Both the position numbers and the translations under genes were made by a program. Positions 1 through 64,000 of a stretch of 64,000 bases of DNA are shown piece by piece. The first letter of the stretch is position 1, and every line of letters starts with the position of its first letter. The DNA lies in NCBI GenBank assembly GCA_027489375.1, contig JAIXZW010000003.1, positions 62,001 to 126,000 on the forward strand. Reading direction: 5' to 3'. The notes under the pieces were generated by a model, which saw only the letters and a list, made by a program, of their open reading frames with translations, had not been told where the DNA came from and ran no database searches. The DNA is from Paracoccaceae bacterium. Lineage in GTDB: Bacteria; Pseudomonadota; Alphaproteobacteria; Rhodobacterales; Rhodobacteraceae.

Positions 1-1523
1 CGCTGCCCAACCGGTTCTGGGGGGTGTTGGCGAACGAGACGTTGCTGGCGATACCCTTCTTCACCTTCATGGGGATCGTGCTGGAGCGGTCGGGGATGGC
101 GGAAGACCTGCTCGATACCATCGGGCAGTTGTTCGGGCCGATCCGCGGGGGGCTGGCCTATGCGGTGATCTTCGTGGGGGCGCTGCTGGCGGCGACGACG
201 GGGGTGGTGGCGGCGAGCGTCATTGCGATGGGGTTGATCAGCCTGCCGATCATGTTGCGCTACGGCTATGACAGGCGGATCGCGAGCGGGGTGATCGCGG
301 CAAGCGGGACGCTGGCGCAGATCATCCCGCCGAGCCTTGTGCTGATCGTTCTGGCGGACCAGTTGGGGCGGTCGGTCGGGGATATGTATACGGCGGCGAT
401 GATCCCCGGATTGGTGCTGACGGGGCTTTACTGCCTTTATGTCTTTGCCATGTCGATGCTGCGGCCCGAGTCGATGCCCGCGCTGCCGCTTGAGGCGCGG
501 ACGCTGGGGCATGGCGTCACCTCGCTTTTCGTGGCGCTGCTGGCTTCTGGGCTGATCGGTTACGGGGCGCATGTCTGGCTCTATCCGACGCAAGGGGCGA
601 ATGCGGATGTGCTGGGGGCCACGGTCGGGGTGGTGGTGATCTATGCCGTGGCGGTGGCGGACAAGGGGTTACGGCTGGGGCTGATGTCACGGTTGGCGCA
701 ACAGGTCATCATCGTGCTGATCCCGCCGCTGGCGCTGGTCTTCCTTGTGCTCGGGACCATCTTCCTTGGCATCGCCACGCCGACCGAAGGGGGGGCGATG
801 GGGGCTGTGGGCGCGCTGGTGCTGGCGGCGGCGAAAGGACGGTTGAATTACGGGGTGGTGTCGCAGGCGCTGACGGCGACGACGCGGTTGTCGGCTTTCG
901 TGATGTTCATCCTTTTGGGCGCGCGGGTGTTTTCGCTGACCTTCTATGGTGTGAACGGACATGTCTGGGTGGAGCATCTGTTGACGAGCCTGCCGGGGGG
1001 CGAGACGGGGTTTCTGGTCGCGGTGTCGGTGCTGATCTTCCTGCTGGCGTTCTTCCTCGACTTCTTCGAACTGGCCTTCATCATCGTGCCGCTTCTGGTG
1101 CCGGCGGCGAATGCGTTGGGGATCGATCTGGTGTGGCTGGGGATCATTCTGGGCGTGAACATGCAGACGAGTTTCATGCATCCGCCCTTTGGCTTTGCGC
1201 TGTTCTACCTGCGGTCTGTGGCCCCCAAGGCGCCCTATATCGACAAGGTGACGGGGGTGCGGACGGATGGGGTGGCGACCGGGCAGATTTACTGGGGGGC
1301 GGTGCCGTTTGTTGCCATTCAGGTGGTGATGGTGGGGCTGGTGATCGCGTTCCCGCAGATGGTGATGCATTACAAGGGCGCGGCGGTGGACCCTGCGGCG
1401 GTCGAGATGAAGTTGCCGGAGTTGAAGCCGCTGGGCGGGCTGGGTGGCGGGTTGGGGGCCAACACCGCTCTCGGGGGCGGATCGGCTGCGCCCAAGGTCG
1501 GGGCGCCGGTGATTGCGCCGTGA
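1..1523 (+). CDS. dctM: TRAP transporter large permease (DctM), 5' end cut by window
   Basis: This is the large membrane subunit of a tripartite ATP-independent periplasmic transporter, which imports organic acids using an ion gradient. The reading frame is open to the left edge, and the first visible residues (LPNRFWGVLANETLLAIPFF) are typical of an internal DctM segment, so the start and probably dctQ lie outside. At least 506 residues remain, with many hydrophobic helices and the conserved IATPTEGGAMGA segment near residue 255. The C-terminus carries a Gly-rich extension (GGLGGGLGANTALGGG), which is unusual for the family. The likely binding-protein partner is the convergent gene at 1892-2989. 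The substrate cannot be told from this subunit. Confidence 0.93.
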   Translation, partial: LPNRFWGVLANETLLAIPFFTFMGIVLERSGMAEDLLDTIGQLFGPIRGGLAYAVIFVGALLAATTGVVAASVIAMGLISLPIMLRYGYDRRIASGVIAASGTLAQIIPPSLVLIVLADQLGRSVGDMYTAAMIPGLVLTGLYCLYVFAMSMLRPESMPALPLEARTLGHGVTSLFVALLASGLIGYGAHVWLYPTQGANADVLGATVGVVVIYAVAVADKGLRLGLMSRLAQQVIIVLIPPLALVFLVLGTIFLGIATPTEGGAMGAVGALVLAAAKGRLNYGVVSQALTATTRLSAFVMFILLGARVFSLTFYGVNGHVWVEHLLTSLPGGETGFLVAVSVLIFLLAFFLDFFELAFIIVPLLVPAANALGIDLVWLGIILGVNMQTSFMHPPFGFALFYLRSVAPKAPYIDKVTGVRTDGVATGQIYWGAVPFVAIQVVMVGLVIAFPQMVMHYKGAAVDPAAVEMKLPELKPLGGLGGGLGANTALGGGSAAPKVGAPVIAP

Positions 1524-1531
1524 GTGGAGGG

Positions 1532-1555
1532 GTGCGCAGCGAGTGCGCACCCTAC
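1532..1555 (+). repeat. REP-like inverted repeat, left copy
   Basis: The 24 bases pair with 1679-1702 in inverted orientation with one mismatch. The unit is also self-complementary: GTGCGCA and TGCGCAC flank a 5-base loop. Two hairpin units in opposite orientation resemble a REP/BIME-type intergenic element. This is a structural reading only; I cannot count copies elsewhere in the genome. Confidence 0.6.
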
Positions 1556-1562
1556 GGGGGTA

Positions 1563-1641
1563 AGGTTGGGTTGGACTCGAACCAACATCCGTTTCCGGCT
1601 TTCGCCGGCAAACCCCCCTTGCCAATCGGGGCACACAACCT
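1563..1641 (-). pseudogene. tRNA-like element without an anticodon arm
   Basis: Read on the minus strand, the segment begins AGGTTGT and ends CCAACCT, giving six of seven acceptor-type pairs. A D-arm-like CCCC-GATTGGCAA-GGGG follows. A T arm GTTGG-TTCGAGT-CCAAC lies directly before the 3' acceptor strand. Where an anticodon arm should be there is a long hairpin (GTTT, bulged G, CCGGC, loop GAAA, GCCGG, AAAC), so no anticodon is presented and no CCA is encoded. It could be a tRNA pseudogene, a tRNA mimic, or an insertion relic. It is not a normal tRNA. Confidence 0.4.
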
Positions 1642-1678
1642 TGAGATTAGCATAATGCAGGAATAGAGCATGCGCAAT

Positions 1679-1702
1679 GTAGGGTGCGCACTTGCTGCGC
1701 AC
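1679..1702 (-). repeat. REP-like inverted repeat, right copy
   Basis: This is the near-perfect reverse complement (23 of 24) of 1532-1555 and has the same internal GTGCGCA / TGCGCAC hairpin. The two copies bracket 123 bases that contain the tRNA-like fold. Confidence 0.6.
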
Positions 1703-1745
1703 TTTTACCGATGACCGTAAGAAGGTTCATCGCGACGCTTGGGTT

Positions 1746-1800
1746 GGACCGTGGCCCAAAGCCACGGTCCGCGCGCAGCCCGCCCCCTCGGGCTGCGCGC
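1746..1800. terminator. Two adjacent GC-rich hairpins 3' of dctP
   Basis: The first hairpin, 1746-1770, has a perfect 10-bp stem (GGACCGTGGC) with loop CCAAA. The second, 1771-1800, has a perfect 12-bp stem (GCGCGCAGCCCG) with a 6-base loop, and follows with no gap. They lie about 90 bases past the dctP stop, between convergent genes, so transcription-end or RNA-stabilising roles fit. There is no T-run, so classic intrinsic termination is uncertain. Confidence 0.4.
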
Positions 1801-1891
1801 CAAGGCGCACATCCCGGCGGGCCGCACGCGAACCTAACGGCGGCGCATCGAAACGTTCCACTGGAGCCTTTCGACGCGCCTATCGCTTGGA

Positions 1892-3064
<1,173 letters not shown>

Positions 3065-3077
3065 TCAAGCGGGGAAG

Positions 3078-3095
3078 CGTCATGACGTTACGTCA
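3078..3095. promoter_or_regulatory. Overlapping palindromes upstream of dctP
   Basis: CGTCATGACG (3078-3087, perfect) overlaps TGACGTTACGTCA (3083-3095, 6-bp arms with one central base). They lie about 90 bases upstream of the dctP start and at the very end of hemY. An operator for a dimeric regulator is possible, but no regulator gene is adjacent, so this is weak. Confidence 0.25.
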
Positions 3096-4547
3096 GCCGC
3101 CACGGCGGACAATGGCTTCGACGTCGATCACCTCGGGCTCGGGCGGTTCAGGGTCCGGCGCGGGCTTGGGCGGCGAGACGACGAGGGGGAGGGATTCGGC
3201 CCCCGTGGCGCTTGGCCCCGTCTTTTCGGGCGGTTCGCGCCATGAGAGCGTGTCGAAGCCGCCGCAGTTGTCGCAGATCGGGTCCCAGCTTGCGTGGACG
3301 GCCTGACATTTGTCGCAGCACCATTGCGGACCGCGGGGGGCGGTCATCGCCTTTGCCATCCAGCCGCGCACGACCGCTTCGTCGCTTCCCTCACCCCGTT
3401 CGATGGCGGCCATGATGGCAAGCGCACGGCGGGTCGGGTGGGTTTCGACGATGCTGCCAAGGGCGCGGCGGGCTTCGGGGAAATCCTCGGCCGCGATGTT
3501 GAGTTCGGCCATGAGGAGGCGCGTTTCCTCATGCTCGGGGTGGTTCGCGGTCAGGGTCTTGAACCGCTTGAGGCGGGCTTGGGCGGATTCTTCGGGTTCG
3601 ATCTCGGCGAAGGCGGCGGCAAGGTCGGGGTGGGGCTTGGCATCCCAGGCCTTTTTCAGAACGCGGGTGGCGGTCTTTTTGTCGCCCTTTTCGATCAGGG
3701 CGCGGGCGGCCATTGCGGCGGCGGGGATCAGGTCGGGGGATTGCTTGTTCGCCTCGATCGCGGCTTCACGGGCTTCGACGCTTGCGCCTTCGTCAAGCAC
3801 GCCTTGGGCCTGCTGGAGGGCGAGCACGGCATCGCGGCGGCGGTAAACGTCTTTCGGCAGCGCCCCCGCTTTCAGCTTGGCGCCAAGGGTGGCACGGGCG
3901 CCCTTCCAGTCGCGGCTTTCGGCTTGGAGTTTCAGCAGGATGTCGTGGGTTTCAAGGTGCTTGGGCTTCAGCTCATAGGCCTTTTGCGCAAGTTTCAGGG
4001 CGGTTTCGGTATCGCCCTCGGCCAGTTTCTGGTTGAGCAGGCCACGGATGGCGACGAAGCGCGTGGTGTCGGAGGCGAGAAGTTCCTTATACGCCTCGGT
4101 CGCGCGGCGGGTGTCGCCTGCGGCTTCGGCGGCCTGGGCCACGAGCAGGGTCGTGAGGTGCGGTTCGGCCAGATACTTCTCGGCCTTGATGGCGCGGTTG
4201 AGGGCAAGGCGGCCTTCGCCTGCGGCCAGCGCCAGCATGCCTTCGGTCAGGGCCTGAAACCCCTTGCGTTCGCGGTTGCGGTCGAAATAGCGGCTGATCG
4301 CGGTTTCGTCGCCGTTGAGGAAGCGGAGTATGGCGATGAGCAGGCCCGCGAGTTTCATCACCAGCCAGAGGGCGGCGAACATCGCGGCGAGGAGGATCAG
4401 CGCCTGCAAGGGGCCGAGGGTGAATTCATAGCCCGCCGCTTCGATATGGAGGCCGCCGCCCGTGTCGAGCAGCACGCCCGCGCCGAGGGTGAGGGCGGAG
4501 ACGAGGAGGAGAAACAGAAGAACCTTGGCGAGTGACCAGAGCATCAT
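3093..4547 (-). CDS. hemY: HemY-type inner-membrane TPR protein
   Basis: 484 residues. Two hydrophobic helices near residues 5-25 and 45-70 match the HemY_N membrane module. A long Ala-rich helical region with TPR-like repeats follows, and a C-terminal Cys cluster (CCDKCQAVH, CDNCGG) looks like a zinc ribbon. This is the gammaproteobacterial-style HemY linked to haem biosynthesis by gene context, not the protoporphyrinogen oxidase of the same name; its molecular role is unsettled. It is last in the leftward hemD-mic60-hemY group and overlaps the upstream gene by four bases. An in-frame ATG at 4544 has better spacing from the AAAGG site and may be the true start. Confidence 0.85.
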   Translation of the reverse strand: MMLWSLAKVLLFLLLVSALTLGAGVLLDTGGGLHIEAAGYEFTLGPLQALILLAAMFAALWLVMKLAGLLIAILRFLNGDETAISRYFDRNRERKGFQALTEGMLALAAGEGRLALNRAIKAEKYLAEPHLTTLLVAQAAEAAGDTRRATEAYKELLASDTTRFVAIRGLLNQKLAEGDTETALKLAQKAYELKPKHLETHDILLKLQAESRDWKGARATLGAKLKAGALPKDVYRRRDAVLALQQAQGVLDEGASVEAREAAIEANKQSPDLIPAAAMAARALIEKGDKKTATRVLKKAWDAKPHPDLAAAFAEIEPEESAQARLKRFKTLTANHPEHEETRLLMAELNIAAEDFPEARRALGSIVETHPTRRALAIMAAIERGEGSDEAVVRGWMAKAMTAPRGPQWCCDKCQAVHASWDPICDNCGGFDTLSWREPPEKTGPSATGAESLPLVVSPPKPAPDPEPPEPEVIDVEAIVRRGG

Positions 4548-5596
4548 GCGCCTTTCTTCAATGCCGCGAGCGCGGTTTCGGCGTCGAGCCGGACCTGCGC
4601 CTGTGCGGACCAGTCGGCGAGCGCGGGTTTGGCGGCTTCGGGCAGGGCGGTGATTTCGCCCAGCGCGGTGGCCACGTCACCTGCGGACAATGCCGCTTCG
4701 GCACGCGAGAGGATGGCATCGGGGTCGCTGCCTTCGCGCGGGGTGACGGACCGCAGGCCGGTTTGCGAGCGCAGGAAGGAGGTCACGCGGTCCGTCCAGC
4801 TTTCGCCCATGTTGGCGCGGAGGGCTGCTTCGAGCGCGGCGCGTGCGGCGGGCGGGAAGGTTTCGCGCAGGGTGGCGATGGACGGGATGCCCGTGGCGGC
4901 GTGGTCGGCCAAGGCGGGCGGCAGGTCGGGCAGGTCGGAGAGGGTGGCGGCGAAGGGCGCGCCGGAGTCGAGCGCGGCAGCGACGCGGTCGAGTGCTGCA
5001 TCGCGGCGGGTGGATTGCGCCGCGGCTTCGGCTTGGGCTGCGAGGGCGTTGGCCTTTTCCTCGGCCGCTTTCAGGCGGGCTTCGGCGGATTCGACGGCGG
5101 CGGTGATGTCGGCGGGGACGGCGGTGCCGTCCTGCACCTTGGCAAGCTGGTCCTGAAGGGCTGTCACCTTGGCCGCAAGGTCGGGATCGGCGGCACCTGC
5201 GGGGCGGGATTCGACGGCGGCGATGCGGTCGGTGAGTTGGGACAGGGTGGCTTCGAGGGCGGCGATACGGTCGGCAAGGCCCGCGTCGGGTTTCGGCAGG
5301 GCGGCGATCTGGTCCTTTAGCGCCTGAAGTTCGGCGCTGTTGTCGGCGGGGGTGGCAAGGGGCAGGAGGTTCGGCTGGAACCGGGCCAGCGCGAAGCCGC
5401 CGCCTGCGGCAATGGCCCCGCCGAGGACGAGGGCGAGGAAGGTCGCTGGGGCAGTGCTGCGGGCCTTTGGCGGGGGAAGCGGGGCGAGGGGTTCGGCAGG
5501 AGCCTCGGCCAATGGCTGCGGCGCGGGATCGGTCGCTTCGATTGCTGCCAGAAGTTCGGCGTCGGTTTCGGGTTTGTCTGCTGTGCCGCGTGCCAT
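4544..5596 (-). CDS. Mitofilin/Mic60-like inner-membrane protein (COG4223 type)
   Basis: About 350 residues. An acidic, Pro-rich cytoplasmic N-terminus is followed by one membrane helix (about residues 47-68, FLALVLGGAIAAGGGFALA). A long coiled-coil rich in Ala, Glu and Leu comes next (about 80-210), then a C-terminal helical domain resembling the mitofilin signature region. Alphaproteobacterial Mic60 homologues are known to be encoded beside hemY and to shape or contact envelope membranes (established for the family). I place the start at 5596 because AAAGGA lies six bases upstream; an in-frame ATG at 5641 would add 15 residues with no good ribosome site. It lies between hemD and hemY on the same strand. 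Confidence 0.8.
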   Translation of the reverse strand: MARGTADKPETDAELLAAIEATDPAPQPLAEAPAEPLAPLPPPKARSTAPATFLALVLGGAIAAGGGFALARFQPNLLPLATPADNSAELQALKDQIAALPKPDAGLADRIAALEATLSQLTDRIAAVESRPAGAADPDLAAKVTALQDQLAKVQDGTAVPADITAAVESAEARLKAAEEKANALAAQAEAAAQSTRRDAALDRVAAALDSGAPFAATLSDLPDLPPALADHAATGIPSIATLRETFPPAARAALEAALRANMGESWTDRVTSFLRSQTGLRSVTPREGSDPDAILSRAEAALSAGDVATALGEITALPEAAKPALADWSAQAQVRLDAETALAALKKGA

Positions 5597-5665
5597 TGCC
5601 GATCCTTTCGTTGCCCCTTGTGACGGGGCCGTTGGGTCCACCCTAAACCCCCGTGGGCATTGGGT

Positions 5666-6382
5666 TCAAGCGGCGGGGCTGTTCACGAAGGTTGACACGG
5701 CGGTTAGCAGCGCGGCGGCGTTCGGTGCGCTGGCGGTCATACTGCGGGCGGGTCGGAGGGGGGCTGCCGCCTCGGCCACGGCAGGAGAGAGGGCGGCGAG
5801 CCAGAGCGGGGCGCGGAAGGGGCCAAGGGCGACGAGGAGTTCTGCGGTGCGCGGCGAGAAGAGGGGGAGGAGGACGGGGGTTTGACCGTCCAGCAGGGAC
5901 TTGGCTTCGGGCGTGAGCGGTTGGGGGCGTTGATCGTAGGTGATCGCCTGATCGGTCGGGATGCCTGCGGCGGTGAGTGTGGCGGCGATGTCGCCGCGCG
6001 TGTCCGCGCCGCGCAGGTGGAGGAGGGGGCCGACTTCGGCGCTGGAGCGGATGAGGGCGATGAGCGCCGCCGCGTCCCCTTGGGCCGATTGCGCGGCGAA
6101 GCCTGCGGCGGTGGCGGCCGCTGCGGTGCGGTCGCCCACGCAATAGGCGCGGGAGGGGAGGTTCGGAACGCGGGCCAAGGTGACGGCGGTTTCGGAGGTG
6201 AAGATGAGCGCGGTGTAGGGGCGCGGTGGGATGTCCGGCGTCAGGAAGGCGGGGGCGATGAGGGGGGATGTGGTGATGGCGATGCGGTCGCCGAAACGGG
6301 CGGCGAGGTCGGCGGCGAAGCGGACGCCCTGCGCCTGCGGGCGGGTGAGAAGCACGGGAAGGGCGCGGGATTGCGGGGTCAT
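5666..6382 (-). CDS. hemD: Uroporphyrinogen-III synthase
   Basis: 238 residues, the usual length. The enzyme closes hydroxymethylbilane into uroporphyrinogen III with inversion of ring D, in the cytoplasm, on the route to haem, sirohaem, B12 and bacteriochlorophyll. Family hallmarks are the LLTRPQAQG start, IFTSETAV near residue 60, [11 protein letters not shown] near 80 and [11 protein letters not shown] near 120. It is divergent from tsaD with very little room between starts. hemC, often next to hemD in relatives, is not in this window. Sequence conservation in this family is low, so the call also rests on the hem context. Confidence 0.88.
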
Positions 6383-6424
6383 GCTTGCGGTGTTACCCCG
6401 ATGGAAACCCTGCGGGCAATGGAT

Positions 6425-7516
6425 ATGGCATCTCTGACCTTTCTTGGCATCGAATCGAGCTGCGACGATTCCGCGGCGGCGGTGGTGCGTCTGGTGGACG
6501 GGGGGGCCGAAATCCTGTCTTCAGTCGTCGAAGGGCAGGTGGCGCTGCATGCGGATTTCGGCGGGGTGGTGCCGGAAATTGCGGCGCGGGCCCATGCCGA
6601 GCGGCTGGATGGTTGCGTGGAGCGGGCCTTGGCCGAGGCGGGTCTGGCGCTGGCCGAGGTGGACGGGATCGCGGTGACAAGCGGGCCGGGGCTGATCGGT
6701 GGGGTGCTGTCGGGCGTGATGCTGGCCAAGGGGCTGGCGGCGGGGGCGCAGAAACCGCTCGTGGGGGTGAACCATCTGGCGGGGCATGCACTGACGCCAC
6801 GGCTGACGGACGGGTTGGGCTTTCCCTACCTCATGCTGCTGGTGTCGGGGGGGCATTGCCAGTTCCTGATCGCGCATGGGGTGGACCGGTTCGAGCGGTT
6901 GGGCGGCACCATCGACGACGCGCCCGGCGAGGCGTTCGACAAGACGGCAAAGCTGCTGGGGCTGGCGCAACCGGGGGGGCCGGTGGTGGAGCGCGAGGCG
7001 GCTTCGGGCGATGCGGGGCGGTTCCGCTTTCCGAGGCCGCTTCTGGACCGCGAGGGCTGCGATATGAGCTTTTCGGGATTGAAGACCGCGCTGCTCCGGG
7101 CGCGGGATGCGTTGGTGGCCGAAAAGGGTGGCATCACGGTTCAGGACCGCCGCGACCTGTGCGCGGGGTTTCAGGCGGCGGTGGCGGCTGTGCTGGCGGA
7201 AAAGACGCGGCGGGCTTTGGCGGTTTATCTCGATCATTCTCCGGCGGAACCCGCTTTGGCTGTGGCGGGTGGTGTGGCGGCGAACGGGGCCATTCGGGCA
7301 GGGTTAGAGACTGTTTGCGCGGCGGCGGGGGTGCGGTTTCTGGCTCCGCCCTTGCGGCTGTGCACGGATAACGCGGCGATGATCGCCTGGGCGGGGATCG
7401 AACGCTATCGGGCGGGGATCGGCGACGAGGGTGATCTGGTGGCGCGGCCGCGTTGGCCGCTGGATGCCTCTGCCGCGCCGATGATCGGGTCGGGGAAAAA
7501 GGGGGCCAAGGCGTGA
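6425..7516 (+). CDS. tsaD: tRNA N6-threonylcarbamoyladenosine transferase TsaD
   Basis: TsaD transfers the threonylcarbamoyl group from its AMP carrier to A37 of ANN-decoding tRNAs, together with TsaB and TsaE. 363 residues from the ATG at 6425. This start gives [20 protein letters not shown], matching family N-termini; in-frame ATGs at 6401 and 6419 are also possible and none has a clear ribosome site. Metal-binding HLAGHA lies near residue 120, and the ASKHA-fold nucleotide motifs SGGHCQFL and [10 protein letters not shown] are present. The stop overlaps gpsA (GTGA). Its partner TsaE is encoded at 16693-17145. Confidence 0.96.
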
Positions 7517-8457
7517 TCGGGGTTGTCGGAGCGGGGGCTTTCGGCACGGCCTTGGCGGTGGCGCTGGCGCGGGACGGGCGCGAGGTCCGGCTTTGGGCGC
7601 GGGATGTTTCGACGCTGATGGCGCGGCGGGAGTCGGCGCGGCTCGTGGGGGTGAAGCTGCCGGAAAACGTCTCTATCACGGCTGAAATCGCGGATTTGTG
7701 CGGGGCCGGGGCGGTGCTTTTGTCGCTGCCGATGCAGGCCTTGGGCGGGTTTCTGGCGCATGCGGGATTGCAGGCGGAAACGCTGGTGGCCTGTTGCAAA
7801 GGGGTGGACCTGCGGACATTGACCGGACCGGCAGCGGTGATTTCGGCGGCCTGTCCCGATGCAACCGTGGCGCTGCTGACGGGGCCGAGCTTTGCCGCCG
7901 ACATTGCGCGGGGGTTGCCTACGGCGCTGACGCTGGCCTGCGCGGACGAGGCGGCAGGGGAGCGGTTGCAGCATTTGCTGGCGACCCAAGTCCTGCGGCT
8001 TTACCGGACGGGGGATGTCACGGGGGCCGAGCTTGGCGGGGCGTTGAAGAACGTGGTCGCCATCGCGGCGGGGGTCGTGATCGGCGCGGGGCTTGGGGAT
8101 TCGGCGCGGGCGGCGCTGATGACGCGGGGCTATGCCGAAATGGTGCGGCTGGCGCTGGCCTTGGGCGCGCGGGCCGAGACGCTGGCGGGGTTGTCGGGGT
8201 TCGGCGATCTGGTGCTGACCTGCACGTCGGAGCAATCGCGCAACTTCCGCTTTGGCCGTGCGCTGGGGGCGGGGGCGGGGTTCGACCCCATGGTGACGGT
8301 CGAGGGGGCGGCCACGGCGCGGGCGGTGGCGCGGTTGGCGGCAGAGCGGGGCATGGACCTGCCCGTTACCGCGATGGTGGCGGCGCTGGTGGATGGCGGG
8401 ATTGACCTTTCCTCGGCGATCCAGTCCCTTTTGAGCCGACCTTTGAAAGCGGAGTGA
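7513..8457 (+). CDS. gpsA: Glycerol-3-phosphate dehydrogenase [NAD(P)+]
   Basis: This cytoplasmic enzyme reduces dihydroxyacetone phosphate to sn-glycerol 3-phosphate for phospholipid synthesis. 314 residues from a GTG at 7513 that overlaps the tsaD stop, so translation is probably coupled. The start [14 protein letters not shown] is the Rossmann dinucleotide site. [16 protein letters not shown] and the catalytic-Lys region [13 protein letters not shown] match GpsA, as does [10 protein letters not shown] toward the C-terminus. The YciI-like gene follows after four bases. Confidence 0.96.
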
Positions 8458-8461
8458 GACA

Positions 8462-8731
8462 ATGCGCGTGGCGCTGATCTGTATCGACAAGCCCGGCCAT
8501 CTGCATGTGCGGCAGGAAAACCGCGCGGCGCATCTGGCCTATATCGAGGCGACGGGCGTGGTGGAAATGGCGGGGCCGTTTCTGGAAGGCGACGCCATGT
8601 GCGGGTCGCTGGTGGTGCTGGAGGTCGAAAGCCTTGATGCCGCCAAGGAATGGGCGGCGGGTGATCCTTATGCCAAGGCGGGGTTGTTCGCTTCGGTGGA
8701 CATCCGCGCTTGGAAAAAGGTCATCGGGTGA
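8462..8731 (+). CDS. YciI family protein
   Basis: 89 residues, a normal length for the ferredoxin-like YciI fold. The family signature is seen in ENRAAHLAYIEATG, the central GPFLEGD turn and the C-terminal GDPYAKAGLFASVDIRAW. Members bind small ligands and a few are hydrolases or dehalogenase-like, but most have no assigned reaction, and none can be inferred here. It lies inside the rightward run tsaD-gpsA-yciI-EVE and overlaps the next gene by one base. Confidence 0.85.
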   Translation: MRVALICIDKPGHLHVRQENRAAHLAYIEATGVVEMAGPFLEGDAMCGSLVVLEVESLDAAKEWAAGDPYAKAGLFASVDIRAWKKVIG

Positions 8732-9147
8732 TGGCCTTTTGGCTGCTGAAATCCGAGCCTGACGTTTTCGGCTGGCCGCATCTGCTGGCCAAGGGCGATG
8801 CGGGCGAGGAATGGAGCGGCGTGCGCAATTATCAGGCGCGCAACAACATGCGGGCGATGCAGGTGGGGGAGCTGGCGTTCTTTTACCATTCGAACATCGG
8901 CAAAGAGATCGTGGGGGTGATGGAGGTGATCCGCACCTCGGCCCCCGACAGCACGACGGACGATCCGCGCTGGGATTGCGTGATGGTGCGGGCAAAGCAG
9001 GCGTTCAAGCGGGGCGTGGGGCTTGAGGAGATCAAGCACACGCCCGGTTTGGGGGAGATGGTTCTGGTGAAGAACTCGCGCCTTTCGGTGCAGCCGGTCA
9101 CGGCGGCGGAATGGGCGATCCTGTGCCGGATGGGCGGGCTGGACTGA
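8731..9147 (+). CDS. EVE domain protein (thymocyte nuclear protein 1-like)
   Basis: 138 residues covering one EVE domain. The start MAFWLLKSEPDVFGW is the family hallmark, followed by WSGVRNYQARNNMRAM and the GVMEV strand. EVE domains share the PUA-like fold and are thought to read modified bases in DNA or RNA (family knowledge); the ligand here is unknown. The start codon overlaps the yciI stop by one base (TGATG), which fixes the start. It closes a conserved housekeeping run and shows no defence-island context. Confidence 0.9.
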   Translation: MAFWLLKSEPDVFGWPHLLAKGDAGEEWSGVRNYQARNNMRAMQVGELAFFYHSNIGKEIVGVMEVIRTSAPDSTTDDPRWDCVMVRAKQAFKRGVGLEEIKHTPGLGEMVLVKNSRLSVQPVTAAEWAILCRMGGLD

Positions 9148-9202
9148 CCCTGCCGCCTGTGATTCCCTGTGGGCATAAGAAACCAACGGGAAGGGACGAG
9201 TT

Positions 9203-9601
9203 ATGGGTTTTCTGAGCGTGATCGTGGCGACCATCGCGGCTTATGCGGCGGGGGCGGCCTATTACATGGCGTTGTCGAAGCCGTGGCTGGCGGCGACGGG
9301 CCTGCCGCTGGGGCCGGACGGGCGGCCGGTGGGCGGCGACAACGGGGTGAAGCCGTTCATCATCGGGTTCCTTTGCACGCTGCTGGTGGCGGGGATGCTG
9401 CGGCATGTGTTCACCATGTCGGGGCTGGATACGCCGGTCGAGGGGCTGATGGGCGGGTTCGGCGCGGGGGCGTTCCTGATCACGCCGTGGCTGGTGCTGT
9501 GCTACGGCTATTCGATGCGGTCGACGATGTTGAAGGTGATCGACGGAGCCTATGCGATCATCGGCTGCACGATCATCGGGGTCGTTCTGACGCTGTTCTG
9601 A
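9203..9601 (+). CDS. DUF1761 family membrane protein
   Basis: 132 residues with four hydrophobic segments (about 5-25, 50-70, 85-105, 112-130). The order and the N-terminal AAGAAYYMALSKPWLAATG match DUF1761, a family of small inner-membrane proteins of unknown function. AAGGGACGAGTT before the ATG gives a ribosome site. The gene stands alone between the EVE gene and a likely bidirectional terminator at 9724-9760. No transport or enzymatic motif can be seen. Confidence 0.75.
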   Translation: MGFLSVIVATIAAYAAGAAYYMALSKPWLAATGLPLGPDGRPVGGDNGVKPFIIGFLCTLLVAGMLRHVFTMSGLDTPVEGLMGGFGAGAFLITPWLVLCYGYSMRSTMLKVIDGAYAIIGCTIIGVVLTLF

Positions 9602-9723
9602 ATAAAATGGAGGGCTCCGCACCCCTACGGAACCCTCCACCACCCCACGCGCTCCCCGTAGCACCACGCGTGAACTGAAATTCGGGTTCCGGGCTTACTG
9701 CCCTGTTGAAAAGGTGCCGCAAA

Positions 9724-9760
9724 CCGGACGATTCCGCAAAGCGGAACTGTCCGGCATTTT
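9724..9760. terminator. Hairpin terminator between convergent genes
   Basis: A nested hairpin: CCGGAC (9724-9729) pairs with GTCCGG (9749-9754), and TTCCGC (9732-9737) pairs with GCGGAA (9741-9746), with loop AAA. CATTTT follows on the plus strand. It lies between the DUF1761 gene (plus) and the DUF2853 gene (minus), so it could serve both. A second, weaker hairpin (GGAGGG / CCCTCC) lies near 9608-9637. Confidence 0.55.
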
Positions 9761-9769
9761 CAGCGAATT

Positions 9770-10111
9770 TTAGCGATAGGCAGCTTCTTTGCCGAAGTGC
9801 TTGACCAGCATGTAATAGACCACGGCGCGATACTTGTTCCGCTCGGATTTGCCATAGGTGTCGATCACGGCAGAGATCGCCTCGTCCAGCTTCGGGCCGC
9901 CGGACAGGCCGAGCTTCTTCATCAGGAAGTTCTTTTTGAGCGTCTCAAGCTCGGCCGGATCGGAGGCGGCGACGGTTTCGCTGTCGGCGCTGTAGATGGC
10001 GGGGCCGCAGCCAATGGTGACTTTTTCCAGAAGCGCCATGTCAGGGTTGATCTTGCACTTCGATTTCAGGTCTTCGGCGTATTTTGCGATCAGTTCGGCG
10101 CGCTTGCTCAT
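9770..10111 (-). CDS. DUF2853 family protein
   Basis: 113 residues from the ATG at 10111, which has a GGGGAGA ribosome site; an upstream in-frame start would add an Arg-rich tail with no support. It is small and helical, with a single Cys pair (SKCKINPD, IGCGPA), and ends YMLVKHFGKE. It resembles DUF2853, a soluble domain of unknown function widespread in Alphaproteobacteria. It is not in an operon: it lies downstream of ahcY on the same strand but beyond the ahcY terminator. Confidence 0.7.
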   Translation of the reverse strand: MSKRAELIAKYAEDLKSKCKINPDMALLEKVTIGCGPAIYSADSETVAASDPAELETLKKNFLMKKLGLSGGPKLDEAISAVIDTYGKSERNKYRAVVYYMLVKHFGKEAAYR

Positions 10112-10183
10112 GACTGTCTCCCCTTTTAAACGCGGCTTTCTCCGCAACCGCGGATGGTAAACGCATCGGGGCATAAGCCAAGC

Positions 10184-10213
10184 AAAAAGGCCCGAAGCAA
10201 GCTTCGGGCCTTT
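10184..10213 (-). terminator. Intrinsic terminator of ahcY
   Basis: A perfect 13-bp stem, AAAGGCCCGAAGC with GCTTCGGGCCTTT, and a 2-base loop. On the minus strand it ends in TTTTT. It starts 18 bases past the ahcY stop, a textbook rho-independent terminator. Confidence 0.85.
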
Positions 10214-10231
10214 GGGTGCCGGGTGCGCGGA

Positions 10232-11620
10232 TCAGTAGCGGTAGTGTTCCGATTTGAACGGGCCTTCGGGTTTCACGCCGATATAGGCTGCCTGATCGGG
10301 GCGAAGTTCGGTCAGCTTCACGCCGATCTTCTTCAGATGCAGGCGGGCGACCTTTTCATCCAGATGCTTGGGCAGGATGTAGACGCCGGGGGCGTAGTCC
10401 TGACCCTTGGTCCAAAGCTCGATCTGGGCCAGCACCTGATTGGTGAAGGAGGCCGACATCACGAAGGACGGGTGGCCCGTGGCGTTGCCGAGGTTCAGGA
10501 GGCGGCCTTCGGAGAGAAGGATGATGCGGTTGCCTGAGGGCAGGTCGATCATGTCCACCTGTTCCTTGATGTTCGTCCACTTGTGGTTGCGCAGGGGGGC
10601 GACCTGGATTTCGTTGTCGAAGTGGCCGATGTTGCCGACAATCGCCATATCCTTCATCTCGCGGATATGTTCGATGCGGATGACGTCGCGGTTGCCGGTG
10701 GTGGTGATGAAGATGTCGGCGGTCTTCACTTCGTCTTCCAGAACTGTCACCTCGAAGCCGTCCATCGCGGCTTGCAGGGCGCAGATCGGGTCGACTTCGG
10801 TGACTTTCACGCGCGCGCCCGCGCCGCGCAGCGAGGCGGCGGAGCCTTTGCCCACATCGCCGTAGCCGCAGACCACGGCGACCTTGCCGGCCATCATGGT
10901 ATCGGTGGCGCGGCGGATGCCGTCGACCAGCGATTCCTTGCAGCCGTATTTGTTGTCGAATTTGGATTTCGTGACCGAGTCGTTCACGTTGATCGTCGGG
11001 AAGGGCAGTTGCCCCGCCTTGTGCAGTTCATACAGGCGGTGGACGCCCGTGGTGGTTTCTTCGGACACGCCCTTGATCATGGCTTTGGTCTTGGTGAAGA
11101 AGCCGGGGGTTTCCTTCATGCGTTTGTGGATCTGCTTCTTGATCACCTCTTCCTCTTCGGAAGCGGGGACGGGGATGATCTCTTCGCCCGCTTCGGCGCG
11201 GGCGCCGAGGAGGACGTAGAGCGTGGCATCGCCACCATCGTCGAGGATCATGTTCGCGCCTTCGGGGAACATGAAGGATTTGTCGAGGTAATCCCAATGC
11301 TCGGTCAGGGTCTGGCCCTTGACGGCAAAGACGGGGATTCCGGCGGCGGCGATGGCGGCGGCGGCGTGGTCCTGCGTCGAGAAGATGTTGCAGGACGCCC
11401 AGCGCACGTCGGCACCAAGGAATTTCAGCGTTTCGATCAGCACGGCCGTCTGGATCGTCATGTGCAGCGAACCGACGATACGCGCACCCTTGAGCGGTTG
11501 CGACGCGCCGAATTCCTCGCGGCAGGCCATCAGGCCCGGCATTTCGGTTTCGGCGATGACCAGCTCTTTGCGGCCGAACTCGGCCAGTGCGATGTCCTTG
11601 ACTATGTAATCGGTCGGCAT
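10232..11620 (-). CDS. ahcY: Adenosylhomocysteinase (SAH hydrolase)
   Basis: Splits S-adenosylhomocysteine into adenosine and homocysteine with bound NAD, keeping methylation reactions running. 462 residues, family length, from the ATG at 11620 with AGGAG eight bases upstream. Visible landmarks are [13 protein letters not shown] near residue 56, [18 protein letters not shown], the NAD-binding [14 protein letters not shown], and the C-terminal KSEHYRY. In Rhodobacter capsulatus ahcY neighbours the regA-hvrA genes, and this order is kept, with an HD hydrolase in between. A promoter candidate lies at 11655-11683; the implied leader is too short for a riboswitch. Confidence 0.98.
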
Positions 11621-11654
11621 GTGCCTACTCCTTGAACCCTTGAATTTGCAGGGG

Positions 11655-11683
11655 CAGATAGCATGACCTGTGCCACTCGACAA
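11655..11683 (-). promoter_or_regulatory. Sigma70-like promoter for ahcY
   Basis: On the minus strand, TTGTCG (-35, complement of 11678-11683), a 17-base spacer, then TATCTG (-10, complement of 11655-11660). Transcription would start about 28 bases before the ahcY ATG. The assignment is by consensus only. Confidence 0.45.
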
Positions 11684-11717
11684 TCCGACGTGGGCTTCTA
11701 TAGGGTTTTCCGGCGGG

Positions 11718-12326
11718 ATGGGGGCGGGGATGAGACAGCCGAGGGCGTGGCAGAGGATGCTGTCGGGGCGCAGGCTGGACCTGCTGGACCCGACCCCGGT
11801 CGATATCGAGGTGGAGGATATCGCGCACGGGCTGGCTTTCGTCGCGCGGTGGAACGGGCAGACGCGGGGGGATTGGCCCTATTCGGTGGCGGAACATTCG
11901 CTGCTGGTCGAGGCGATCTTTGCGCGGGCCAATCCGGGGATCGGGGCGCGCTGGCAACTGGCGGCACTGCTGCATGACGCGCCGGAATATGTGATCGGCG
12001 ATATGATCAGCCCCGTGAAATCGGCGGTCGGTCCGGCCTATGGCGTGCTGGACGAGCGGTTGACGGCGGCGGTGCATCTGCGCTTCGGCCTGCCGATGGT
12101 GCTGCCCGTGCCGATCAAAAAGGCGATCAAGGCGGCGGACAAGATTTCGGCCTGGCTGGAAGCGGTGCAGATTGCGGGCTTTGCCGTGGCCGAGGCGGAC
12201 CAGTTGTTCGGCAAGCCGGATGCGCTGGTGGTGCGCGGGCTGGAAATCAGGCTAAGACCGCCCGCCGAGGTGCGGGCGGAATTCGTTTCAAGACACGCGG
12301 AATTGATGGCGGCCTGCGCCGCTTAA
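11718..12326 (+). CDS. HD domain phosphohydrolase (YfbR-like)
   Basis: About 202 residues. Metal-binding HD-superfamily residues are visible: SVAEHSLLV near residue 60, [13 protein letters not shown] near 87, and a later Asp in KAADKISAW. The pattern matches HD hydrolases related to YfbR nucleotidases; the substrate is not predictable. Start options are ATG at 11718 or 11730 and a GTG at 11670; I prefer 11718, though the ribosome site is weak. The gene is inserted between ahcY and hvrA on the opposite strand, and its TAA overlaps the hvrA stop inside a TTAA palindrome. Confidence 0.8.
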
Positions 12327-12640
12327 ATCGCCATGTCTTCGGGGCGCTTGCCCGATTTCAGCGCGGCATCGAACCAACGCGGCTTGCGGCCACGGCCCGA
12401 CCACGTTTCCGAAGAATTCGCCGGATTGGCGTATTTTGCCGAAGCCGGAGCGCGCTTGCGCGGAACCGACGCGCCGGTCAATTCGGCAAGGGAAAAGCCC
12501 ATTTCGCGGGCCTTTTCTTCCAGTTCGGCCAAGGCGTGTTTCTTTTTGCGGTCTTCGAAAGAGCCGATCGCCTTTGCGACTTGCGATTGGAGGTCCTTGA
12601 GTTCTTTCAAAGACATTTCGTTCAGATTTATGTTCGACAT
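12323..12640 (-). CDS. hvrA: H-NS family regulator HvrA/Spb
   Basis: 105 residues. An N-terminal coiled-coil oligomerisation part (MSLKELKDLQSQVAKAI) is joined by an Arg/Lys/Ala linker to the H-NS-type DNA-binding core, which carries the SGRGRKPRWF motif. HvrA of R. capsulatus and Spb of R. sphaeroides modulate light-harvesting and nitrogen-fixation genes in response to light or ammonium (family knowledge). The order regA-hvrA-(HD)-ahcY supports orthology. Whether this organism is phototrophic cannot be read from the window. Confidence 0.9.
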   Translation of the reverse strand: MSNINLNEMSLKELKDLQSQVAKAIGSFEDRKKKHALAELEEKAREMGFSLAELTGASVPRKRAPASAKYANPANSSETWSGRGRKPRWFDAALKSGKRPEDMAI

Positions 12641-12709
12641 GATCCACTTCCCCAGATGACCAATGGGGCGGTTTTAGGCGCGGATTCAATTTATGGCAAT
12701 AAAAGATAT

Positions 12710-13264
12710 TTAGCGCGGGCTGCGCTTCGCCAATATCCGCTGAAGCGTGCGGCGATGCATCGAAAGGCGGCGTGCCGTTTCCGAGACGTTGCGGTCGCAC
12801 ATTTCATAGACGCGCTGGATATGTTCCCACCGCACACGATCCGCCGACATGGGGTTTTCCGGCGGGGCGGGCAAAGCCTCGGTCCGTGAAAGGAGGGCGT
12901 TGGTCACATCATTGGCATCGGCGGGTTTCGAAAGGTAATCGGTCGCGCCGATCTTCACCGCAGCCACGGCGGTGGCGATTGCGCCGTAACCCGTCAGCAC
13001 GACGATGCGGCAATCGGGGCGGCGTTCGCGCAGCGCCTCGACCACGTCGAGTCCGTTGCCATCTTCAAGGCGGAGGTCGACGACGGCATAGGCGGGCGGG
13101 CGGGCAAGGGCGATGGCGCGGCCTGCGGCGACGCTTTCTGCCGTTTCGGGGATGAAACCGCGCTTTTCCATCGCCTTGGCGAGCCGTTTCACGAAGGGTT
13201 CGTCATCGTCAACCAGAAGCAGGCTGCGGTCGGGCCCCAAATCGGCAAGCTGGTCGTCGGCCAT
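12710..13264 (-). CDS. regA: Redox response regulator RegA/PrrA
   Basis: 184 residues, the exact family length. The receiver domain holds the acidic pair (VDDDEP, near residue 20), phospho-acceptor Asp63 (VVDLRLEDGNG) and Lys in LSKPAD. A Pro-rich linker (PAPPENP) leads to a Fis-type helix-turn-helix ending RRLSMHRRTLQRILAKR, a strongly conserved signature of RegA/PrrA/ActR. It is phosphorylated by RegB and globally controls photosynthesis, carbon and nitrogen fixation and respiration genes in relatives. It is transcribed leftward after senC, and an AAAGGGGAAAG site precedes the ATG. Confidence 0.98.
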   Translation of the reverse strand: MADDQLADLGPDRSLLLVDDDEPFVKRLAKAMEKRGFIPETAESVAAGRAIALARPPAYAVVDLRLEDGNGLDVVEALRERRPDCRIVVLTGYGAIATAVAAVKIGATDYLSKPADANDVTNALLSRTEALPAPPENPMSADRVRWEHIQRVYEMCDRNVSETARRLSMHRRTLQRILAKRSPR

Positions 13265-13325
13265 CGGCTTTCCCCTTTGTTACGCGTGCAAAACCTAGGG
13301 CGTTATTACCCGATGGTCAATTTGA

Positions 13326-13940
13326 TCACTTGGAAAGATAGCAGGCGGTGCGTTCGGCGATCTGGTCGGGGGTGTCGTCACGACGGAAAAAATCGGCGAA
13401 GCCCGTTTTCGGAAGAACCAGATATGTGAAGGTCGAATGATCCATGAGGTAGAACTCGGGATCGCTGCCATCCTGTTTCTTGAAATAGGTGCGATAGGCC
13501 TTTGATGCCTGCTGCACCTGTTCCGGCGTGCCGGTCAGGGCGATCATCCGGTCGTCGATATTTGCCGCGAAGTCCTTGAGAACATCGGGCGTATCGCGTT
13601 CGGGGTCTATCGAAATGAAGACGGGCTGAACCTCTATTCCCCGTTCGGCAAGAATATCGACCGCTTCGGAATTGCGGGCGGTATCGAGCGGGCAGACATC
13701 GGGGCAGAAGGTGTAGCCGAAATAGACGAGGCTCGGTTTGGTCAGAACTTCGGCGCTGGTGACGGTTTTGCCGTTCTGGTCGACGAGGGTGAAATCGCCG
13801 CCGATATCGCCACCGCCGACAGAACTGGTCCGGCAATCGGCGTAGGGGTCTTCGGAAGCGGCGAATTGGGTGTAGGCATATGTCCCGCCAAGGCCCGCAA
13901 CCACGACCGCCGCCGCTGCCCCTGCCAAGTATTTGTCCAT
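13326..13940 (-). CDS. senC: SCO1/SenC copper chaperone (PrrC)
   Basis: 204 residues from the ATG at 13940. An N-terminal membrane anchor (about 5-24) is followed by a periplasmic thioredoxin-fold domain. The copper site is complete: CxxxC in YTFCPDVCPLD and the distal His in LMDHSTFTYL. SenC/PrrC proteins help assemble the CuA or CuB centre of haem-copper oxidases and are linked to the redox signal sensed by RegB. The gene is divergent from regB across 92 bases and lies ahead of regA, as in Rhodobacter. Confidence 0.96.
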   Translation of the reverse strand: MDKYLAGAAAAVVVAGLGGTYAYTQFAASEDPYADCRTSSVGGGDIGGDFTLVDQNGKTVTSAEVLTKPSLVYFGYTFCPDVCPLDTARNSEAVDILAERGIEVQPVFISIDPERDTPDVLKDFAANIDDRMIALTGTPEQVQQASKAYRTYFKKQDGSDPEFYLMDHSTFTYLVLPKTGFADFFRRDDTPDQIAERTACYLSK

Positions 13941-14032
13941 CGCCCCGCCCCCCGTGCTGCGCCCGCGCCGCATTGATCCGCCATGACCTGCGGCTTAACA
14001 ATGCGAAACTTTGTCTTGCAAGGGCCAGACCC

Positions 14033-15421
14033 ATGTCCAACCCCGCTTTCGGCCTTTTTTCGCAGACAACGCGGAGCGACTGGGTGCGGCTGCGCACGCT
14101 GATCCTGCTGCGCTGGCTGGCAATCGGCGGGCAATTGGCGGCGATCACCGTTGCGGATCAATTCTATGGCATCGTCCTGCCGCTGGGCCTTTGTTACATG
14201 GCGGTCGGCGCTTCGGTCATCGCCAACCTGATCTCGATCTTCGTCTATCCCGAGAACAAGCGGTTGAGCGAGCTTGAGGCGATGCTGACGCTGCTGTTCG
14301 ATTTGTCGCAGCTTTCCTTTCTGCTTTATCTGACGGGCGGGCTGAACAATCCTTTTGCGCTGCTGATCCTTGCCCCCGTGACGATTTCGGCCTCGGCGCT
14401 GGAGTTGCGGACGACGCTGGTGCTGGGGGCGCTGGCGATCCTGTTCACGACGCTGATCACGCTGGTGAATGTGCCGCTGCGGCTGGGCGACGGGTTCGTG
14501 TTGCGGGTTCCGGTGGTGTTCGAGTTCGGCTTCTGGCTGGCGATCGTGATCGGGATCGTCTTTCTGGGGATGTATTCGCGGCGGGTTTCCATGGAAATCC
14601 GGTCGATGTCGGACGCGCTGCTGGCCACGCAGATGGCGCTGGCGCGCGAGCAGAAGCTGACCGACCTTGGCGGGGTGGTGGCGGCAGCGGCGCATGAGTT
14701 GGGCACGCCGCTTGCCACGATCAAGCTGGTGAGTGCCGAGATGATGGAGGAATTGGCGGACAATCCGGCGCTGCTCGAGGACGCCAAGCTGATCCGCGAT
14801 CAGGCGGACCGTTGCCGCGATATCCTGCGCGGGATGGGGCGCGCGGGGAAGGATGACCTGCATCTGCGGAGCGCGCCGCTTGAATCGGTGCTGCGCGAGG
14901 CGGCAGAGCCGCATGTCGGGCGGGGGAAAGACCTGCATTTCACGGTCTATCCGGGGCCGGGCGGATCGGAGCGGCAGCCGGTGATCCTGCGGCGGCCCGA
15001 GGTGATCCACGGGTTGCGCAACCTGATCCAGAATGCGGTGGATTTCGCGGCGGGCAACGTCTGGATCGACGGGGAATGGACCGAACGGCTGGTGACGGTG
15101 CGGATCGTCGATGATGGCGCGGGCTATCCGCCGCAGGTGATCGGGCGGATCGGCGACCCCTTCGTGCGGTCGCGGCGGTCGGCGCAGGATCTGGCAAAGC
15201 GGCCGGAATACGAGGGGATGGGGCTGGGGCTGTTCATCGCCAAGACGCTGCTGGAACGGACAGGGGCCGAGTTGTCCTTTGCCAATGCATCGGACCCTTT
15301 TCTTAGCCCCGACGAACGGCCCGAACGGTGCGGGGCGATTGTCGAGCTTGTCTGGCAGGCGGAAGATATCGTCGCGCCCGAGGGCGGCGCGGTCGGAAGC
15401 AACACGCCGATTGCAATTTAA
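14033..15421 (+). CDS. regB: Redox sensor histidine kinase RegB/PrrB
   Basis: 462 residues. About six membrane helices occupy residues 25-190, including the quinone-sensing segment around NPFALLILAPVTISASAL. The H-box AAAHELGTPLATIKL carries His221. The redox-active Cys is kept in ADRCRDIL at residue 261. The ATPase motifs are NLIQNAVDFA, DDGAGYP and GMGLGLFIAKTL. His221 and Cys261 are both four residues lower than His225 and Cys265 of the R. capsulatus protein, which supports this start (ATG 14033). The kinase responds to quinone and thiol redox state and phosphorylates RegA. Confidence 0.97.
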   Translation: MSNPAFGLFSQTTRSDWVRLRTLILLRWLAIGGQLAAITVADQFYGIVLPLGLCYMAVGASVIANLISIFVYPENKRLSELEAMLTLLFDLSQLSFLLYLTGGLNNPFALLILAPVTISASALELRTTLVLGALAILFTTLITLVNVPLRLGDGFVLRVPVVFEFGFWLAIVIGIVFLGMYSRRVSMEIRSMSDALLATQMALAREQKLTDLGGVVAAAAHELGTPLATIKLVSAEMMEELADNPALLEDAKLIRDQADRCRDILRGMGRAGKDDLHLRSAPLESVLREAAEPHVGRGKDLHFTVYPGPGGSERQPVILRRPEVIHGLRNLIQNAVDFAAGNVWIDGEWTERLVTVRIVDDGAGYPPQVIGRIGDPFVRSRRSAQDLAKRPEYEGMGLGLFIAKTLLERTGAELSFANASDPFLSPDERPERCGAIVELVWQAEDIVAPEGGAVGSNTPIAI

Positions 15422-15463
15422 TCGTGCGGTTCCGTTTCATTTTTTGACCGGCGCGGCTTTAGG

Positions 15464-15478
15464 TTAATGAATCCTTTA
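15464..15478 (+). promoter_or_regulatory. CtrA-like half-site pair upstream of PAS gene
   Basis: TTAA, seven bases, TTTA: one mismatch from the alphaproteobacterial CtrA box TTAA-N7-TTAA. It lies about 48 bases before the PAS protein start, just after a TTGACC hexamer (15444-15449) that could be a -35. The spacer contains GAATC, a CcrM-type GANTC site. It is a short motif, so chance is a real alternative. Confidence 0.3.
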
Positions 15479-15525
15479 CAATTTCATCCTTTGGTTGCCG
15501 AGGGTGATCGTAACGGGGTGCGTCG

Positions 15526-16653
15526 ATGGATTTATGGCTTTTCCTTCAGCTTGGCGCCGCAGGAGCGCTTGGCTTGGCGCTGGTCTTGTTGCTGGCAAAT
15601 ACGCGTCGTGGCGGGATCGGGAACGACCACGTCCTGCTCGATGCCCTTGCGGTGCCGGTTTGGTGTGTCGACGCTTCGGGCCTTGTCACGGCGCGCAACA
15701 AGGGCTGTGCGGGCATGGGCGCGACCCTGCCGCCCGAGACGGGGCGCGTGGAGCTGGCAGGGCGTGTGTACGAGGTGATGGCGCAGCATTCGGGCGGGGG
15801 CGGTCGGGTCTTTGCCGCCGTTCCGATGGATGCTGCGGTTCGGGCGGAAAGCGCATTGCGGGACTTTCGCAATACACTGAGCGATACCTTCGCCCAACTG
15901 GCGCTCGGGCTAGGGCTTTTCGATCAGGCGGGGCGGTTGCAGATGTTCAACCCCGCATTCGGCGACCTGACCGGCCTGCCCGTGGAATTCCTGCTGCGCA
16001 AGCCAAGCCTCGGCGCGCTGCTGGATGCGTTGCGGGATAGCGGAATGTTGCCCGAGCCGAAGGATTGGCGCGGCTGGCGGCAGATGATGACGGACCTGCC
16101 CGCCACGGCCACCCCGCACGAGGAGTTGTGGGGGTTGACGGGTGGCGTGACCTATCGCGCTACGCTGCGTCCGCAGGCGAAGGGGGCGTTTTCGCTTTTG
16201 CTCGAAGATGTCTCGACCGAGATGTCGCGGTCACAGCGGTATCGGGCGGACATGGAATTGGCGCAGGCGGTGATTGATACGCTTGACGAAGGGATCGCCG
16301 TCTTTGCGGGGACGGGGCAGCTTGTGATGAGCAACGCCGCCTATAGCGCGCTGTGGGGCCACGATCCGGGCGCGGTTCTGGGCGAAGGGAGCATCCGGCG
16401 CATCGCAGCCCATTGGCGCGAGGTTTCGGCGCCGAGTCCGCTGTGGTCGGAGATCGAAGAGTTCATCGCCTCTGCCGGCATGCGCGATGGCTGGCACGCG
16501 GAGGCGCGGCTGCGGGACGGCCGGTTGATCGCTTGCCACATCACGCCGATCTGGAACGGGGCGACGCTTGCGGCATTCCGGCCCATCTTGCCCGATGCGG
16601 CACTGGCCGAGGGGATCGCGGCGGTGCCCTATCGGGAAATCCGCATGGGCTGA
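15526..16653 (+). CDS. Membrane-anchored PAS-domain protein without kinase domain
   Basis: 375 residues. One N-terminal membrane helix (about 3-24) is followed by a PAS-like module (about 35-110), a linker helix, a second PAS (about 125-220) and a third (about 245-350, starting VIDTLDEGIAVFAGTGQLVM). The arrangement resembles the sensory half of DivL/CckA-type kinases, but no H-box or ATPase domain follows: the frame ends 39 bases before tsaE and no kinase frame is visible nearby. It may scaffold or modulate another kinase, perhaps RegB or a cell-cycle kinase; that is inference. Other possibilities are a truncated kinase or a direct ligand sensor. Confidence 0.7.
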   Translation: MDLWLFLQLGAAGALGLALVLLLANTRRGGIGNDHVLLDALAVPVWCVDASGLVTARNKGCAGMGATLPPETGRVELAGRVYEVMAQHSGGGGRVFAAVPMDAAVRAESALRDFRNTLSDTFAQLALGLGLFDQAGRLQMFNPAFGDLTGLPVEFLLRKPSLGALLDALRDSGMLPEPKDWRGWRQMMTDLPATATPHEELWGLTGGVTYRATLRPQAKGAFSLLLEDVSTEMSRSQRYRADMELAQAVIDTLDEGIAVFAGTGQLVMSNAAYSALWGHDPGAVLGEGSIRRIAAHWREVSAPSPLWSEIEEFIASAGMRDGWHAEARLRDGRLIACHITPIWNGATLAAFRPILPDAALAEGIAAVPYREIRMG

Positions 16654-16692
16654 CGGCTTGCGAACGGGGCGGGGCGCGGTAAGACTGCGGCC

Positions 16693-17145
16693 ATGATCCT
16701 GACACTTGCCCTGCCCGACGAAGACGCCACGACCCGCTTGGGCGAATGGCTGGCGGGCCACATGCAGGGCGGCGAGACGCTGCTGCTGGAAGGGCCGATC
16801 GGGGCGGGGAAATCGCATCTGGCGCGGGCCTTGATCCGCGCGCGTTTGGGGCGGTGGGAGGACGTGCCTTCGCCCACCTTCACGCTGGTGCAGGTGTATC
16901 AGGCGGATGTGGAAATCTGGCACGCGGACCTTTACCGGCTGACGCATCCCGACGAGGTAATGGAACTGGGGCTGGAAGATGCCTTTGGCCATGCGATCTG
17001 TCTGGTGGAATGGCCGGACAGGTTGGGATCGGCGGTGCCGGAGCGGGCTGTCCGCGTGGCTTTGCGGGCCGAGGGCGAGGGGCGCGTTGCCGTGCTGTCG
17101 GGCGATCTGCCGTGGATGGGCGCGCTGTCGCGGGAGTTCGCCTGA
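16693..17145 (+). CDS. tsaE: tRNA t6A biosynthesis ATPase TsaE
   Basis: 150 residues. The small P-loop ATPase that drives the TsaB-TsaD complex in t6A37 tRNA modification. The Walker A is GPIGAGKSHLARAL near residue 33; the switch-like SPTFTLVQVY and the HADLYRL strand follow, then the ELGLEDAF and VEWPDRLG family motifs. It leads a tightly coupled run: its TGA overlaps the ATG of the amgK-like gene by one base. TsaD is encoded about 9 kb to the left. Confidence 0.95.
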   Translation: MILTLALPDEDATTRLGEWLAGHMQGGETLLLEGPIGAGKSHLARALIRARLGRWEDVPSPTFTLVQVYQADVEIWHADLYRLTHPDEVMELGLEDAFGHAICLVEWPDRLGSAVPERAVRVALRAEGEGRVAVLSGDLPWMGALSREFA

Positions 17146-18137
17146 TGGACCGGCGGGCGCTTTCGGACGCCTTTGTCGCACGGGCCGGATGGAGCGGGGC
17201 CAAGCGCGGGTTTCTGGCGGGGGATGCGTCGGACCGGAGTTATGGCCGGCTGGTGCGGGCGGAGGGGTCCGCCGTGCTGATGGACGCGCCGCCGGGGAAG
17301 GGCGACGATCCGGCGGTGTTTGCCGCGATGGCGGGGCATCTGGCGCGGCTGGGTTTGTCGCCGCCGCGCGTGTTGGCGGCGGATTACGCGCAGGGGTTCC
17401 TGCTCTTGGAGGATCTGGGCGACGGGTTGTTTGCGCGGATATTGGAGCGCGAGCCTGCGCGGGAGGCCGAGCTTTATGCGGCGGCGGTGGATGTGCTGGT
17501 GCATCTGCAACGCAGCCCGGCGCCTGCGGGATTGCCGGATTTGGGCGCCGCGGATTGGGCGCGGGCGGCGGAGTTTGCCTTTGCCTGGTATCGGCGGGCG
17601 GTGACGGGGGACGGGTCGGGCGATCTGTCGGTTCTGGCCGCCCTCATGCGCGAATACGCGGACGGGCCGCGCGTGCTGATCCTGCGGGATTACCATGCCG
17701 AAAACCTGCTTTGGCTGCCGGAACGGGCGGGGGTGGCGCGGGTCGGGTTGCTTGACTTTCAGCTCGGGCAGATGGGGCAGGCGGGGTATGACCTCGTCTC
17801 GCTTTTGCAGGATGCGCGGCGGGATGTTTCGGTAAAGACCGAAGCGGCCATGGTGGCGCGGTTCGTGGCGGCGACAGGGGCGCAGGGGTTCGATGCGGCC
17901 TATGCGGTGCTTGGCGCGCAACGGGCGCTGCGGATTTTGGGCATTTTCGCGCGGCTCTGTCTGGTGGCGGGCAAGGCGGGCTATGTCGATCTGATCCCGC
18001 GCGTCTGGGGGCAGTTGCTGCGCAATCTGGCGCATCCCGCGCTGGAACCGCTGCGGGCGGTCTGTGCGGGATTGCCCGAACCGACGGTGGAGAATTTGCA
18101 AAGGATACGGGCGCAATGCGGCACGATTTCCCCCTGA
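17145..18137 (+). CDS. amgK: Anomeric MurNAc/GlcNAc kinase AmgK-like
   Basis: 330 residues, aminoglycoside-phosphotransferase fold. The N-lobe carries GDASDRSYGRL, the hinge LLLEDLGDG, and the catalytic loop LRDYHAENLLWL with the metal Asp in GLLDFQLGQMG. Next to a MurU-type nucleotidyltransferase this is the AmgK of the peptidoglycan recycling route known in Pseudomonas and Caulobacter, phosphorylating C1 of N-acetylmuramic acid (family knowledge). The start at 17145 overlaps the tsaE stop, and the 3' end overlaps murU by 22 bases. Confidence 0.88.
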   Translation: MDRRALSDAFVARAGWSGAKRGFLAGDASDRSYGRLVRAEGSAVLMDAPPGKGDDPAVFAAMAGHLARLGLSPPRVLAADYAQGFLLLEDLGDGLFARILEREPAREAELYAAAVDVLVHLQRSPAPAGLPDLGAADWARAAEFAFAWYRRAVTGDGSGDLSVLAALMREYADGPRVLILRDYHAENLLWLPERAGVARVGLLDFQLGQMGQAGYDLVSLLQDARRDVSVKTEAAMVARFVAATGAQGFDAAYAVLGAQRALRILGIFARLCLVAGKAGYVDLIPRVWGQLLRNLAHPALEPLRAVCAGLPEPTVENLQRIRAQCGTISP

Positions 18138-18793
18138 TGCTCTTCGCGGCGGGGTTCGGCACGCGGATGGGCGCGCTGACCGCCGACCGCCCGAAACCGC
18201 TGATCGAAGTGGCGGGCAAGCCGCTGATAGACCACGCGCTGGCGCAGGCCGAAGGGGTCGGGCGGATCGTGGCGAATGTGCATTGGAAGCCGGATGCGCT
18301 GGTGAGGCACCTCGAGGCGCGGGGGGTGGCGGTGACGCGGGAGGACCCGATCCTTGAGACAGGGGGCGGGCTGCGGGCGGCGCTGCCCTTGCTGGGCGAG
18401 GGGCCGGTGATGACGCTGAACACAGATGCGGTCTGGACGGGGGAAAACCCGTTGGCGCAGTTGCGGGACGCGTGGGATGATGGACGGATGGACGGGTTGC
18501 TGCTGGTTCTGCCGGATGCGGCGGCGGGTAAGGGTGCGGGGGATTTCGTGATGGATGCCGAGGGACGGTTGGGCAGGGCAAAGGGCGCACGGGGGCAGGT
18601 TTACCTTGGCGCGCAGATTTTGCGGACCGAGGGGCTTTCGGCCATTACAGAGACGGTTTTCTCGTTGAACCTGCTCTGGGACCGGATGATCGCCGCGGGG
18701 CGGCTTTATGGCGTCGTGCATCGGGGCGGATGGTGTGACGTGGGGCATCCGGCGGGGATCGCCGAGGCCGAAGCGATGTTGGCGCGGGCATGA
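18116..18793 (+). CDS. murU: N-acetylmuramate 1-phosphate uridylyltransferase MurU-like
   Basis: 225 residues, nucleotidyltransferase fold. The N-terminal nucleotide loop is FAAGFGTRMGALTADRPKPL, and metal-binding Asp residues occur in LNTDAVW and at the C-terminal GWCDVGHP. Beside an AmgK-like kinase it should make UDP-MurNAc from MurNAc-1-phosphate, bypassing de novo MurA/MurB and, in species studied, lowering fosfomycin sensitivity. AAAGGA lies before the ATG at 18116, so the 22-base overlap with amgK is probably real. It overlaps addB by four bases. Confidence 0.87.
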   Translation: MRHDFPLMLFAAGFGTRMGALTADRPKPLIEVAGKPLIDHALAQAEGVGRIVANVHWKPDALVRHLEARGVAVTREDPILETGGGLRAALPLLGEGPVMTLNTDAVWTGENPLAQLRDAWDDGRMDGLLLVLPDAAAGKGAGDFVMDAEGRLGRAKGARGQVYLGAQILRTEGLSAITETVFSLNLLWDRMIAAGRLYGVVHRGGWCDVGHPAGIAEAEAMLARA

Positions 18794-21687
18794 GCAAGGT
18801 CTTCGCGCTTCCCCCCGGAGTGGATTTCCCGCAGGCGCTGGTCGATGGCCTGCGCGTGCGGATGGCGGGGCAACCGCCCGAGGCGATGGCGGGAGTGACG
18901 CTTTACCTCAACACCCAGCGGATGCGGCGGCGGGTGACGGAGATTTTGACCGCCGGGGGTGCCGCCTATCTGCCACGGTTGCGGCTGGTGACGGACCTTG
19001 GGTCCGATGTGCTGATGGCAGGGATTCCGGCGGCGGTGTCGGGGCTGCGGCGGCGGCTCGAGGTCACGCAGCTTGTGGGGCGGTTGCTGGCGACCGCGCC
19101 GGAGCTTGCGCCACGGGCGGCGCTTTACGATCTGGCGGACAGTCTGGCCACGCTGGTGGACGAAATGCAGGGCGAGGGGGTTTCGCCGGATCGTGTCGCG
19201 GCGGTAGATGTGGAGCAGCATTCGGCGCATTGGGCGCGCACGAAGGAATTCCTGCGGATCGTCATGCCCTTCTTTCAGGGCGGCGCGCCGGATGCACAGG
19301 CGCGGCAGCGGATGGTGGTGGAACGGCTGGTGGAGCGGTGGGGGGCGAACCCTCCCGCAGGGCCGGTGATCGTGGCGGGGTCTACGGGGTCGCGCGGGAC
19401 CACGGCGCTTTTGATGCAGGCGGTGGCGGGGTTGCCAGAGGGGGCGCTGGTGCTGCCGGGGTTCGATTTCGACATGCCGGTCGGCCTGTGGGAGCGGATG
19501 GACGATGCGATGACCGCCGAGGATCATCCGCAGTTCCGCTTCAAGCGGCTGATGGATGCGCTGGGGATTGGTCCGTTGGATGTGGCGAAATGGGCAGAGG
19601 TCGATGCGCCGGATGCGGGGCGCAACAGACTGGTGTCGCTGTCGCTGCGACCGGCGCCGGTGACGGACCAATGGTTGACCGAAGGCGGCGATTTGCCGGA
19701 CCTGATGGAAGCGACCGCGGGGATGACCCTGATCGAGGCGCAGACGCCGCGGGCCGAGGCCTTGGCGATTGCGCTGGTGCTGCGCGAGGCGGCGGAGAAC
19801 GGGGTGAAGGCGGCGCTGATCACCCCCGACCGGATGCTGACGCGGCAGGTGACGGCGGCGATGGACCGCTGGGGGATCTTGCCGGACGATTCGGCGGGGC
19901 GACCGCTGGCGCTGACGCCGCCGGGGCGGTTCTTGCGGCATGTCGTGGGGCTGATGGGGCGCAAGCTGACGGGGGATGCGCTGCTGGCGCTGCTGAAGCA
20001 TCCGCTTGCCCTGTCGGGCGATGGGCGGGGGTTGCATCTGCGCCTGACGCGGGAGCTGGAGCTTGGGTTGCGGAAGAAGGGACCCGCGTTTCCGGACGGG
20101 GGATTCCTGCGCGACTGGGCCAAGGCGCGGCCTGAAGACGGCGCTGCGGACTGGGGCGAGGTCATCGGCGGGGCGCTGGACCAGCTTGCCGCTGCCACGG
20201 GCGAGGCGGCCTTGGCCGACCATGTCGCGCTGCACCGCGAGGTGGCCGAACGGCTGGGCGGGGTGGAGTTGTGGGAGAAGGAAGCGGGGAAAGAGGCGCT
20301 TTCGCTGATCCATGAATTGCAGGCCGAAGCGGATGCGGGCGGCGTGCTCGAGGTTGCGGATTATCGGGCGCTTTTCGAGTCGATCCTGTCGCGGGGCGAG
20401 GTGCGGGAAAGCGTGACGCCGCATCCGCATGTGATGATCTGGGGCACGCTTGAGGCGCGGGTTGCGGGGGCGGAACTGGTCGTGCTTGGCGGGTTGAACG
20501 ATGGCGTCTGGCCGAAGCTGCCCGAGCCGGACCCGTGGCTGAACCGCAAGATGCGCAAAGAGGCGGGGTTGCTGTTGCCGGAACGGCAGATCGGGCTTTC
20601 GGCGCATGACTACCAACAGGCGATTGCCGCCCCGCGCGTGGTGCTGACGCGGGCCACGCGGAATGCCGAGGCCGAGACGGTGCCATCACGGTGGCTGAAC
20701 CGTCTGATGAACCTTATGGAAGGGTTGCCTGCGAAGAACGGCAAGGCGGCGCTGGCGGCGATGCGCGAGCGGGGGCGGGTTTGGGTCAAGCGGGCGGTCG
20801 TTCTGGAAGCGCCGCTGGGCGAGGTGACGCCCGCGCATCGCCCCTCGCCCCGTCCGCCGGTTGCGGCGCGGCCACGGCGGCTGGCGGTGACGCGGATTTC
20901 GACGCTGATCCGCGACCCCTATTCGATCTATGCACGCTACATCCTGCGGCTTTTCCCGCTGGACCCACTGCGACCCGAAGCGGATGCGGCGCTGCGCGGG
21001 CAGGTGTTGCACCTGATCCTTGAGGATTTCGCCAAGACGCGGGATGCGGGCGAGACGCGGGCCGAAGCGAAGGCGCGGCTGATGGCGATTGCCGGGGAGG
21101 TGCTGGAGCGGGAAACGCCCTGGCCTGCGGCGCGGGCGCTGTGGCTGGCACGGTTGGCGCGGGCTGCGGATTACTTCCTCGACTTCGACGCCCAGCGCGG
21201 CGGGGTTCCGGCGCAGTTGGAGGAGAAGGGGCGGGTGAAGCTGCCCACCTTGGACTTCACGCTTGAAGGGACGCCGGACCGGATCGACGTGTTGCAGGGC
21301 GGGCGGCTGCACATCATTGATTACAAGACGGGAACGCCGCCCAGTCAGGACGCGCAGAAGCATTTCGACAAGCAGCTTCTGCTTGCCGCCGCGATGGCGG
21401 AGCGGGACGGGTTCAAGGGGCTGGAAGGGGCGGAGGTGGCGCTGATCAGCTATCTTGGCCTTGGCACGAAACCGGCGGTGGTGGAGACCGAGATCACGCC
21501 GCAGGTGACGGGCGAGGTGTGGGAGGGGCTGAACCAATTGATCGCCCATTACTTTGACGAAGGCACGGGGTTCACCGCACGGCGGGCTGTGCAGAAAGAG
21601 CGGTTCGCGGGGGATTACGACCACCTGTCGCGCTATGGCGAGTGGGAGACGACCGACACGCCGGTCGCGGAGGATGTGGGCAAATGA
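18790..21687 (+). CDS. addB: Double-strand break repair protein AddB
   Basis: 965 residues, typical of alphaproteobacterial AddB. The N-terminal helicase-like part lacks an intact Walker A; the middle has the family segment VLGGLNDGVWPKLPEPDPWL. The C-terminal PD-(D/E)XK nuclease domain shows TRISTLIRDPYSIYARY, GQVLHLILEDF and the catalytic IDYKTG near residue 845. With AddA it forms the helicase-nuclease that resects DNA ends for RecA loading, replacing RecBCD. The 5' end overlaps murU and the 3' end overlaps addA, each by ATGA. Confidence 0.96.
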   Translation: MSKVFALPPGVDFPQALVDGLRVRMAGQPPEAMAGVTLYLNTQRMRRRVTEILTAGGAAYLPRLRLVTDLGSDVLMAGIPAAVSGLRRRLEVTQLVGRLLATAPELAPRAALYDLADSLATLVDEMQGEGVSPDRVAAVDVEQHSAHWARTKEFLRIVMPFFQGGAPDAQARQRMVVERLVERWGANPPAGPVIVAGSTGSRGTTALLMQAVAGLPEGALVLPGFDFDMPVGLWERMDDAMTAEDHPQFRFKRLMDALGIGPLDVAKWAEVDAPDAGRNRLVSLSLRPAPVTDQWLTEGGDLPDLMEATAGMTLIEAQTPRAEALAIALVLREAAENGVKAALITPDRMLTRQVTAAMDRWGILPDDSAGRPLALTPPGRFLRHVVGLMGRKLTGDALLALLKHPLALSGDGRGLHLRLTRELELGLRKKGPAFPDGGFLRDWAKARPEDGAADWGEVIGGALDQLAAATGEAALADHVALHREVAERLGGVELWEKEAGKEALSLIHELQAEADAGGVLEVADYRALFESILSRGEVRESVTPHPHVMIWGTLEARVAGAELVVLGGLNDGVWPKLPEPDPWLNRKMRKEAGLLLPERQIGLSAHDYQQAIAAPRVVLTRATRNAEAETVPSRWLNRLMNLMEGLPAKNGKAALAAMRERGRVWVKRAVVLEAPLGEVTPAHRPSPRPPVAARPRRLAVTRISTLIRDPYSIYARYILRLFPLDPLRPEADAALRGQVLHLILEDFAKTRDAGETRAEAKARLMAIAGEVLERETPWPAARALWLARLARAADYFLDFDAQRGGVPAQLEEKGRVKLPTLDFTLEGTPDRIDVLQGGRLHIIDYKTGTPPSQDAQKHFDKQLLLAAAMAERDGFKGLEGAEVALISYLGLGTKPAVVETEITPQVTGEVWEGLNQLIAHYFDEGTGFTARRAVQKERFAGDYDHLSRYGEWETTDTPVAEDVGK

Positions 21688-24600
21688 GCGTTCCGGCTTT
21701 CGAGCGGCAGGTGGAAGCGTCGATGCCCGAAGCCTCGACCTGGCTTTCGGCGAATGCGGGGTCAGGCAAGACTCGGGTGCTGACGGACCGCGTGGCGCGG
21801 CTGCTGTTGCGCGGGGTGGAGCCGCAGCACATCCTGTGCCTGACCTATACCAAGGCGGCGGCGACCGAGATGCAGAACCGCCTGTTCAAGCGTCTGGGCG
21901 AATGGGCGATGCTGCCGGACGGGGAGTTGCGCAAGTCGCTGGCGGCGCTGGGCGAGGCGGGGCGGCTGGATGCCGCCTTGCTGGCCAATGCGCGGCGGCT
22001 GTTCGCGCGGGCGATCGAGACGCCGGGGGGATTGCGGATCCAGACGATCCACTCCTTTTGCGCCACGCTGCTGCGGCGCTTTCCGCTGGAGGCGGGGGTG
22101 TCACCGCAGTTCAAGGAATTGGACGACCGCACGGCGCGGATGATGCGGGACGAGATCGTCGAGGAATTGGCCGAGGCGGGGCATCCGTCGATTGCCGAGG
22201 TGGCGCGGGCCTGGACGGGCGAGGATTTCGGCGGTTTGGTCAGCCAGATCGTCGGCAACCGCGCGAAGTTTGCCGAAGCGCTGACCGAGGCCGAGGCGCG
22301 GCTGCTGTTCGGCGTGAAACAGGGCGAGACGTTCGAGACGTTGCTGGGGGACGTGTTCCTTGGCGACGAGGTGGTCTGGATACCTGCCGTGATCGCCGCG
22401 ATGGCGAAGGGCACGGTCACGGACCAGAGAGGGGCGGAAAAGCTGGCGGGTGCGGATTTTGCCGTGCCGACTTTGGCTACGCTGGCGGCCTGCGAGGAAC
22501 AGTTCCTGTTCAAGACGGGCGAGAAGGCGAATACCGCGAAGATCGACAGCTATCCGACCACGAACACGCGCAAGGCGTTGGGCGAGGTGATGGGCAAGCT
22601 CAACGACCTCATGCGCCGCGTCGAGGGGGCGCGGGCCACGCGGCTTGGGCTGATGGCGATGGCGCGGGCGCTGACCTTGCATCGGTTTGCGCAGGCGTTC
22701 CTGCCGCTTTACGAAGCACGCAAGGCGCGGGGCGGGTGGCTGGATTTCGACGATCTGATCACGCGGGCGCGGATGGTGCTGACCGATCCGGGGGTGGCGG
22801 CTTGGGTGCTGTTCCGGCTGGACGGGGGGATCGACCATATCCTTGTGGACGAGGCGCAGGATACCAGCCCCGAGCAGTGGCGCGTGATCGAAAGCCTTGC
22901 GGCGGAGTTCACGGCGGGGCGTTCCGCGCGGGATGTGGAGCGGACGCTTTTCGTCGTGGGGGACAAGAAGCAGTCGATCTATTCCTTTCAGGGCGCGGAT
23001 GTGGCGGCCTTTGATTCCAAGCATGGCGCGTTCCGCGACCGCTTCGCGGCGGTCGAGCGGATGTTCCAGAGTTTGGAGCTGGAGTATTCCTTCCGCTCCT
23101 CGCCCGCCATTCTGCGGGTGGTGGACGAGACGCTGAAGGACCGCTTCCCCCATGCGCTGGGCGACAAGGTGCAGCACATCGCCTTTCGCGCGGCGATGCC
23201 CGGTCGGGTCGATCTTTGGCCGCTGGTGGAAAAGGCCAAGGACGACCGCGAGGATGACTGGAAGAACCCCGTCGACCTCATCACGGAAGAGCACCATTTC
23301 GCACGGCTGGCACGGCAGATTGCCGAGGAGATCGCGGCGCTGATCGACGCGGGCACCTGCATTGCCGAGGCGGACGGGACGGTGCGGGCGGTGCATGCGG
23401 GGGATGTCCTGATCCTCGTGCAGCGGCGGTCGGAGCTGTTTCAGGAGATCATCCGTGCCTGCAAGGCGAAGGGTTTGCCGATTGCGGGGGCGGACCGGCT
23501 GAAGCTGGGGGCGGAGCTGGCGGTGAAGGATATCACCGCGCTTCTGTCATTCCTGGCGACGCCGGAGGACGATCTTTCGCTGGCTGCGGTTCTGCGCTCG
23601 CCCCTGTGCGGGTGGAGCGAGGCGCGGCTTTATGCGCTGGCGCAGCCGCGCAAGGGGTATCTGTGGCAAGAGATGCGGCAGCGGGCCGAGGAATTCACCG
23701 ACACGCACGAGATGCTGTCGGACCTGCGCGGGCAGGCGGATTTCCTGCGGCCCTTCGACCTGATCGAGCGGGTGCTGACGCGGCATGACGGGCGGCGGAA
23801 GCTGCTGGCGCGGCTGGGGGCCGAGGCCGAGGACGGAATCGACGAGTTACTGTCGCAGGCGCTGCAATACGAACAGACCGAGGTGCCGAGCCTGACGGGA
23901 TTCCTGACATGGCTGTCGACCGACGAGGTCGAGGTGAAGCGGCAGATGGACAGCGAGGGGCAGCGCATCCGCGTGATGACGGTGCATGGCGCGAAGGGGT
24001 TGGAGGCGCCCATCGTGATCCTGCCCGACACCTGCGACCGCAGCCCGCGGGATCGGGACGAGGTGCTGGAGGTGGAGGGGCGGCCCGTCTGGAAAACCCC
24101 CGCCGAGAGCAGCCCCGCGGCGATTGCGGCGGCGCGGGCCGAGCGGAAGGCGCGAGAGCAGGCGGAAAACCTGCGGCTGCTTTACGTGGCGCTGACGCGG
24201 GCGAAAACTTGGCTGATCGTCTGCGGCGCGGGCGAGGCGGAAAACGACGGAGCGTGGTGGAAGCTGGTGTCGGAAGGGATGGAAAAGGCGGGTGCCGTTC
24301 CCTTTGCGGGCGGGCGGTTGCGGCATGCCTTTGGCGATTGGCCCGATCCCGTGGCGCGGGTCGTCGTGGCAGAGGTTGCCGTGACCCTGCCCGATTGGGC
24401 GGCGCGGCAGGCGAAGGTGCCGGAACGGGCGGCGCGGCTGTTGTCTCCCTCCGACCTTGGCGGGGCGAAGGCCATTGCGGGGGACGGGCTGGACGAGGAA
24501 ACGGCCAAGGCGCGCGGCACGGCGCTGCATCTGTTGCTGGAGCATCTGCCGGGGGCCGATGACGCGGCGGGGCTGGCGACTGCGCTGGTGCCGGATGCCG

Positions 24601-24977
24601 CCTTGCGGGCGGAATTGCTGGCCGAGGCGCAGGGCGTGATCGCGGCGCATCCGGCGCTGTTCGGGCCTGCGCTGACCGAAGTGGCAGTGACGGCGGATTT
24701 GCCGCAGGGGCGGATGCTGGGGACCATCGACCGTCTGGTCATCGGCGAGGGGCGGGTTCTGGCGGTGGATTACAAATCCAATCGCGTGGTGCCCGAGCGG
24801 GTGGAAGATGTGCCCGAAGGGATTTTGCGGCAAATGGCGGCCTATGACGCGGCCTTGCGGCAAGTGCACCCCGACAAGGCGGTCGAGGTGGCGATCCTGT
24901 GGACGCGGACGGCGCGGCTGATGCCGGTTCCGCCCGAAATGCTGCGGGAGGCACTGGCGAGGGCTACCATCTCTTGA
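21684..24977 (+). CDS. addA: Double-strand break repair helicase-nuclease AddA
   Basis: 1097 residues. UvrD-type helicase: Walker A ANAGSGKTRVL near residue 28, TYTKAAATEM, IQTIHSFCATLLRRFP, VDEAQDTSPEQW, FVVGDKKQSIYSFQGA, VMTVHGAKGLEAPIV and YVALTRAK. The C-terminus carries a RecB-like nuclease with GTALHLLLEHL and the catalytic AVDYKSNR. ATG at 21684 overlaps the addB stop, giving the expected N-terminus. It is the last gene of the tsaE-amgK-murU-addB-addA run; a promoter candidate for trxA overlaps its stop. Confidence 0.97.
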   Translation: MSVPAFERQVEASMPEASTWLSANAGSGKTRVLTDRVARLLLRGVEPQHILCLTYTKAAATEMQNRLFKRLGEWAMLPDGELRKSLAALGEAGRLDAALLANARRLFARAIETPGGLRIQTIHSFCATLLRRFPLEAGVSPQFKELDDRTARMMRDEIVEELAEAGHPSIAEVARAWTGEDFGGLVSQIVGNRAKFAEALTEAEARLLFGVKQGETFETLLGDVFLGDEVVWIPAVIAAMAKGTVTDQRGAEKLAGADFAVPTLATLAACEEQFLFKTGEKANTAKIDSYPTTNTRKALGEVMGKLNDLMRRVEGARATRLGLMAMARALTLHRFAQAFLPLYEARKARGGWLDFDDLITRARMVLTDPGVAAWVLFRLDGGIDHILVDEAQDTSPEQWRVIESLAAEFTAGRSARDVERTLFVVGDKKQSIYSFQGADVAAFDSKHGAFRDRFAAVERMFQSLELEYSFRSSPAILRVVDETLKDRFPHALGDKVQHIAFRAAMPGRVDLWPLVEKAKDDREDDWKNPVDLITEEHHFARLARQIAEEIAALIDAGTCIAEADGTVRAVHAGDVLILVQRRSELFQEIIRACKAKGLPIAGADRLKLGAELAVKDITALLSFLATPEDDLSLAAVLRSPLCGWSEARLYALAQPRKGYLWQEMRQRAEEFTDTHEMLSDLRGQADFLRPFDLIERVLTRHDGRRKLLARLGAEAEDGIDELLSQALQYEQTEVPSLTGFLTWLSTDEVEVKRQMDSEGQRIRVMTVHGAKGLEAPIVILPDTCDRSPRDRDEVLEVEGRPVWKTPAESSPAAIAAARAERKAREQAENLRLLYVALTRAKTWLIVCGAGEAENDGAWWKLVSEGMEKAGAVPFAGGRLRHAFGDWPDPVARVVVAEVAVTLPDWAARQAKVPERAARLLSPSDLGGAKAIAGDGLDEETAKARGTALHLLLEHLPGADDAAGLATALVPDAALRAELLAEAQGVIAAHPALFGPALTEVAVTADLPQGRMLGTIDRLVIGEGRVLAVDYKSNRVVPERVEDVPEGILRQMAAYDAALRQVHPDKAVEVAILWTRTARLMPVPPEMLREALARATIS

Positions 24978-25002
24978 CGTTCCATGCCCGCATCCTTAGG
25001 TT
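24974..25002 (+). promoter_or_regulatory. Sigma70-like promoter for trxA
   Basis: TTGACG (24974-24979), 17-base spacer, TAGGTT (24997-25002). The -35 is good and the -10 is weak. It overlaps the addA stop and lies about 30 bases before the trxA start, so trxA may be expressed independently of addBA. Confidence 0.35.
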
Positions 25003-25034
25003 TCTTGGCCGTAAGCCGCATTTGGAGAGATGAG

Positions 25035-25361
25035 ATGGGCAACGCTACCGTCGCCGTGACCGATGCCACCTTTGACGCCGAGGTCCGCAAGTCGGACATT
25101 CCGGTCGTGGTGGATTTCTGGGCTGAATGGTGCGGCCCCTGCCGGATGATCGGCCCGTCGCTGGAAGAGCTTGCCACGCAATATGCGGGCAAGGTCAAGA
25201 TCGTGAAGGTGAACGTGGACGAGAACCCTGACAGCCCCGCGCAACTGGGCGTTCGCGGGATTCCGGCGCTGTTCCTGTTCAAGGACGGTCAGGTGGTTTC
25301 GAACAAGGTGGGTGCCGCGCCCAAGGCGGCGCTGGAAACCTGGATCCAGTCGGCGATCTGA
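25035..25361 (+). CDS. trxA: Thioredoxin
   Basis: 108 residues, single thioredoxin domain in the cytoplasm. The active site [10 protein letters not shown] lies near residue 33, the cis-Pro loop is RGIPALFLF, and the C-terminal helix is KAALETWIQ. It reduces ribonucleotide reductase, PAPS or methionine sulfoxide reductases and many disulfides. ATG at 25035 has a GGAG site; an upstream in-frame start at 24984 would add a non-conserved tail. trxA directly after addA is a common alphaproteobacterial order. Confidence 0.98.
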
Positions 25362-25388
25362 CCGCTGGCCGAGGATGGAATTACTGCG

Positions 25389-25414
25389 GGGCGGTCCTGA
25401 AGGGGCCGCCCTTT
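25389..25414 (+). terminator. Hairpin after trxA
   Basis: GGGCGGTCC (25389-25397) pairs with GGGCCGCCC (25403-25411), including one T-G pair, and is followed by TTTGGGTTT. It lies between trxA and hslV and may end the trxA transcript or attenuate into hslVU. Confidence 0.5.
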
Positions 25415-25432
25415 GGGTTTAAGGGGGCGAAG

Positions 25433-25990
25433 ATGGCCGAAGACAAGTTTCCCGGCTGGCACGGGACCACGATCCTTGCGGTGCGGCGCGGGGGTGAGGT
25501 TGTGGTGGCGGGGGACGGGCAGGTCAGCCTTGGCCAGACCGTGATCAAGGGCACGGCGCGCAAGGTGCGGCGGCTGTCGCCCGGCGGGCGCGATGTGGTG
25601 GCGGGCTTTGCCGGATCGACAGCGGATGCCTTTACGCTGCTGGAGCGGCTGGAGAAGAAGCTGGAGGCGGCGCCGGGGCAGTTGGCGCGGGCTTGTGTCG
25701 ACCTCGCCAAGGATTGGCGGATGGACAAGTATCTGCGCAACCTCGAAGCCATGCTGATCGTGACGGACGGGCGCGATCTTTACGTCATCACCGGCGCGGG
25801 CGACGTGCTGGAACCCGAGCATGACGTTGCGGCGATCGGGTCGGGCGGGAACTATGCGCTTGCCGCCGCGCGGGGTCTGATGTTGACCGACATGAAGGCA
25901 GAGGATGTGGCCCGCAAGGCAATGGCGATCGCGGCGGATATCTGCGTTTACACCAATGGCAATCTGACCGTGGAGACGATTTCGGCATGA
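25433..25990 (+). CDS. hslV: ATP-dependent protease peptidase subunit HslV
   Basis: 185 residues. Threonine peptidase of the HslUV proteasome-like complex in the cytoplasm. Cleaving the 11-residue leader [11 protein letters not shown] would expose the catalytic Thr of [21 protein letters not shown], the KVRRL loop and [14 protein letters not shown] are family features. A GGGGG-rich site precedes the ATG. The gene overlaps hslU by four bases, as is usual for this pair. Confidence 0.98.
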
Positions 25991-27285
25991 CCAACCTGAC
26001 CCCGCGCGAGATCGTATCCGAGCTTGACCGTTTCATCATCGGGCAGCGCGATGCCAAGCGGGCCGTGGCCGTTGCGCTGCGGAACCGCTGGCGGCGCAAG
26101 CTGCTGGGCGATGATCTGCGGGACGAGGTTTACCCCAAGAACATCCTGATGATCGGGCCGACCGGCGTGGGCAAGACCGAGATCAGCCGTCGGTTGGCGA
26201 AGCTGGCGAAGGCACCCTTCCTCAAGGTCGAGGCGACGAAGTTTACCGAGGTGGGTTACGTGGGCCGCGATGTGGACAGCATCATCCGCGATCTGGTGGA
26301 TGCGGCGATGGTCGATACGCGGGCGCGGATGCGCGACGATGTGAAGGCCCGCGCGCAGAAGGCGGCGGAAGAGCGGGTGATCGAGGCGCTGGCGGGCAAG
26401 GACGCACGCGAACAGACGCGCGAGATGTTCCGCCAGAAGCTGAAGCGGGGCGAGCTGGACCAGACCGTGATCGAGCTTGAGGTGCAGGATGCCGCACCCC
26501 CGATGGGCATGTTTCCCGGCGGGAACGGGATGGACATGCAGATGCAGGGCTTGCAGGACCTGTTCAAGGCCTTTGGCGGACGGTCCACCCGCAAGAAGAT
26601 GACCGTGGCCGACAGCTACGATGTGCTGATCGGGCAAGAGGCGGACAAGCTGCTGGATGACGAGGCGGTGAAGGCCGCGGCGCTTGAGGCGGTGCAGGAA
26701 AACGGGATCGTTTTCCTCGACGAGATCGACAAGATCTGCGCGCGGGCCGATGCACGTGGCGCGGATGTGAGCCGCGAGGGGGTGCAGCGCGATCTTTTGC
26801 CGCTGATCGAAGGGACGACGGTTTCCACGAAATACGGGCCGGTGAAAACCGACCATATCCTGTTCATTGCCTCGGGCGCGTTCCATATCGCCAAGCCTTC
26901 GGACCTGTTGCCGGAATTGCAGGGGCGGTTGCCGATCCGCGTGGAGTTGGGGGCGCTGAGCGAAGAGGACTTTGTCCGCATCCTGACCGAGACGGAAAAT
27001 GCACTGACGCGGCAGTATTCGGCGATGATGGCGACCGAGGATGTGACCGTCCGCTTCACCGAGGATGGCATCGCCGCCATCGCCTGCATCGCGGCCGAGG
27101 TGAACCGCAGCGTCGAGAATATCGGGGCGCGGCGGCTTTATACCGTGATCGAGCGGGTGTTCGAGGAGCTGTCTTTCAGCGCACCGGACAGATCGGGGGA
27201 AACCGTAACGGTCGATGCGGCGTTTGTGGAAGTGAACATCGGTGCGCTTGCGCGGTCGGCGGATATTTCGCGCTACGTGCTTTGA
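25987..27285 (+). CDS. hslU: HslUV protease ATPase subunit HslU
   Basis: 432 residues, the AAA+ unfoldase that feeds HslV. The N-terminus [15 protein letters not shown] is diagnostic. Walker [16 protein letters not shown] lies near residue 54, an intermediate I-domain rich in Arg/Lys/Ala follows, then Walker [13 protein letters not shown]. The sensor region is [15 protein letters not shown], and [18 protein letters not shown] lies near the end. The C-terminal tail RYVL inserts into HslV in characterised homologues. Translation is coupled to hslV. Confidence 0.98.
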
Positions 27286-27301
27286 TTTCAAAGGATTTTT
27301 G

Positions 27302-28402
27302 ATGCGCGCCCTGCTTTTCGCCTGTCTTGTCACCCTTGCCGCCTGCACGCCGCGGGGGACGATGTATATCGTGCCGCCCGATGTGGCGCAGGGGGCGGTG
27401 CAATCGGTCTTTGTCGGAACGACGCGCGAGCTTGGCCCGAACGGGATTTACGGCAGCGGGCGGTCCGAGGTGATGCAATTCGCCCGCTATGACGTGGCGA
27501 TCCCGCCGGACCGCGTGGCGGGCGAGATCAAATATCCCAAGCGCAAGAAGCTGGATGCACGGACCGATTTCCTGACCACGGCGCAGGTGCACTATCCCGC
27601 CGATCCGGCCTTTCGCGCCGATCTGGGCAAGGCGTTGCGGGCGAACGGGCGGGAAGCGGTGATCTTCGTCCACGGGTTCAACAACACCTTTACCGAAGGG
27701 CTTTACCGCATCGCGCAGCTTCACCACGACCTGAAATTGCCGGGTGTGGCGGTGCATTATTCATGGGCGTCGGCGGCGGAGCCTTTGGGCTACGTCTATG
27801 ACCGTGACAGCATGCTTTTTGCCCGCAACGGCTTGGAGGACCTGATCCGCGAGGTGACGGCGGCGGGTGCGACGCGGGTGACGCTGGTGGCGCATTCGAT
27901 GGGCGGGTTCCTGACGATGGAGACGCTGCGCGACATTGCCATCAGGGACGGGCGGGTCATGCCGCAGGTGACGGGGGTGGTGCTGTTCTCGCCCGACATC
28001 GACGTCGAGGTGTTCCGCATGCAGGCGCATGAAATCGGGCAGTTGCCGCAGCCTTTCCTGATCTTCGGATCGGGGCGCGACCGTGTGCTGCGGTTGTCGG
28101 GGTTGATCACGGGGCAGAAGGGGCGGCTCGGGTCGATGACGGATGTGACGCAATTGGCCGATCTGGAAGTGACCTATTACGATGTGGGCGCGTTCTCGAC
28201 GGGTGGCGGGCATTTCGTGGCGGGGACTTCGCCTGCCCTGATCGCGCTGATGGGCAGTATCGCGCAGGTGGAAGAGGCCTTTGGCGGGGATCAGGCAGGG
28301 CGGACGGGTCTGTTGCCGGGGGTGGTGCTGACGGTGCGGAGCGCCACGCGGATCATCCTGCGGCCGGTGGGCGAGCTGACGCGGCAGCAGTTGAACCCCT
28401 AG
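27302..28402 (+). CDS. Alpha/beta hydrolase lipoprotein (DUF900 type)
   Basis: 366 residues. The N-terminus has a lipoprotein signal with lipobox LAAC (Cys about residue 15), so the protein is probably anchored to a membrane and acts in the envelope. The DUF900 alpha/beta-hydrolase core shows the oxyanion strand VIFVHGFNN, the nucleophile elbow VAHSMGG and a late catalytic His in GGGHFVAG. The substrate is unknown. AAAGGA lies seven bases upstream of the ATG at 27302, which sits 16 bases after hslU. The stop overlaps the convergent smr stop within CTAG. Confidence 0.85.
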   Translation: MRALLFACLVTLAACTPRGTMYIVPPDVAQGAVQSVFVGTTRELGPNGIYGSGRSEVMQFARYDVAIPPDRVAGEIKYPKRKKLDARTDFLTTAQVHYPADPAFRADLGKALRANGREAVIFVHGFNNTFTEGLYRIAQLHHDLKLPGVAVHYSWASAAEPLGYVYDRDSMLFARNGLEDLIREVTAAGATRVTLVAHSMGGFLTMETLRDIAIRDGRVMPQVTGVVLFSPDIDVEVFRMQAHEIGQLPQPFLIFGSGRDRVLRLSGLITGQKGRLGSMTDVTQLADLEVTYYDVGAFSTGGGHFVAGTSPALIALMGSIAQVEEAFGGDQAGRTGLLPGVVLTVRSATRIILRPVGELTRQQLNP

Positions 28403-28992
28403 CGCCGGCGCAGATAGACGTAATAGGCGCCGGAGCCGCCGTGTTTGAGGTGCGCTTCGGCCACTTGCAGCACGGCGGGGCCGAGGGGTGGCATGCGCAG
28501 CCATTGCGGAACCTGATGCCGGAGTGCGCCCATGCGCTGCGGGATGGGGCCGAAATCTTCGCGCCGCTTCCCCTTGCCCGTGATGACGAGGACGAGCCGG
28601 AGGCCATCGCCCTGCGCGTTCAGGATAAAGCGGATCAGTTCGGGGTGGGCTTCGGCCAGCGTCATGCCATGCAGGTCGATGCGCGCTTCGGGGGCGAGTT
28701 TGCCGCGAGTCATCTTGCCGAAGGCCTTGGCGTCCATTTGCAGCGGTGCCTGGGTCAGGCTTTCGGCGATGGACGGGGCAAGGGAATGGCCGGAGCGGGG
28801 CTTTGCCTTTTCGCCAAGGCGGAAGGGTTCGAACATCGGGGTGTGATGTTTCGGCGGCTCGGGCGGGGTGGTCACGGCGGCGGGGGTTTCGATGCGGCGC
28901 TGGAGGGATTGCGCGTGCATCGGCTTGGCCGTGCGGGCGACGGCGTGCCAAAGCTCTTCTTCCTCGGGGCGGAGAGTGCGGCGGCGGGCCAT
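28399..28992 (-). CDS. Smr domain protein
   Basis: 197 residues. The N-terminal half is charged and Pro-rich; the C-terminal Smr domain (about 95-195) holds the family motifs DLHGMTLAEAH and VITGKGKRRE and ends GGSGAYYVYLRR. Stand-alone Smr proteins have nuclease activity on nicked or branched DNA or on RNA in studied cases (family knowledge). It is last in the leftward run timA-mltA-smr and starts two bases after mltA. Confidence 0.9.
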   Translation of the reverse strand: MARRRTLRPEEEELWHAVARTAKPMHAQSLQRRIETPAAVTTPPEPPKHHTPMFEPFRLGEKAKPRSGHSLAPSIAESLTQAPLQMDAKAFGKMTRGKLAPEARIDLHGMTLAEAHPELIRFILNAQGDGLRLVLVITGKGKRREDFGPIPQRMGALRHQVPQWLRMPPLGPAVLQVAEAHLKHGGSGAYYVYLRRR

Positions 28993-28994
28993 GA

Positions 28995-30005
28995 TTACAG
29001 ACCGTCGACCATCGCATAGGCGCGGTCGATGGGAAGAAGGACGACCATGCGGCCGCCATCCTTGACCGTTCCGGCAGCGTCGCCCGCGGCGGGGCCGGTG
29101 CCGTAGTAGATGTCGGCCCGCTGCGCGCCTTTGATCGCGCCGCCGGTATCCTGCGCGACCATGAGGCGGGTCATGGGATCGGTCCCGTCCTTTTCGATCC
29201 AGACGGGCGCGCCGAGGGGCGTGAAGGCCGGATCGACGGCAAGGCTGCGGAGGGGCGTGATGGAACGGGTCATCGCGCCGATTGGCCCGACTTCGGGGGC
29301 AAGGTCAAGCTTGCGGAAGAAGACGTAGGAGGGATTGATCGACAGAAGGTCGGACGCCCCCGCGCGGACGTAGCGGGCGATTTCCTGCGCGGAGACCTGA
29401 TCGAGGCTGTGGGTGCCGCGGCGGACCATCTCTTGCCCGACGGAGCGGTATTCGAAACCGTTGCGGCCCGCATAGCCGAGGCGGAGCACATTGCCATCGG
29501 GCATCCTGATGCGGCCCGAACCCTGCACCTGAAGGAAGTAGACGTCGACCGGATCGTCAAGCCACGCGATTTCAAGGCCGCGACCGCGCAGCGCGCCGCC
29601 TTCGATTGTCGAGCGGCTGAGGAATTGTTCGCCGTCGCGCAGTTCGGGCGGGCGGGCGTAGAGCGGATAGGCGAAGCGCGGGGTGCGGGTGTAAGAGCCG
29701 TCGAATTCGGGTTCGTAATAGCCGGTGAACAGGGCAGGGGTATCGCCGATCACGACGGGGCGGAAGAAGAGTTCGAAGAATTGGCGGGCCGTCTGGTCGC
29801 TGGCCGAAGCATCGGGGGCGAGGTTGCACAAAGGGCGCCATTCGGCGCCCTCGATCAGATCGCAGGTTTGCAGGAAGGTTTGCAGCGCGGCGCGGTGGTC
29901 ATCGGTCTGCCATCCCGCCAGATCGCCGAAGGCGAGGATTTCGGCCCGAACAGGCGCGCCGGTCATGGCGACCGCGAGAGCAATCGCTGCAAGCGCCGCA
30001 CGCAT
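28995..30005 (-). CDS. mltA: Membrane-bound lytic murein transglycosylase A (MltA family)
   Basis: 336 residues. A signal peptide of about 21 residues ends PVRA; there is no lipobox Cys, unlike E. coli MltA, so a soluble periplasmic form is likely. The MltA barrel is marked by FTGYYEPEFDGS, GRGLEIAWLDDPVDVYFLQVQGSGR and YAGRNGFEYRSVG. The 3D domain at the C-terminus holds the catalytic Asp region RLMVAQDTGGAIKGAQRADIY. It cleaves peptidoglycan glycan strands to 1,6-anhydro ends. The start overlaps the timA stop by one base. Confidence 0.95.
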   Translation of the reverse strand: MRAALAAIALAVAMTGAPVRAEILAFGDLAGWQTDDHRAALQTFLQTCDLIEGAEWRPLCNLAPDASASDQTARQFFELFFRPVVIGDTPALFTGYYEPEFDGSYTRTPRFAYPLYARPPELRDGEQFLSRSTIEGGALRGRGLEIAWLDDPVDVYFLQVQGSGRIRMPDGNVLRLGYAGRNGFEYRSVGQEMVRRGTHSLDQVSAQEIARYVRAGASDLLSINPSYVFFRKLDLAPEVGPIGAMTRSITPLRSLAVDPAFTPLGAPVWIEKDGTDPMTRLMVAQDTGGAIKGAQRADIYYGTGPAAGDAAGTVKDGGRMVVLLPIDRAYAMVDGL

Positions 30006-30661
30006 CAGTCCCCTGTCGCCACAAGCTGCCAGTTCGGATCGCTTGACCCCATCTTGCGGGCAAAGGTCCAGACGTCGCGCTGGCGCTTTATTTCGGTCGG
30101 CTTGCCCTCGACGATGTCGCCCGCTGCGTTCTTTACCACGGTGGTGATTTCGCCGACGAAGCGGACGGCAATCTCGGCCTCGCGCGTGGCGGGGTCGAAG
30201 GTGGCCTCATGCAGGGCGAGTTCGCGCATGCCGACGAATTTCGAGTCGATGATCAGCCCCTGTTCACGCCGCGCTTCGATGGCTTCCGCGAAGCTGTGTT
30301 CCACATCGGCGCCGATGAAGGGACGGATGCTGTCGAGGTCGCCACGGTCGAAAGCCATGAGGATCATCTCGTAAGCACTGCGTGCGCCGGAAAGGAAGGT
30401 GTTGACCGAAAAGGACGGTTCGACACCCTTCATCGCGGCCAGCGCGACGGCGGAGGGGCTGCCTTCGGCCACGTGGTCGGTGATGTCGCGGTCGGGTCCG
30501 CCTTCGATCACCTCGAAGTCGCGGCGAGGGCGGGGGGCGGGGTCGAGCGGGACGGGGGGCTTTTCAAACCCCTCGCGCGAGCCGAGGACGGCGCGCAGCT
30601 TGATGATCAGGAAAACGGCGATCCCGGCCAGAACAAGTAGCTGGATCAGCGAGTTATTCAT
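30005..30661 (-). CDS. Tim44-domain protein TimA
   Basis: 218 residues. An N-terminal membrane helix (about 4-22) is followed by a charged linker, then a Tim44/MRPL45-like domain (about 85-215) with SFSVNTFLSGARSAYEMIL and ARKMGSSDPNWQLVAT. Bacterial TimA proteins are inner-membrane relatives of the mitochondrial import subunit Tim44; their function in bacteria is unclear. ATG at 30661 with GAGGT upstream is favoured over an earlier in-frame start. Divergent from fxsA and secB, the usual alphaproteobacterial arrangement. Confidence 0.88.
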   Translation of the reverse strand: MNNSLIQLLVLAGIAVFLIIKLRAVLGSREGFEKPPVPLDPAPRPRRDFEVIEGGPDRDITDHVAEGSPSAVALAAMKGVEPSFSVNTFLSGARSAYEMILMAFDRGDLDSIRPFIGADVEHSFAEAIEARREQGLIIDSKFVGMRELALHEATFDPATREAEIAVRFVGEITTVVKNAAGDIVEGKPTEIKRQRDVWTFARKMGSSDPNWQLVATGD

Positions 30662-30799
30662 AAGAAACCTCGGACGTGCGATGCCCGTCATGGGCAGGGC
30701 GTGGGGGTTGGTAACTTCGGTATCGACATCTTATGTAGGGGGGAGGGCTGGCCATGTCTATGGCGCGGCCTGCTGAAATGGCCGTGAGGAGCCGTGGGG

Positions 30800-31264
30800 A
30801 TGCCCATTTTCGTGCTGATATTGCTGTGGCCGCTGGTGGAGATTGCTCTTTTCGTCACATTGGGCGGTGCGCTGGGGCTGGGACTGACGCTTCTGGTCGT
30901 GCTGGGAACGGGTGCGCTTGGCATTGCGATCCTGCGCGGGCAGGGGCTGCGGTCGGCAGGACGCCTGCGCGAGCGGATGGCGGGCTTTCGTGACCCGCTG
31001 GCGGTGGCGGGGTCGGATGCTCTGCGCATGCTGGCGGCGCTGCTGCTGATCCTTCCGGGGTTTCTGACCGATGCGCTTGGCCTGTTGCTGCTGGTGCCGC
31101 TGGTGAGGGAGATCATCATCGCCGCATTGGCGCGGCGGTTCGGGGTGGCGTCGATGCAGTCCGATCAACCGGTCCGGCGCAGCGATGGCATCATCATTGA
31201 TGGCGAATTCACCGAAATCGACCAGAGTTTGCCGAGGAAACCTTCGGGCTGGACGCAGCATTGA
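30800..31264 (+). CDS. fxsA: FxsA family membrane protein
   Basis: 154 residues with three or four hydrophobic segments. The start PIFVLILLWPLVEIALFVTL, the GLGLTLLVVLGTGALGIAIL helix and ILPGFLTDALGLLLLVP are characteristic of FxsA, known in E. coli for relieving phage T7 exclusion by the F plasmid when overproduced; its native role is unknown. AGGAG eight bases before the ATG at 30800 favours it over the GTG six bases upstream. The C-terminal tail is soluble and acidic. Confidence 0.9.
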   Translation: MPIFVLILLWPLVEIALFVTLGGALGLGLTLLVVLGTGALGIAILRGQGLRSAGRLRERMAGFRDPLAVAGSDALRMLAALLLILPGFLTDALGLLLLVPLVREIIIAALARRFGVASMQSDQPVRRSDGIIIDGEFTEIDQSLPRKPSGWTQH

Positions 31265-31323
31265 GGTGGGGCGGGCGGTCTGATAGGAACGCCGCAACGG
31301 TTTTGTCGACAGGGAGTGAAGCG

Positions 31324-31827
31324 ATGGCCGAAGAAAACACGGGCGCCAACGGTGCCGCAGATCAAGCCGCCGCGCCGCAGCTTCGGATGCAGGTTCTGGC
31401 ACAGTTCGTGCGCGATATGTCCTTTGAGAACATGGTTGCCCGCAAAGGCATTTCGGGCAGCGATGTGCAGCCCGACATTCAGGTGGGCGTGAGCCTCGAT
31501 GCGCGCAAGCGGGCGGTGGAAAACCAGTATGACGTGATTTCGAAATACAAGGTCACGTCGAAGAACAAGACGAACGGGGAGTCGCTTTTCATCCTCGAAG
31601 TCGAATATGGCGGGATCTTCCATGTGGAAGGTGTGCCGGAAGACCAGTTGCACCCCTTTCTTCTGATCGAATGCCCGCGTTTGCTGTTCCCCTTTGTCCG
31701 CCGGATCATTTCGGACGTGACGCGGGATGGTGGCTTCCCGCCGCTGAACATCGACACGGTCGATTTCCTTGCACTGTACCGGCAGGAATTGCAGCGTCGC
31801 GTTCAGTCGCAAGCGGCGGCGAACTGA
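31324..31827 (+). CDS. secB: Protein-export chaperone SecB
   Basis: 167 residues, normal length. The tetrameric cytoplasmic chaperone keeps preproteins unfolded and hands them to SecA. Family segments are QLRMQVLAQFVRDMSFEN near residue 20, PDIQVGVSLDARK, EYGGIFHVEGVPEDQLHPF and RIISDVTRDGGFPPL. ATG at 31324 follows GGGAGTG. secB beside dnaQ near the origin is conserved in Alphaproteobacteria. Confidence 0.98.
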   Translation: MAEENTGANGAADQAAAPQLRMQVLAQFVRDMSFENMVARKGISGSDVQPDIQVGVSLDARKRAVENQYDVISKYKVTSKNKTNGESLFILEVEYGGIFHVEGVPEDQLHPFLLIECPRLLFPFVRRIISDVTRDGGFPPLNIDTVDFLALYRQELQRRVQSQAAAN

Positions 31828-31873
31828 AGCGATAGAGCGCGGACGGAACGGGCGGGGCTTTCCCCGCCCTTTT

Positions 31874-32575
31874 TCATTGGCGTTTGAGCCAGAGCGCCGC
31901 ATCGCCCAGCTTGCCCACAAAGGCGGCGTGGGCGGCGGCTTCCGCTTCGGTCAGGCGCGGGGGCAACGGTTCGGGGCGCGGGCGGGGGCGCCAGTCGCCG
32001 ATGTTTTGCGCGGCGTTGCCGTTGTTAGACGTGGTGGAGACGGAGCCAAGCGCGAAGTCGGGTTGGCGGCCACCGACGAGTTCGAGATACACTTCGGCCA
32101 AAATCTCGGAGTCGAGCAACGCGCCGTGCTTTTCGCGGGCGGAGTTGTCGACGCCGAAGCGGCGGCAGAGCGCGTCGAGCGAGGCAGGTGCGCCCGGAAA
32201 CTTGCTGCGGGCGATCATCAGCGTGTCGATGGCGCGGTCATTCGGGAGGGTGGGAAAGCCGGCCGAGCCGAGTTCGGCGTTGAGGAATTTCATGTCGAAA
32301 GCGGCGTTGTGGATCACCAGTTTCGCATCGCCGATGAAATCGAGGAAGGCTTGGCCGATTTCCCTGAATTCGGGTTTGTCGCGCAGGAATTCGTCGCCTA
32401 GCCCATGCACCTCGAACGCGGCGGTGGGCATTTCGCGCCTCGGGTTGATGTATTGGTGGTAGGTGCGGCCCGTGGGCAGGTGGTTGAACAGTTCCACCGC
32501 GCCGATTTCGACGATGCGGTGGCCTTCGGAAGGTTCGAAACCCGTGGTTTCGGTGTCGAGGACGATTTCACGCAT
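31874..32575 (-). CDS. dnaQ: DNA polymerase III epsilon subunit (proofreading exonuclease)
   Basis: 233 residues. DEDDh exonuclease: Exo I EIVLDTETTGFEP at the N-terminus, Exo II LVIHNAAFDMKFLNAEL near residue 105, and Exo III with KHGALLDSEILAEVYLEL near 170. The C-terminal tail should bind the polymerase alpha subunit. It overlaps coaE by eight bases and closes the leftward maf-aroE-coaE-dnaQ operon that begins at the origin. Confidence 0.97.
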   Translation of the reverse strand: MREIVLDTETTGFEPSEGHRIVEIGAVELFNHLPTGRTYHQYINPRREMPTAAFEVHGLGDEFLRDKPEFREIGQAFLDFIGDAKLVIHNAAFDMKFLNAELGSAGFPTLPNDRAIDTLMIARSKFPGAPASLDALCRRFGVDNSAREKHGALLDSEILAEVYLELVGGRQPDFALGSVSTTSNNGNAAQNIGDWRPRPRPEPLPPRLTEAEAAAHAAFVGKLGDAALWLKRQ

Positions 32576-33158
32576 GGGGAGCCGTTCGGATGAAGTCGAT
32601 CAGGGCATGGACGAAAGCGCGGGTGCTGTCGAGCGAAAGGGTTTCGACGACATGCGTGGCGCGGCGTCGTTTTTCGGCGTCGGGCATCTGGCGGGCGTGG
32701 ATCAGGTCGAATTGCGCGGGCGTCATGCCCGGGCGGGCGAGGACGCGGGCGCGTTGCAGGGCGGGGGGCGCGGTGACGAGGAGGGTGGCGTCAAACTCGC
32801 CCTCGGACCCTTTTTCGAAGAGGAGGGGGATGTCGAGGACGACGAGGTCGGCGGTGGTTTCGGCAAGGAAGGCGGCGCGGTCGGCAGCGACGAGGGGGTG
32901 GACGATCGCCTCGATCCGGCCGAGGGCGAGGGGGTCGGCGGCGATGAGGGATTTGAGCGCGGCGCGGTCGATGCCGCCTTGGGTCAATGCGGGCGGGTGC
33001 AGGGCGGCGAGGGGGGCAACGGCGGCCCCGCCCTGCGCATAAAGGCGGTGGACGGCGGCGTCTGCATCCCAGACGGTGATGCCCGTATCGCGGAAGAATT
33101 GGGCCGTGGTGGATTTGCCCATGCCGATCGACCCTGTCAGGCCAAGGCGGAAGGTCAT
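32568..33158 (-). CDS. coaE: Dephospho-CoA kinase
   Basis: 196 residues. Adds the 3'-phosphate in the final step of coenzyme A synthesis. P-loop LTGSIGMGKSTT is at residues 5-16, then VWDADAAVHRLY, HPLVAADRAAFL and the LVVLDIPLLFEKG strand. ATG at 33158 overlaps the aroE stop by four bases, which fixes the start; a longer upstream frame is an antisense artefact. Confidence 0.97.
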   Translation of the reverse strand: MTFRLGLTGSIGMGKSTTAQFFRDTGITVWDADAAVHRLYAQGGAAVAPLAALHPPALTQGGIDRAALKSLIAADPLALGRIEAIVHPLVAADRAAFLAETTADLVVLDIPLLFEKGSEGEFDATLLVTAPPALQRARVLARPGMTPAQFDLIHARQMPDAEKRRRATHVVETLSLDSTRAFVHALIDFIRTAPHA

Positions 33159-33994
33159 GCGGTCAGCAACGCTTGGCGCGTCGCCTCGTCCACTTCGGGG
33201 CGGTGGCCGAACCAGCGTTCGAAACCGGGGGCGGCCTGATGCAAAAGCATGCCGAGACCGTCGACCACTTTGGCACCGCGGGCCTCGGCTTCGATCAGGA
33301 ACTGGGTTTTGAGCGGGGTGTAGACGAGGTCCGTCACCAGCACGCCGGAGGAGAGCGTGTCGAGCGGGAGAACGAGGTCGGGCTTGCCGGTCATGCCGAG
33401 GGCCGTGGTGTTGACCACGGTGGCGGCGCCGTCGATCATTTCGGCGGCCTGGACCCATTCGTAGACATGCACCTTGGCCCCGAAGTCGCTGCGGAGCGCG
33501 TCGGCACGGGCGCGGGTGCGGTTGGCAAGACGGATTTCGGGAACGCCCACCTCGATCAGTGCCGCGATGACGGCGCGGCTGGCACCGCCCGCACCGAAGA
33601 CGGCAGCGGGGCCGGAGGCGGGCTGCCAGTCGGGGGCGTTCTGGCGGAGGTTGGCGATGAAGCCGGAGCCGTCGGTATTGTCGGCCTGAATCTTGCCATC
33701 CTTGCGGAAAATCAAGGTGTTGGCAGCACCGATCAGCGCTGCGCGGTCGGTGATGACATCGGCGATGTTCAGGATCGCCTCTTTATGCGGGATGGTCACG
33801 TTGCAGCCGACGAAGCCCATCTTGGGCATCATCCGCAGCGCGGCGGCAAGGTCGGCTTGCGCGATGTCGAGCGGGACGTAATGCCCTTTGATCCCGTAGC
33901 GTTTCAGCCAATAGCCGTGCAGCGCCGGAGAGCGGCTGTGGGCGATGGGGGAGCCGATGACTCCGGCGAGGGGGATGCGGGGATGGTCGGTCAT
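33155..33994 (-). CDS. aroE: Shikimate dehydrogenase (NADP+)
   Basis: 279 residues. Reduces 3-dehydroshikimate to shikimate in aromatic amino-acid synthesis. Substrate-binding [17 protein letters not shown] is near residue 15, catalytic Lys in NVTIPHKEA, Asp in ADNTDGSGF, the NADP loop GAGGASRAV, and NRTRARA selecting NADP. The C-terminal [14 protein letters not shown] is typical. It lies between maf and coaE with ATGA overlaps on both sides. Confidence 0.97.
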
Positions 33995-34593
33995 GCCGCG
34001 ATGAAACCGCGTTGGGAGAGATAGTTCAAGAGCGGCAAGAGCGGCAGGCCGAGGACGGTGAAGTAATCGCCCTGAATGGTTGTGAAGAGGCGCGCGCCTT
34101 CTTCTTCCAGTTTATAGCTGCCGACGGCATGTCGGATGCTGTCCCAGTTCCGTGCGACGTAATCTGTCAGGTAGGCATCGGTGGCGTCGCGCATGGTGAG
34201 CCGCACCTCGGCCACGTGACGCCAGATCGGTTCGCCACGGTCGTAAAGGACGGCTGCGGAGAGGAGTTTGTGGGTCTGGCCGCGGAAGGATTGGAGCTGC
34301 GACAGGGCTTCGGCGGGAGTCGCGGGTTTGGACCAGACCGCGTGGCGGAAATCGAGCACCTGATCGCAGCCGAGGACGAGGGCTTCGGGGTTCTTTTCGG
34401 AAAGCTTGCGGGCCTTCATCTCGGCCAAGGTATCGGCGACGTCGCGGGGGTTGGCGGAGTCGGCTTCGAGGCTTGCGCGGATCGCCTCTTCGTCGATGCG
34501 GGCGGGCAGAGCCGTGACCGTGAGGCCCGCGTTGCGCAGGAGCGTGGCGCGGATTTCGGAGGCGGAGGCGAGGATGAGGGGGCGATCGGTCAT
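33991..34593 (-). CDS. maf: Maf-like nucleotide pyrophosphatase
   Basis: 200 residues. Maf proteins hydrolyse non-canonical or pyrimidine nucleoside triphosphates and slow septation when overproduced (family knowledge). The N-terminal [13 protein letters not shown] is the family signature; [33 protein letters not shown] and [17 protein letters not shown] follow. ATG at 34593 is chosen because the upstream frame runs into the origin region without similarity. It is the first gene left of oriC and is transcribed away from it. Confidence 0.93.
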
Positions 34594-34612
34594 GCGGGCC
34601 TTGGGGCGGGTC

Positions 34613-34621
34613 TGTGGATAG
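34613..34621 (-). promoter_or_regulatory. DnaA box (distal)
   Basis: Minus-strand CTATCCACA, one mismatch from TTATCCACA. It lies about 270 bases from the main box cluster, just upstream of maf. Confidence 0.5.
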
Positions 34622-34885
34622 TCCGGTTTTGTTCTTGCTGTCCGCACGGGGGCGAAAGGCAAGGTCAGGGCGAGGAGGCGGTGCGGGGGCCGGTTTGTCA
34701 AGCCGGCCACGCGGTTTGTCCAGATGTGCATGGGGGTTCAGGCGGGCTGGGGAAAGCTGCGGCGGGGCCGGGCTGGGGATGGATGGATCGGGGATGGTTT
34801 CGGGGTGACGGTTTCGCGGCTTTCGTTCGGAAATGCTGGCTTTCAGGGGCATCGGCAAACTTGGACGAGTCGCCGGTGTTTGCGG

Positions 34886-34949
34886 TTTTCCACAGGGTTG
34901 TCCGTTGTGGATGAAAGGCGGGAGAGGATGGGTGATCCCGTTGTCCACA
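34886..34949. promoter_or_regulatory. Cluster of three DnaA boxes
   Basis: TTTTCCACA at 34886-34894 (plus), TCATCCACA at 34906-34914 (minus) and TTGTCCACA at 34941-34949 (plus), each with one mismatch to the consensus. Three sites in 64 bases beside an AT-rich tract is the usual DnaA-oriC layout. Confidence 0.7.
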
Positions 34950-34967
34950 GGGCCTACATCCACTATC

Positions 34968-35003
34968 AAGAAAGAATCTTCTTTCTTTTAGAAGAAGAGA
35001 TGA
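34968..35003. repeat. AT-rich inverted repeat, candidate DNA-unwinding element
   Basis: AAGAAAGAA (34968-34976) and TTCTTTCTT (34979-34987) form a perfect 9-bp inverted repeat around TC, followed by TTAGAAGAAGAGA. It is strikingly AT-rich against its surroundings, 19 bases past the last DnaA box. One GANTC methylation-type site (GAATC) lies at 34974-34978. Confidence 0.55.
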
Positions 35004-35022
35004 AAGAGGCGTGAGGCGCGAA

Positions 35023-35475
35023 ATGGTATGCGATTTTCTGGCCGAATGGTATGCTTGGACCAAGGCGCTTCACGTGGTTTCGGTCATCGCCTGGATGGCG
35101 GGGCTGTTCTATCTGCCGCGGCTTTTCGTCTATCACGTGGAAGAGGTCGAAGCGGGCAGCAAGACCGATGCGATGTTCCAGACGATGGAACGGCGCTTGC
35201 TGCGGGCGATCATGAATCCGGCGATGATCGGGGTCTGGGTTTTTGGTCTGGCGCTGGTGTTCACGCCGGGGATCGTGAGCTGGGATCAGGTCTGGCCCTG
35301 GACCAAGGCGACGGCGGTGCTGGGGATGACGTGGTTCCACCATTGGCTGGGGTGGCGGCGCAAGGATTTCATGGCCGGTTCGAACCGCCTGACGGGCCGC
35401 GATTACCGGATGATGAACGAGGTGCCGACGCTTCTGATGATCGTCATCGTCTTTTCGGTGATCGTGAAGTTCTGA
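35023..35475 (+). CDS. hemJ: Protoporphyrinogen IX oxidase HemJ
   Basis: 150 residues, integral membrane. The N-terminal AWTKALHVVSVIAWMAGLFYLPRLFVYH carries the conserved His and Arg expected of HemJ; three further hydrophobic segments follow, with TWFHHWLGWRRKDF and RMMNEVPTLLMI. HemJ oxidises protoporphyrinogen IX to protoporphyrin IX and is the common form in Alphaproteobacteria. ATG at 35023 is favoured by GAGG six bases upstream; a GTG at 35011 is poorly spaced. hemE, which often accompanies it at the origin, is absent here. Confidence 0.92.
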   Translation: MVCDFLAEWYAWTKALHVVSVIAWMAGLFYLPRLFVYHVEEVEAGSKTDAMFQTMERRLLRAIMNPAMIGVWVFGLALVFTPGIVSWDQVWPWTKATAVLGMTWFHHWLGWRRKDFMAGSNRLTGRDYRMMNEVPTLLMIVIVFSVIVKF

Positions 35476-35494
35476 GCGCCGATGCGGGCGCAGA

Positions 35495-35523
35495 TTGACT
35501 TTGCGCTGCCCTTTGCCTATGTG
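35495..35523 (+). promoter_or_regulatory. Sigma70-like promoter for rho
   Basis: TTGACT (35495-35500), 17-base spacer, TATGTG (35518-35523). Transcription would leave a leader of about 78 bases before the rho ATG, with GC-rich self-complementary segments (GGCCG ... CGGCC). Rho is often autoregulated through its leader; that is family knowledge, not shown here. Confidence 0.5.
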
Positions 35524-35607
35524 CGGCTTTGCAGGGCCGTCCGGCCCAAGGCATTTCCCGTTTCCAGCCTGACTGCCAGCCCCGTGGGGCGGCCATAGGA
35601 CTTGCGC

Positions 35608-36885
35608 ATGACCGAGACCATCGAACGTTTGAATCTTTCCGACCTCAAGGCCAAGACGCCTGCCGATCTTTTGGCGATGGCCGAGGAATGGGAGATCGAG
35701 AACGCGCCGTCCATGCGCAAGGGCGAGATGATGTTCCAGATCCTCAAGGAACATGCCGAAGAAGGGTTCGAGATCGGCGGCGACGGGGTTCTTGAGGTTT
35801 TGCAGGACGGGTTCGGGTTCCTGCGTTCGCCCGAGGCGAACTATCTGCCGGGTCCGGATGATATCTATGTCAGCCCCGAGATGATCCGGCAGTTCAGCCT
35901 GCGGACCGGCGACACCATCGAGGGGGTCATTCAGGCCCCGCGTGAGACGGAGCGGTATTTCAGCCTTGTGAAGGCGACGAAGATCAACTTCGACGATCCC
36001 GAAAAGGCGCGGCACAAGGTGCATTTCGACAACCTGACGCCGCTTTACCCCGACGAGCGGCTGAAGATGGAGATCGAGGATCCGACGATCAAGGATCGCT
36101 CGGCGCGGATCATCGACCTTGTCTGCCCCATCGGCAAAGGCCAGCGTGCTTTGATCGTGGCCCCGCCGCGGACGGGTAAGACGGTTCTGTTGCAGAACAT
36201 CGCGCATTCGGTGGCGACCAATCATCCTGAATGCTACCTCATCGTGCTTCTGATCGACGAACGGCCCGAGGAAGTGACGGACATGCAACGATCGGTGCGG
36301 GGGGAGGTTGTTTCCTCGACCTTCGACGAACCGGCGACGCGGCACGTGGCGGTTGCGGAAATGGTGATCGAAAAGGCCAAGCGGCTGGTCGAGCACAAGC
36401 GGGACGTTGTCATCCTGCTCGATTCGATCACGCGTCTGGGTCGGGCGTTCAACACGGTGGTGCCGTCGTCGGGCAAGGTTCTGACCGGTGGTGTGGATGC
36501 GAACGCCTTGCAACGGCCCAAGCGGTTCTTCGGTGCGGCGCGTAACATCGAAGAGGGCGGGTCGCTGACCATCATCGCCACGGCGCTGATCGATACCGGC
36601 AGCCGGATGGACGAGGTGATCTTTGAAGAATTCAAGGGCACGGGGAACAGCGAGATCGTGCTGGACCGCAAGGTTGCGGACAAGCGCGTCTTCCCCGCCA
36701 TCGACATCCTCAAATCCGGCACGCGGAAGGAAGATCTGCTCGTCGACAAGGTCGATCTGCAGAAGACCTATGTGCTTCGCCGTATCCTCAACCCGATGGG
36801 AACGACGGATGCGATCGAATTCCTGCTTGGCAAGCTGAAGCAGACCAAGACGAACGGCGAATTCTTCGATTCGATGAATAGCTAA
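35608..36885 (+). CDS. rho: Transcription termination factor Rho
   Basis: 425 residues. An N-terminal helical domain and an OSB-fold RNA-binding domain ([18 protein letters not shown], near residue 62) precede the hexameric ATPase with Walker [17 protein letters not shown] near 190, [14 protein letters not shown], the Q-loop region around [11 protein letters not shown], and the R-loop [24 protein letters not shown] at 35608 with AGGA upstream. In relatives it is an RNA helicase that ends transcription. It heads the origin-right operon into mnmE after 23 bases. Confidence 0.99.
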
Positions 36886-36908
36886 GGCTTTTCAGAGGGT
36901 TAGACGAA

Positions 36909-38183
36909 GTGGACACGATCTACGCCTTGGCCAGCGCACGCGGCAAGGCCGGGGTGGCGGTATTCCGCATCTCGGGCCCGAAGGCATTTGCTGCGGCAGA
37001 GGCCTTGTGTGGCGGTTTGCCATCTCCTCGTCGTGCTTCGGTGCGACGGATCGGATGGGGTGGGCTGCTGCTGGACGAAGCGCTTGTGATCGTTTTTCCG
37101 GCGGGCGAAAGCTTTACCGGCGAACCTGTGGTCGAGTTTCAGACACATGGTTCGCTGGCCGTCGTGCAGGCGATCATGCGCGCTTTGGCAGAGCAACCCG
37201 GTTTGCGTCTGGCCGAGGCGGGCGAGTTTACGCGGCGGGCGCTTGAGAACGGCAGGCTTGACCTTGCACAGGTCGAAGGCCTTGCCGATCTGATCGATGC
37301 AGAGACCGAGGCGCAACGGCGGCAGGCTGTGCGCGTTCTGACGGGTGCAATCGGAAAGCGGGCTGAAGAGTGGCGGGTTCATCTGGTGCGGGCGGCCGCA
37401 TTGGTTGAGGCGACCATTGATTTTGCCGACGAGGATGTTCCGGTCAACGTCCTGCCTGAAGTAAACGAGTTGATCATACGGGTTGAAACCGACTTGCGCC
37501 GCGAGGCGGCCGGAGCGGTCGCTGCCGAGCGGATCCGCGAAGGGTTCGAAGTTGCCATCGTTGGGGCGCCGAACGCGGGAAAGTCTACGCTTCTCAATGC
37601 GTTGGCCGGTCGGGACGCGGCCATCACATCGGAAGTTGCCGGGACGACCCGTGATGTCATCGAGGTGCGGATGGAGATTGCCGGGCTCGCCGTGACGTTG
37701 CTGGATACGGCGGGTCTGCGAGAAACCGAGGACCGTGTCGAAAAGATCGGGATCGAGCGGGCTTTGCTGCGGGCCAAGGCGGCAGACTTGCGGGTGTTTT
37801 TGCTTGGGGAAGGGTCAGTCGTCGGGCTTGAGCCGGACGAGGGGGATATCGTCGTCAAGGGAAAGGCTGACCTTGGCGGAACGGGTGTTTCCGGACTCAC
37901 GGGGCAAGGTCTGGCCGAACTGATCGACGAGATCGGCAACCGATTGGCGGACAGGACGCAAGGCGCAGGCGTGATGACGCGCGAACGGCATCGTTTGGCG
38001 GTATTGCGGGCGATAGGGTCTTTGGAATCGGCCCGGTTTGAGATAGAGGCTGGTGCGGAACGTACGGAGTTTGCGGCGGAAGCCTTGCGGCGTGCGATTT
38101 TTTCTTTGGAATCGCTTGTCGGTCGTGTGGATGTCGAAAATCTGCTGGATGAAATTTTCTCCAGCTTCTGCATCGGGAAGTAG
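36909..38183 (+). CDS. mnmE: tRNA modification GTPase MnmE
   Basis: 424 residues from a GTG. The N-terminal folate-binding domain ([20 protein letters not shown]) is followed by a helical domain and an inserted G domain with P-loop [14 protein letters not shown] near residue 220, switch TTRDVIEV and [13 protein letters not shown]. It ends with the required C-terminal CIGK. With MnmG it installs carboxymethylaminomethyl groups at U34 of certain tRNAs. The stop is three bases before the mnmG GTG and the parS site. Confidence 0.98.
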
Positions 38184-38185
38184 GG

Positions 38186-40060
38186 GTGTTTCACGTGAAA
38201 CAGTTCGATGTAATCGTGATCGGCGGCGGGCATGCCGGTTCCGAGGCAGCAGCCGCTGCGGCGCGGATGGGTGCGCGGACTGCATTGGTCACGCTGAAGG
38301 CGGCAGGTATCGGTGTCATGTCGTGCAATCCGGCGATCGGCGGCTTGGGCAAGGGGCACCTTGTTCGCGAGATTGATGCGATGGATGGCATCATGGGTCT
38401 GGCCGCAGACCGTGCCGGAATCCAGTTCCGACTGTTGAACCGGCGGAAGGGGCCGGCCGTGCAGGGGCCGCGTACCCAGGCAGACCGGAAATTGTATCGT
38501 CTGGCGATTCAGAATTTGCTGGCCGGCTTGGAAGACCTGACCATCGTGGAAGGCGAGGTCGTCGATCTTGCGGAATCGGGCGGGCGTATTGCCGGCGTGC
38601 GGCTGGCGGACGGCTCACTGCTTTCGGCGAAGGCGGTCATTCTGACCGCCGGAACATTCCTTAACGGGTTAATTCATATCGGCGATGTCAATCGTCCGGG
38701 TGGCCGGATGGGTGACGCCCCGTCGCTACCCCTGGCGGCGCGATTGGCCGAGATGAATCTGGCGCGCGGTCGGTTGAAGACCGGCACGCCACCGCGGCTG
38801 GATGGAAAGACGATTGATTGGGACCGGTTGGAGAAGCAACCGGCCGATGAGGATCCGGTCGTCTTCTCTTTCCTGAATCGAGGCGCGCAGGTTAGGCAGA
38901 TTGCCTGCGGCATAACCCATACGAATGAGCGGACGCATGACATCGTTCGCTCGAACCTTGCGCGGTCTGCAATGTATGGCGGCCATATCGAGGGGGTCGG
39001 GCCGCGGTATTGTCCGTCGATCGAGGACAAGGTTGTGCGCTTTGCGGATAAGACAGGTCATCAGGTCTTTCTGGAGCCGGAGGGGTTGGATGACGATACG
39101 GTCTATCCGAACGGTATCTCGACCTCGTTGCCCGAATCGGTGCAGGAGGACTATGTCCGGTCAATCGTGGGGCTCGAGGGCGTCAGGATCCTTCAACCCG
39201 GTTATGCCATCGAATATGATTTCTTTGACCCGCGCGGTTTGACCGCTTCTTTGGAGGTCAAGGCGGCGTCTGGCCTTTACTTTGCGGGGCAGATCAACGG
39301 GACGACGGGATATGAAGAGGCTGCCGCACAGGGGATGGTTGCCGGGCTGAACGCTGCGGCCGTCGTGCTGGGCCGTGATCCGGTGCGCTTCGGACGGTCT
39401 GAAAGCTACATCGGGGTGATGATCGACGATTTGATTACCCGCGGCGTGACCGAGCCGTATCGGATGTTCACTTCGCGGGCAGAATTCCGGCTTGCGCTTC
39501 GGGCGGATAACGCTGATCAGCGGTTAACCCCGAAAGCCATAGAGGCGGGCTGCGTATCAGACCTTCGTCGAGAAACCTTCAGCCGTAAGCTCGAAGCGAT
39601 GGACGTGGCGCGCAACGCATTGGAATCGGTCAGATTTTCGGCCAAGGATCTTGAAAATACGGAGCTTCGGGTCAGCCGGGACGGTGCGCGGAGAACGGGG
39701 TTCGAATTGCTTGCCTTTGGTGACGGGGCGCTTGGCGTGGTCGAGAAACTGGTTCCCGATTTCGGCACGCTTGATCCGACGATCAAGACCCAGGTGGCGA
39801 CGGATGCGCTTTATGCGCAGTACCTTCATCGCCAGCGCGGGGATGCCGAACTTTTGCAGCGGGAGGAGGGTGCCGTCATCCCGAGGGATTTTGACTACGA
39901 TGCGATGTCCGGTTTGTCGAATGAATTGACGGCGAAGCTCAAGCGAATTCAGCCGGAGAACCTTGCACAAGCGGGCAGGATCGAGGGGATGACGCCCGCG
40001 GCGCTGACGTTGATCCTTGCCCATTTGCGCAAAGCCAAGCGGGTCAGAGCGACCGCATGA
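38186..40060 (+). CDS. mnmG: tRNA U34 modification enzyme MnmG (GidA)
   Basis: 624 residues. FAD enzyme partnering MnmE. The start is GTG at 38186, giving [26 protein letters not shown] lies five bases upstream. FAD-binding [35 protein letters not shown] and [12 protein letters not shown] are conserved, as are both catalytic-type Cys segments ([14 protein letters not shown]). The residues FHVKQ are dictated by the perfect parS palindrome that covers codons 1-6. It overlaps rsmG by four bases. Confidence 0.98.
38187..38202. promoter_or_regulatory. parS: parS centromere site 1 (perfect)
   Basis: TGTTTCACGTGAAACA, the exact 16-bp palindrome bound by chromosomal ParB in Caulobacter and relatives. 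It lies inside the first six codons of mnmG, about 3.2 kb from the oriC candidate and 3.3 kb before parB. Confidence 0.93.
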
Positions 40061-40668
40061 TCGAACTCCTGCCCGACCTCGTTGTTTCACGTGAAACAGA
40101 GGGAAGTTTGCGCCAGTTGGAGGCGCTGCTTTCGAAGTGGAACCCCGCGATCAATCTGGTGTCCAAATCGACGATGCCCACGGCGTGGTCGCGCCATATC
40201 CTTGATTCGGCACAACTATTCGCGCTCGCTGGACCATTTCGCAAATGGGCGGACTTGGGCAGCGGCGGAGGATTCCCCGGTCTGGTTATCGCGATCCTTG
40301 GCCGTGAATTGCAGCCCGCCGCGCGCCTTACCCTGATTGAATCCGACCAGCGGAAGGCAACATTTCTGCGCCAGGCTGCGCGCGAGATCGGCGTCGACGT
40401 CATTGTTCGCTCCGAGCGCATCGAAAATGCAGAGCCTGCCGGCGCAGATGTCGTGTCGGCCCGCGCCCTTGCGCCGCTTGACGTGTTATGCGGGCTGGCG
40501 CTGCGGCATCTGGCCGAGGGCGGAGTTGCACTTTTTCCCAAGGGCGTCACTTGGGAAGACGAGGTTGCGGCGGCCCGTAAAAGCTGGAATTTTGAATGCT
40601 CTGCCCGGCCGAGCGTGGTGGACGAAAGTTCGGTAGTTCTTGTTATGAAAGCGATCAATCATGTCTGA
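40057..40668 (+). CDS. rsmG: 16S rRNA (guanine527-N7)-methyltransferase RsmG (GidB)
   Basis: 203 residues. SAM methyltransferase: motif [18 protein letters not shown] near residue 66, [18 protein letters not shown], and [14 protein letters not shown]. It methylates G527 in the 530 loop; loss gives low-level streptomycin resistance in studied species. Residues VVSRETEG near position 9 are encoded by a perfect parS palindrome. Overlaps: four bases with mnmG and eight with parA. Confidence 0.97.
40083..40098. promoter_or_regulatory. parS: parS centromere site 2 (perfect)
   Basis: A second exact TGTTTCACGTGAAACA, 1.9 kb from the first, read in a different codon phase within rsmG (VSRET). Two perfect 16-mers this close, next to parAB, cannot be chance. 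Confidence 0.93.
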
Positions 40669-41482
40669 TCCCTCGCGGCCCCGCGCCCCGCGCATCATTG
40701 CCATTGCAAACCAGAAGGGCGGGGTGGGCAAGACGACCACGGCAATCAACCTTGCGGCTGGTCTGGCGGAAATGGGCGCACGCGTTCTTCTGGTGGATCT
40801 CGACCCACAGGGAAATGCATCGACGGGTTTGGGGGTGGAGCCGGAGAATCGCAGGGTGACGACCTATGATCTTCTCGTCGATGACGCGGCGCTCGGAGAC
40901 GTTCTGCAAGAGACGAACATCCCGGGTCTGTGGATTTGCCCCGCGAATGCGGACCTGTCCTCGGCAGATATGGAGCTGTTTGCCAACGAGAAGCGGAGTT
41001 TCTTGCTCCACGATGCCTTGCGCCAGCCTGCGATGGACCCCTTTGCCTTCGATTTCATCCTGATCGACTGCCCCCCGTCGTTGAGCCTGCTCACGGTCAA
41101 TGCAATGGTGGCGTGCCATTCGGTGCTTGTTCCGCTGCAGTCCGAGTTTTTCGCGCTTGAAGGGCTTTCCCAGCTCATGCTGACGGTGCGTGAGGTCCGG
41201 CAGACCGCGAACCCGAGCCTACGAATCGAAGGTGTTGTGTTGACCATGTATGATGGCCGCAACCGGTTGAGCCAACAGGTCGAAACGGATGCGCGGCAGA
41301 ACCTCGGCGATCTGGTGTTCCAGACGATCATTCCTCGGAACGTGCGCGTATCCGAGGCACCTTCTTTCGCGCTACCTGTTCTGAACTACGATCCTGTGTC
41401 CAAGGGAAGCGAGGCGTATCGCGCCCTTGCGGCTGAATTGTTGGCACGGCACCCCATCAACCACGTTTCGGAGACAGCCTGA
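40661..41482 (+). CDS. parA: Chromosome partitioning ATPase ParA
   Basis: 273 residues. Deviant Walker A ANQKGGVGKTTTAINLA near residue 17, Walker A' VLLVDLDPQGNASTGLG, and Walker B FILIDCPPSLSLLTVNAM. The PLQSEFFALEGLSQL segment is typical of origin-proximal (Soj) ParA. The ATPase forms gradients on the nucleoid that move ParB-parS complexes apart. It overlaps rsmG by eight bases and parB by one. Confidence 0.98.
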   Translation: MSDPSRPRAPRIIAIANQKGGVGKTTTAINLAAGLAEMGARVLLVDLDPQGNASTGLGVEPENRRVTTYDLLVDDAALGDVLQETNIPGLWICPANADLSSADMELFANEKRSFLLHDALRQPAMDPFAFDFILIDCPPSLSLLTVNAMVACHSVLVPLQSEFFALEGLSQLMLTVREVRQTANPSLRIEGVVLTMYDGRNRLSQQVETDARQNLGDLVFQTIIPRNVRVSEAPSFALPVLNYDPVSKGSEAYRALAAELLARHPINHVSETA

Positions 41483-42390
41483 TGGACAAGAAGAACGAAC
41501 GTCGTGGTTTGGGCCGTGGCCTTTCGGCGCTGATGGCGGATGTGAATGTCGAGGTCGATCCGCAATCACCGGATCGTCCGCGTCGGCCCGATCTTCTGGT
41601 TCCGGTCGAAAAGCTGGTTCCGAACCCCAACCAGCCGCGGCGGGATTTCCAGCCCGAGGCTTTGCAGGAACTGGCCGATTCGATCCGGCTGAAGGGTGTG
41701 ATCCAGCCGCTGATTGTGCGGCAGATGACGGGTGACAGGTATGAGATCGTCGCCGGTGAACGGCGGTGGCGTGCGGCGCAACTGGCGCAGTTGCATGAAC
41801 TGCCGGTGATCCTGCGGGATTTCAGCGACTCCGAGGTGATCGAGGTCGCGATCATCGAAAACATCCAGCGCGCGGATCTGAACGCGGTGGAAGAGGCGCT
41901 CGCCTACAAGCAGTTGATGGAACGCTTCGGTCACACACAAGAGAAGGTGGCCGAAGCCCTTTCGAAAAGCCGGAGCCACATTGCCAACCTGCTGAGACTG
42001 CTGAACCTGCCCGAGGATGTTCAGGCTTATGTGCGCGATGGCAAGCTTTCGGCGGGGCATGCGCGGGCGCTCATCACATCGCCCCGTGCGTCGGAATTGG
42101 CGCGGCAGGTGATCACGCGCAATCTTTCGGTGCGCGAGACCGAGGCTTTGGCCAAGCGGCCCGACCAGAAGGGTGCGGGCAAGGCTTCGGGGCCGCGGCC
42201 GAAGGTCGACAAGGACGCGGACACGCGGGCGCTGGAGAATGATCTTTCCGCCAACCTCCACATGCGCGTGGTAATCGACCATAGCGCGGCGGGTGAGGGC
42301 GGGAGCCTGACGGTGCATTACCGGACGCTGGACGATCTCGACTTGCTTTGCTCGGCGCTGTCGGTGGCGCGGCGGGATCTGGCGGTTTAG
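41482..42390 (+). CDS. parB: Chromosome partitioning protein ParB
   Basis: 302 residues. A short basic N-terminus (KNERRGLGRGLSALMAD) interacts with ParA in homologues. The CTPase/ParB-N domain has VPNPNQPRRDFQPEAL, GVIQPLIVR and GERRWRAAQLA; the helix-turn-helix includes HTQEKVAEALSKSRSHIANLLRLL; the C-terminal domain dimerises. It loads at parS sites 38187 and 40083. The stop overlaps the convergent hemW stop (TTAG). Confidence 0.98.
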   Translation: MDKKNERRGLGRGLSALMADVNVEVDPQSPDRPRRPDLLVPVEKLVPNPNQPRRDFQPEALQELADSIRLKGVIQPLIVRQMTGDRYEIVAGERRWRAAQLAQLHELPVILRDFSDSEVIEVAIIENIQRADLNAVEEALAYKQLMERFGHTQEKVAEALSKSRSHIANLLRLLNLPEDVQAYVRDGKLSAGHARALITSPRASELARQVITRNLSVRETEALAKRPDQKGAGKASGPRPKVDKDADTRALENDLSANLHMRVVIDHSAAGEGGSLTVHYRTLDDLDLLCSALSVARRDLAV

Positions 42391-43544
42391 GCCAGAAGTT
42401 CGCGCAACACGCCGTTGAGGACCGTCCGCCCTTCGGCAGTGGCGGTCAGGCGGTCTTTTTCGGTCGTCACGAGGCCGAGATCGACCAAACCGGCGATGCG
42501 ATCTGCGTCGAGTTCGGCACCGTTGAGCCGCGCAAAGCGCCCAAGGTCCGAGCCTTCGGACAGGCGCAGCGACATCATCAGATATTCGGTGGCCTGATCG
42601 GGCAGTGGAACGGCCTCGCGCGGGAGTTCCCCGGCCTTTCCGGCCTCTACCCGTGCCAGCCAGTCACCCGGCGCACGGGGGGCTTCGGTGGCCCATCTGG
42701 TGCCGCCGAGGGTAAGGCGGCCATGCGCGCCGGGGCCGATGCCGATGTAATCGCCCATGCGCCAGTAAATCAGGTTGTGGCGGCTTTCCGATCCGACCGC
42801 GGCGTGGTTCGACACTTCATAGGCGGGCATGCCGTGGGCGGCGCAGACCTCTTGCGTCAGGGCATACATGTCGGCCTGAACATCGTCGTCCGGCAGGCCG
42901 CGCAGGCCGCCGCGGGCGAAGCGGTCGCCAAACGCGGTGCCGTCTTCGATGGTGAGTTGATACATCGACAGGTGGTCGACGGCCATCGACAGCGCCTCGG
43001 TCAGTTCCTTTCGCCAGTCGGCAAGGGTCTGGTCCTGTCGGGCGTAGATCAGGTCGAAACTGACGCGGTCGAAGCAATTTCGTGCAATGTCAAAGGCTTG
43101 GCGTGCATCAGTCACCGAATGGAGGCGGCCGAGGCGTCGCAGGTCATCGTCGTTCAGCGCCTGCACGCCCATCGACACCCGTGTGACGCCTGCATCGCGG
43201 TAGCCACGGAAGCGGCCCGCTTCGACGGAGCCGGGGTTGGCCTCGAGCGTGATTTCGGGGTCGTTCACCATCGGCCAGGTCGCGCGCACGGCGTTGAGGA
43301 TGGCGTGGACGGTTTCCGGCAGCATGAGCGAGGGCGTGCCGCCGCCGAAGAAGACGGTTTGCAGCACGCGGCCCTTGGTCTCTTCGCCCAAGCGTTTGAT
43401 TTCACGCAAGTATGCGTCGCGCCAGCGGGTCTGGTCGATGTTGGCTGCGACGTGGCTGTTGAAGTCGCAATAGGGGCATTTCGACTGGCAGAACGGCCAG
43501 TGCAGGTAAAGCCCGAAGCCGCCTGCCTGCCAGTCTTCCATCAT
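42387..43544 (-). CDS. hemW: Radical SAM haem chaperone HemW
   Basis: 385 residues. The cluster motif CxxxCxxC is at Cys19, Cys23 and Cys26 (FCQSKCPYCDFNSH), with the extra HemW-type residues around it and His15. VFFGGGTPSLM, TLEANPGSVE and SMGVQALND follow; the C-terminal HemW domain holds HNLIYWRMGDYIGIGPGAHG. HemW proteins bind haem and are annotated historically as oxygen-independent coproporphyrinogen oxidases; the chaperone role is now preferred. The start overlaps the ridA stop by one base. Confidence 0.93.
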   Translation of the reverse strand: MMEDWQAGGFGLYLHWPFCQSKCPYCDFNSHVAANIDQTRWRDAYLREIKRLGEETKGRVLQTVFFGGGTPSLMLPETVHAILNAVRATWPMVNDPEITLEANPGSVEAGRFRGYRDAGVTRVSMGVQALNDDDLRRLGRLHSVTDARQAFDIARNCFDRVSFDLIYARQDQTLADWRKELTEALSMAVDHLSMYQLTIEDGTAFGDRFARGGLRGLPDDDVQADMYALTQEVCAAHGMPAYEVSNHAAVGSESRHNLIYWRMGDYIGIGPGAHGRLTLGGTRWATEAPRAPGDWLARVEAGKAGELPREAVPLPDQATEYLMMSLRLSEGSDLGRFARLNGAELDADRIAGLVDLGLVTTEKDRLTATAEGRTVLNGVLRELLA

Positions 43545-43918
43545 CAGCCCTTGAACGCCGTGACTTCGATCTCGACCTTCATTTCGGGGCGGATCAGGCC
43601 GGCGATGACCATCGTCGCCGCGGGGCGGATGTCGCCCAAGGCTTCGCCGAGCGCGGGGATAAGTGCGTCGACCAAAGCCACGTCCGTGACGGTGTATTGC
43701 ACGCGGACGATGTCCGCCATCGTGAAGCCCGCTTGGGTCAGGACCGAAGCGATGGTGGCAAAGCAGTTGCGCGCCTGATCCGCCACGTCTTCGGGCATGG
43801 TCATCGTGGCGTAATCATAGCCCGTGACGCCCGAAACGAAGCACCAGCCGCCTTTGACCACGGCGCGGCTGTAGCCCATCGTGGCCTCGAAAGGCGATCC
43901 GGTCGAGATGCGTTTCAT
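43544..43918 (-). CDS. RidA family protein
   Basis: 124 residues, single RidA (YjgF/YER057c/UK114) domain. The family pattern is seen in SRAVVKGGWCFVSGVTGYDY and the C-terminal RPAATMVIAGLIRPEMKVEIEVTA. The Arg expected for the deaminase-active RidA subgroup is replaced around the RPEM segment, so enamine deaminase activity is uncertain. It sits between hemW and rdgB in a leftward operon with 1- and 4-base overlaps. Confidence 0.85.
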   Translation of the reverse strand: MKRISTGSPFEATMGYSRAVVKGGWCFVSGVTGYDYATMTMPEDVADQARNCFATIASVLTQAGFTMADIVRVQYTVTDVALVDALIPALGEALGDIRPAATMVIAGLIRPEMKVEIEVTAFKG

Positions 43919-43926
43919 GTGAAGCA
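43911..43926. promoter_or_regulatory. Degenerate parS-like palindrome
   Basis: CGTTTCATGTGAAGCA matches 13 of the 16 parS positions, including most of the core. It spans the ridA start and rdgB stop, 3.8 kb past the second perfect parS. It may be a decayed or weak ParB site, or chance. Confidence 0.25.
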
Positions 43927-44523
43927 GCCTTTTACCAGTTTGCGGAACGCGTCGGCGCGGTGGCTGATTTCGTTCTTCTTCCAGCGGTCCATTTCGCCAA
44001 AGGTAATGTCGAAACCGTCGGGTTGGAAGATCGGGTCGTAGCCATGCCCTTGGTCGCCGCGCATTGGCCAGACGACCTGACCGGGCATCACGCCCTCGAA
44101 CACCTCGTCATGTCCATCGGGCCATGCGAGCACGAGGGTGCAGCGGAATTGGGCGGTGCGGGGGTAGGGGGCGTTTGCGGCCTCCAGCTCGGTCCATGTG
44201 CGGGTCATGGCGAGGGTGAAGTCGCGGCCCTGCGGGGTTTCGGCCCAATCGGCGGTATAGACGCCCGGTGCGCCGTTCAATCCGTCAACCGAAATGCCGG
44301 AGTCGTCGGCCAAGGCGGGCAGGCCCGTGGATTTGGCCGCAAAATGCGCCTTGATGCGGGCATTGCCGATGAAGGTGGATTCCGTTTCGGCAGGTTCGGG
44401 CAGGCCGAGGTCCCCTGCCGAGGTGACGGAGACCGAAAACGGCTCTAACAAGGCTGAAATCTCTTCCAGCTTGCCCTTGTTATGGGTCGCGACGACGAGC
44501 CGGTTTTCGGTGAATTTCCGCAT
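43915..44523 (-). CDS. rdgB: dITP/XTP pyrophosphatase RdgB (Ham1 family)
   Basis: 202 residues. Removes inosine and xanthosine triphosphates from the nucleotide pool. VVATHNKGKLEEI at the N-terminus, ALADDSGISVDGLNGAPGVYTA near residue 70, and GHGYDPIFQPDGFDITFGEM and HRADAF at the C-terminus are all diagnostic. ATG at 44523 overlaps the rph stop by one base. The start and stop are both locked by neighbouring genes. Confidence 0.97.
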   Translation of the reverse strand: MRKFTENRLVVATHNKGKLEEISALLEPFSVSVTSAGDLGLPEPAETESTFIGNARIKAHFAAKSTGLPALADDSGISVDGLNGAPGVYTADWAETPQGRDFTLAMTRTWTELEAANAPYPRTAQFRCTLVLAWPDGHDEVFEGVMPGQVVWPMRGDQGHGYDPIFQPDGFDITFGEMDRWKKNEISHRADAFRKLVKGCFT

Positions 44524-45239
44524 CACAGACCCAGCGCTGCCTTTTGTGCCGCCACCAGTGCTGCGCAGCCCGCTTCGGCGAGGTCGAGCAATTCGCCCAT
44601 CTCATCGCGCGAGAAGGTTGCGCCCTCGGCGGACATCTGCACCTCGATCATCCGCCCGCGTCCGGTCAGGATGAAGTTGCCGTCGGTGCCTGCGGTCGAA
44701 TCCTCGGCATAGTCGAGGTCGCAGACGGCTTGGCCCGCGTAGATGCCGCAGGAAATGGCGGCGACGTGGTCGATGATCGGGTCGCTGACGATGGCGCCGG
44801 ATTTCAGCAGCTTGTCCACTGCCAGCTTCAGCGCGACCCAACCGCCGGTGATCGAGGCGCAGCGGGTGCCGCCATCGGCCTGGATCACGTCGCAGTCGAT
44901 GACGATCTGGCGTTCGCCAAGCGCCGAACGGTCGACACCCGCGCGCAGGGCGCGGCCGATCAGGCGCTGGATTTCCTGCGTGCGGCCCGATTGCTTGCCC
45001 GCCGCAGCCTCGCGCCGCGTGCGGGAATTGGTGGCGCGGGGCAGCATGCCGTATTCCGCCGTGACCCAGCCGAGGCCCGTGTTTTTCAGGAAGGGCGGGG
45101 CCTTGTCTTCGATGGTGGCCGAGCAGAGCACATGGGTTTCGCCCATCTTGATCAGGCAAGAGCCTTCGGCATGTTTCATAACGCCCGTTTCGATGGAAAC
45201 GGTGCGCAGTTCATTGAGTTTCCGGCCAGAAGGGCGCAT
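44523..45239 (-). CDS. rph: Ribonuclease PH
   Basis: 238 residues, family length. Phosphorolytic 3'-to-5' exoribonuclease that trims tRNA 3' ends. The start [19 protein letters not shown] is diagnostic; [21 protein letters not shown] near residue 60 and the phosphate-binding region after [14 protein letters not shown], then DLDYAEDS, match RNase PH. ATG at 45239 is chosen; a much longer upstream frame is an artefact. Divergent from hrcA, with a promoter candidate at 45267-45296. Confidence 0.98.
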
Positions 45240-45266
45240 GTCTTGATCCTTATATCTGTCGGGGCC

Positions 45267-45296
45267 AGATAGGATGCGAAGCGCCTTCTGCGCAAG
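45267..45296 (-). promoter_or_regulatory. RpoH/sigma70-type promoter for rph
   Basis: On the minus strand, CTTGCG (complement of 45291-45296), 17-base spacer, CCTATCT (complement of 45267-45273). This fits the alphaproteobacterial heat-shock sigma pattern CTTG-N16/17-CCTATNT and also a sigma70 TATCTG -10. The transcript would start about 20 bases before rph. Confidence 0.4.
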
Positions 45297-45365
45297 TCTG
45301 ATCGGCGGCGTGGTTGACGGACCGAAGCGGGGCGGTAAACTTTGCCGTCGCATGGGAAGCGGGCA

Positions 45366-46430
45366 ATGACAGACGGTTCGAAAATCCTGTCCGATATGAA
45401 CGACCGCTCGCGCGAGGTTTTCCGGCGGGTTGTCGAAGGCTATCTGGAATCCGGCGATCCGGTGGGGTCGCGCACGTTGACGCGCAGCATGACCGAAAAG
45501 CTGTCGGCGGCGACGATCCGCAACGTGATGCAGGATCTGGAGTTTCTGGGGCTGCTCGATAGCCCGCATGTCTCGGCGGGCCGGATCCCGACGCAGCTTG
45601 GGTTGCGGATGTTCGTGGACAGCCTGCTCGAAGTAGGCAGCGTGGCCGAAGAGGACCGCGAGCGGATCGAGGCGACGACGGGCGGGAACGATCAGGACGT
45701 GACCTCGCTGCTCGATCAGGTGGGCGCGGCACTTTCGGGCATTACGCGGGGGGCGAGCCTTGTGCTTGCGCCCAAGGTCGAGGCACCGATCCGGCATATC
45801 GAATTCGTCTCGCTGTCGCAGGAGCGGGCGCTGGTGGTGCTGGTGCTGGCGAACGGGCAGGTGGAGAACCGCATCTTCACCCCGCCCCCCGGCCAGACGC
45901 CGAGTTCGATGCGCGAGGCGGCGAATTTCCTGAACGCGCTGGCCGAGGGGAAAACGCTGACCGACCTGCGCCGCACCATCGGGGCGGAAATCGCCAAGCG
46001 GCGGCAGGAAATCGATTCGCTGGCCGGTGATCTGGTGCAATCGGGGCTGGCCGTGTGGGAGAATCCAGGCGAAACCTCGGAGCGGTTGATCGTGCGGGGG
46101 CGCGCGAACCTGATCGAAGGCGGGGATGCGTCGGATGTGGAGCGCATCCGCAGCCTGTTCGACGATCTGGAGCGCAAGCGGGATATCGCAGAATTCCTCG
46201 AACTCGCCGAATCCGGCGAGGGGGTGCGCATTTTTATCGGGTCGGAGAACAAACTCTTCTCACTTTCCGGTTCAAGTCTCGTCGTTTCTCCCTATATGAA
46301 CGCGGATCGGAAAATCATCGGCGCCGTGGGCGTGATCGGTCCGACCCGGCTGAATTATGGCCGGATCGTTCCGATCGTGGATTACACGGCGCAACTCGTC
46401 GGGCGGTTGGTGTCCGAGCGGGGCAAGTGA
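45366..46430 (+). CDS. hrcA: Heat-inducible transcription repressor HrcA
   Basis: 354 residues. The N-terminal winged helix includes [18 protein letters not shown] and [16 protein letters not shown], which bind the CIRCE operator in homologues; the GAF-like HrcA domain follows with [16 protein letters not shown] and the C-terminal [25 protein letters not shown]. It represses groESL and is stabilised by GroEL. The gene is followed after 15 bases by grpE. No CIRCE sequence is visible upstream of hrcA itself. Confidence 0.97.
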
Positions 46431-46445
46431 GAAGGCTGTAAGGAT

Positions 46446-46982
46446 ATGGCAGACGACAAGACGGTTTCGGAAGAATTCGCCATCGAAGAAGGGCTGAACG
46501 AGTTTGCGGAAGCGGACGAGCTGGAAGCCCTGCGCGCCGAGCGCGACGAGATGCGCGACCGTTTCATGCGGGCTTTGGCCGATGCCGAAAACGCCCGCAA
46601 GCGCGGTGAGCGGGACCGGCGCGAGGCGGAGCAATATGGCGGATCGAAGCTCGCCCGTGACCTTTTGCCCGTCTATGACAACCTGAACCGCGCGTTGCAG
46701 GCCGCGACGGACGAGCAGAAGGCGGCCGCCGCCGCGCTGTTCGAGGGCGTGCAACTGACGCTGCGCGAGCTGACCAATGTGATGACGAAGCACGGCGTGA
46801 AGCCGATTTCGCCCGTCGTGGGCGACATGTTCGACCCGCAGAACCACGAAGCGATGTTCGAAGCGCCGCTTCCGGGGACGAAGGCGGGGCAGATCATTCA
46901 GGTGATGACCCAAGGGTTCATGCTGCATGACCGCCTGCTGCGTCCGGCGCAGGTTGGCGTTTCGTCGAATACGGCGGGCTGA
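46446..46982 (+). CDS. grpE: Nucleotide exchange factor GrpE
   Basis: 178 residues. An acidic N-terminus and a long coiled coil (about 25-70, RMRAL-type heptads with FMRALADAENARKRGERDR) precede the beta domain with NPQNHEAM-like FDPQNHEAMFEAP and IIQVMTQGFMLHDRLLRPAQVGVS. It releases ADP from DnaK. Co-transcribed with hrcA. dnaK is not in the window. Confidence 0.98.
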   Translation: MADDKTVSEEFAIEEGLNEFAEADELEALRAERDEMRDRFMRALADAENARKRGERDRREAEQYGGSKLARDLLPVYDNLNRALQAATDEQKAAAAALFEGVQLTLRELTNVMTKHGVKPISPVVGDMFDPQNHEAMFEAPLPGTKAGQIIQVMTQGFMLHDRLLRPAQVGVSSNTAG

Positions 46983-46996
46983 TTTGGCGGCCAAAG

Positions 46997-47017
46997 CCGG
47001 GGGTTTCACACCCCCGG
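46997..47017. terminator. Hairpin after grpE, part of a likely dispersed repeat
   Basis: CCGGGGGT (46997-47004) pairs with ACCCCCGG (47010-47017), loop TTCAC; the following CCCCCGTGGGATATTTGGAGCG has the look of a recurring Rhodobacteraceae intergenic element. It lies between convergent grpE and mutS. No T-run on the plus strand. Confidence 0.4.
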
Positions 47018-47051
47018 ACCCCCGTGGGATATTTGGAGCGAGAGGAAGCGG

Positions 47052-49694
47052 TCAGGTCTTGGCCGCTTCTTTCAATTCGTAGATCAGCCTGAGCGCCTCT
47101 TTGGGCGTCAGTTCGTCAGGGTGGATGTCTTTGAGCATCGACTCGACCGCCGATGTCTTTGGTGCGGGTTTCGGCGGGGGCGCGGCGGGGGCGACGCTGA
47201 AGAGGGGCAGGTCGTCGATCAGGGCTTTCGGTCGCGCGCCGCCTTGGCGTTCGCCGCTTTCGAGGGCTTCGAGGACGACTTTGGCACGGTCGATCACGCT
47301 TTGCGGCAGGCCGGCAAGGCGGGCGACCTGCACGCCATAGCTTCGGTCGGCGGCACCTTTCTTGACCTCGTGCAGGAAGATCACCTCGCCTTCCCATTCC
47401 TTGACCGTGACGGTGGCGTTTTCGACGCCGTCGAGTTTGGCGGAAAGGGCGGTCATTTCGTGGTAATGCGTGGCGAAGAGGGCGCGGCAGCGGTTGGCTT
47501 CGTGCAAGTGTTCCAGCGTGGCCCATGCGATGGAAAGGCCGTCATAGGTGGCCGTGCCGCGGCCGATTTCATCGAGGATCACCAGCGCGCGGTCGTCGGC
47601 CTGATTGAGGATGGCGGCGGTTTCGACCATCTCCACCATGAAGGTGGAGCGGCCACGGGCAAGGTCATCCGCCGCGCCGACGCGGCTGAACAACTGGCTG
47701 ACAAGGCCGATATGGGCCGATGCGGCGGGAACGAAGCTTCCCGCCTGTGCCAACAGCGCGATCAGGGCGTTCTGGCGGAGGAAGGTGGATTTACCCGCCA
47801 TGTTCGGGCCGGTGAGCAGCCAGATGGCGGGCGTTTCACCCGTGGTCAAAGCGCAGTCATTGGCGACGAAGGGCGTGCCGCCCTGTTTGCGCAGGGCGCG
47901 TTCCACGACGGGGTGGCGGCCTGCGGTGATTTCGAAAGCGCGGCTGTCGTCGACCACGGGTTCGGACCAGTTCTCCTCGGCGGCGAGGTCGGCCCATGCG
48001 GCGGCGAGGTCGATCTCTGCCAGTGCGCGGGCGGCAGCACCGATGGGTCCGGCGCAGTCGATAATGGCTTGGCACAGGGTCTCGAAATGGCGCTTTTCGA
48101 TTTCCAGCGCGTGGGCGCCCGCGTTCAGGATGCGGGTTTCCATTTCCGACAGTTCGACCGTGGTGAAGCGCACCTGTCCGGCGGTGGTCTGGCGGTGGAT
48201 GAAGCGTTCCGAAAGCGGCGGGGAAAGCATCTTTTCGGCGTGGGTCGAGGTGGTCTCGATGAAGTAGCCGAGGACGTTGTTGTGCTTGATCTTCAGGCTC
48301 TGGATGCCCGTTTCGGTGATGAAATCGGCCTGCATGGCGGCGATGACGCCGCGCCCTTCGTCGCGGAGACGGCGGGCTTCGTCGAGTTCGGGGTCGTAAT
48401 CGGGCGCGATGAAGCCGCCGTCGCGGGCAAGGAGCGGGGGTTCGGCGACAAGCGCCTGGTCGAGCAGATCGGCGAGCGGATCGTGGCCGGTCAGCGATTT
48501 GGCGGCTTCGGCCAGCAGGGGTGGGACGCTGGTCAGGCGTTCCGCGATGGTGCCGGATTGGGTGAGGCCCGCGCGGATGGCGGTCAGGTCACGGGGGCCG
48601 CCACGGTCAAGCGCGAGGCGGGACAGGGCGCGGTCCATGTCGGGCACGCGGCGGAGGGCTTCGCGCAGGTCGGTGCGGAGGCGGGGTTCGTCCAGCAGGA
48701 AGCGGACGGATTCGAGGCGGGCGTGGATCGTGGCAAGGTCACGTGACGGGGCCGAAATGCGCCGTTCCAGCAGGCGCGCGCCGGGGGCGGTGACGGTGCG
48801 GTCGACGGCGGCGAGGAGCGAGCCTTCGCGCCCGCCCGACAATGCGGCGGTGAGTTCAAGGTTGCGGCGGGTTGCGGCGTCGATCTGGACGGTGCCGCCC
48901 GATGCCTCTTTCAGCGGGGGGCGAAGGAGGGGGAGTTTGCCGCGCTGGGTCAGGTCGAGGTAGTCGACCAATGCGCCCATGGCGGAAAGCTCGGCGCGGT
49001 CGAAGCTGCCGAAGGCGTCGAGCGAGCCTACGTTGAAGAGGGTGCAGAGCCGCTTTTCGGCAGAGGTGGAGTCGAACGAGCCGCGCGACCGCGGGGTGAT
49101 TGCCGCGCCTGATTCAGTCACTAACATTGCCAGATCGGCTTCGCGTGCCTCGTTCACCAGAACCTCGCGCGGGGCGAGGCGGGCGAGTTCGGGCGAAAGG
49201 CGGGCGGGGGTGCAGGGCATGACGCGCAGCTCGCCCGTGGAAATGTCTGCCCATGCGAGGGCGCATTCGTCGCGCACCTCGGCCCATGCGCAAAGGAAGT
49301 TGTGGCGGCGCGCTTCGAGCAGCGCGTCTTCGGTCAGGGTGCCGGGGGTGACAAGGCGGACGACATCGCGTTTGACGACCGCCTTGTAGCCGCGTTTCTT
49401 CGCCTCGGCCGGGTCTTCGAGCTGTTCGGCGATGGCGACGCGGAAGCCCTTGCGGATCAGTTGGAGAAGGTAGCCTTCGGCAGAGTGGACGGGCACGCCG
49501 CACATGGCGATGGGTTCGCCAAGGTGGGTGCCGCGTTTGGTGAGGGCGATATCCAGCGCCTCGGAGGCGGCGACGGCATCGTCGAAGAACATCTCGTAGA
49601 AATCGCCCATGCGATAGAACAGAAGCGCGCCGGGGTTTTGCGCCTTGATCTCGAGATATTGCGCCATCATCGGCGTGACGGTGTCTTCGGTCAT
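47052..49694 (-). CDS. mutS: DNA mismatch repair protein MutS
   Basis: 880 residues. The mismatch-binding domain holds the Phe-x-Glu region [14 protein letters not shown] near residue 25, followed by connector, core and clamp domains. The ATPase has Walker [17 protein letters not shown] near residue 620, [20 protein letters not shown], and [13 protein letters not shown]-terminal tail ([19 protein letters not shown]) supports tetramers in E. coli. It is a complete MutS1 and is convergent with grpE. Confidence 0.98.
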
Positions 49695-49804
49695 CTGTCC
49701 CCCTGCGATGCCGCGACCCTACAAAAGCGGGACGGGTCGGGAAAGGGCCATTGCGCGGGGCGGTTGCTTCGCTAGGTTTGCGGGCAACAAAAAGGGGGCC
49801 GAGA

Positions 49805-50707
49805 ATGACCGACCACGTTTCCACCCATGCCGCCGAAGAGGATGCGCGGAACGAGCAAATCCTGATCTATGTGAACGGGCGTATCCTGCCGAAGGCGCAG
49901 GCGGTGGTGTCGGTCTATGACTCGGGCTTCATGCTCGGGGACGGGGTCTGGGAGGGCATCCGGCTTTACGAGGGCAAGTGGGCCTTTATCGACGAGCATA
50001 TGGACCGCCTGTTCGAGGCGGCGAAGGCGATTGATCTGGATATCGGGATGACCAAGGAAGCGGTCATTTCGGCCGTGTTAGAGACGCAAAAGGCCAATGG
50101 CATGGTCACGGATGCCCATGCGCGGCTGATGGTGACGCGCGGGGTGAAGACGCGGCCCTTCCAGAATCCGCGCCTGTCGCAGCAGGGGCCGACGGTGGCG
50201 ATCATCATGGAGCATTCGAAGCCCAAGATCCCGCGTCCGATCACTCTGGCCACTGTGCCGCATCTGCGCGGCCTGCCGATGACGCAGGACCCCAAGCTGA
50301 ACAGCCATTCCAAGCTGAACTGTATTCTGGCGTGCATCGCTGCGCAAAAGGCGGGGGCGGACGAGGCGCTGATGCTGGACGTGCATGGCTTCGTGAACAC
50401 GACCAACGCCTGCAACTTCTTCATCGTGCGGAAAGGGGCGGTTTGGACGAGCACGGGGGATTACTGCATGAACGGGATCACGCGGCAGAAGGTGATCGAT
50501 GTTTGCCGTGAAAACGGGATTCCGGTTTACGAGCGGAACTTCAGCCTTGTGGACACCTATGGCGCGGATGAGGCGTTTTTGACGGGGACGTTCGGCGCGC
50601 AGACTCCGGTGGGTGTGATCGACGGGAGGGTGATCGGGACGGGGCAGATGGGGCCGATGACGGAGCGGCTGCGGGCGCTTTACAAGGCGAAGGTTGCCGC
50701 ATCGTGA
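49805..50707 (+). CDS. Class IV PLP aminotransferase (BCAT/D-amino-acid transaminase-like)
   Basis: 300 residues. Fold-type IV landmarks: YVNGRILPKAQAVVSVYDSGF near residue 20, the phosphate/PLP region with catalytic Lys in LNSHSKLNCILAC, then EALMLDVHGFVNTTNACNFF and the closing MNGITRQKVIDVC. These enzymes transaminate branched-chain or D-amino acids or act as ADC lyases; substrate is undecided. It overlaps the sulfotransferase-like gene by four bases (GTGA), so the two are translationally coupled. Divergent from mutS. Confidence 0.88.
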   Translation: MTDHVSTHAAEEDARNEQILIYVNGRILPKAQAVVSVYDSGFMLGDGVWEGIRLYEGKWAFIDEHMDRLFEAAKAIDLDIGMTKEAVISAVLETQKANGMVTDAHARLMVTRGVKTRPFQNPRLSQQGPTVAIIMEHSKPKIPRPITLATVPHLRGLPMTQDPKLNSHSKLNCILACIAAQKAGADEALMLDVHGFVNTTNACNFFIVRKGAVWTSTGDYCMNGITRQKVIDVCRENGIPVYERNFSLVDTYGADEAFLTGTFGAQTPVGVIDGRVIGTGQMGPMTERLRALYKAKVAAS

Positions 50708-51420
50708 GGATTGCGATGTGGAGCGGGCCGCGGAACCTTTCGACCGCGCTGATGTATGCCTTTGCGGCGCGGGGCGATTGCGCGGTTTGGGACGAGCCGT
50801 TTTATGCGGCCTACCTTGCGGCCACGGGGATCGACCATCCGATGAAGGACGAGGTGATCGCGGCGGGCGAGGCGGATGCGGCGCGGGTTGCGGCGGCCTG
50901 TCTTGGGCCGGTGCCTGAGGGAAAAGCCCTTTGGTATCAGAAGCATATGACGATGCATATGGTGCCGGAGTTCGACCGTGGCTTCATGCGGGATTTGGTT
51001 AACGTATTCCTGATCCGCCATCCGGCGCGGGTGGTCGCGAGCTATTCCAAGAAGCGCGAGGCGCCGATGTTGGCCGATATCGGCTTTGTCCAGCAGGCGG
51101 AATTGTTCGAGCAGGTGGCGGGGTTTACGGAGAGGACTCCGCTGGTCGTCGACAGTGCCGATATCCGCGCCGATCCGCGCGGAACGCTGGGGCGGCTGTG
51201 TGCCGCCTTGGGAATTCCGTTTATCGACAGCATGTTGCGCTGGCCCGCGGGGCCGAAGCCCTTTGACGGGGTCTGGGCGCCGCACTGGTATAATGCGGTC
51301 CATGCTTCGACCGGGATCGGCGAGCCGGAGGGGCCACTGCCCTCGCTTGCGGCGGATTATGCGCCGTTGGTCGAGCAGGCCTTGCCGTATTACCAGAGAC
51401 TTGCCGCGCATCGGATCTGA
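50704..51420 (+). CDS. Sulfotransferase-like P-loop protein
   Basis: 238 residues from GTG. The N-terminal AMWSGPRNLSTALMYAF occupies the position of the 5'-phosphosulfate-binding loop of sulfotransferases, and LIRHPARVVASYSKKRE matches the 3'-phosphate-binding motif. The protein is short and lacks an obvious acceptor-binding extension. PAPS-dependent sulfation is possible; the family also includes proteins with no shown activity. Coupling to the class IV aminotransferase suggests a shared amino-acid-derived substrate, which is inference. Confidence 0.75.
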   Translation: MRIAMWSGPRNLSTALMYAFAARGDCAVWDEPFYAAYLAATGIDHPMKDEVIAAGEADAARVAAACLGPVPEGKALWYQKHMTMHMVPEFDRGFMRDLVNVFLIRHPARVVASYSKKREAPMLADIGFVQQAELFEQVAGFTERTPLVVDSADIRADPRGTLGRLCAALGIPFIDSMLRWPAGPKPFDGVWAPHWYNAVHASTGIGEPEGPLPSLAADYAPLVEQALPYYQRLAAHRI

Positions 51421-51498
51421 CGCGTTCTCGTCAGGCGTGGCGCTTGTCTCGGTGCCATCGCGGATGCACACTCGATGCACAGTTTTTGGGAGGGGCCG

Positions 51499-52692
51499 AT
51501 GCTGACATCGTCCAAAGCGGCGGCACGGGCGGCGCGGATTTACCTGCGGGCCGAGGATTGCTGGATCGAGGATCTTGCGGCCCTCTGTTCGCAGCGGGTG
51601 GAGCTGGCGGATTACCCCTTTGCCGCCGATGTGCAGAAGAATGTGCTGATCTACGACTGCGACGCGCTGCGCGGGGTGATCGGTGATGCGGCCGAGCGGC
51701 GGGCGCTGATGGCCGAATGGGCCGATGCGCTGATGACGGGGCCGGGGGTCGTGGTCTTGAAGCGTGCGGAAACCGATCTGGCGATGCTGGATGCGGCCTC
51801 GGCGTTGTTCTACGGGTTGATCGAAGAGCAGAACCGCGCAGGCACCGGCGGGGGCGACCATTTCGCCAAGCCGGGGGCGAATGACCGGCTGTGGAATTCT
51901 CTGGAGAAGCATTGCCTTGCGGACCCCGCGAATTTCGCGCGCTATTATGGGAATGACTTTCTGACGCTGATCTCGGAGGCTTGGCTTGGTCCGGCCTATC
52001 AGATGACGGCGCAGTTGAACGTGGTCAATCCGGGCGGGGCGGCGCAAAGCCCGCATCGGGACTATCACCTTGGCTTCCAGTCGGCGGCGGAGATTGAACG
52101 CTACCCGCTTCACGTGCAGCTTCTGTCGCCCGCGTTGACCTTGCAGGGCGCGATTGCCCATGTGGACGCGACGATCGAGACGGGGCCGACGCAGTTGCTG
52201 CCGTTCAGCCAGCGCTATGATGCGGGCTATCTGGCGATGGGGCTGCCAGAGGTGCGCGCCTATTTCGCCGAGCATCACGTGCAACTGCCGTTGGAAAAGG
52301 GGGATATGCTCTTTTTCTCGCCCGCGCTGCTGCATGCGGCGGGGACGAACCGCTCGGCGGATGTGCGGCGGATGGTGAACCTGTTTCAGGTGTCCTCGGC
52401 CTATGGGCGGGCGATGGAGACGGTGGACCGCACGGCGATGTGCAAGGCGTTGTATCCCGTGCTGCGGGCGGGAAAGAAGGACGGGTCGCTGACAGCGGCG
52501 CAGATTGCCAATGCGGTGGCAAGCTCGGCCGAGGGCTACAGTTTTCCCACCAATCTGGACCGCGACCCGCCGCTTGGGGGCATGGCACCCAAGTCGCAGG
52601 CGAAGCTGGTGTTCGAGGCGCTGGAGGCGGATTGGGAGCCTGCGGCGCTGAACGCGGCGCTGGATGCGCAGGCGGAGAAGAAGCTGAGTTAG
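51499..52692 (+). CDS. Phytanoyl-CoA dioxygenase (PhyH) family protein
   Basis: 397 residues. Fe(II)/2-oxoglutarate oxygenase fold: iron ligands His and Asp in SPHRDYHLGF near residue 190, the distal His in LLHAAGTNRS near 277, and the 2-oxoglutarate Arg a few residues on. The strand ATIETGPTQLLPFSQRY is typical of PhyH. Substrate unknown; members hydroxylate acyl-CoAs, ectoine or other small molecules. ATG at 51499 is set by GGGAGG upstream. It follows the sulfotransferase-like gene after 78 bases and ends at a strong terminator. Confidence 0.85.
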   Translation: MLTSSKAAARAARIYLRAEDCWIEDLAALCSQRVELADYPFAADVQKNVLIYDCDALRGVIGDAAERRALMAEWADALMTGPGVVVLKRAETDLAMLDAASALFYGLIEEQNRAGTGGGDHFAKPGANDRLWNSLEKHCLADPANFARYYGNDFLTLISEAWLGPAYQMTAQLNVVNPGGAAQSPHRDYHLGFQSAAEIERYPLHVQLLSPALTLQGAIAHVDATIETGPTQLLPFSQRYDAGYLAMGLPEVRAYFAEHHVQLPLEKGDMLFFSPALLHAAGTNRSADVRRMVNLFQVSSAYGRAMETVDRTAMCKALYPVLRAGKKDGSLTAAQIANAVASSAEGYSFPTNLDRDPPLGGMAPKSQAKLVFEALEADWEPAALNAALDAQAEKKLS

Positions 52693-52697
52693 AGACG

Positions 52698-52734
52698 AAA
52701 AGGGCCGCTTCGGTGAAGCGGCCCTTTCTGTTTT
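52698..52734. terminator. Bidirectional intrinsic terminator
   Basis: A perfect 13-bp stem, AAAGGGCCGCTTC (52699-52711) with GAAGCGGCCCTTT (52715-52727), loop GGT, then CTGTTTT on plus. On minus the stem is followed by TCGTCTC after T-rich stem ends. It separates the convergent PhyH gene and argG. Confidence 0.85.
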
Positions 52735-53962
52735 ACTTCTTCGCCACCCGCGCATTCCGCGTGGCGATGAGCTTCAGGCGCAGGGCGTTCAGTTTGATGA
52801 AGCCTGCGGCGTCTTTCTGGTCGTAGGCGCCGGCGTCTTCTTCAAAGGTCACGTGCTTTTCGGAGTAAAGCGAGTGGTCCGACCAGCGGGCCACGGTGCG
52901 GGCGCTGCCTTTGTAGAGTTTGACGCGGACGGTGCCGGTGACATGTTCCTGGCTCTTGTCGATCAGGGCTTGCAGCATCTCGCGTTCGGGCGAGAACCAG
53001 AAGCCGTTGTAGATCAGTTCCGCATAGCGCGGCATGATCGAGTCTTTGAGGTGGCCTGCGCCTGCGTCGAGCGTGATTTGTTCGATGCCGCGATGGGCTT
53101 CGAGCAGGATCGTGCCGCCGGGGGTTTCGTAAAGGCCGCGCGACTTCATCCCCACGAAGCGGTTTTCCACGAGGTCGAGAAGGCCCACGCCATGCTTGCC
53201 GCCGAGTTCGTTGAGGCGGGTCAGGATGGTGGCGGGCGAGAGTTTCTCGCCGTTGATCGAGACGGCATCGCCGCGTTCGAAGCCGATTTCCACGTATTCG
53301 GGGGTGTCGGGTGCTTTTTCGACCGGCGTCACGCGCTGGTAAACGAATTCGGGTGCCTCTTCGGCGGGGTTTTCCAGAACCTTGCCTTCGGAAGAGGTGT
53401 GCAGAAGGTTCGCGTCAACCGAGAAGGGTGCTTCGCCGCGCTTGTCTTTCGCAATCGGGATCTGGTTGGTTTCGGCGAATTCCAGAAGCTTGGTGCGGCT
53501 GGTCAAATCCCATTCGCGCCACGGGGCGATGACCTTGATCGACGGGTCGAGCGCGTAGGCCGAAAGTTCGAAGCGGACCTGATCGTTGCCCTTGCCGGTC
53601 GCGCCGTGGGCCACGGCATCGGCGCCGGTTTCATGCGCGATGCGGACGAGGTGCTGCGAGATCAGCGGGCGGGCGATGGAGGTGCCGAGGAGGTAAAGCC
53701 CCTCATACAGCGCGTTCGCGCGGAACATCGGGAAGACGAAGTCGCGGACGAATTCTTCGCGCACGTCGACGATGTGGATGTTTTCCGGCTTGATGCCGAG
53801 GAGGATGGCCTTCTGGCGGGCGGGTTCCAGTTCCTCGCCCTGGCCGAGATCGGCGGTGAAGGTGACGACCTCGCACCCGTATTCGGTTTGCAGCCATTTC
53901 AGGATGATCGAGGTATCGAGGCCGCCCGAATAGGCAAGCACGACTTTCTTGGGCTTTTGCAT
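52733..53962 (-). CDS. argG: Argininosuccinate synthase
   Basis: 409 residues. Joins citrulline and aspartate with ATP in arginine synthesis. N-type ATP pyrophosphatase loop [13 protein letters not shown] at residues 7-19, [14 protein letters not shown] near 118, APWREWDL and [17 protein letters not shown] near 185, and a C-terminal dimerisation helix. ATG at 53962 has GGAG five bases upstream; an ATG at 53974 is possible but has no ribosome site. Single gene; terminator at 52699-52727. Confidence 0.98.
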
Positions 53963-54088
53963 CGGACGCTCCATCGCGGTTTGGCCTGCGATTAAAGGGA
54001 AACGCGGGGAAGGGCAAGGATCGCTGCTTGACAGGCGGAATCCGCGCTTGGCACGGTGTCACAGGTTTGTGAGATCACGGAGTAGAAG

Positions 54089-54829
54089 ATGAAGGCTTGG
54101 CAGATTTTCACCCACTCGCTGCGGCAGGTGTTCGGGAACATGGGCGCGGCGGTCAGGGTGTCGCTGGTGCCGTTTATCGGGCTGATCGTTGTGGCGCTTG
54201 TTCTGGGTGGAGGGTTGATGTTTTCCATGATGGGCCGCACGGACCACGGTATGGATAGCGGAATTGGCGGGGGCGGCGTCTTGTTGATGCTGGTTCTGAT
54301 CGTCGTCTATGTCGGCGTGTTCACCATGATCGCGGTGAACTGGCACCGCTATGTGCTGCTCAATGAACCCATCGGTTGGATGCCGCAGGTGCGGATGGAC
54401 CGGATTCTGGCCTATTTCGGGACGGCGCTGCTGGTCGGGCTTATCACCTTTGTCGGCGCGATGATCGTCGTCGTGATTGCGGGTGCGATCGGTGCGATTG
54501 GCTGGATCATCGGTATTCCGGTCTTTGTGCTGATCGTCGCTTTCAGCTTCCGGCTTTCGGCGGCCTTGCCGGGGGCGGCGTTGGGGCAGGGCGGCGGGCT
54601 TTCGGGGTCGATGGCGGCGACGGCGGGGCAGATGGGAACGATGATCGCGCTTACGCTGATCTATTTCGCGGCGAGCCTCATTTGCGGAATTGCCGTCGGG
54701 CTTTTGTCGATGATTCCCGTGGTTGGCATTCTGATCAACCTCGCCTTCCAGTGGCTGACGATGATGGTTGCGCTTTCGATCCTGACCACGCTTTACGGGC
54801 ATTACGTGGAAAAGCGCGAGCTTGCCTGA
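54089..54829 (+). CDS. Conserved multi-pass membrane protein
   Basis: 246 residues with about six hydrophobic helices (near 22-45, 63-85, 107-135, 135-150, 180-205, 205-232). The N-terminal AWQIFTHSLRQVFGN is amphipathic, and NWHRYVLLNEPIGWMP lies between helices 2 and 3. I do not recognise the family with confidence; there are no transporter or enzyme motifs. A GGAG site precedes the ATG. A TTGACA at 54028-54033 might be a -35, but no good -10 follows. The gene ends at a hairpin (54837-54858) facing a convergent secreted protein. Confidence 0.8.
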   Translation: MKAWQIFTHSLRQVFGNMGAAVRVSLVPFIGLIVVALVLGGGLMFSMMGRTDHGMDSGIGGGGVLLMLVLIVVYVGVFTMIAVNWHRYVLLNEPIGWMPQVRMDRILAYFGTALLVGLITFVGAMIVVVIAGAIGAIGWIIGIPVFVLIVAFSFRLSAALPGAALGQGGGLSGSMAATAGQMGTMIALTLIYFAASLICGIAVGLLSMIPVVGILINLAFQWLTMMVALSILTTLYGHYVEKRELA

Positions 54830-54836
54830 ATGCAGA

Positions 54837-54858
54837 AGGGGCGGCCGGAGCCGCCCCT
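54837..54858. terminator. Hairpin between convergent genes
   Basis: AGGGGCGGC (54837-54845) and GCCGCCCCT (54850-54858) form a perfect 9-bp stem with loop CGGA. It lies 8 bases past one stop and 26 from the other. No T-run follows, so the exact mechanism is open. Confidence 0.55.
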
Positions 54859-54883
54859 ATCGGTCTTCCGGGAATATCTCCGT

Positions 54884-55762
54884 TCAGTCAGCCGATGCCG
54901 TGGCGATGGCAGCCAGTTCTTCCGGCGAGAAGCGGGCGCGGAGGCTGTCGAGCAGAGCCTGTTCTTCGGCGCTGATCGTGGCCGTATCGGCATCGGGGTT
55001 CTTGTTCCATTTCGTCAGAACGGATGCCTCTGCCTCGGTCACGGCGGCCTGCGCGTCGAGCACGGCTTGTTCCGCAGCGGCAAGGTCTTCGGGCGAAGGA
55101 AGCGGCGCATCGGGTTCGGCTTCGACCAAGGCTTCCAGTTCGGCGTCGGCAGCGAAGGTCGCGCCCGTGCTTGCGGTCGGCGGAGTGCCCACGCTGCCGG
55201 CGGCTTCCCAATCGAGATAGGCCTGACGGTCGGCTTTATAGGTGTCGAAGTCGGTATAGGCCGTGCCATCCAGAGCGGCGGCGAGGCCGGTCGTGAGCAG
55301 CGTCTGATAGGCGGCCCAATCCGTGGCGAGCTGGTTCAGCGCAGCCGCTTCGAGAATGGCTGCCGCCACATCGGCGTCTGCCGAGACGAGGCCGGCGAGG
55401 CGACCGACCGGGCCGTTGGTGTTGCCGTTGCGGATGTGGGCGAGCACCGCGTTGACGTTGGCATGAAGCGCGCCGTTCATGTTGCCGAGGCTGCTGGCCG
55501 CAGAGCCGTTCGAGGCGGTCACGGTCCCTTCGTCGGTGGATGCGGATTTCGATCCGTTCCCGTTGCCGCCAGCCTGCGAGGAATTGCCGCCGCCGTTGCC
55601 CGCTCCGTTTCCACCGCCATTACCACCGCCATTACCACCGCCGTTGCCGCCCTTTTCGGCGTGGGCGGCATCGGCGCCCACGATATGCAATGCCGGTGCG
55701 AAGGGGGTAAGAAGGAAGGTGGACATTGCCAGAACGGCAAGGGTTTTCTTGGGATGGAACAT
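54884..55762 (-). CDS. Secreted Gly/Asn-rich protein of unknown function
   Basis: 292 residues. A Sec signal peptide of about 35 residues (HPKKTLAVLAMSTFLLTPF, ending DAAHA) is followed by a flexible low-complexity stretch of GGN/GGGN repeats (about 37-60). The mature helical domain (about 85-180) contains GALHANVNAVLAHIRNGNTN, and an acidic Ala/Glu-rich C-terminus could form a coiled coil. There are no enzymatic motifs or Cys residues. A surface or periplasmic role is inferred. ATG at 55762 is preferred because the signal peptide starts there. The promoter region is shared with divergent ilvA and includes a palindrome. Confidence 0.78.
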   Translation of the reverse strand: MFHPKKTLAVLAMSTFLLTPFAPALHIVGADAAHAEKGGNGGGNGGGNGGGNGAGNGGGNSSQAGGNGNGSKSASTDEGTVTASNGSAASSLGNMNGALHANVNAVLAHIRNGNTNGPVGRLAGLVSADADVAAAILEAAALNQLATDWAAYQTLLTTGLAAALDGTAYTDFDTYKADRQAYLDWEAAGSVGTPPTASTGATFAADAELEALVEAEPDAPLPSPEDLAAAEQAVLDAQAAVTEAEASVLTKWNKNPDADTATISAEEQALLDSLRARFSPEELAAIATASAD

Positions 55763-55823
55763 GATCTGGACCTCGCTTAGGTTGGCCTTACCATAGGCCG
55801 CAATCGGGCCGATGTTGGACACT

Positions 55824-55839
55824 ATTAAGTTATCTTAAT
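55824..55839. promoter_or_regulatory. Palindrome in the ilvA / secreted-protein intergenic region
   Basis: ATTAAG (55824-55829), TTAT, CTTAAT (55834-55839), a perfect 6-bp inverted repeat in an AT-rich patch. It lies 25 bases before ilvA and about 60 before the divergent secreted-protein start, a suitable place for an operator. The regulator is unknown. Confidence 0.35.
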
Positions 55840-55863
55840 GACACTTTGGAAGGGCCGAAGCTG

Positions 55864-57111
55864 ATGAGTCGTTTTGCCGAGCGGGCAATTGCCGTTACTC
55901 ACGCCCTCAGGGAGTTGTTCCCGGAAACACCGCTACAGCGCAACGAGCATCTTTCGCAGCGCTACGAGGCGAACATTTTCCTTAAACGTGAAGATCTTAG
56001 CCCGGTGCGAAGCTACAAGCTTCGGGGTGCCTTCACCGCAATGCGGAAAGTCTTGGCGGCGGAACCCCACAAACGCGTGTTCGTCTGCGCAAGTGCGGGC
56101 AACCACGCGCAGGGGGTGGCCTTTGCCTGCCGGCACTTCGGGGTGTCGGGGGTGATCTTCATGCCCGTGACCACGCCGCAGCAGAAGATCGACAAGACGC
56201 GGGCCTTTGGCGGGGACGCGGTGGAGATCGTGCTGACGGGGGACTATTTCGACCAGACGCTGGCGGCATCTCAGGCCTATTGCGCCGAGAAGGGCGCGCA
56301 TTTCCTTTCGCCCTTTGACGACGAGGACGTGATCCTTGGCCAAGCCTCGGTCGCGGTGGAGATGCTGGAGCAGTTGGGGCAGGCGCCGGATATGGTGATC
56401 CTTCCCGTGGGGGGCGGGGGGCTTTCGTCGGGCGTGACGGCCTATCTGCGCGAGGTTGCGCCGGGGGTGGAGTATCGCTTCGTGGAACCCTTGGGCGGGG
56501 CGAGCCTGATGGCGGCGTTGCGGGCGGGAAAGCCGGAAAAGCTGGCGCGGGTGAACAGTTTCGTCGATGGCGCGGCGGTGGCACGGCTGGGCGAGCGGAC
56601 CTTTGCGCGGCTCGACTGGGTCGATGCGGCGCAGGTGCTGCTGGCACCCGAGGACCGCATTTGCGTGACGATGCTGGAAATGCTGAACGTCGAAGGGATC
56701 GTGCTGGAACCTGCGGGGGCGCTGTCGGTCGATGTGTTGCCGGAACTGGCCGAGGAAGTGCGGGGCAAGACGGTGGTTTGTGTCACCTCGGGCGGGAATT
56801 TCGATTTCGAGCGGTTGCCCGAAGTGAAAGAGCGGGCGCAGCGTTATTCGGGGGTGAAGAAGTATTTCATTCTGAGGATGCCCCAGCGTCCGGGGGCGCT
56901 GCGCGAGTTTCTGGCGATGCTGGGGCCGGAGGACGATATCGCGCGGTTCGAATATCTGAAAAAATCGGCGCGGAACTTCGGCTCGGTCCTGATCGGGATC
57001 GAGGCGAAGCGGCCCGAAAGCTTCAAGGCGCTGTTTGCCAAGCTGGACGAGGCGGCCTTTGCTTACCGCGACATTACGAATGACGAGATTCTGGCCGAAT
57101 TCCTGATCTAG
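55864..57111 (+). CDS. ilvA: Threonine ammonia-lyase (threonine dehydratase)
   Basis: 415 residues. PLP enzyme converting threonine to 2-oxobutanoate, the first step of isoleucine synthesis. Catalytic Lys52 lies in VRSYKLRGAF; the phosphate loop is PVGGGGLSSGV near residue 180; VCVTSGGNFDFERL follows. The C-terminal part (about 325-415, YFILRMPQRPGALREFLAML) is a single ACT-like regulatory domain, shorter than the double domain of E. coli IlvA, so feedback by isoleucine may differ. ATG at 55864 has GGAAGGG upstream. The stop overlaps the convergent Hpt stop in CTAG. Confidence 0.95.
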   Translation: MSRFAERAIAVTHALRELFPETPLQRNEHLSQRYEANIFLKREDLSPVRSYKLRGAFTAMRKVLAAEPHKRVFVCASAGNHAQGVAFACRHFGVSGVIFMPVTTPQQKIDKTRAFGGDAVEIVLTGDYFDQTLAASQAYCAEKGAHFLSPFDDEDVILGQASVAVEMLEQLGQAPDMVILPVGGGGLSSGVTAYLREVAPGVEYRFVEPLGGASLMAALRAGKPEKLARVNSFVDGAAVARLGERTFARLDWVDAAQVLLAPEDRICVTMLEMLNVEGIVLEPAGALSVDVLPELAEEVRGKTVVCVTSGGNFDFERLPEVKERAQRYSGVKKYFILRMPQRPGALREFLAMLGPEDDIARFEYLKKSARNFGSVLIGIEAKRPESFKALFAKLDEAAFAYRDITNDEILAEFLI

Positions 57112-57386
57112 GTTTCGGCCATGAAGGCGGCTTTGCTGTCGGCATAGAGCCGCGCGACCGTGGCAAGGTTCGCCCCGTTGCGGCAGATGTCGGCAAGGTC
57201 GGCGAAGCCGAGGTTGAGCGCCGCACCCCGCAGGAAGTGCAGTTCGGCATCCGATGCGGTGTCGCCCGTGGTGATGCGGTCGATCACCGTGTCGCTTTCT
57301 TCAAGGAAGAGGGCCACCACGTCGTTGAACCCGTCTTCGCCAATTTCGTCGCGCAGGTCGCGCACGCGTTCCCAATCGACCAACAT
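57108..57386 (-). CDS. Stand-alone Hpt (histidine phosphotransfer) protein
   Basis: 92 residues. All-helical, with the Hpt core LHFLRGAALNLGF: His50 is the phospho-acceptor, followed by the expected Arg/Lys and Gly. The N-terminal helices (VRDLRDEIGEDGFNDVVALF) match the family's first helices. A single-domain Hpt relays phosphate between hybrid kinases and regulators. It is divergent from a receiver-PP2C phosphatase gene 134 bases away, a plausible partner. ATG at 57386 is supported by an AAGGGGG site; the upstream start would add only an unsupported tail. Confidence 0.8.
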   Translation of the reverse strand: MLVDWERVRDLRDEIGEDGFNDVVALFLEESDTVIDRITTGDTASDAELHFLRGAALNLGFADLADICRNGANLATVARLYADSKAAFMAET

Positions 57387-57520
57387 GGCCGCACCCCCTT
57401 TGTTTCCCACACGGGGCGAGCATGGCGCGGCAGGCTTAATGGCCGGTAAGCGCGAGTGGGCGGAGTGGGGACAAGTCGATCTTTCACGCGGTGTTAAGGT
57501 GTTGGCGCGATCCTGCCGCG

Positions 57521-58750
57521 ATGGCAGGGCGGATCAGGGTTCTTGTGGCGGATGAAAGCAGGGCGCAGCGGATGATGCTGGCGCTGCAATTGTCACGCTG
57601 GGGGTATGAGGTGCTGGAGGCCGCCACGGGGCCGGAGGCGCTGGCGCTTTCGGTCGATGCGGATGTGATCCTGTCGGGCTGGGTCTTGCCGGATATGGAC
57701 GGGCCGGAGTTTTGCCGCGCGTTCCGTGCGTTGGGGCGGGACCGCTACGGGTATTTCGTCCTGCTCACCTCGCGCGCGGCCAAGGAGGATGTGGCGGGCG
57801 GCCTTGATTGCGGGGCGGATGACTTTCTGGCCAAGCCGATCAGCGCGGGCGAGTTGCGGGCGCGGCTGCGGGCGGGGGAGCGGGTGCTGGCGATGCAGCA
57901 CGAACTGCTGGAAAAGAACCGCGTGCTGCGGGGGCTGTATGACGCGGTGGACCGCGATCTGGCCGAGGCGCGGCGGTTGCAGGAATCGCTGGTGCCGGAG
58001 CGGGTGTTTGCCTTTGCGGGGGCCGAGGTGTCGCTGCTGATGCGGCCTTCGGGGCATGTGGGGGGCGATCTGGTCGGGTGCTTCCCCATTGGCCCCGATC
58101 TGGTGGCGCTTTATGCGATCGACGTGTCGGGGCACGGGGTGGCGGCGGCGATGATGACGGCGCGCTTGGCGGGGATGCTGTCGCCCCACGCGCCGGACCG
58201 GAATGTCGCGCTGCGCGACGGCCTGCCCCTGCCGCCGGAAGAGGTGGTGTCGGTGCTGAACCGGATGATGCTGTGCGAGATGCGGGTGGACCAGTATTTC
58301 ACGATGGTCTTTGCGCATCTGCGTCTATCGACGGGCGAGGTGCGCATGGTGCAGGCGGGGCATCCGCATCCTGTCCGGCTGCGCCGGAGCGGGGTGCAAC
58401 GGTTGGGACGGGGCGGCTTTCCCGTGGGGCTGGTCGAAGGGGCGGAATACCCCGCCGTGAACCTGCGGTTGGAGGCGGGGGACAGGTTGGTCATTCCGTC
58501 GGACGGGGTGACGGAATGTCCTTGCGGGACAGGCGAGCTGGGCGAGGAGGGCATGGTCGCGCTGCTGCGCCAAAGGGCGGACCTGCGCGGGGCGGCGTTG
58601 CATGAGGCGGTCCTGGCCGATCTTGCGTCGCGGGCGGGCGGGGTGGACCTGCCTGACGATGTTTCTGCCGTGATCGTCGATTACCTTGGCGCGGGGATGC
58701 CCAGAAGCCCCGCCATCATGGCCCTGTCGCCCGCATTGCCCAGAAGCTGA
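57521..58750 (+). CDS. Receiver-PP2C (SpoIIE-type) phosphatase with missing phospho-Asp
   Basis: 409 residues. An N-terminal receiver domain (about 4-120) is joined by a coiled-coil linker (HELLEKNRVLRGLYDAVDRD) to a SpoIIE/RsbU PP2C domain (about 170-405) with metal Asp residues in HVGGDLVGCF, AIDVSGHGVAAAM, IPSDGVTE and DDVSAVIV. The receiver keeps acidic Asp11/Glu12, Thr83 and Lys105, but the phospho-acceptor position is Gly53 (VILSGWVLPDMDG, where relatives read SDW). So conventional phosphorylation is not expected. Its phosphatase substrate is probably an anti-anti-sigma factor (family inference). The 3' end overlaps the convergent NUDIX gene by 70 bases. Confidence 0.85.
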   Translation: MAGRIRVLVADESRAQRMMLALQLSRWGYEVLEAATGPEALALSVDADVILSGWVLPDMDGPEFCRAFRALGRDRYGYFVLLTSRAAKEDVAGGLDCGADDFLAKPISAGELRARLRAGERVLAMQHELLEKNRVLRGLYDAVDRDLAEARRLQESLVPERVFAFAGAEVSLLMRPSGHVGGDLVGCFPIGPDLVALYAIDVSGHGVAAAMMTARLAGMLSPHAPDRNVALRDGLPLPPEEVVSVLNRMMLCEMRVDQYFTMVFAHLRLSTGEVRMVQAGHPHPVRLRRSGVQRLGRGGFPVGLVEGAEYPAVNLRLEAGDRLVIPSDGVTECPCGTGELGEEGMVALLRQRADLRGAALHEAVLADLASRAGGVDLPDDVSAVIVDYLGAGMPRSPAIMALSPALPRS

Positions 58751-59133
58751 ACCGCATCGGTTGCGGCCATCCAGACCGCGCTATGCCCCGCCTCGGACGG
58801 CGGGCCGAGGCGGAGGACGGGGCGGGCGAGGTAGATGGTGCAAAGCTTCTCGGCCCAGAGGTCATATTCGGGCATATAGGTGAATCGGCGGAAGGCGCCG
58901 ATGCGCTGGGCGATGTCGATTTTCCAGCCCGTTTCCTCATACACCTCGCGGTGGAGGGCGGCGATGGGGTGTTCGCCCCTGTCGATTCCCCCGCCCGGAA
59001 GCTGGAATTCGGGTTTGGGTTCGGACTGGTGGGTCAAAAGAACGTCGGGGCCGTTCAATAAAATGGCATAAACGCCCGGTCTGCGCGTGTAGCGTTGACC
59101 TTTCCGCACAGTCTCACCATATCGACGGATCAT
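58681..59133 (-). CDS. NUDIX hydrolase
   Basis: 150 residues. A complete NUDIX box GGGIDRGEHPIAALHREVYEETGW lies near residues 46-69, with the catalytic REVYEE core. The N-terminus MIRRYGETVRKGQRYTRRPG and the EYDLWAEKLCTIYLAR strand are typical of a small alphaproteobacterial group; substrate unknown. Start candidates are ATG at 59133 or 59139; the first has better spacing from AAGGG. It is convergent and overlapping with the PP2C gene, and divergent from hslO. Confidence 0.85.
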   Translation of the reverse strand: MIRRYGETVRKGQRYTRRPGVYAILLNGPDVLLTHQSEPKPEFQLPGGGIDRGEHPIAALHREVYEETGWKIDIAQRIGAFRRFTYMPEYDLWAEKLCTIYLARPVLRLGPPSEAGHSAVWMAATDAVQLLGNAGDRAMMAGLLGIPAPR

Positions 59134-59142
59134 GTTCATGCC

Positions 59143-59171
59143 CTTGGTCCGAAGGTTGCCGTGGCTATATT
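59143..59171 (+). promoter_or_regulatory. RpoH-type heat-shock promoter for hslO
   Basis: CTTGGT (59143-59148), 16-base spacer, CTATATT (59165-59171). This matches the alphaproteobacterial sigma32 pattern CTTG-N16/17-(C)CTATNT. It lies about 50 bases before the hslO ATG, and Hsp33 is a classic heat-shock and oxidative-stress chaperone. Confidence 0.5.
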
Positions 59172-59220
59172 GGCGCGGTATGCCAGACGAGGACAAGACG
59201 GGGCACAATCAGGAAACCCG

Positions 59221-60219
59221 ATGACAACCGGTTCTCAACTCGCATGGGACGATACTGTCCTGCCGTTTCAGCTTGACCGCTCGGATATCCGTGGGCGGGT
59301 GGCGCGTCTGGATGGCGTGCTGGAGCAGGTGCTGAGCCAGCACGCCTATCCGCCCGTGATCGAGGCGCTGGTGGCAGAAGCCGCGCTTCTGACCGCGCTG
59401 ATGGGGCAGGCGATCAAGCTGCGCTGGAAGCTTTCGTTGCAGGTGCGCGGCAAGGGGCCGGCGCGTCTGATCGCGACCGATTATTACGGGCCGACCGAAG
59501 ACGGCCAGCCCGCGCGCATCCGCGCCTATGCCAGCTTTGACGAAGAGCGGCTGGATCACGCTGCCGAACCCTTCAGCCAGATCGGCGAGGGGTATCTGGC
59601 CGTGCTGCTGGATCAGGGTGAAGGCAACGTGCCCTATTCGGGGATCACGCCGATTGCGGGCGGGTCGCTGTCCTCTTGCGCCGAGACCTATTTTGCGCAG
59701 TCCGAGCAGTTGCCGACGCGCTTTTCCGTGACCTATGGCCGGAGCCATTCTCCGGGCGGGGTGGAGCATTGGCGGGCCGGTGGCGTGATGCTGCAGCATA
59801 TGCCGAAAGCCTCGCCTTCGGTCGCGGCGGGCGAAGGGTCGGGCGAGGGCGGGTTGCTGCACCACACCGACATTCTGGCGGGGGACGAGGCGGAGAACTG
59901 GACGCGGGCCAATGCGCTGCTGGATACGGTCGAACAGCTTGAGCTGATCGGGCCGAGCGTGCAGCCGACCGAGCTTCTGGTGCGCCTGTTCCACGAGGAA
60001 GAGCCGCGGGTGTTCGACGCGCAGCCCGTGCGCTTCGGCTGCACCTGTTCCGAGGCGAAGGTGCGCAATTCCCTGTCGATCTATTCGGCCAAGGATATCA
60101 AGCACATGACCACGCCCGAAGGGATCGTGACGGCGGATTGCCAGTTCTGCGGGGCGCATTACGAGCTTGACCCGCTGACGGTCGGTTTCGAGGCGGTGAA
60201 AACCCCCGATGCCGAGTGA
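59221..60219 (+). CDS. hslO: Redox-regulated chaperone Hsp33
   Basis: 332 residues. The N-terminal domain (DDTVLPFQLDRSDIRGRVARL) leads to the substrate-binding core; the C-terminal zinc-redox switch has CTC near residue 280 (FGCTCSEAKV) and CQFC near 310 (DCQFCGAHYEL), the full set of four cysteines. Oxidation releases zinc and activates the chaperone. ATG at 59221 follows AGGAAA. A heat-shock promoter candidate is at 59143-59171. Overlaps the next NUDIX gene by 11 bases. Confidence 0.97.
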   Translation: MTTGSQLAWDDTVLPFQLDRSDIRGRVARLDGVLEQVLSQHAYPPVIEALVAEAALLTALMGQAIKLRWKLSLQVRGKGPARLIATDYYGPTEDGQPARIRAYASFDEERLDHAAEPFSQIGEGYLAVLLDQGEGNVPYSGITPIAGGSLSSCAETYFAQSEQLPTRFSVTYGRSHSPGGVEHWRAGGVMLQHMPKASPSVAAGEGSGEGGLLHHTDILAGDEAENWTRANALLDTVEQLELIGPSVQPTELLVRLFHEEEPRVFDAQPVRFGCTCSEAKVRNSLSIYSAKDIKHMTTPEGIVTADCQFCGAHYELDPLTVGFEAVKTPDAE

Positions 60220-60805
60220 CGAGGAACGGCTGCGCGTGGCACTGACCCGCCCCGCGCGGCCCTCTTCGGATTTCGACCTCAACCCTGCGATCGTGCTGCC
60301 CGAGGGGCGGGTTTTGCGGCCCGCCGCCGTGCTGGTGCCTGTCTGGCTGCGGGCCGACGGGGCGCGGCTGATCCTGACCAAGCGGTCGTCGCATTTGCAG
60401 CACCATCCGGGGCAGATCGCCTTGCCGGGGGGCAAGGTGGATGCGGGCGACGATGGCCCCGTGGCTGCGGCGCTGCGCGAGGCGCAGGAAGAGATCGGCT
60501 TGCCAAGCGCGCAGGTGGAAATCCTTGGCGAATTGCCGACGCACGAGACGGTGACGGGCTTTTCCGTGACGCCGGTTCTCGCGCTGGTGCGCGGGGATTT
60601 CACCGCCGTGCCGGAAGCGGGCGAGGTGGACGAGGTGTTCAGCGTGCCGCTTGCGCATGTTCTGACGGTTGATCACTACCGGATCGAGCGGCGGCGCTGG
60701 CGCGGGGAATGGCGGCGGTATTATGCGGTGCCCTATGGGCCTTATTACATCTGGGGGGCCACGGCGCGGATCTTGCGCGGTCTGGCGGACAGGGTGGGGG
60801 CATGA
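60209..60805 (+). CDS. NUDIX hydrolase, coenzyme A pyrophosphatase type
   Basis: 198 residues. The CoA-pyrophosphatase signature LTKRSSHLQHHPGQIALPGG precedes the NUDIX box GGKVDAGDDGPVAAALREAQEEIG near residue 70. Such enzymes (NudL/CoAse) split CoA to 3',5'-ADP and 4'-phosphopantetheine, and may clear oxidised CoA. The order hslO-nudix-cca with short overlaps suggests one operon. Confidence 0.88.
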   Translation: MPSDEERLRVALTRPARPSSDFDLNPAIVLPEGRVLRPAAVLVPVWLRADGARLILTKRSSHLQHHPGQIALPGGKVDAGDDGPVAAALREAQEEIGLPSAQVEILGELPTHETVTGFSVTPVLALVRGDFTAVPEAGEVDEVFSVPLAHVLTVDHYRIERRRWRGEWRRYYAVPYGPYYIWGATARILRGLADRVGA

Positions 60806-61941
60806 AGGTCGCGGGTCCGTGGGTGCATGACGCGGACGCGCAGGCGGTTTGCGCGGCGCTGACGGGGGCGGGGTATCGGGCGCTGTTCGTGGGCGGTTGC
60901 GTGCGCAATGCGCTGCTTGGGGTGGCGGTCAGCGACTATGACATTGCGACCGATGCCTTGCCCGAAACAGTCACTAACATTGCCGAAAATACGGGTTTGC
61001 GGGTGGTTCCGACAGGGATCGAGCATGGCACGGTCACGGTGATCGCGGGCGGCAAGCCGCATGAGGTCACGACCTTTCGCCGCGATGTGGAAACGGACGG
61101 GCGGCGGGCGGTGGTGGCCTATTCGCGGGACATTGCCGAAGATGCCGCGCGGCGCGATATCACCATGAACGCGCTTTACGCCACGCCCGAGGGCGAGGTG
61201 ATCGACCCGCTGGGTGGTCTGCCGGATTTGCAGGCGCGGCGGGTTCGGTTCGTGGGGGATGCAGGGCAGAGGATTGCCGAGGATTATCTGCGCATCCTGC
61301 GGTTTTTCCGGTTTCATGCCTGGTATGGCGATCCTTCGGGCGGAATAGATGCCGAGGGCTTGGCCGCCTGCGCGGCACTTTCGGCAGGAATAGAGACGCT
61401 TTCTCGGGAACGGGTGGGGGCGGAGATGAAAAAGCTCCTCTCTGCGCCGGACCCTGCGCCTTCGGTTGCAAGCATGGCGCGGGCGGGGGTTCTGGGTGCC
61501 GTCCTGGCGGGGGCCGAGGATCGGGCGCTGGCGCCGTTGGTGCATCTGGAGGGCGGGCGCGAGGCGCGTTGGCAGGCGCGGCTTGGGGCGCTTGGGCTGC
61601 ACGACTGGTCCGAAGGGTTGCGGCTGTCGCGGGCCGAAGCGCGGGAGATGGCGGGCTTGCGCGAGGCGGTGGCCGAGGGCTGGCCGCCCGCCGTTGCGGG
61701 TTGGAAACTGGGCGCGGCCTTGGGCGGGGATGCGGTTCTGGTGCGGGCGGCGCTGGCCGAACTGCCGATGCCCGAGGGGTGGGAGGCCGAGGTTGCGCGG
61801 GGCGCGGCTGCGGTCTTTCCGGTTCGGGCGGCGGATTTGCCCGCGCTGTCGGGTCCGGCGCTGGGCGCGAAGCTCAAGGAGTTGGAAGCGCGCTGGCTGC
61901 AAGCCGATCTGCGCCCAAGTCGCGCCGAGTTGCTGGGCTGA
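60802..61941 (+). CDS. CCA tRNA nucleotidyltransferase / poly(A) polymerase family
   Basis: 379 residues, class II nucleotidyltransferase. GGCVRNALLG near residue 32 and the metal Asp pair in VSDYDIATDALPE, then RRDITMNALY and RRVRFVGDAGQRIAEDYLRILRFFRF, are diagnostic. In Alphaproteobacteria this family member normally adds CCA to tRNA 3' ends, but family sequence alone does not exclude a poly(A) polymerase. The start overlaps the NUDIX stop by ATGA. The C-terminal half is Ala/Arg-rich and less conserved. Confidence 0.92.
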   Translation: MKVAGPWVHDADAQAVCAALTGAGYRALFVGGCVRNALLGVAVSDYDIATDALPETVTNIAENTGLRVVPTGIEHGTVTVIAGGKPHEVTTFRRDVETDGRRAVVAYSRDIAEDAARRDITMNALYATPEGEVIDPLGGLPDLQARRVRFVGDAGQRIAEDYLRILRFFRFHAWYGDPSGGIDAEGLAACAALSAGIETLSRERVGAEMKKLLSAPDPAPSVASMARAGVLGAVLAGAEDRALAPLVHLEGGREARWQARLGALGLHDWSEGLRLSRAEAREMAGLREAVAEGWPPAVAGWKLGAALGGDAVLVRAALAELPMPEGWEAEVARGAAAVFPVRAADLPALSGPALGAKLKELEARWLQADLRPSRAELLG

Positions 61942-62001
61942 CGGTTTCCCTTTGGTTTCAACGGGCCTATATCGTTTGCGAACAGTGCGAGAGGCTTTGC
62001 C

Positions 62002-63849
62002 GTGTTTTCCTTTTTCGAGGGCCTCGTCGATCCCTACGAACCCTATGAGCAGAACGACACACCGGCGCGGCAGCTTTGGCCGTTCCTGAAGGAATACATC
62101 CGCCCCTTCCGGCGGGTGTTCGCGCTTACGGGGTTGCTGTCGGTCATCACGGCCTTCGGTGACATTGCGCTTTTGTGGTATGTCGGGCGGCTGGTGGATT
62201 TCCTGTCGGTGACGGGTCCGGCCGCGTTCTGGGCGGCACACGGGACGGAAGTGATCCTTGTCGCCTTGGCCATGCTGACGGTGCGGCCTGCCTTGCAGAT
62301 CACGCATGTGGCGCTGCTGCACAACACGATCATGCCGAATTTTGGCACGATGATGCGCTGGAGGGCGCATGGGCATGTGATCCGGCAGCCCGTGGGCTGG
62401 TTCGAAAGCGACTTTGCGGGGCGGATTGCCAACCGGATCATGCAGACGCCGCCTGCGGCGAATGACGCGGTGTTCCAGACCTTTGACGCGGTGAGTTTCG
62501 CAAGCGTCACGGTCGTGGGCGCGGGGATCATGCTGGCGGATGCGGATTGGCGTCTGCTGGTGCCGCTGGTCGTGTGGTTCCTGCTTTACGCGGCGCTTGT
62601 CCGTTGGACGGTGCGGCGGGCGGGGCCAGCGTCGAAGGCGGCGTCAGATGCGCGGTCGGCGATCACGGGGCGGGTGGTGGATGCCTATACCAACATCCAT
62701 TCGGTGAAGCTGTTCGCGCAGAACCACCGCGAGATGGATTACGCCCGCGAGGTGATCGAACAGGCGCGCGAGACGTTCAAGGCCGAGCAGCGGATCACCA
62801 CGAAGATGGACATGGCGCTGACCCTGCTCAATTCCGCGCTGATCGTGACGATCACGGGGCTTGCGGTTTACCTGTGGGTGCAGGGGTCGGCCACGGTCGG
62901 GACTGTGGCGGCGGCCTCGGCGCTGGTGCTGCGGCTGAACAACATGACCTATTGGATCATGTGGGCGTTCTCGTCGCTCGTGCAGTCTTTGGGCGTGGTG
63001 CAGGAGGGGATGGAGACGATCACCCAGCCGATCACGCTGGTGGACAAGGCGGGGGCGCAACCGTTGCGCTTCGAGCAAGGTCTGATCGAGGTGCAGGGGG
63101 TCAGCCACCATTACGGGCGCGGGTCGGGGGGGTTGGAGAAGCTGTCGCTGACGGTGCGACCGGGCGAGAAGATCGGGCTTGTGGGCCGGTCGGGGGCGGG
63201 GAAATCCACGCTCGTGCGGTTGATGCTGCGGTTTTATGATTGCGAGGGCGGGCGCATCCTGATCGACGGGCAGGATATTTCCACCGTCACGCAGGATTCG
63301 CTGCGCCGCCAGATCGGCATGGTGCAGCAGGACAGCAGCCTGATGCACAGGTCGGTGCGGGACAACATCCTCTATGGCCGCCCCGATGCGGGCGAAGAGG
63401 CGATGATCGCGGCGGCGAAGCAGGCCGAGGCGCATGAGTTCATCCTGACGCTGGAAGACCCGCAGGGGCGGCGCGGCTATGACGCGCATGTCGGCGAGCG
63501 CGGCGTGAAGCTGTCGGGCGGGCAACGGCAGCGGGTGGCGTTGGCGCGGGTGATCCTGAAGAACGCGCCGATCCTCATCCTTGACGAGGCGACGAGTGCG
63601 CTGGATTCGGAAGCGGAGGCCGCGATTCAGGATGCGCTTTACGGGGTGATGCAGGGCAAGACGGTGATCGCCATCGCGCACCGGCTTTCCACCATCGCGG
63701 CGATGGACCGGATTGTCGTTCTGGAAGACGGGCATATCGCCGAGGATGGAAGCCACGCGGAACTTCTGGCGCGGAATGGTCTTTATGCCCGCTTTTGGGC
63801 ACGGCAATCCGGTGGCTTCATCGGTTCGGAAGAGGAGGCCGCCGAATGA
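62002..63849 (+). CDS. ABC exporter half-transporter (permease-ATPase fusion)
   Basis: 615 residues from GTG. Six membrane helices (about 35-330) are followed by the ATPase domain with Walker A GLVGRSGAGKSTLV near residue 392, Q-loop MVQQD, signature LSGGQRQRVAL, Walker B ILILDEATSALDSEA and H-loop IAIAHRLST. It resembles MsbA/multidrug-type exporters. It overlaps a second, similar gene by ATGA, so the functional unit is probably a heterodimer. The substrate is unknown. Confidence 0.93.
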   Translation: MFSFFEGLVDPYEPYEQNDTPARQLWPFLKEYIRPFRRVFALTGLLSVITAFGDIALLWYVGRLVDFLSVTGPAAFWAAHGTEVILVALAMLTVRPALQITHVALLHNTIMPNFGTMMRWRAHGHVIRQPVGWFESDFAGRIANRIMQTPPAANDAVFQTFDAVSFASVTVVGAGIMLADADWRLLVPLVVWFLLYAALVRWTVRRAGPASKAASDARSAITGRVVDAYTNIHSVKLFAQNHREMDYAREVIEQARETFKAEQRITTKMDMALTLLNSALIVTITGLAVYLWVQGSATVGTVAAASALVLRLNNMTYWIMWAFSSLVQSLGVVQEGMETITQPITLVDKAGAQPLRFEQGLIEVQGVSHHYGRGSGGLEKLSLTVRPGEKIGLVGRSGAGKSTLVRLMLRFYDCEGGRILIDGQDISTVTQDSLRRQIGMVQQDSSLMHRSVRDNILYGRPDAGEEAMIAAAKQAEAHEFILTLEDPQGRRGYDAHVGERGVKLSGGQRQRVALARVILKNAPILILDEATSALDSEAEAAIQDALYGVMQGKTVIAIAHRLSTIAAMDRIVVLEDGHIAEDGSHAELLARNGLYARFWARQSGGFIGSEEEAAE

Positions 63850-64000
63850 GCGCCCTGTCACGGCTTGGCGACTGGATCGACGCGTTCCGCCCTGCGGAAG
63901 GCCCGCCGCCGCGCACGCTTGGGGCTTTCATGAACTGGTGCCTGTCGGGGTCGTGGCCGATGCTGGTGCTGGCGGGGATCGTGTCGTCCATCGCGGGCGT
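63846..64000 (+). CDS. Second ABC exporter half-transporter, 3' end cut by window
   Basis: Only about 51 codons are visible: MSALSRLGDWIDAFRPAEG, a Pro/Arg linker, then FMNWCLSGSWPMLVLAGIVS, which looks like the N-terminus and first membrane helix of an ABC permease-ATPase fusion. Four-base overlap with the preceding half-transporter supports a heterodimeric exporter. The ATPase domain is outside the window. Confidence 0.75.
   Translation, partial: MSALSRLGDWIDAFRPAEGPPPRTLGAFMNWCLSGSWPMLVLAGIVSSIAG

Follow-up and report, generated by a model that had tools for sequence, protein, structure and literature searches.

The 429-base gap between the divergent maf-like and hemJ genes, at 34594..35022 of the window (the whole 64,000-nucleotide stretch analyzed here), is probably the DnaA-dependent oriC of its chromosome. 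We put the probability of this sequence-based reading at about 60%, with the lack of a GC-skew switch across the gap left unexplained. The earlier note had proposed a probable chromosomal oriC at this place, and box sequence, uniqueness, gene order, parS sites and strong conservation uphold that proposal, but the skew test went the opposite way. What is shown directly is that the sites exist, that they are unique among the strong boxes listed for the assembly, that they are conserved and how the genes are ordered; it is the clash between skew and oriC, rather than the oriC itself, that makes the locus of interest. A literature search covering part of the matching papers returned no published account of this clash.

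Genes bordering the gap

The assembly that contains the window (G000) comprises 3,885,329 b in 22 contigs and is 94.6% complete; the window covers positions 62,001-126,000 of its contig C17 (382,383 b). Judged by HemJ, the closest named relatives are Gemmobacter straminiformis (88%) and a Rhodobacter MAG (87%). Open reading frame positions, together with the same gap in relatives, define an oriC-like intergenic segment (no strand) whose claimed limits proved exact: maf begins at 34593 on the minus strand and hemJ starts at 35023 on the plus strand. The maf-like gene on the left border (33991..34593, − strand) matched PF02545 with 147 bits, and hemJ on the right border (35023..35475, + strand) matched PF03653 with 198 bits and TIGR00701 with 135.6 bits against a cut-off of 138. 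Scores for both Maf and HemJ were below NCBIfam cut-offs and far exceeded those of Pfam. A 50-base, 80% match (E = 2.9e-4) to the maf-coding portion of a query also lies at C12:430,017-430,066 of the same assembly and is possibly a second Maf gene.

The borders are flanked by a conserved left block of dnaQ, coaE and aroE (31874..33994, − strand; Pfam/NCBIfam) and a conserved right block of rho, mnmE, mnmG and rsmG (35608..40668, + strand; NCBIfam), followed by parA and parB (40661..42390, + strand; Pfam/NCBIfam). The claimed outward orientation applies to the nearest genes on either side, dnaQ-coaE-aroE-maf on the left and hemJ to parB on the right, whereas secB and fxsA (the latter named by eye) on the left and hemW-rdgB on the right face the opposite way. 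The dnaA gene is located 91 kb rightward of the gap, and Rfam and tRNA scans over the window gave no matches.

DnaA boxes and chance expectation

The consensus DnaA box is TTATCCACA, and the scoring of 8/9 boxes rests on it. Pattern matching recovered all four of the 8/9 boxes previously described in the gap, three of them within 64 b (34886-34949). The leftmost, CTATCCACA, lies at 34613..34621 on the minus strand, and minus-strand boxes near −400 recur in relatives. The remaining three were compared by eye across 12 aligned gaps, window included: at the position of TTTTCCACA, 34886..34894 (+ strand), a box with no more than one mismatch aligns in 9/12; TCATCCACA at 34906..34914 (− strand) has TGTGGAT aligned in 8/12; and at the position of TTGTCCACA, 34941..34949 (+ strand), the box closest to the AT-rich stretch, a box with one mismatch or fewer aligns in 6/12.

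A chance gathering of loose matches, to which we give practically no credence, would fit the observation that one-mismatch boxes are not commoner in the assembly than the reversed pattern (220 versus 294 per 3,885,329 b). At the assembly density, however, 0.024 boxes are expected per 429 b, such that four boxes yield P = 1.4e-8, or 1.3e-4 after correction for all same-size windows, and this, with the excess of boxes in the gaps of relatives described below, refutes chance. The gap thus holds an intergenic DnaA-box cluster above chance, as required of an oriC. Sites matching TTNTCCACA number 50 in the assembly (the reversed pattern also 50), and the sole pair less than 1.5 kb apart is the pair in the gap. 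Clusters elsewhere were assessed from TTNTCCACA sites and from stretches that were read, with other one-mismatch boxes considered among the matches listed; within this scope, and in an assembly that is 94.6% complete, the gap is the sole oriC-like cluster found. An AT-rich island on the same contig (L005, C17:26,441-26,628; down to 31% GC over 80 b) lies 70 kb left of the gap and holds one of only seven perfect TTATCCACA boxes in the assembly, with no more strong boxes clustered there.

AT-rich stretch beside the boxes

Next to the boxes lies the AT-rich stretch expected of an oriC (34961..35010, no strand), a candidate unwinding element whose opening is predicted. In a scan of the 64 kb with 80-base windows on a 20-base grid, the only one below 42% GC starts at 34961, and the final 80 b of the gap, at the hemJ end, has 31-53% GC in relatives. 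The AT-rich 9-bp inverted repeat reported earlier is indeed present, with perfectly matching arms AAGAAAGAA at 34968-34976 and TTCTTTCTT at 34979-34987 around a 2-base loop (34968..34987, no strand). Its DNA folding z is −1.06, and among the other 11 aligned gaps it recurs only in L154, L155 and G007, with one or two changes. Because it is present, imperfectly, in only 3/11 other gaps, the repeat is not a defining part, and AT-richness is the conserved feature.

A basal unwinding system has been outlined that consists of a box, a spacer of at most 16 b and at least three N-A-N triplets (PMC8287927, available portion). By eye, an 11-base spacer followed by four N-A-N triplets (CAC TAT CAA GAA; 34950..34972, + strand) fits this general DnaA-trio pattern, and box, spacer and triplets together (34941-34972) form a candidate counterpart of the published system, although the pattern is loose and the triplets are not of the frequent 3′-GAT-5′ form.

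parS sites and chromosomal position

Perfect parS sites were said to begin 3.2 kb from the gap, and pattern matching located two (no strand): one at 38187..38202 in the start of mnmG, 3.2 kb away, and one at 40083..40098 inside the start of rsmG, 5.1 kb away. These are the only perfect parS sites in the whole assembly, which places parS close by, a further sign of an oriC. Both fall at the very beginning of their genes and are translated as protein. Among 11 genomes searched, own included, 8 carry one or two perfect sites, each less than 6 kb from hemJ; none was found in G004, G006 or G016, a point against the oriC reading. The two sites are 1,896 b apart in the window, 1,896-1,917 b in G001, G002, G007, G019 and G028, and 2,697 b in G046. 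The available text of PMC8116508 places parAB close to ori in nearly every genome but notes some exceptions among Rhodobacterales.

The origins of Caulobacter and Rickettsia lie between hemE and a DUF299 (COG1806) gene (PMC1914354, available portion); the borders here are maf and hemJ. Between the gap position and hemJ, the class-level outgroups G056 and G080, two of which were compared, have hemE, ~1.5 and ~1.3 kb from maf, respectively. None of the 80 named loci, which span 5.8-20.5 kb, gave a hemE match, and in the window's genome hemE is on a separate contig (C7:90,239). The gap therefore corresponds to the same place minus hemE. As part of the best explanation, it would occupy the position at which other alphaproteobacteria have oriC, with hemE gone from the border. 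Likeness to Cori of Caulobacter crescentus, as described in the accessible text of PMC1914354, extends to the neighborhood (via the two outgroups), a length of ~400 b, several DnaA boxes and a composition AT-richer than the genome. Unlike Cori, the gap has no hemE border, no CtrA site TTAA-N7-TTAA at up to one mismatch, no IHF site WATCA-N5-WTR at zero mismatches and no skew switch; the missing CtrA and IHF sites also count against an oriC.

Within the same family, Ori-Finder assigned oriCs in 101/109 Rhodobacteraceae strains, with eight unassigned, by criteria that included parAB nearness, DnaA boxes and a local GC minimum, in all of which those origins resemble the gap; nearness to the GC-disparity minimum was also a criterion, and in this the gap differs (PMC6699656, available portion). 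The chromosome 1 origin of R. sphaeroides was located via cumulative skew and partition loci (PMC6315104, available portion), and GC skew was insufficient for origin placement in several alphaproteobacteria (PMC1914354).

Conservation of the gap in relatives

We compared 93 loci, comprising 80 named loci, 12 further genome loci and the window, with four genomes present twice. The order maf-gap-hemJ is kept in 91/93, L220 and L226 being incomplete on the left side, and the block dnaQ-maf-gap-hemJ-parB is intact in nearly all loci read, within a wider region that is reshuffled between species. The 87 distinct gaps (337-475 b, window included) contain 228 one-mismatch boxes versus 7.6 expected from letter shuffling, a ~30-fold excess; with the four genomes counted twice, 241 boxes compare with 8.4 expected in 91 gaps. 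At least two boxes occur in 73/87 distinct gaps, at least three in 42/87 and none in 2/87. Box positions relative to hemJ recur near −80, −120, −140/−150, −240 and −400, and the majority core of the 12-gap alignment reads TTTTCCACAGG...CTGTGGAT...ATCCCGTTGTCCACAGGGCCTACATC, followed by the AT-rich stretch.

GC skew at the gap

Standard theory disallows a long-used bidirectional origin without a skew step. A skew minimum at the gap was a check that the earlier note had set for itself, a minimum elsewhere counting against an oriC, and the outcome was adverse: no switch was found in the contig or the clade, and the minima of G001, G006 and G007 lie ~175-420 kb off. The minimum of the window's own genome, in 22 contigs, is not placeable. 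Skew is positive in 32/32 blocks of 2 kb in the window and ranges from +0.06 to +0.25 in 63/63 sampled 5-kb blocks of C17, over a span that reaches 97 kb leftward and 285 kb rightward of the gap, such that the minus-to-plus switch, a common sign of an oriC though outside its definition, is absent. Genes on both strands have positive skew at their third codon positions in every C17 piece read, and the positive skew is thus not an effect of gene direction.

Flanks were compared by the third-position skew of orthologous genes up to 10 kb to either side of the gap, with plus- and minus-strand genes averaged. Left and right values were +0.32 and +0.24 for the window, +0.40 and +0.26 for L154, and −0.19 and −0.20 for G006, with −0.18 and −0.21 for its close relative G016; five Tabrizicola-like loci (L184, L186, L204, L217 and L173) gave +0.18 to +0.26 on the left and +0.24 to +0.34 on the right. 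In a tree built from eight proteins of the gap locus itself, 65/91 taxa, including the window, form one clade with support 1.0, made up of Tabrizicola, Gemmobacter, Defluviimonas, Cypionkella and relatives (Rhodobacteraceae). Origin-type skew (minus left, plus right) occurs in 0/41 scorable clade members and equal signs in 35/41, with both signs represented, versus an origin-type switch in 17/23 scorable taxa outside; these counts omit 24/65 clade and 3/26 outside taxa for which a left or right value was missing, and they include one genome twice, as G004 and L160. Left and right skew correlate at 0.82 inside the clade, where the mean step is −0.045; outside it is +0.118. When classes were thresholded, with taxa missing a gene orientation classed from one orientation only, the 65 inside comprised 0 origin-type, 31 plus-plus, 10 minus-minus, 20 near zero, 3 plus-minus and 1 not scored, and the 26 outside comprised 13 origin-type, 9 near zero, 3 equal-sign (L195, L229 and G033) and 1 not scored.

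The skew of the outside relatives also bears on whether the boxes act in the transcription of maf and hemJ, or in DnaA titration there, unrelated to initiation. DnaA is able to regulate genes, and the boxes do stand in a divergent promoter region; their position, the parS sites, the AT-rich end and the switch-type skew that most relatives outside the clade show there nonetheless point to an origin, and no sigma-70-type promoter match was found in 34550-35100. We consider such a purely regulatory role improbable.

By our reasoning, the missing step is not due to reshuffling alone, because the dnaQ-to-parB block is unbroken in almost every locus read and an inversion that carries an origin keeps the correct skew on both sides. 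Heavy reshuffling around the gap between species is in keeping with the more frequent lagging-strand inversions reported for Rhodobacterales and with a single unambiguous ori being identified in only 70/147 closed genomes (PMC9836097, available portion). Overall, sequence, position, parS and conservation point to an oriC, while strand composition points to forks that long ran through the gap.

Skew switches elsewhere and possible displaced initiation

The main skew minimum lies ~175-420 kb from the gap in 3/4 relatives sampled chromosome-wide, in profiles that are sparse away from the gap (one sample every 150-400 kb) and not free of exceptions. The minima of G006 (4.140-4.142 Mb, 418 kb from the gap) and G001 (~2.305 Mb, 394 kb) occupy a colinear place, where C1:4,138,737-4,158,761 and C1:2,300,016-2,319,962, respectively, share a minus-to-plus switch close to recQ, in a sugar ABC transporter/IclR region (all named by eye). 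Relative to this shared switch, the gap block is oppositely oriented in the two genomes. By eye the region holds no replication gene except recQ, and it holds no DnaA-box cluster. Exceptions to the profiles are a further minus stretch near 3.1 Mb and plus at 3.5 Mb in G001 and, in G006, minus stretches at 0.38-0.45 Mb and 1.1 Mb together with plus skew at 2.5 Mb.

In G007, the nearest relative with a single-contig chromosome (3.69 Mb), the minimum falls at ~3.41-3.43 Mb, ~175-195 kb left of the gap, by our own reading after a recent inversion was set aside and with a boundary that is not sharp; exceptions are minus skew at 0.15-0.2 Mb and plus skew at 2.0 Mb. The segment at C1:3,430,000-3,480,000 was considered as a minus arm up to the switch and rejected: it is an in-place inversion of ~48 kb relative to C17:268,000-316,000 of G000, with its GC skew carried along. 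Because this inversion kept its own skew, skew outlives rearrangement in this genus. The skew of G045 is too broken for placement of a minimum.

These switches raise the possibility, the main rival to an active oriC and in our view the less likely of the two, that most replication in the clade starts elsewhere, with the old oriC and parS kept for DnaA binding and segregation or as a reserve origin. Forks from outside would then cross the gap one way, left-to-right or right-to-left by species. The absence of origin-type skew and the prevalence of equal signs in the clade, the positive skew of all sampled C17 blocks, and the switch common to G001 and G006 with its oppositely oriented gap blocks all favor such displacement. 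Yet no DnaA-box cluster turned up in the stretches read around the switches (G007, 3.385-3.510 Mb; G001, 2.300-2.320 Mb; G006, 4.130-4.175 Mb; G000 C12, 492-517 kb), and the place near recQ (recQ/yggT by eye) was rejected as a common alternative origin, having a switch in G001 and G006 and none in G000, G002 or G007. A site at ~496 kb on C12, possibly the skew minimum of G000, was likewise rejected as the true origin; it lies between convergent sixA-like and aapP-like genes (by eye), every gene called in the last 20 kb is on one strand, and no box cluster is present.

Displacement also sits poorly with the state of the boxes, which have not decayed within the no-switch clade. The mean is 2.56 boxes in 9 skew-switch loci versus 2.54 in 26 no-switch loci, and 2.79 in 58 in-clade loci versus 2.05 in 19 outside. 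Counting against an active oriC, at least three boxes are present in 10/26 no-switch versus 6/9 switch loci.

Other indicators of replication direction

A search for the dif consensus with up to three mismatches gave weak matches in 5/8 genomes, every one at three mismatches, and none in G001, G006 or G045. The point opposite the gap has a candidate 46 kb away in G007, 51 kb away in G028 and 101 kb away in G019; G019 has two, at 1,597,389 (the one used) and at 2,763,680 (not opposite the gap), and that of G046 is on another contig. Recent substitutions between G006 and G016, polarized by G004, numbered 29 C>T and 45 G>A on the left and 50 C>T and 33 G>A on the right, an origin-like pattern that is equally explained by gene strand and synonymous pyrimidine changes, fourfold sites being too few. 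A search for SSU rRNA gave matches in 0/9 genomes, with a procedure that recovered only 9/14 controls and missed Caulobacter.

Discussion

Taking the gap as an active oriC, we infer that replication starts there as follows. DnaA would bind the boxes at 34886, 34906 and 34941, with the box at 34613 as a putative outer anchor, and would extend rightward beyond the last box, into the AT-rich stretch that adjoins hemJ. This stretch would then open, the helicase would be loaded and two forks would form, and ParB, acting at the parS pair 3.2 and 5.1 kb away, would segregate the new copies.

The consequences for the family depend on which line of evidence is followed. If the gap is the origin, the clade offers a clear example of GC skew, the usual means of locating origins, misplacing one, by ~175-420 kb in the three genomes where this could be judged, and automatic origin calls made in the family should be checked. 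Should the skew be right instead, which we hold possible but would not favor, a large Rhodobacteraceae clade may long have initiated mostly away from its ancestral oriC and parS while retaining the boxes and the AT-rich end, such that origin use and origin sequence became uncoupled. A lineage that moved initiation off a conserved oriC yet kept the site would represent a rare and testable event.
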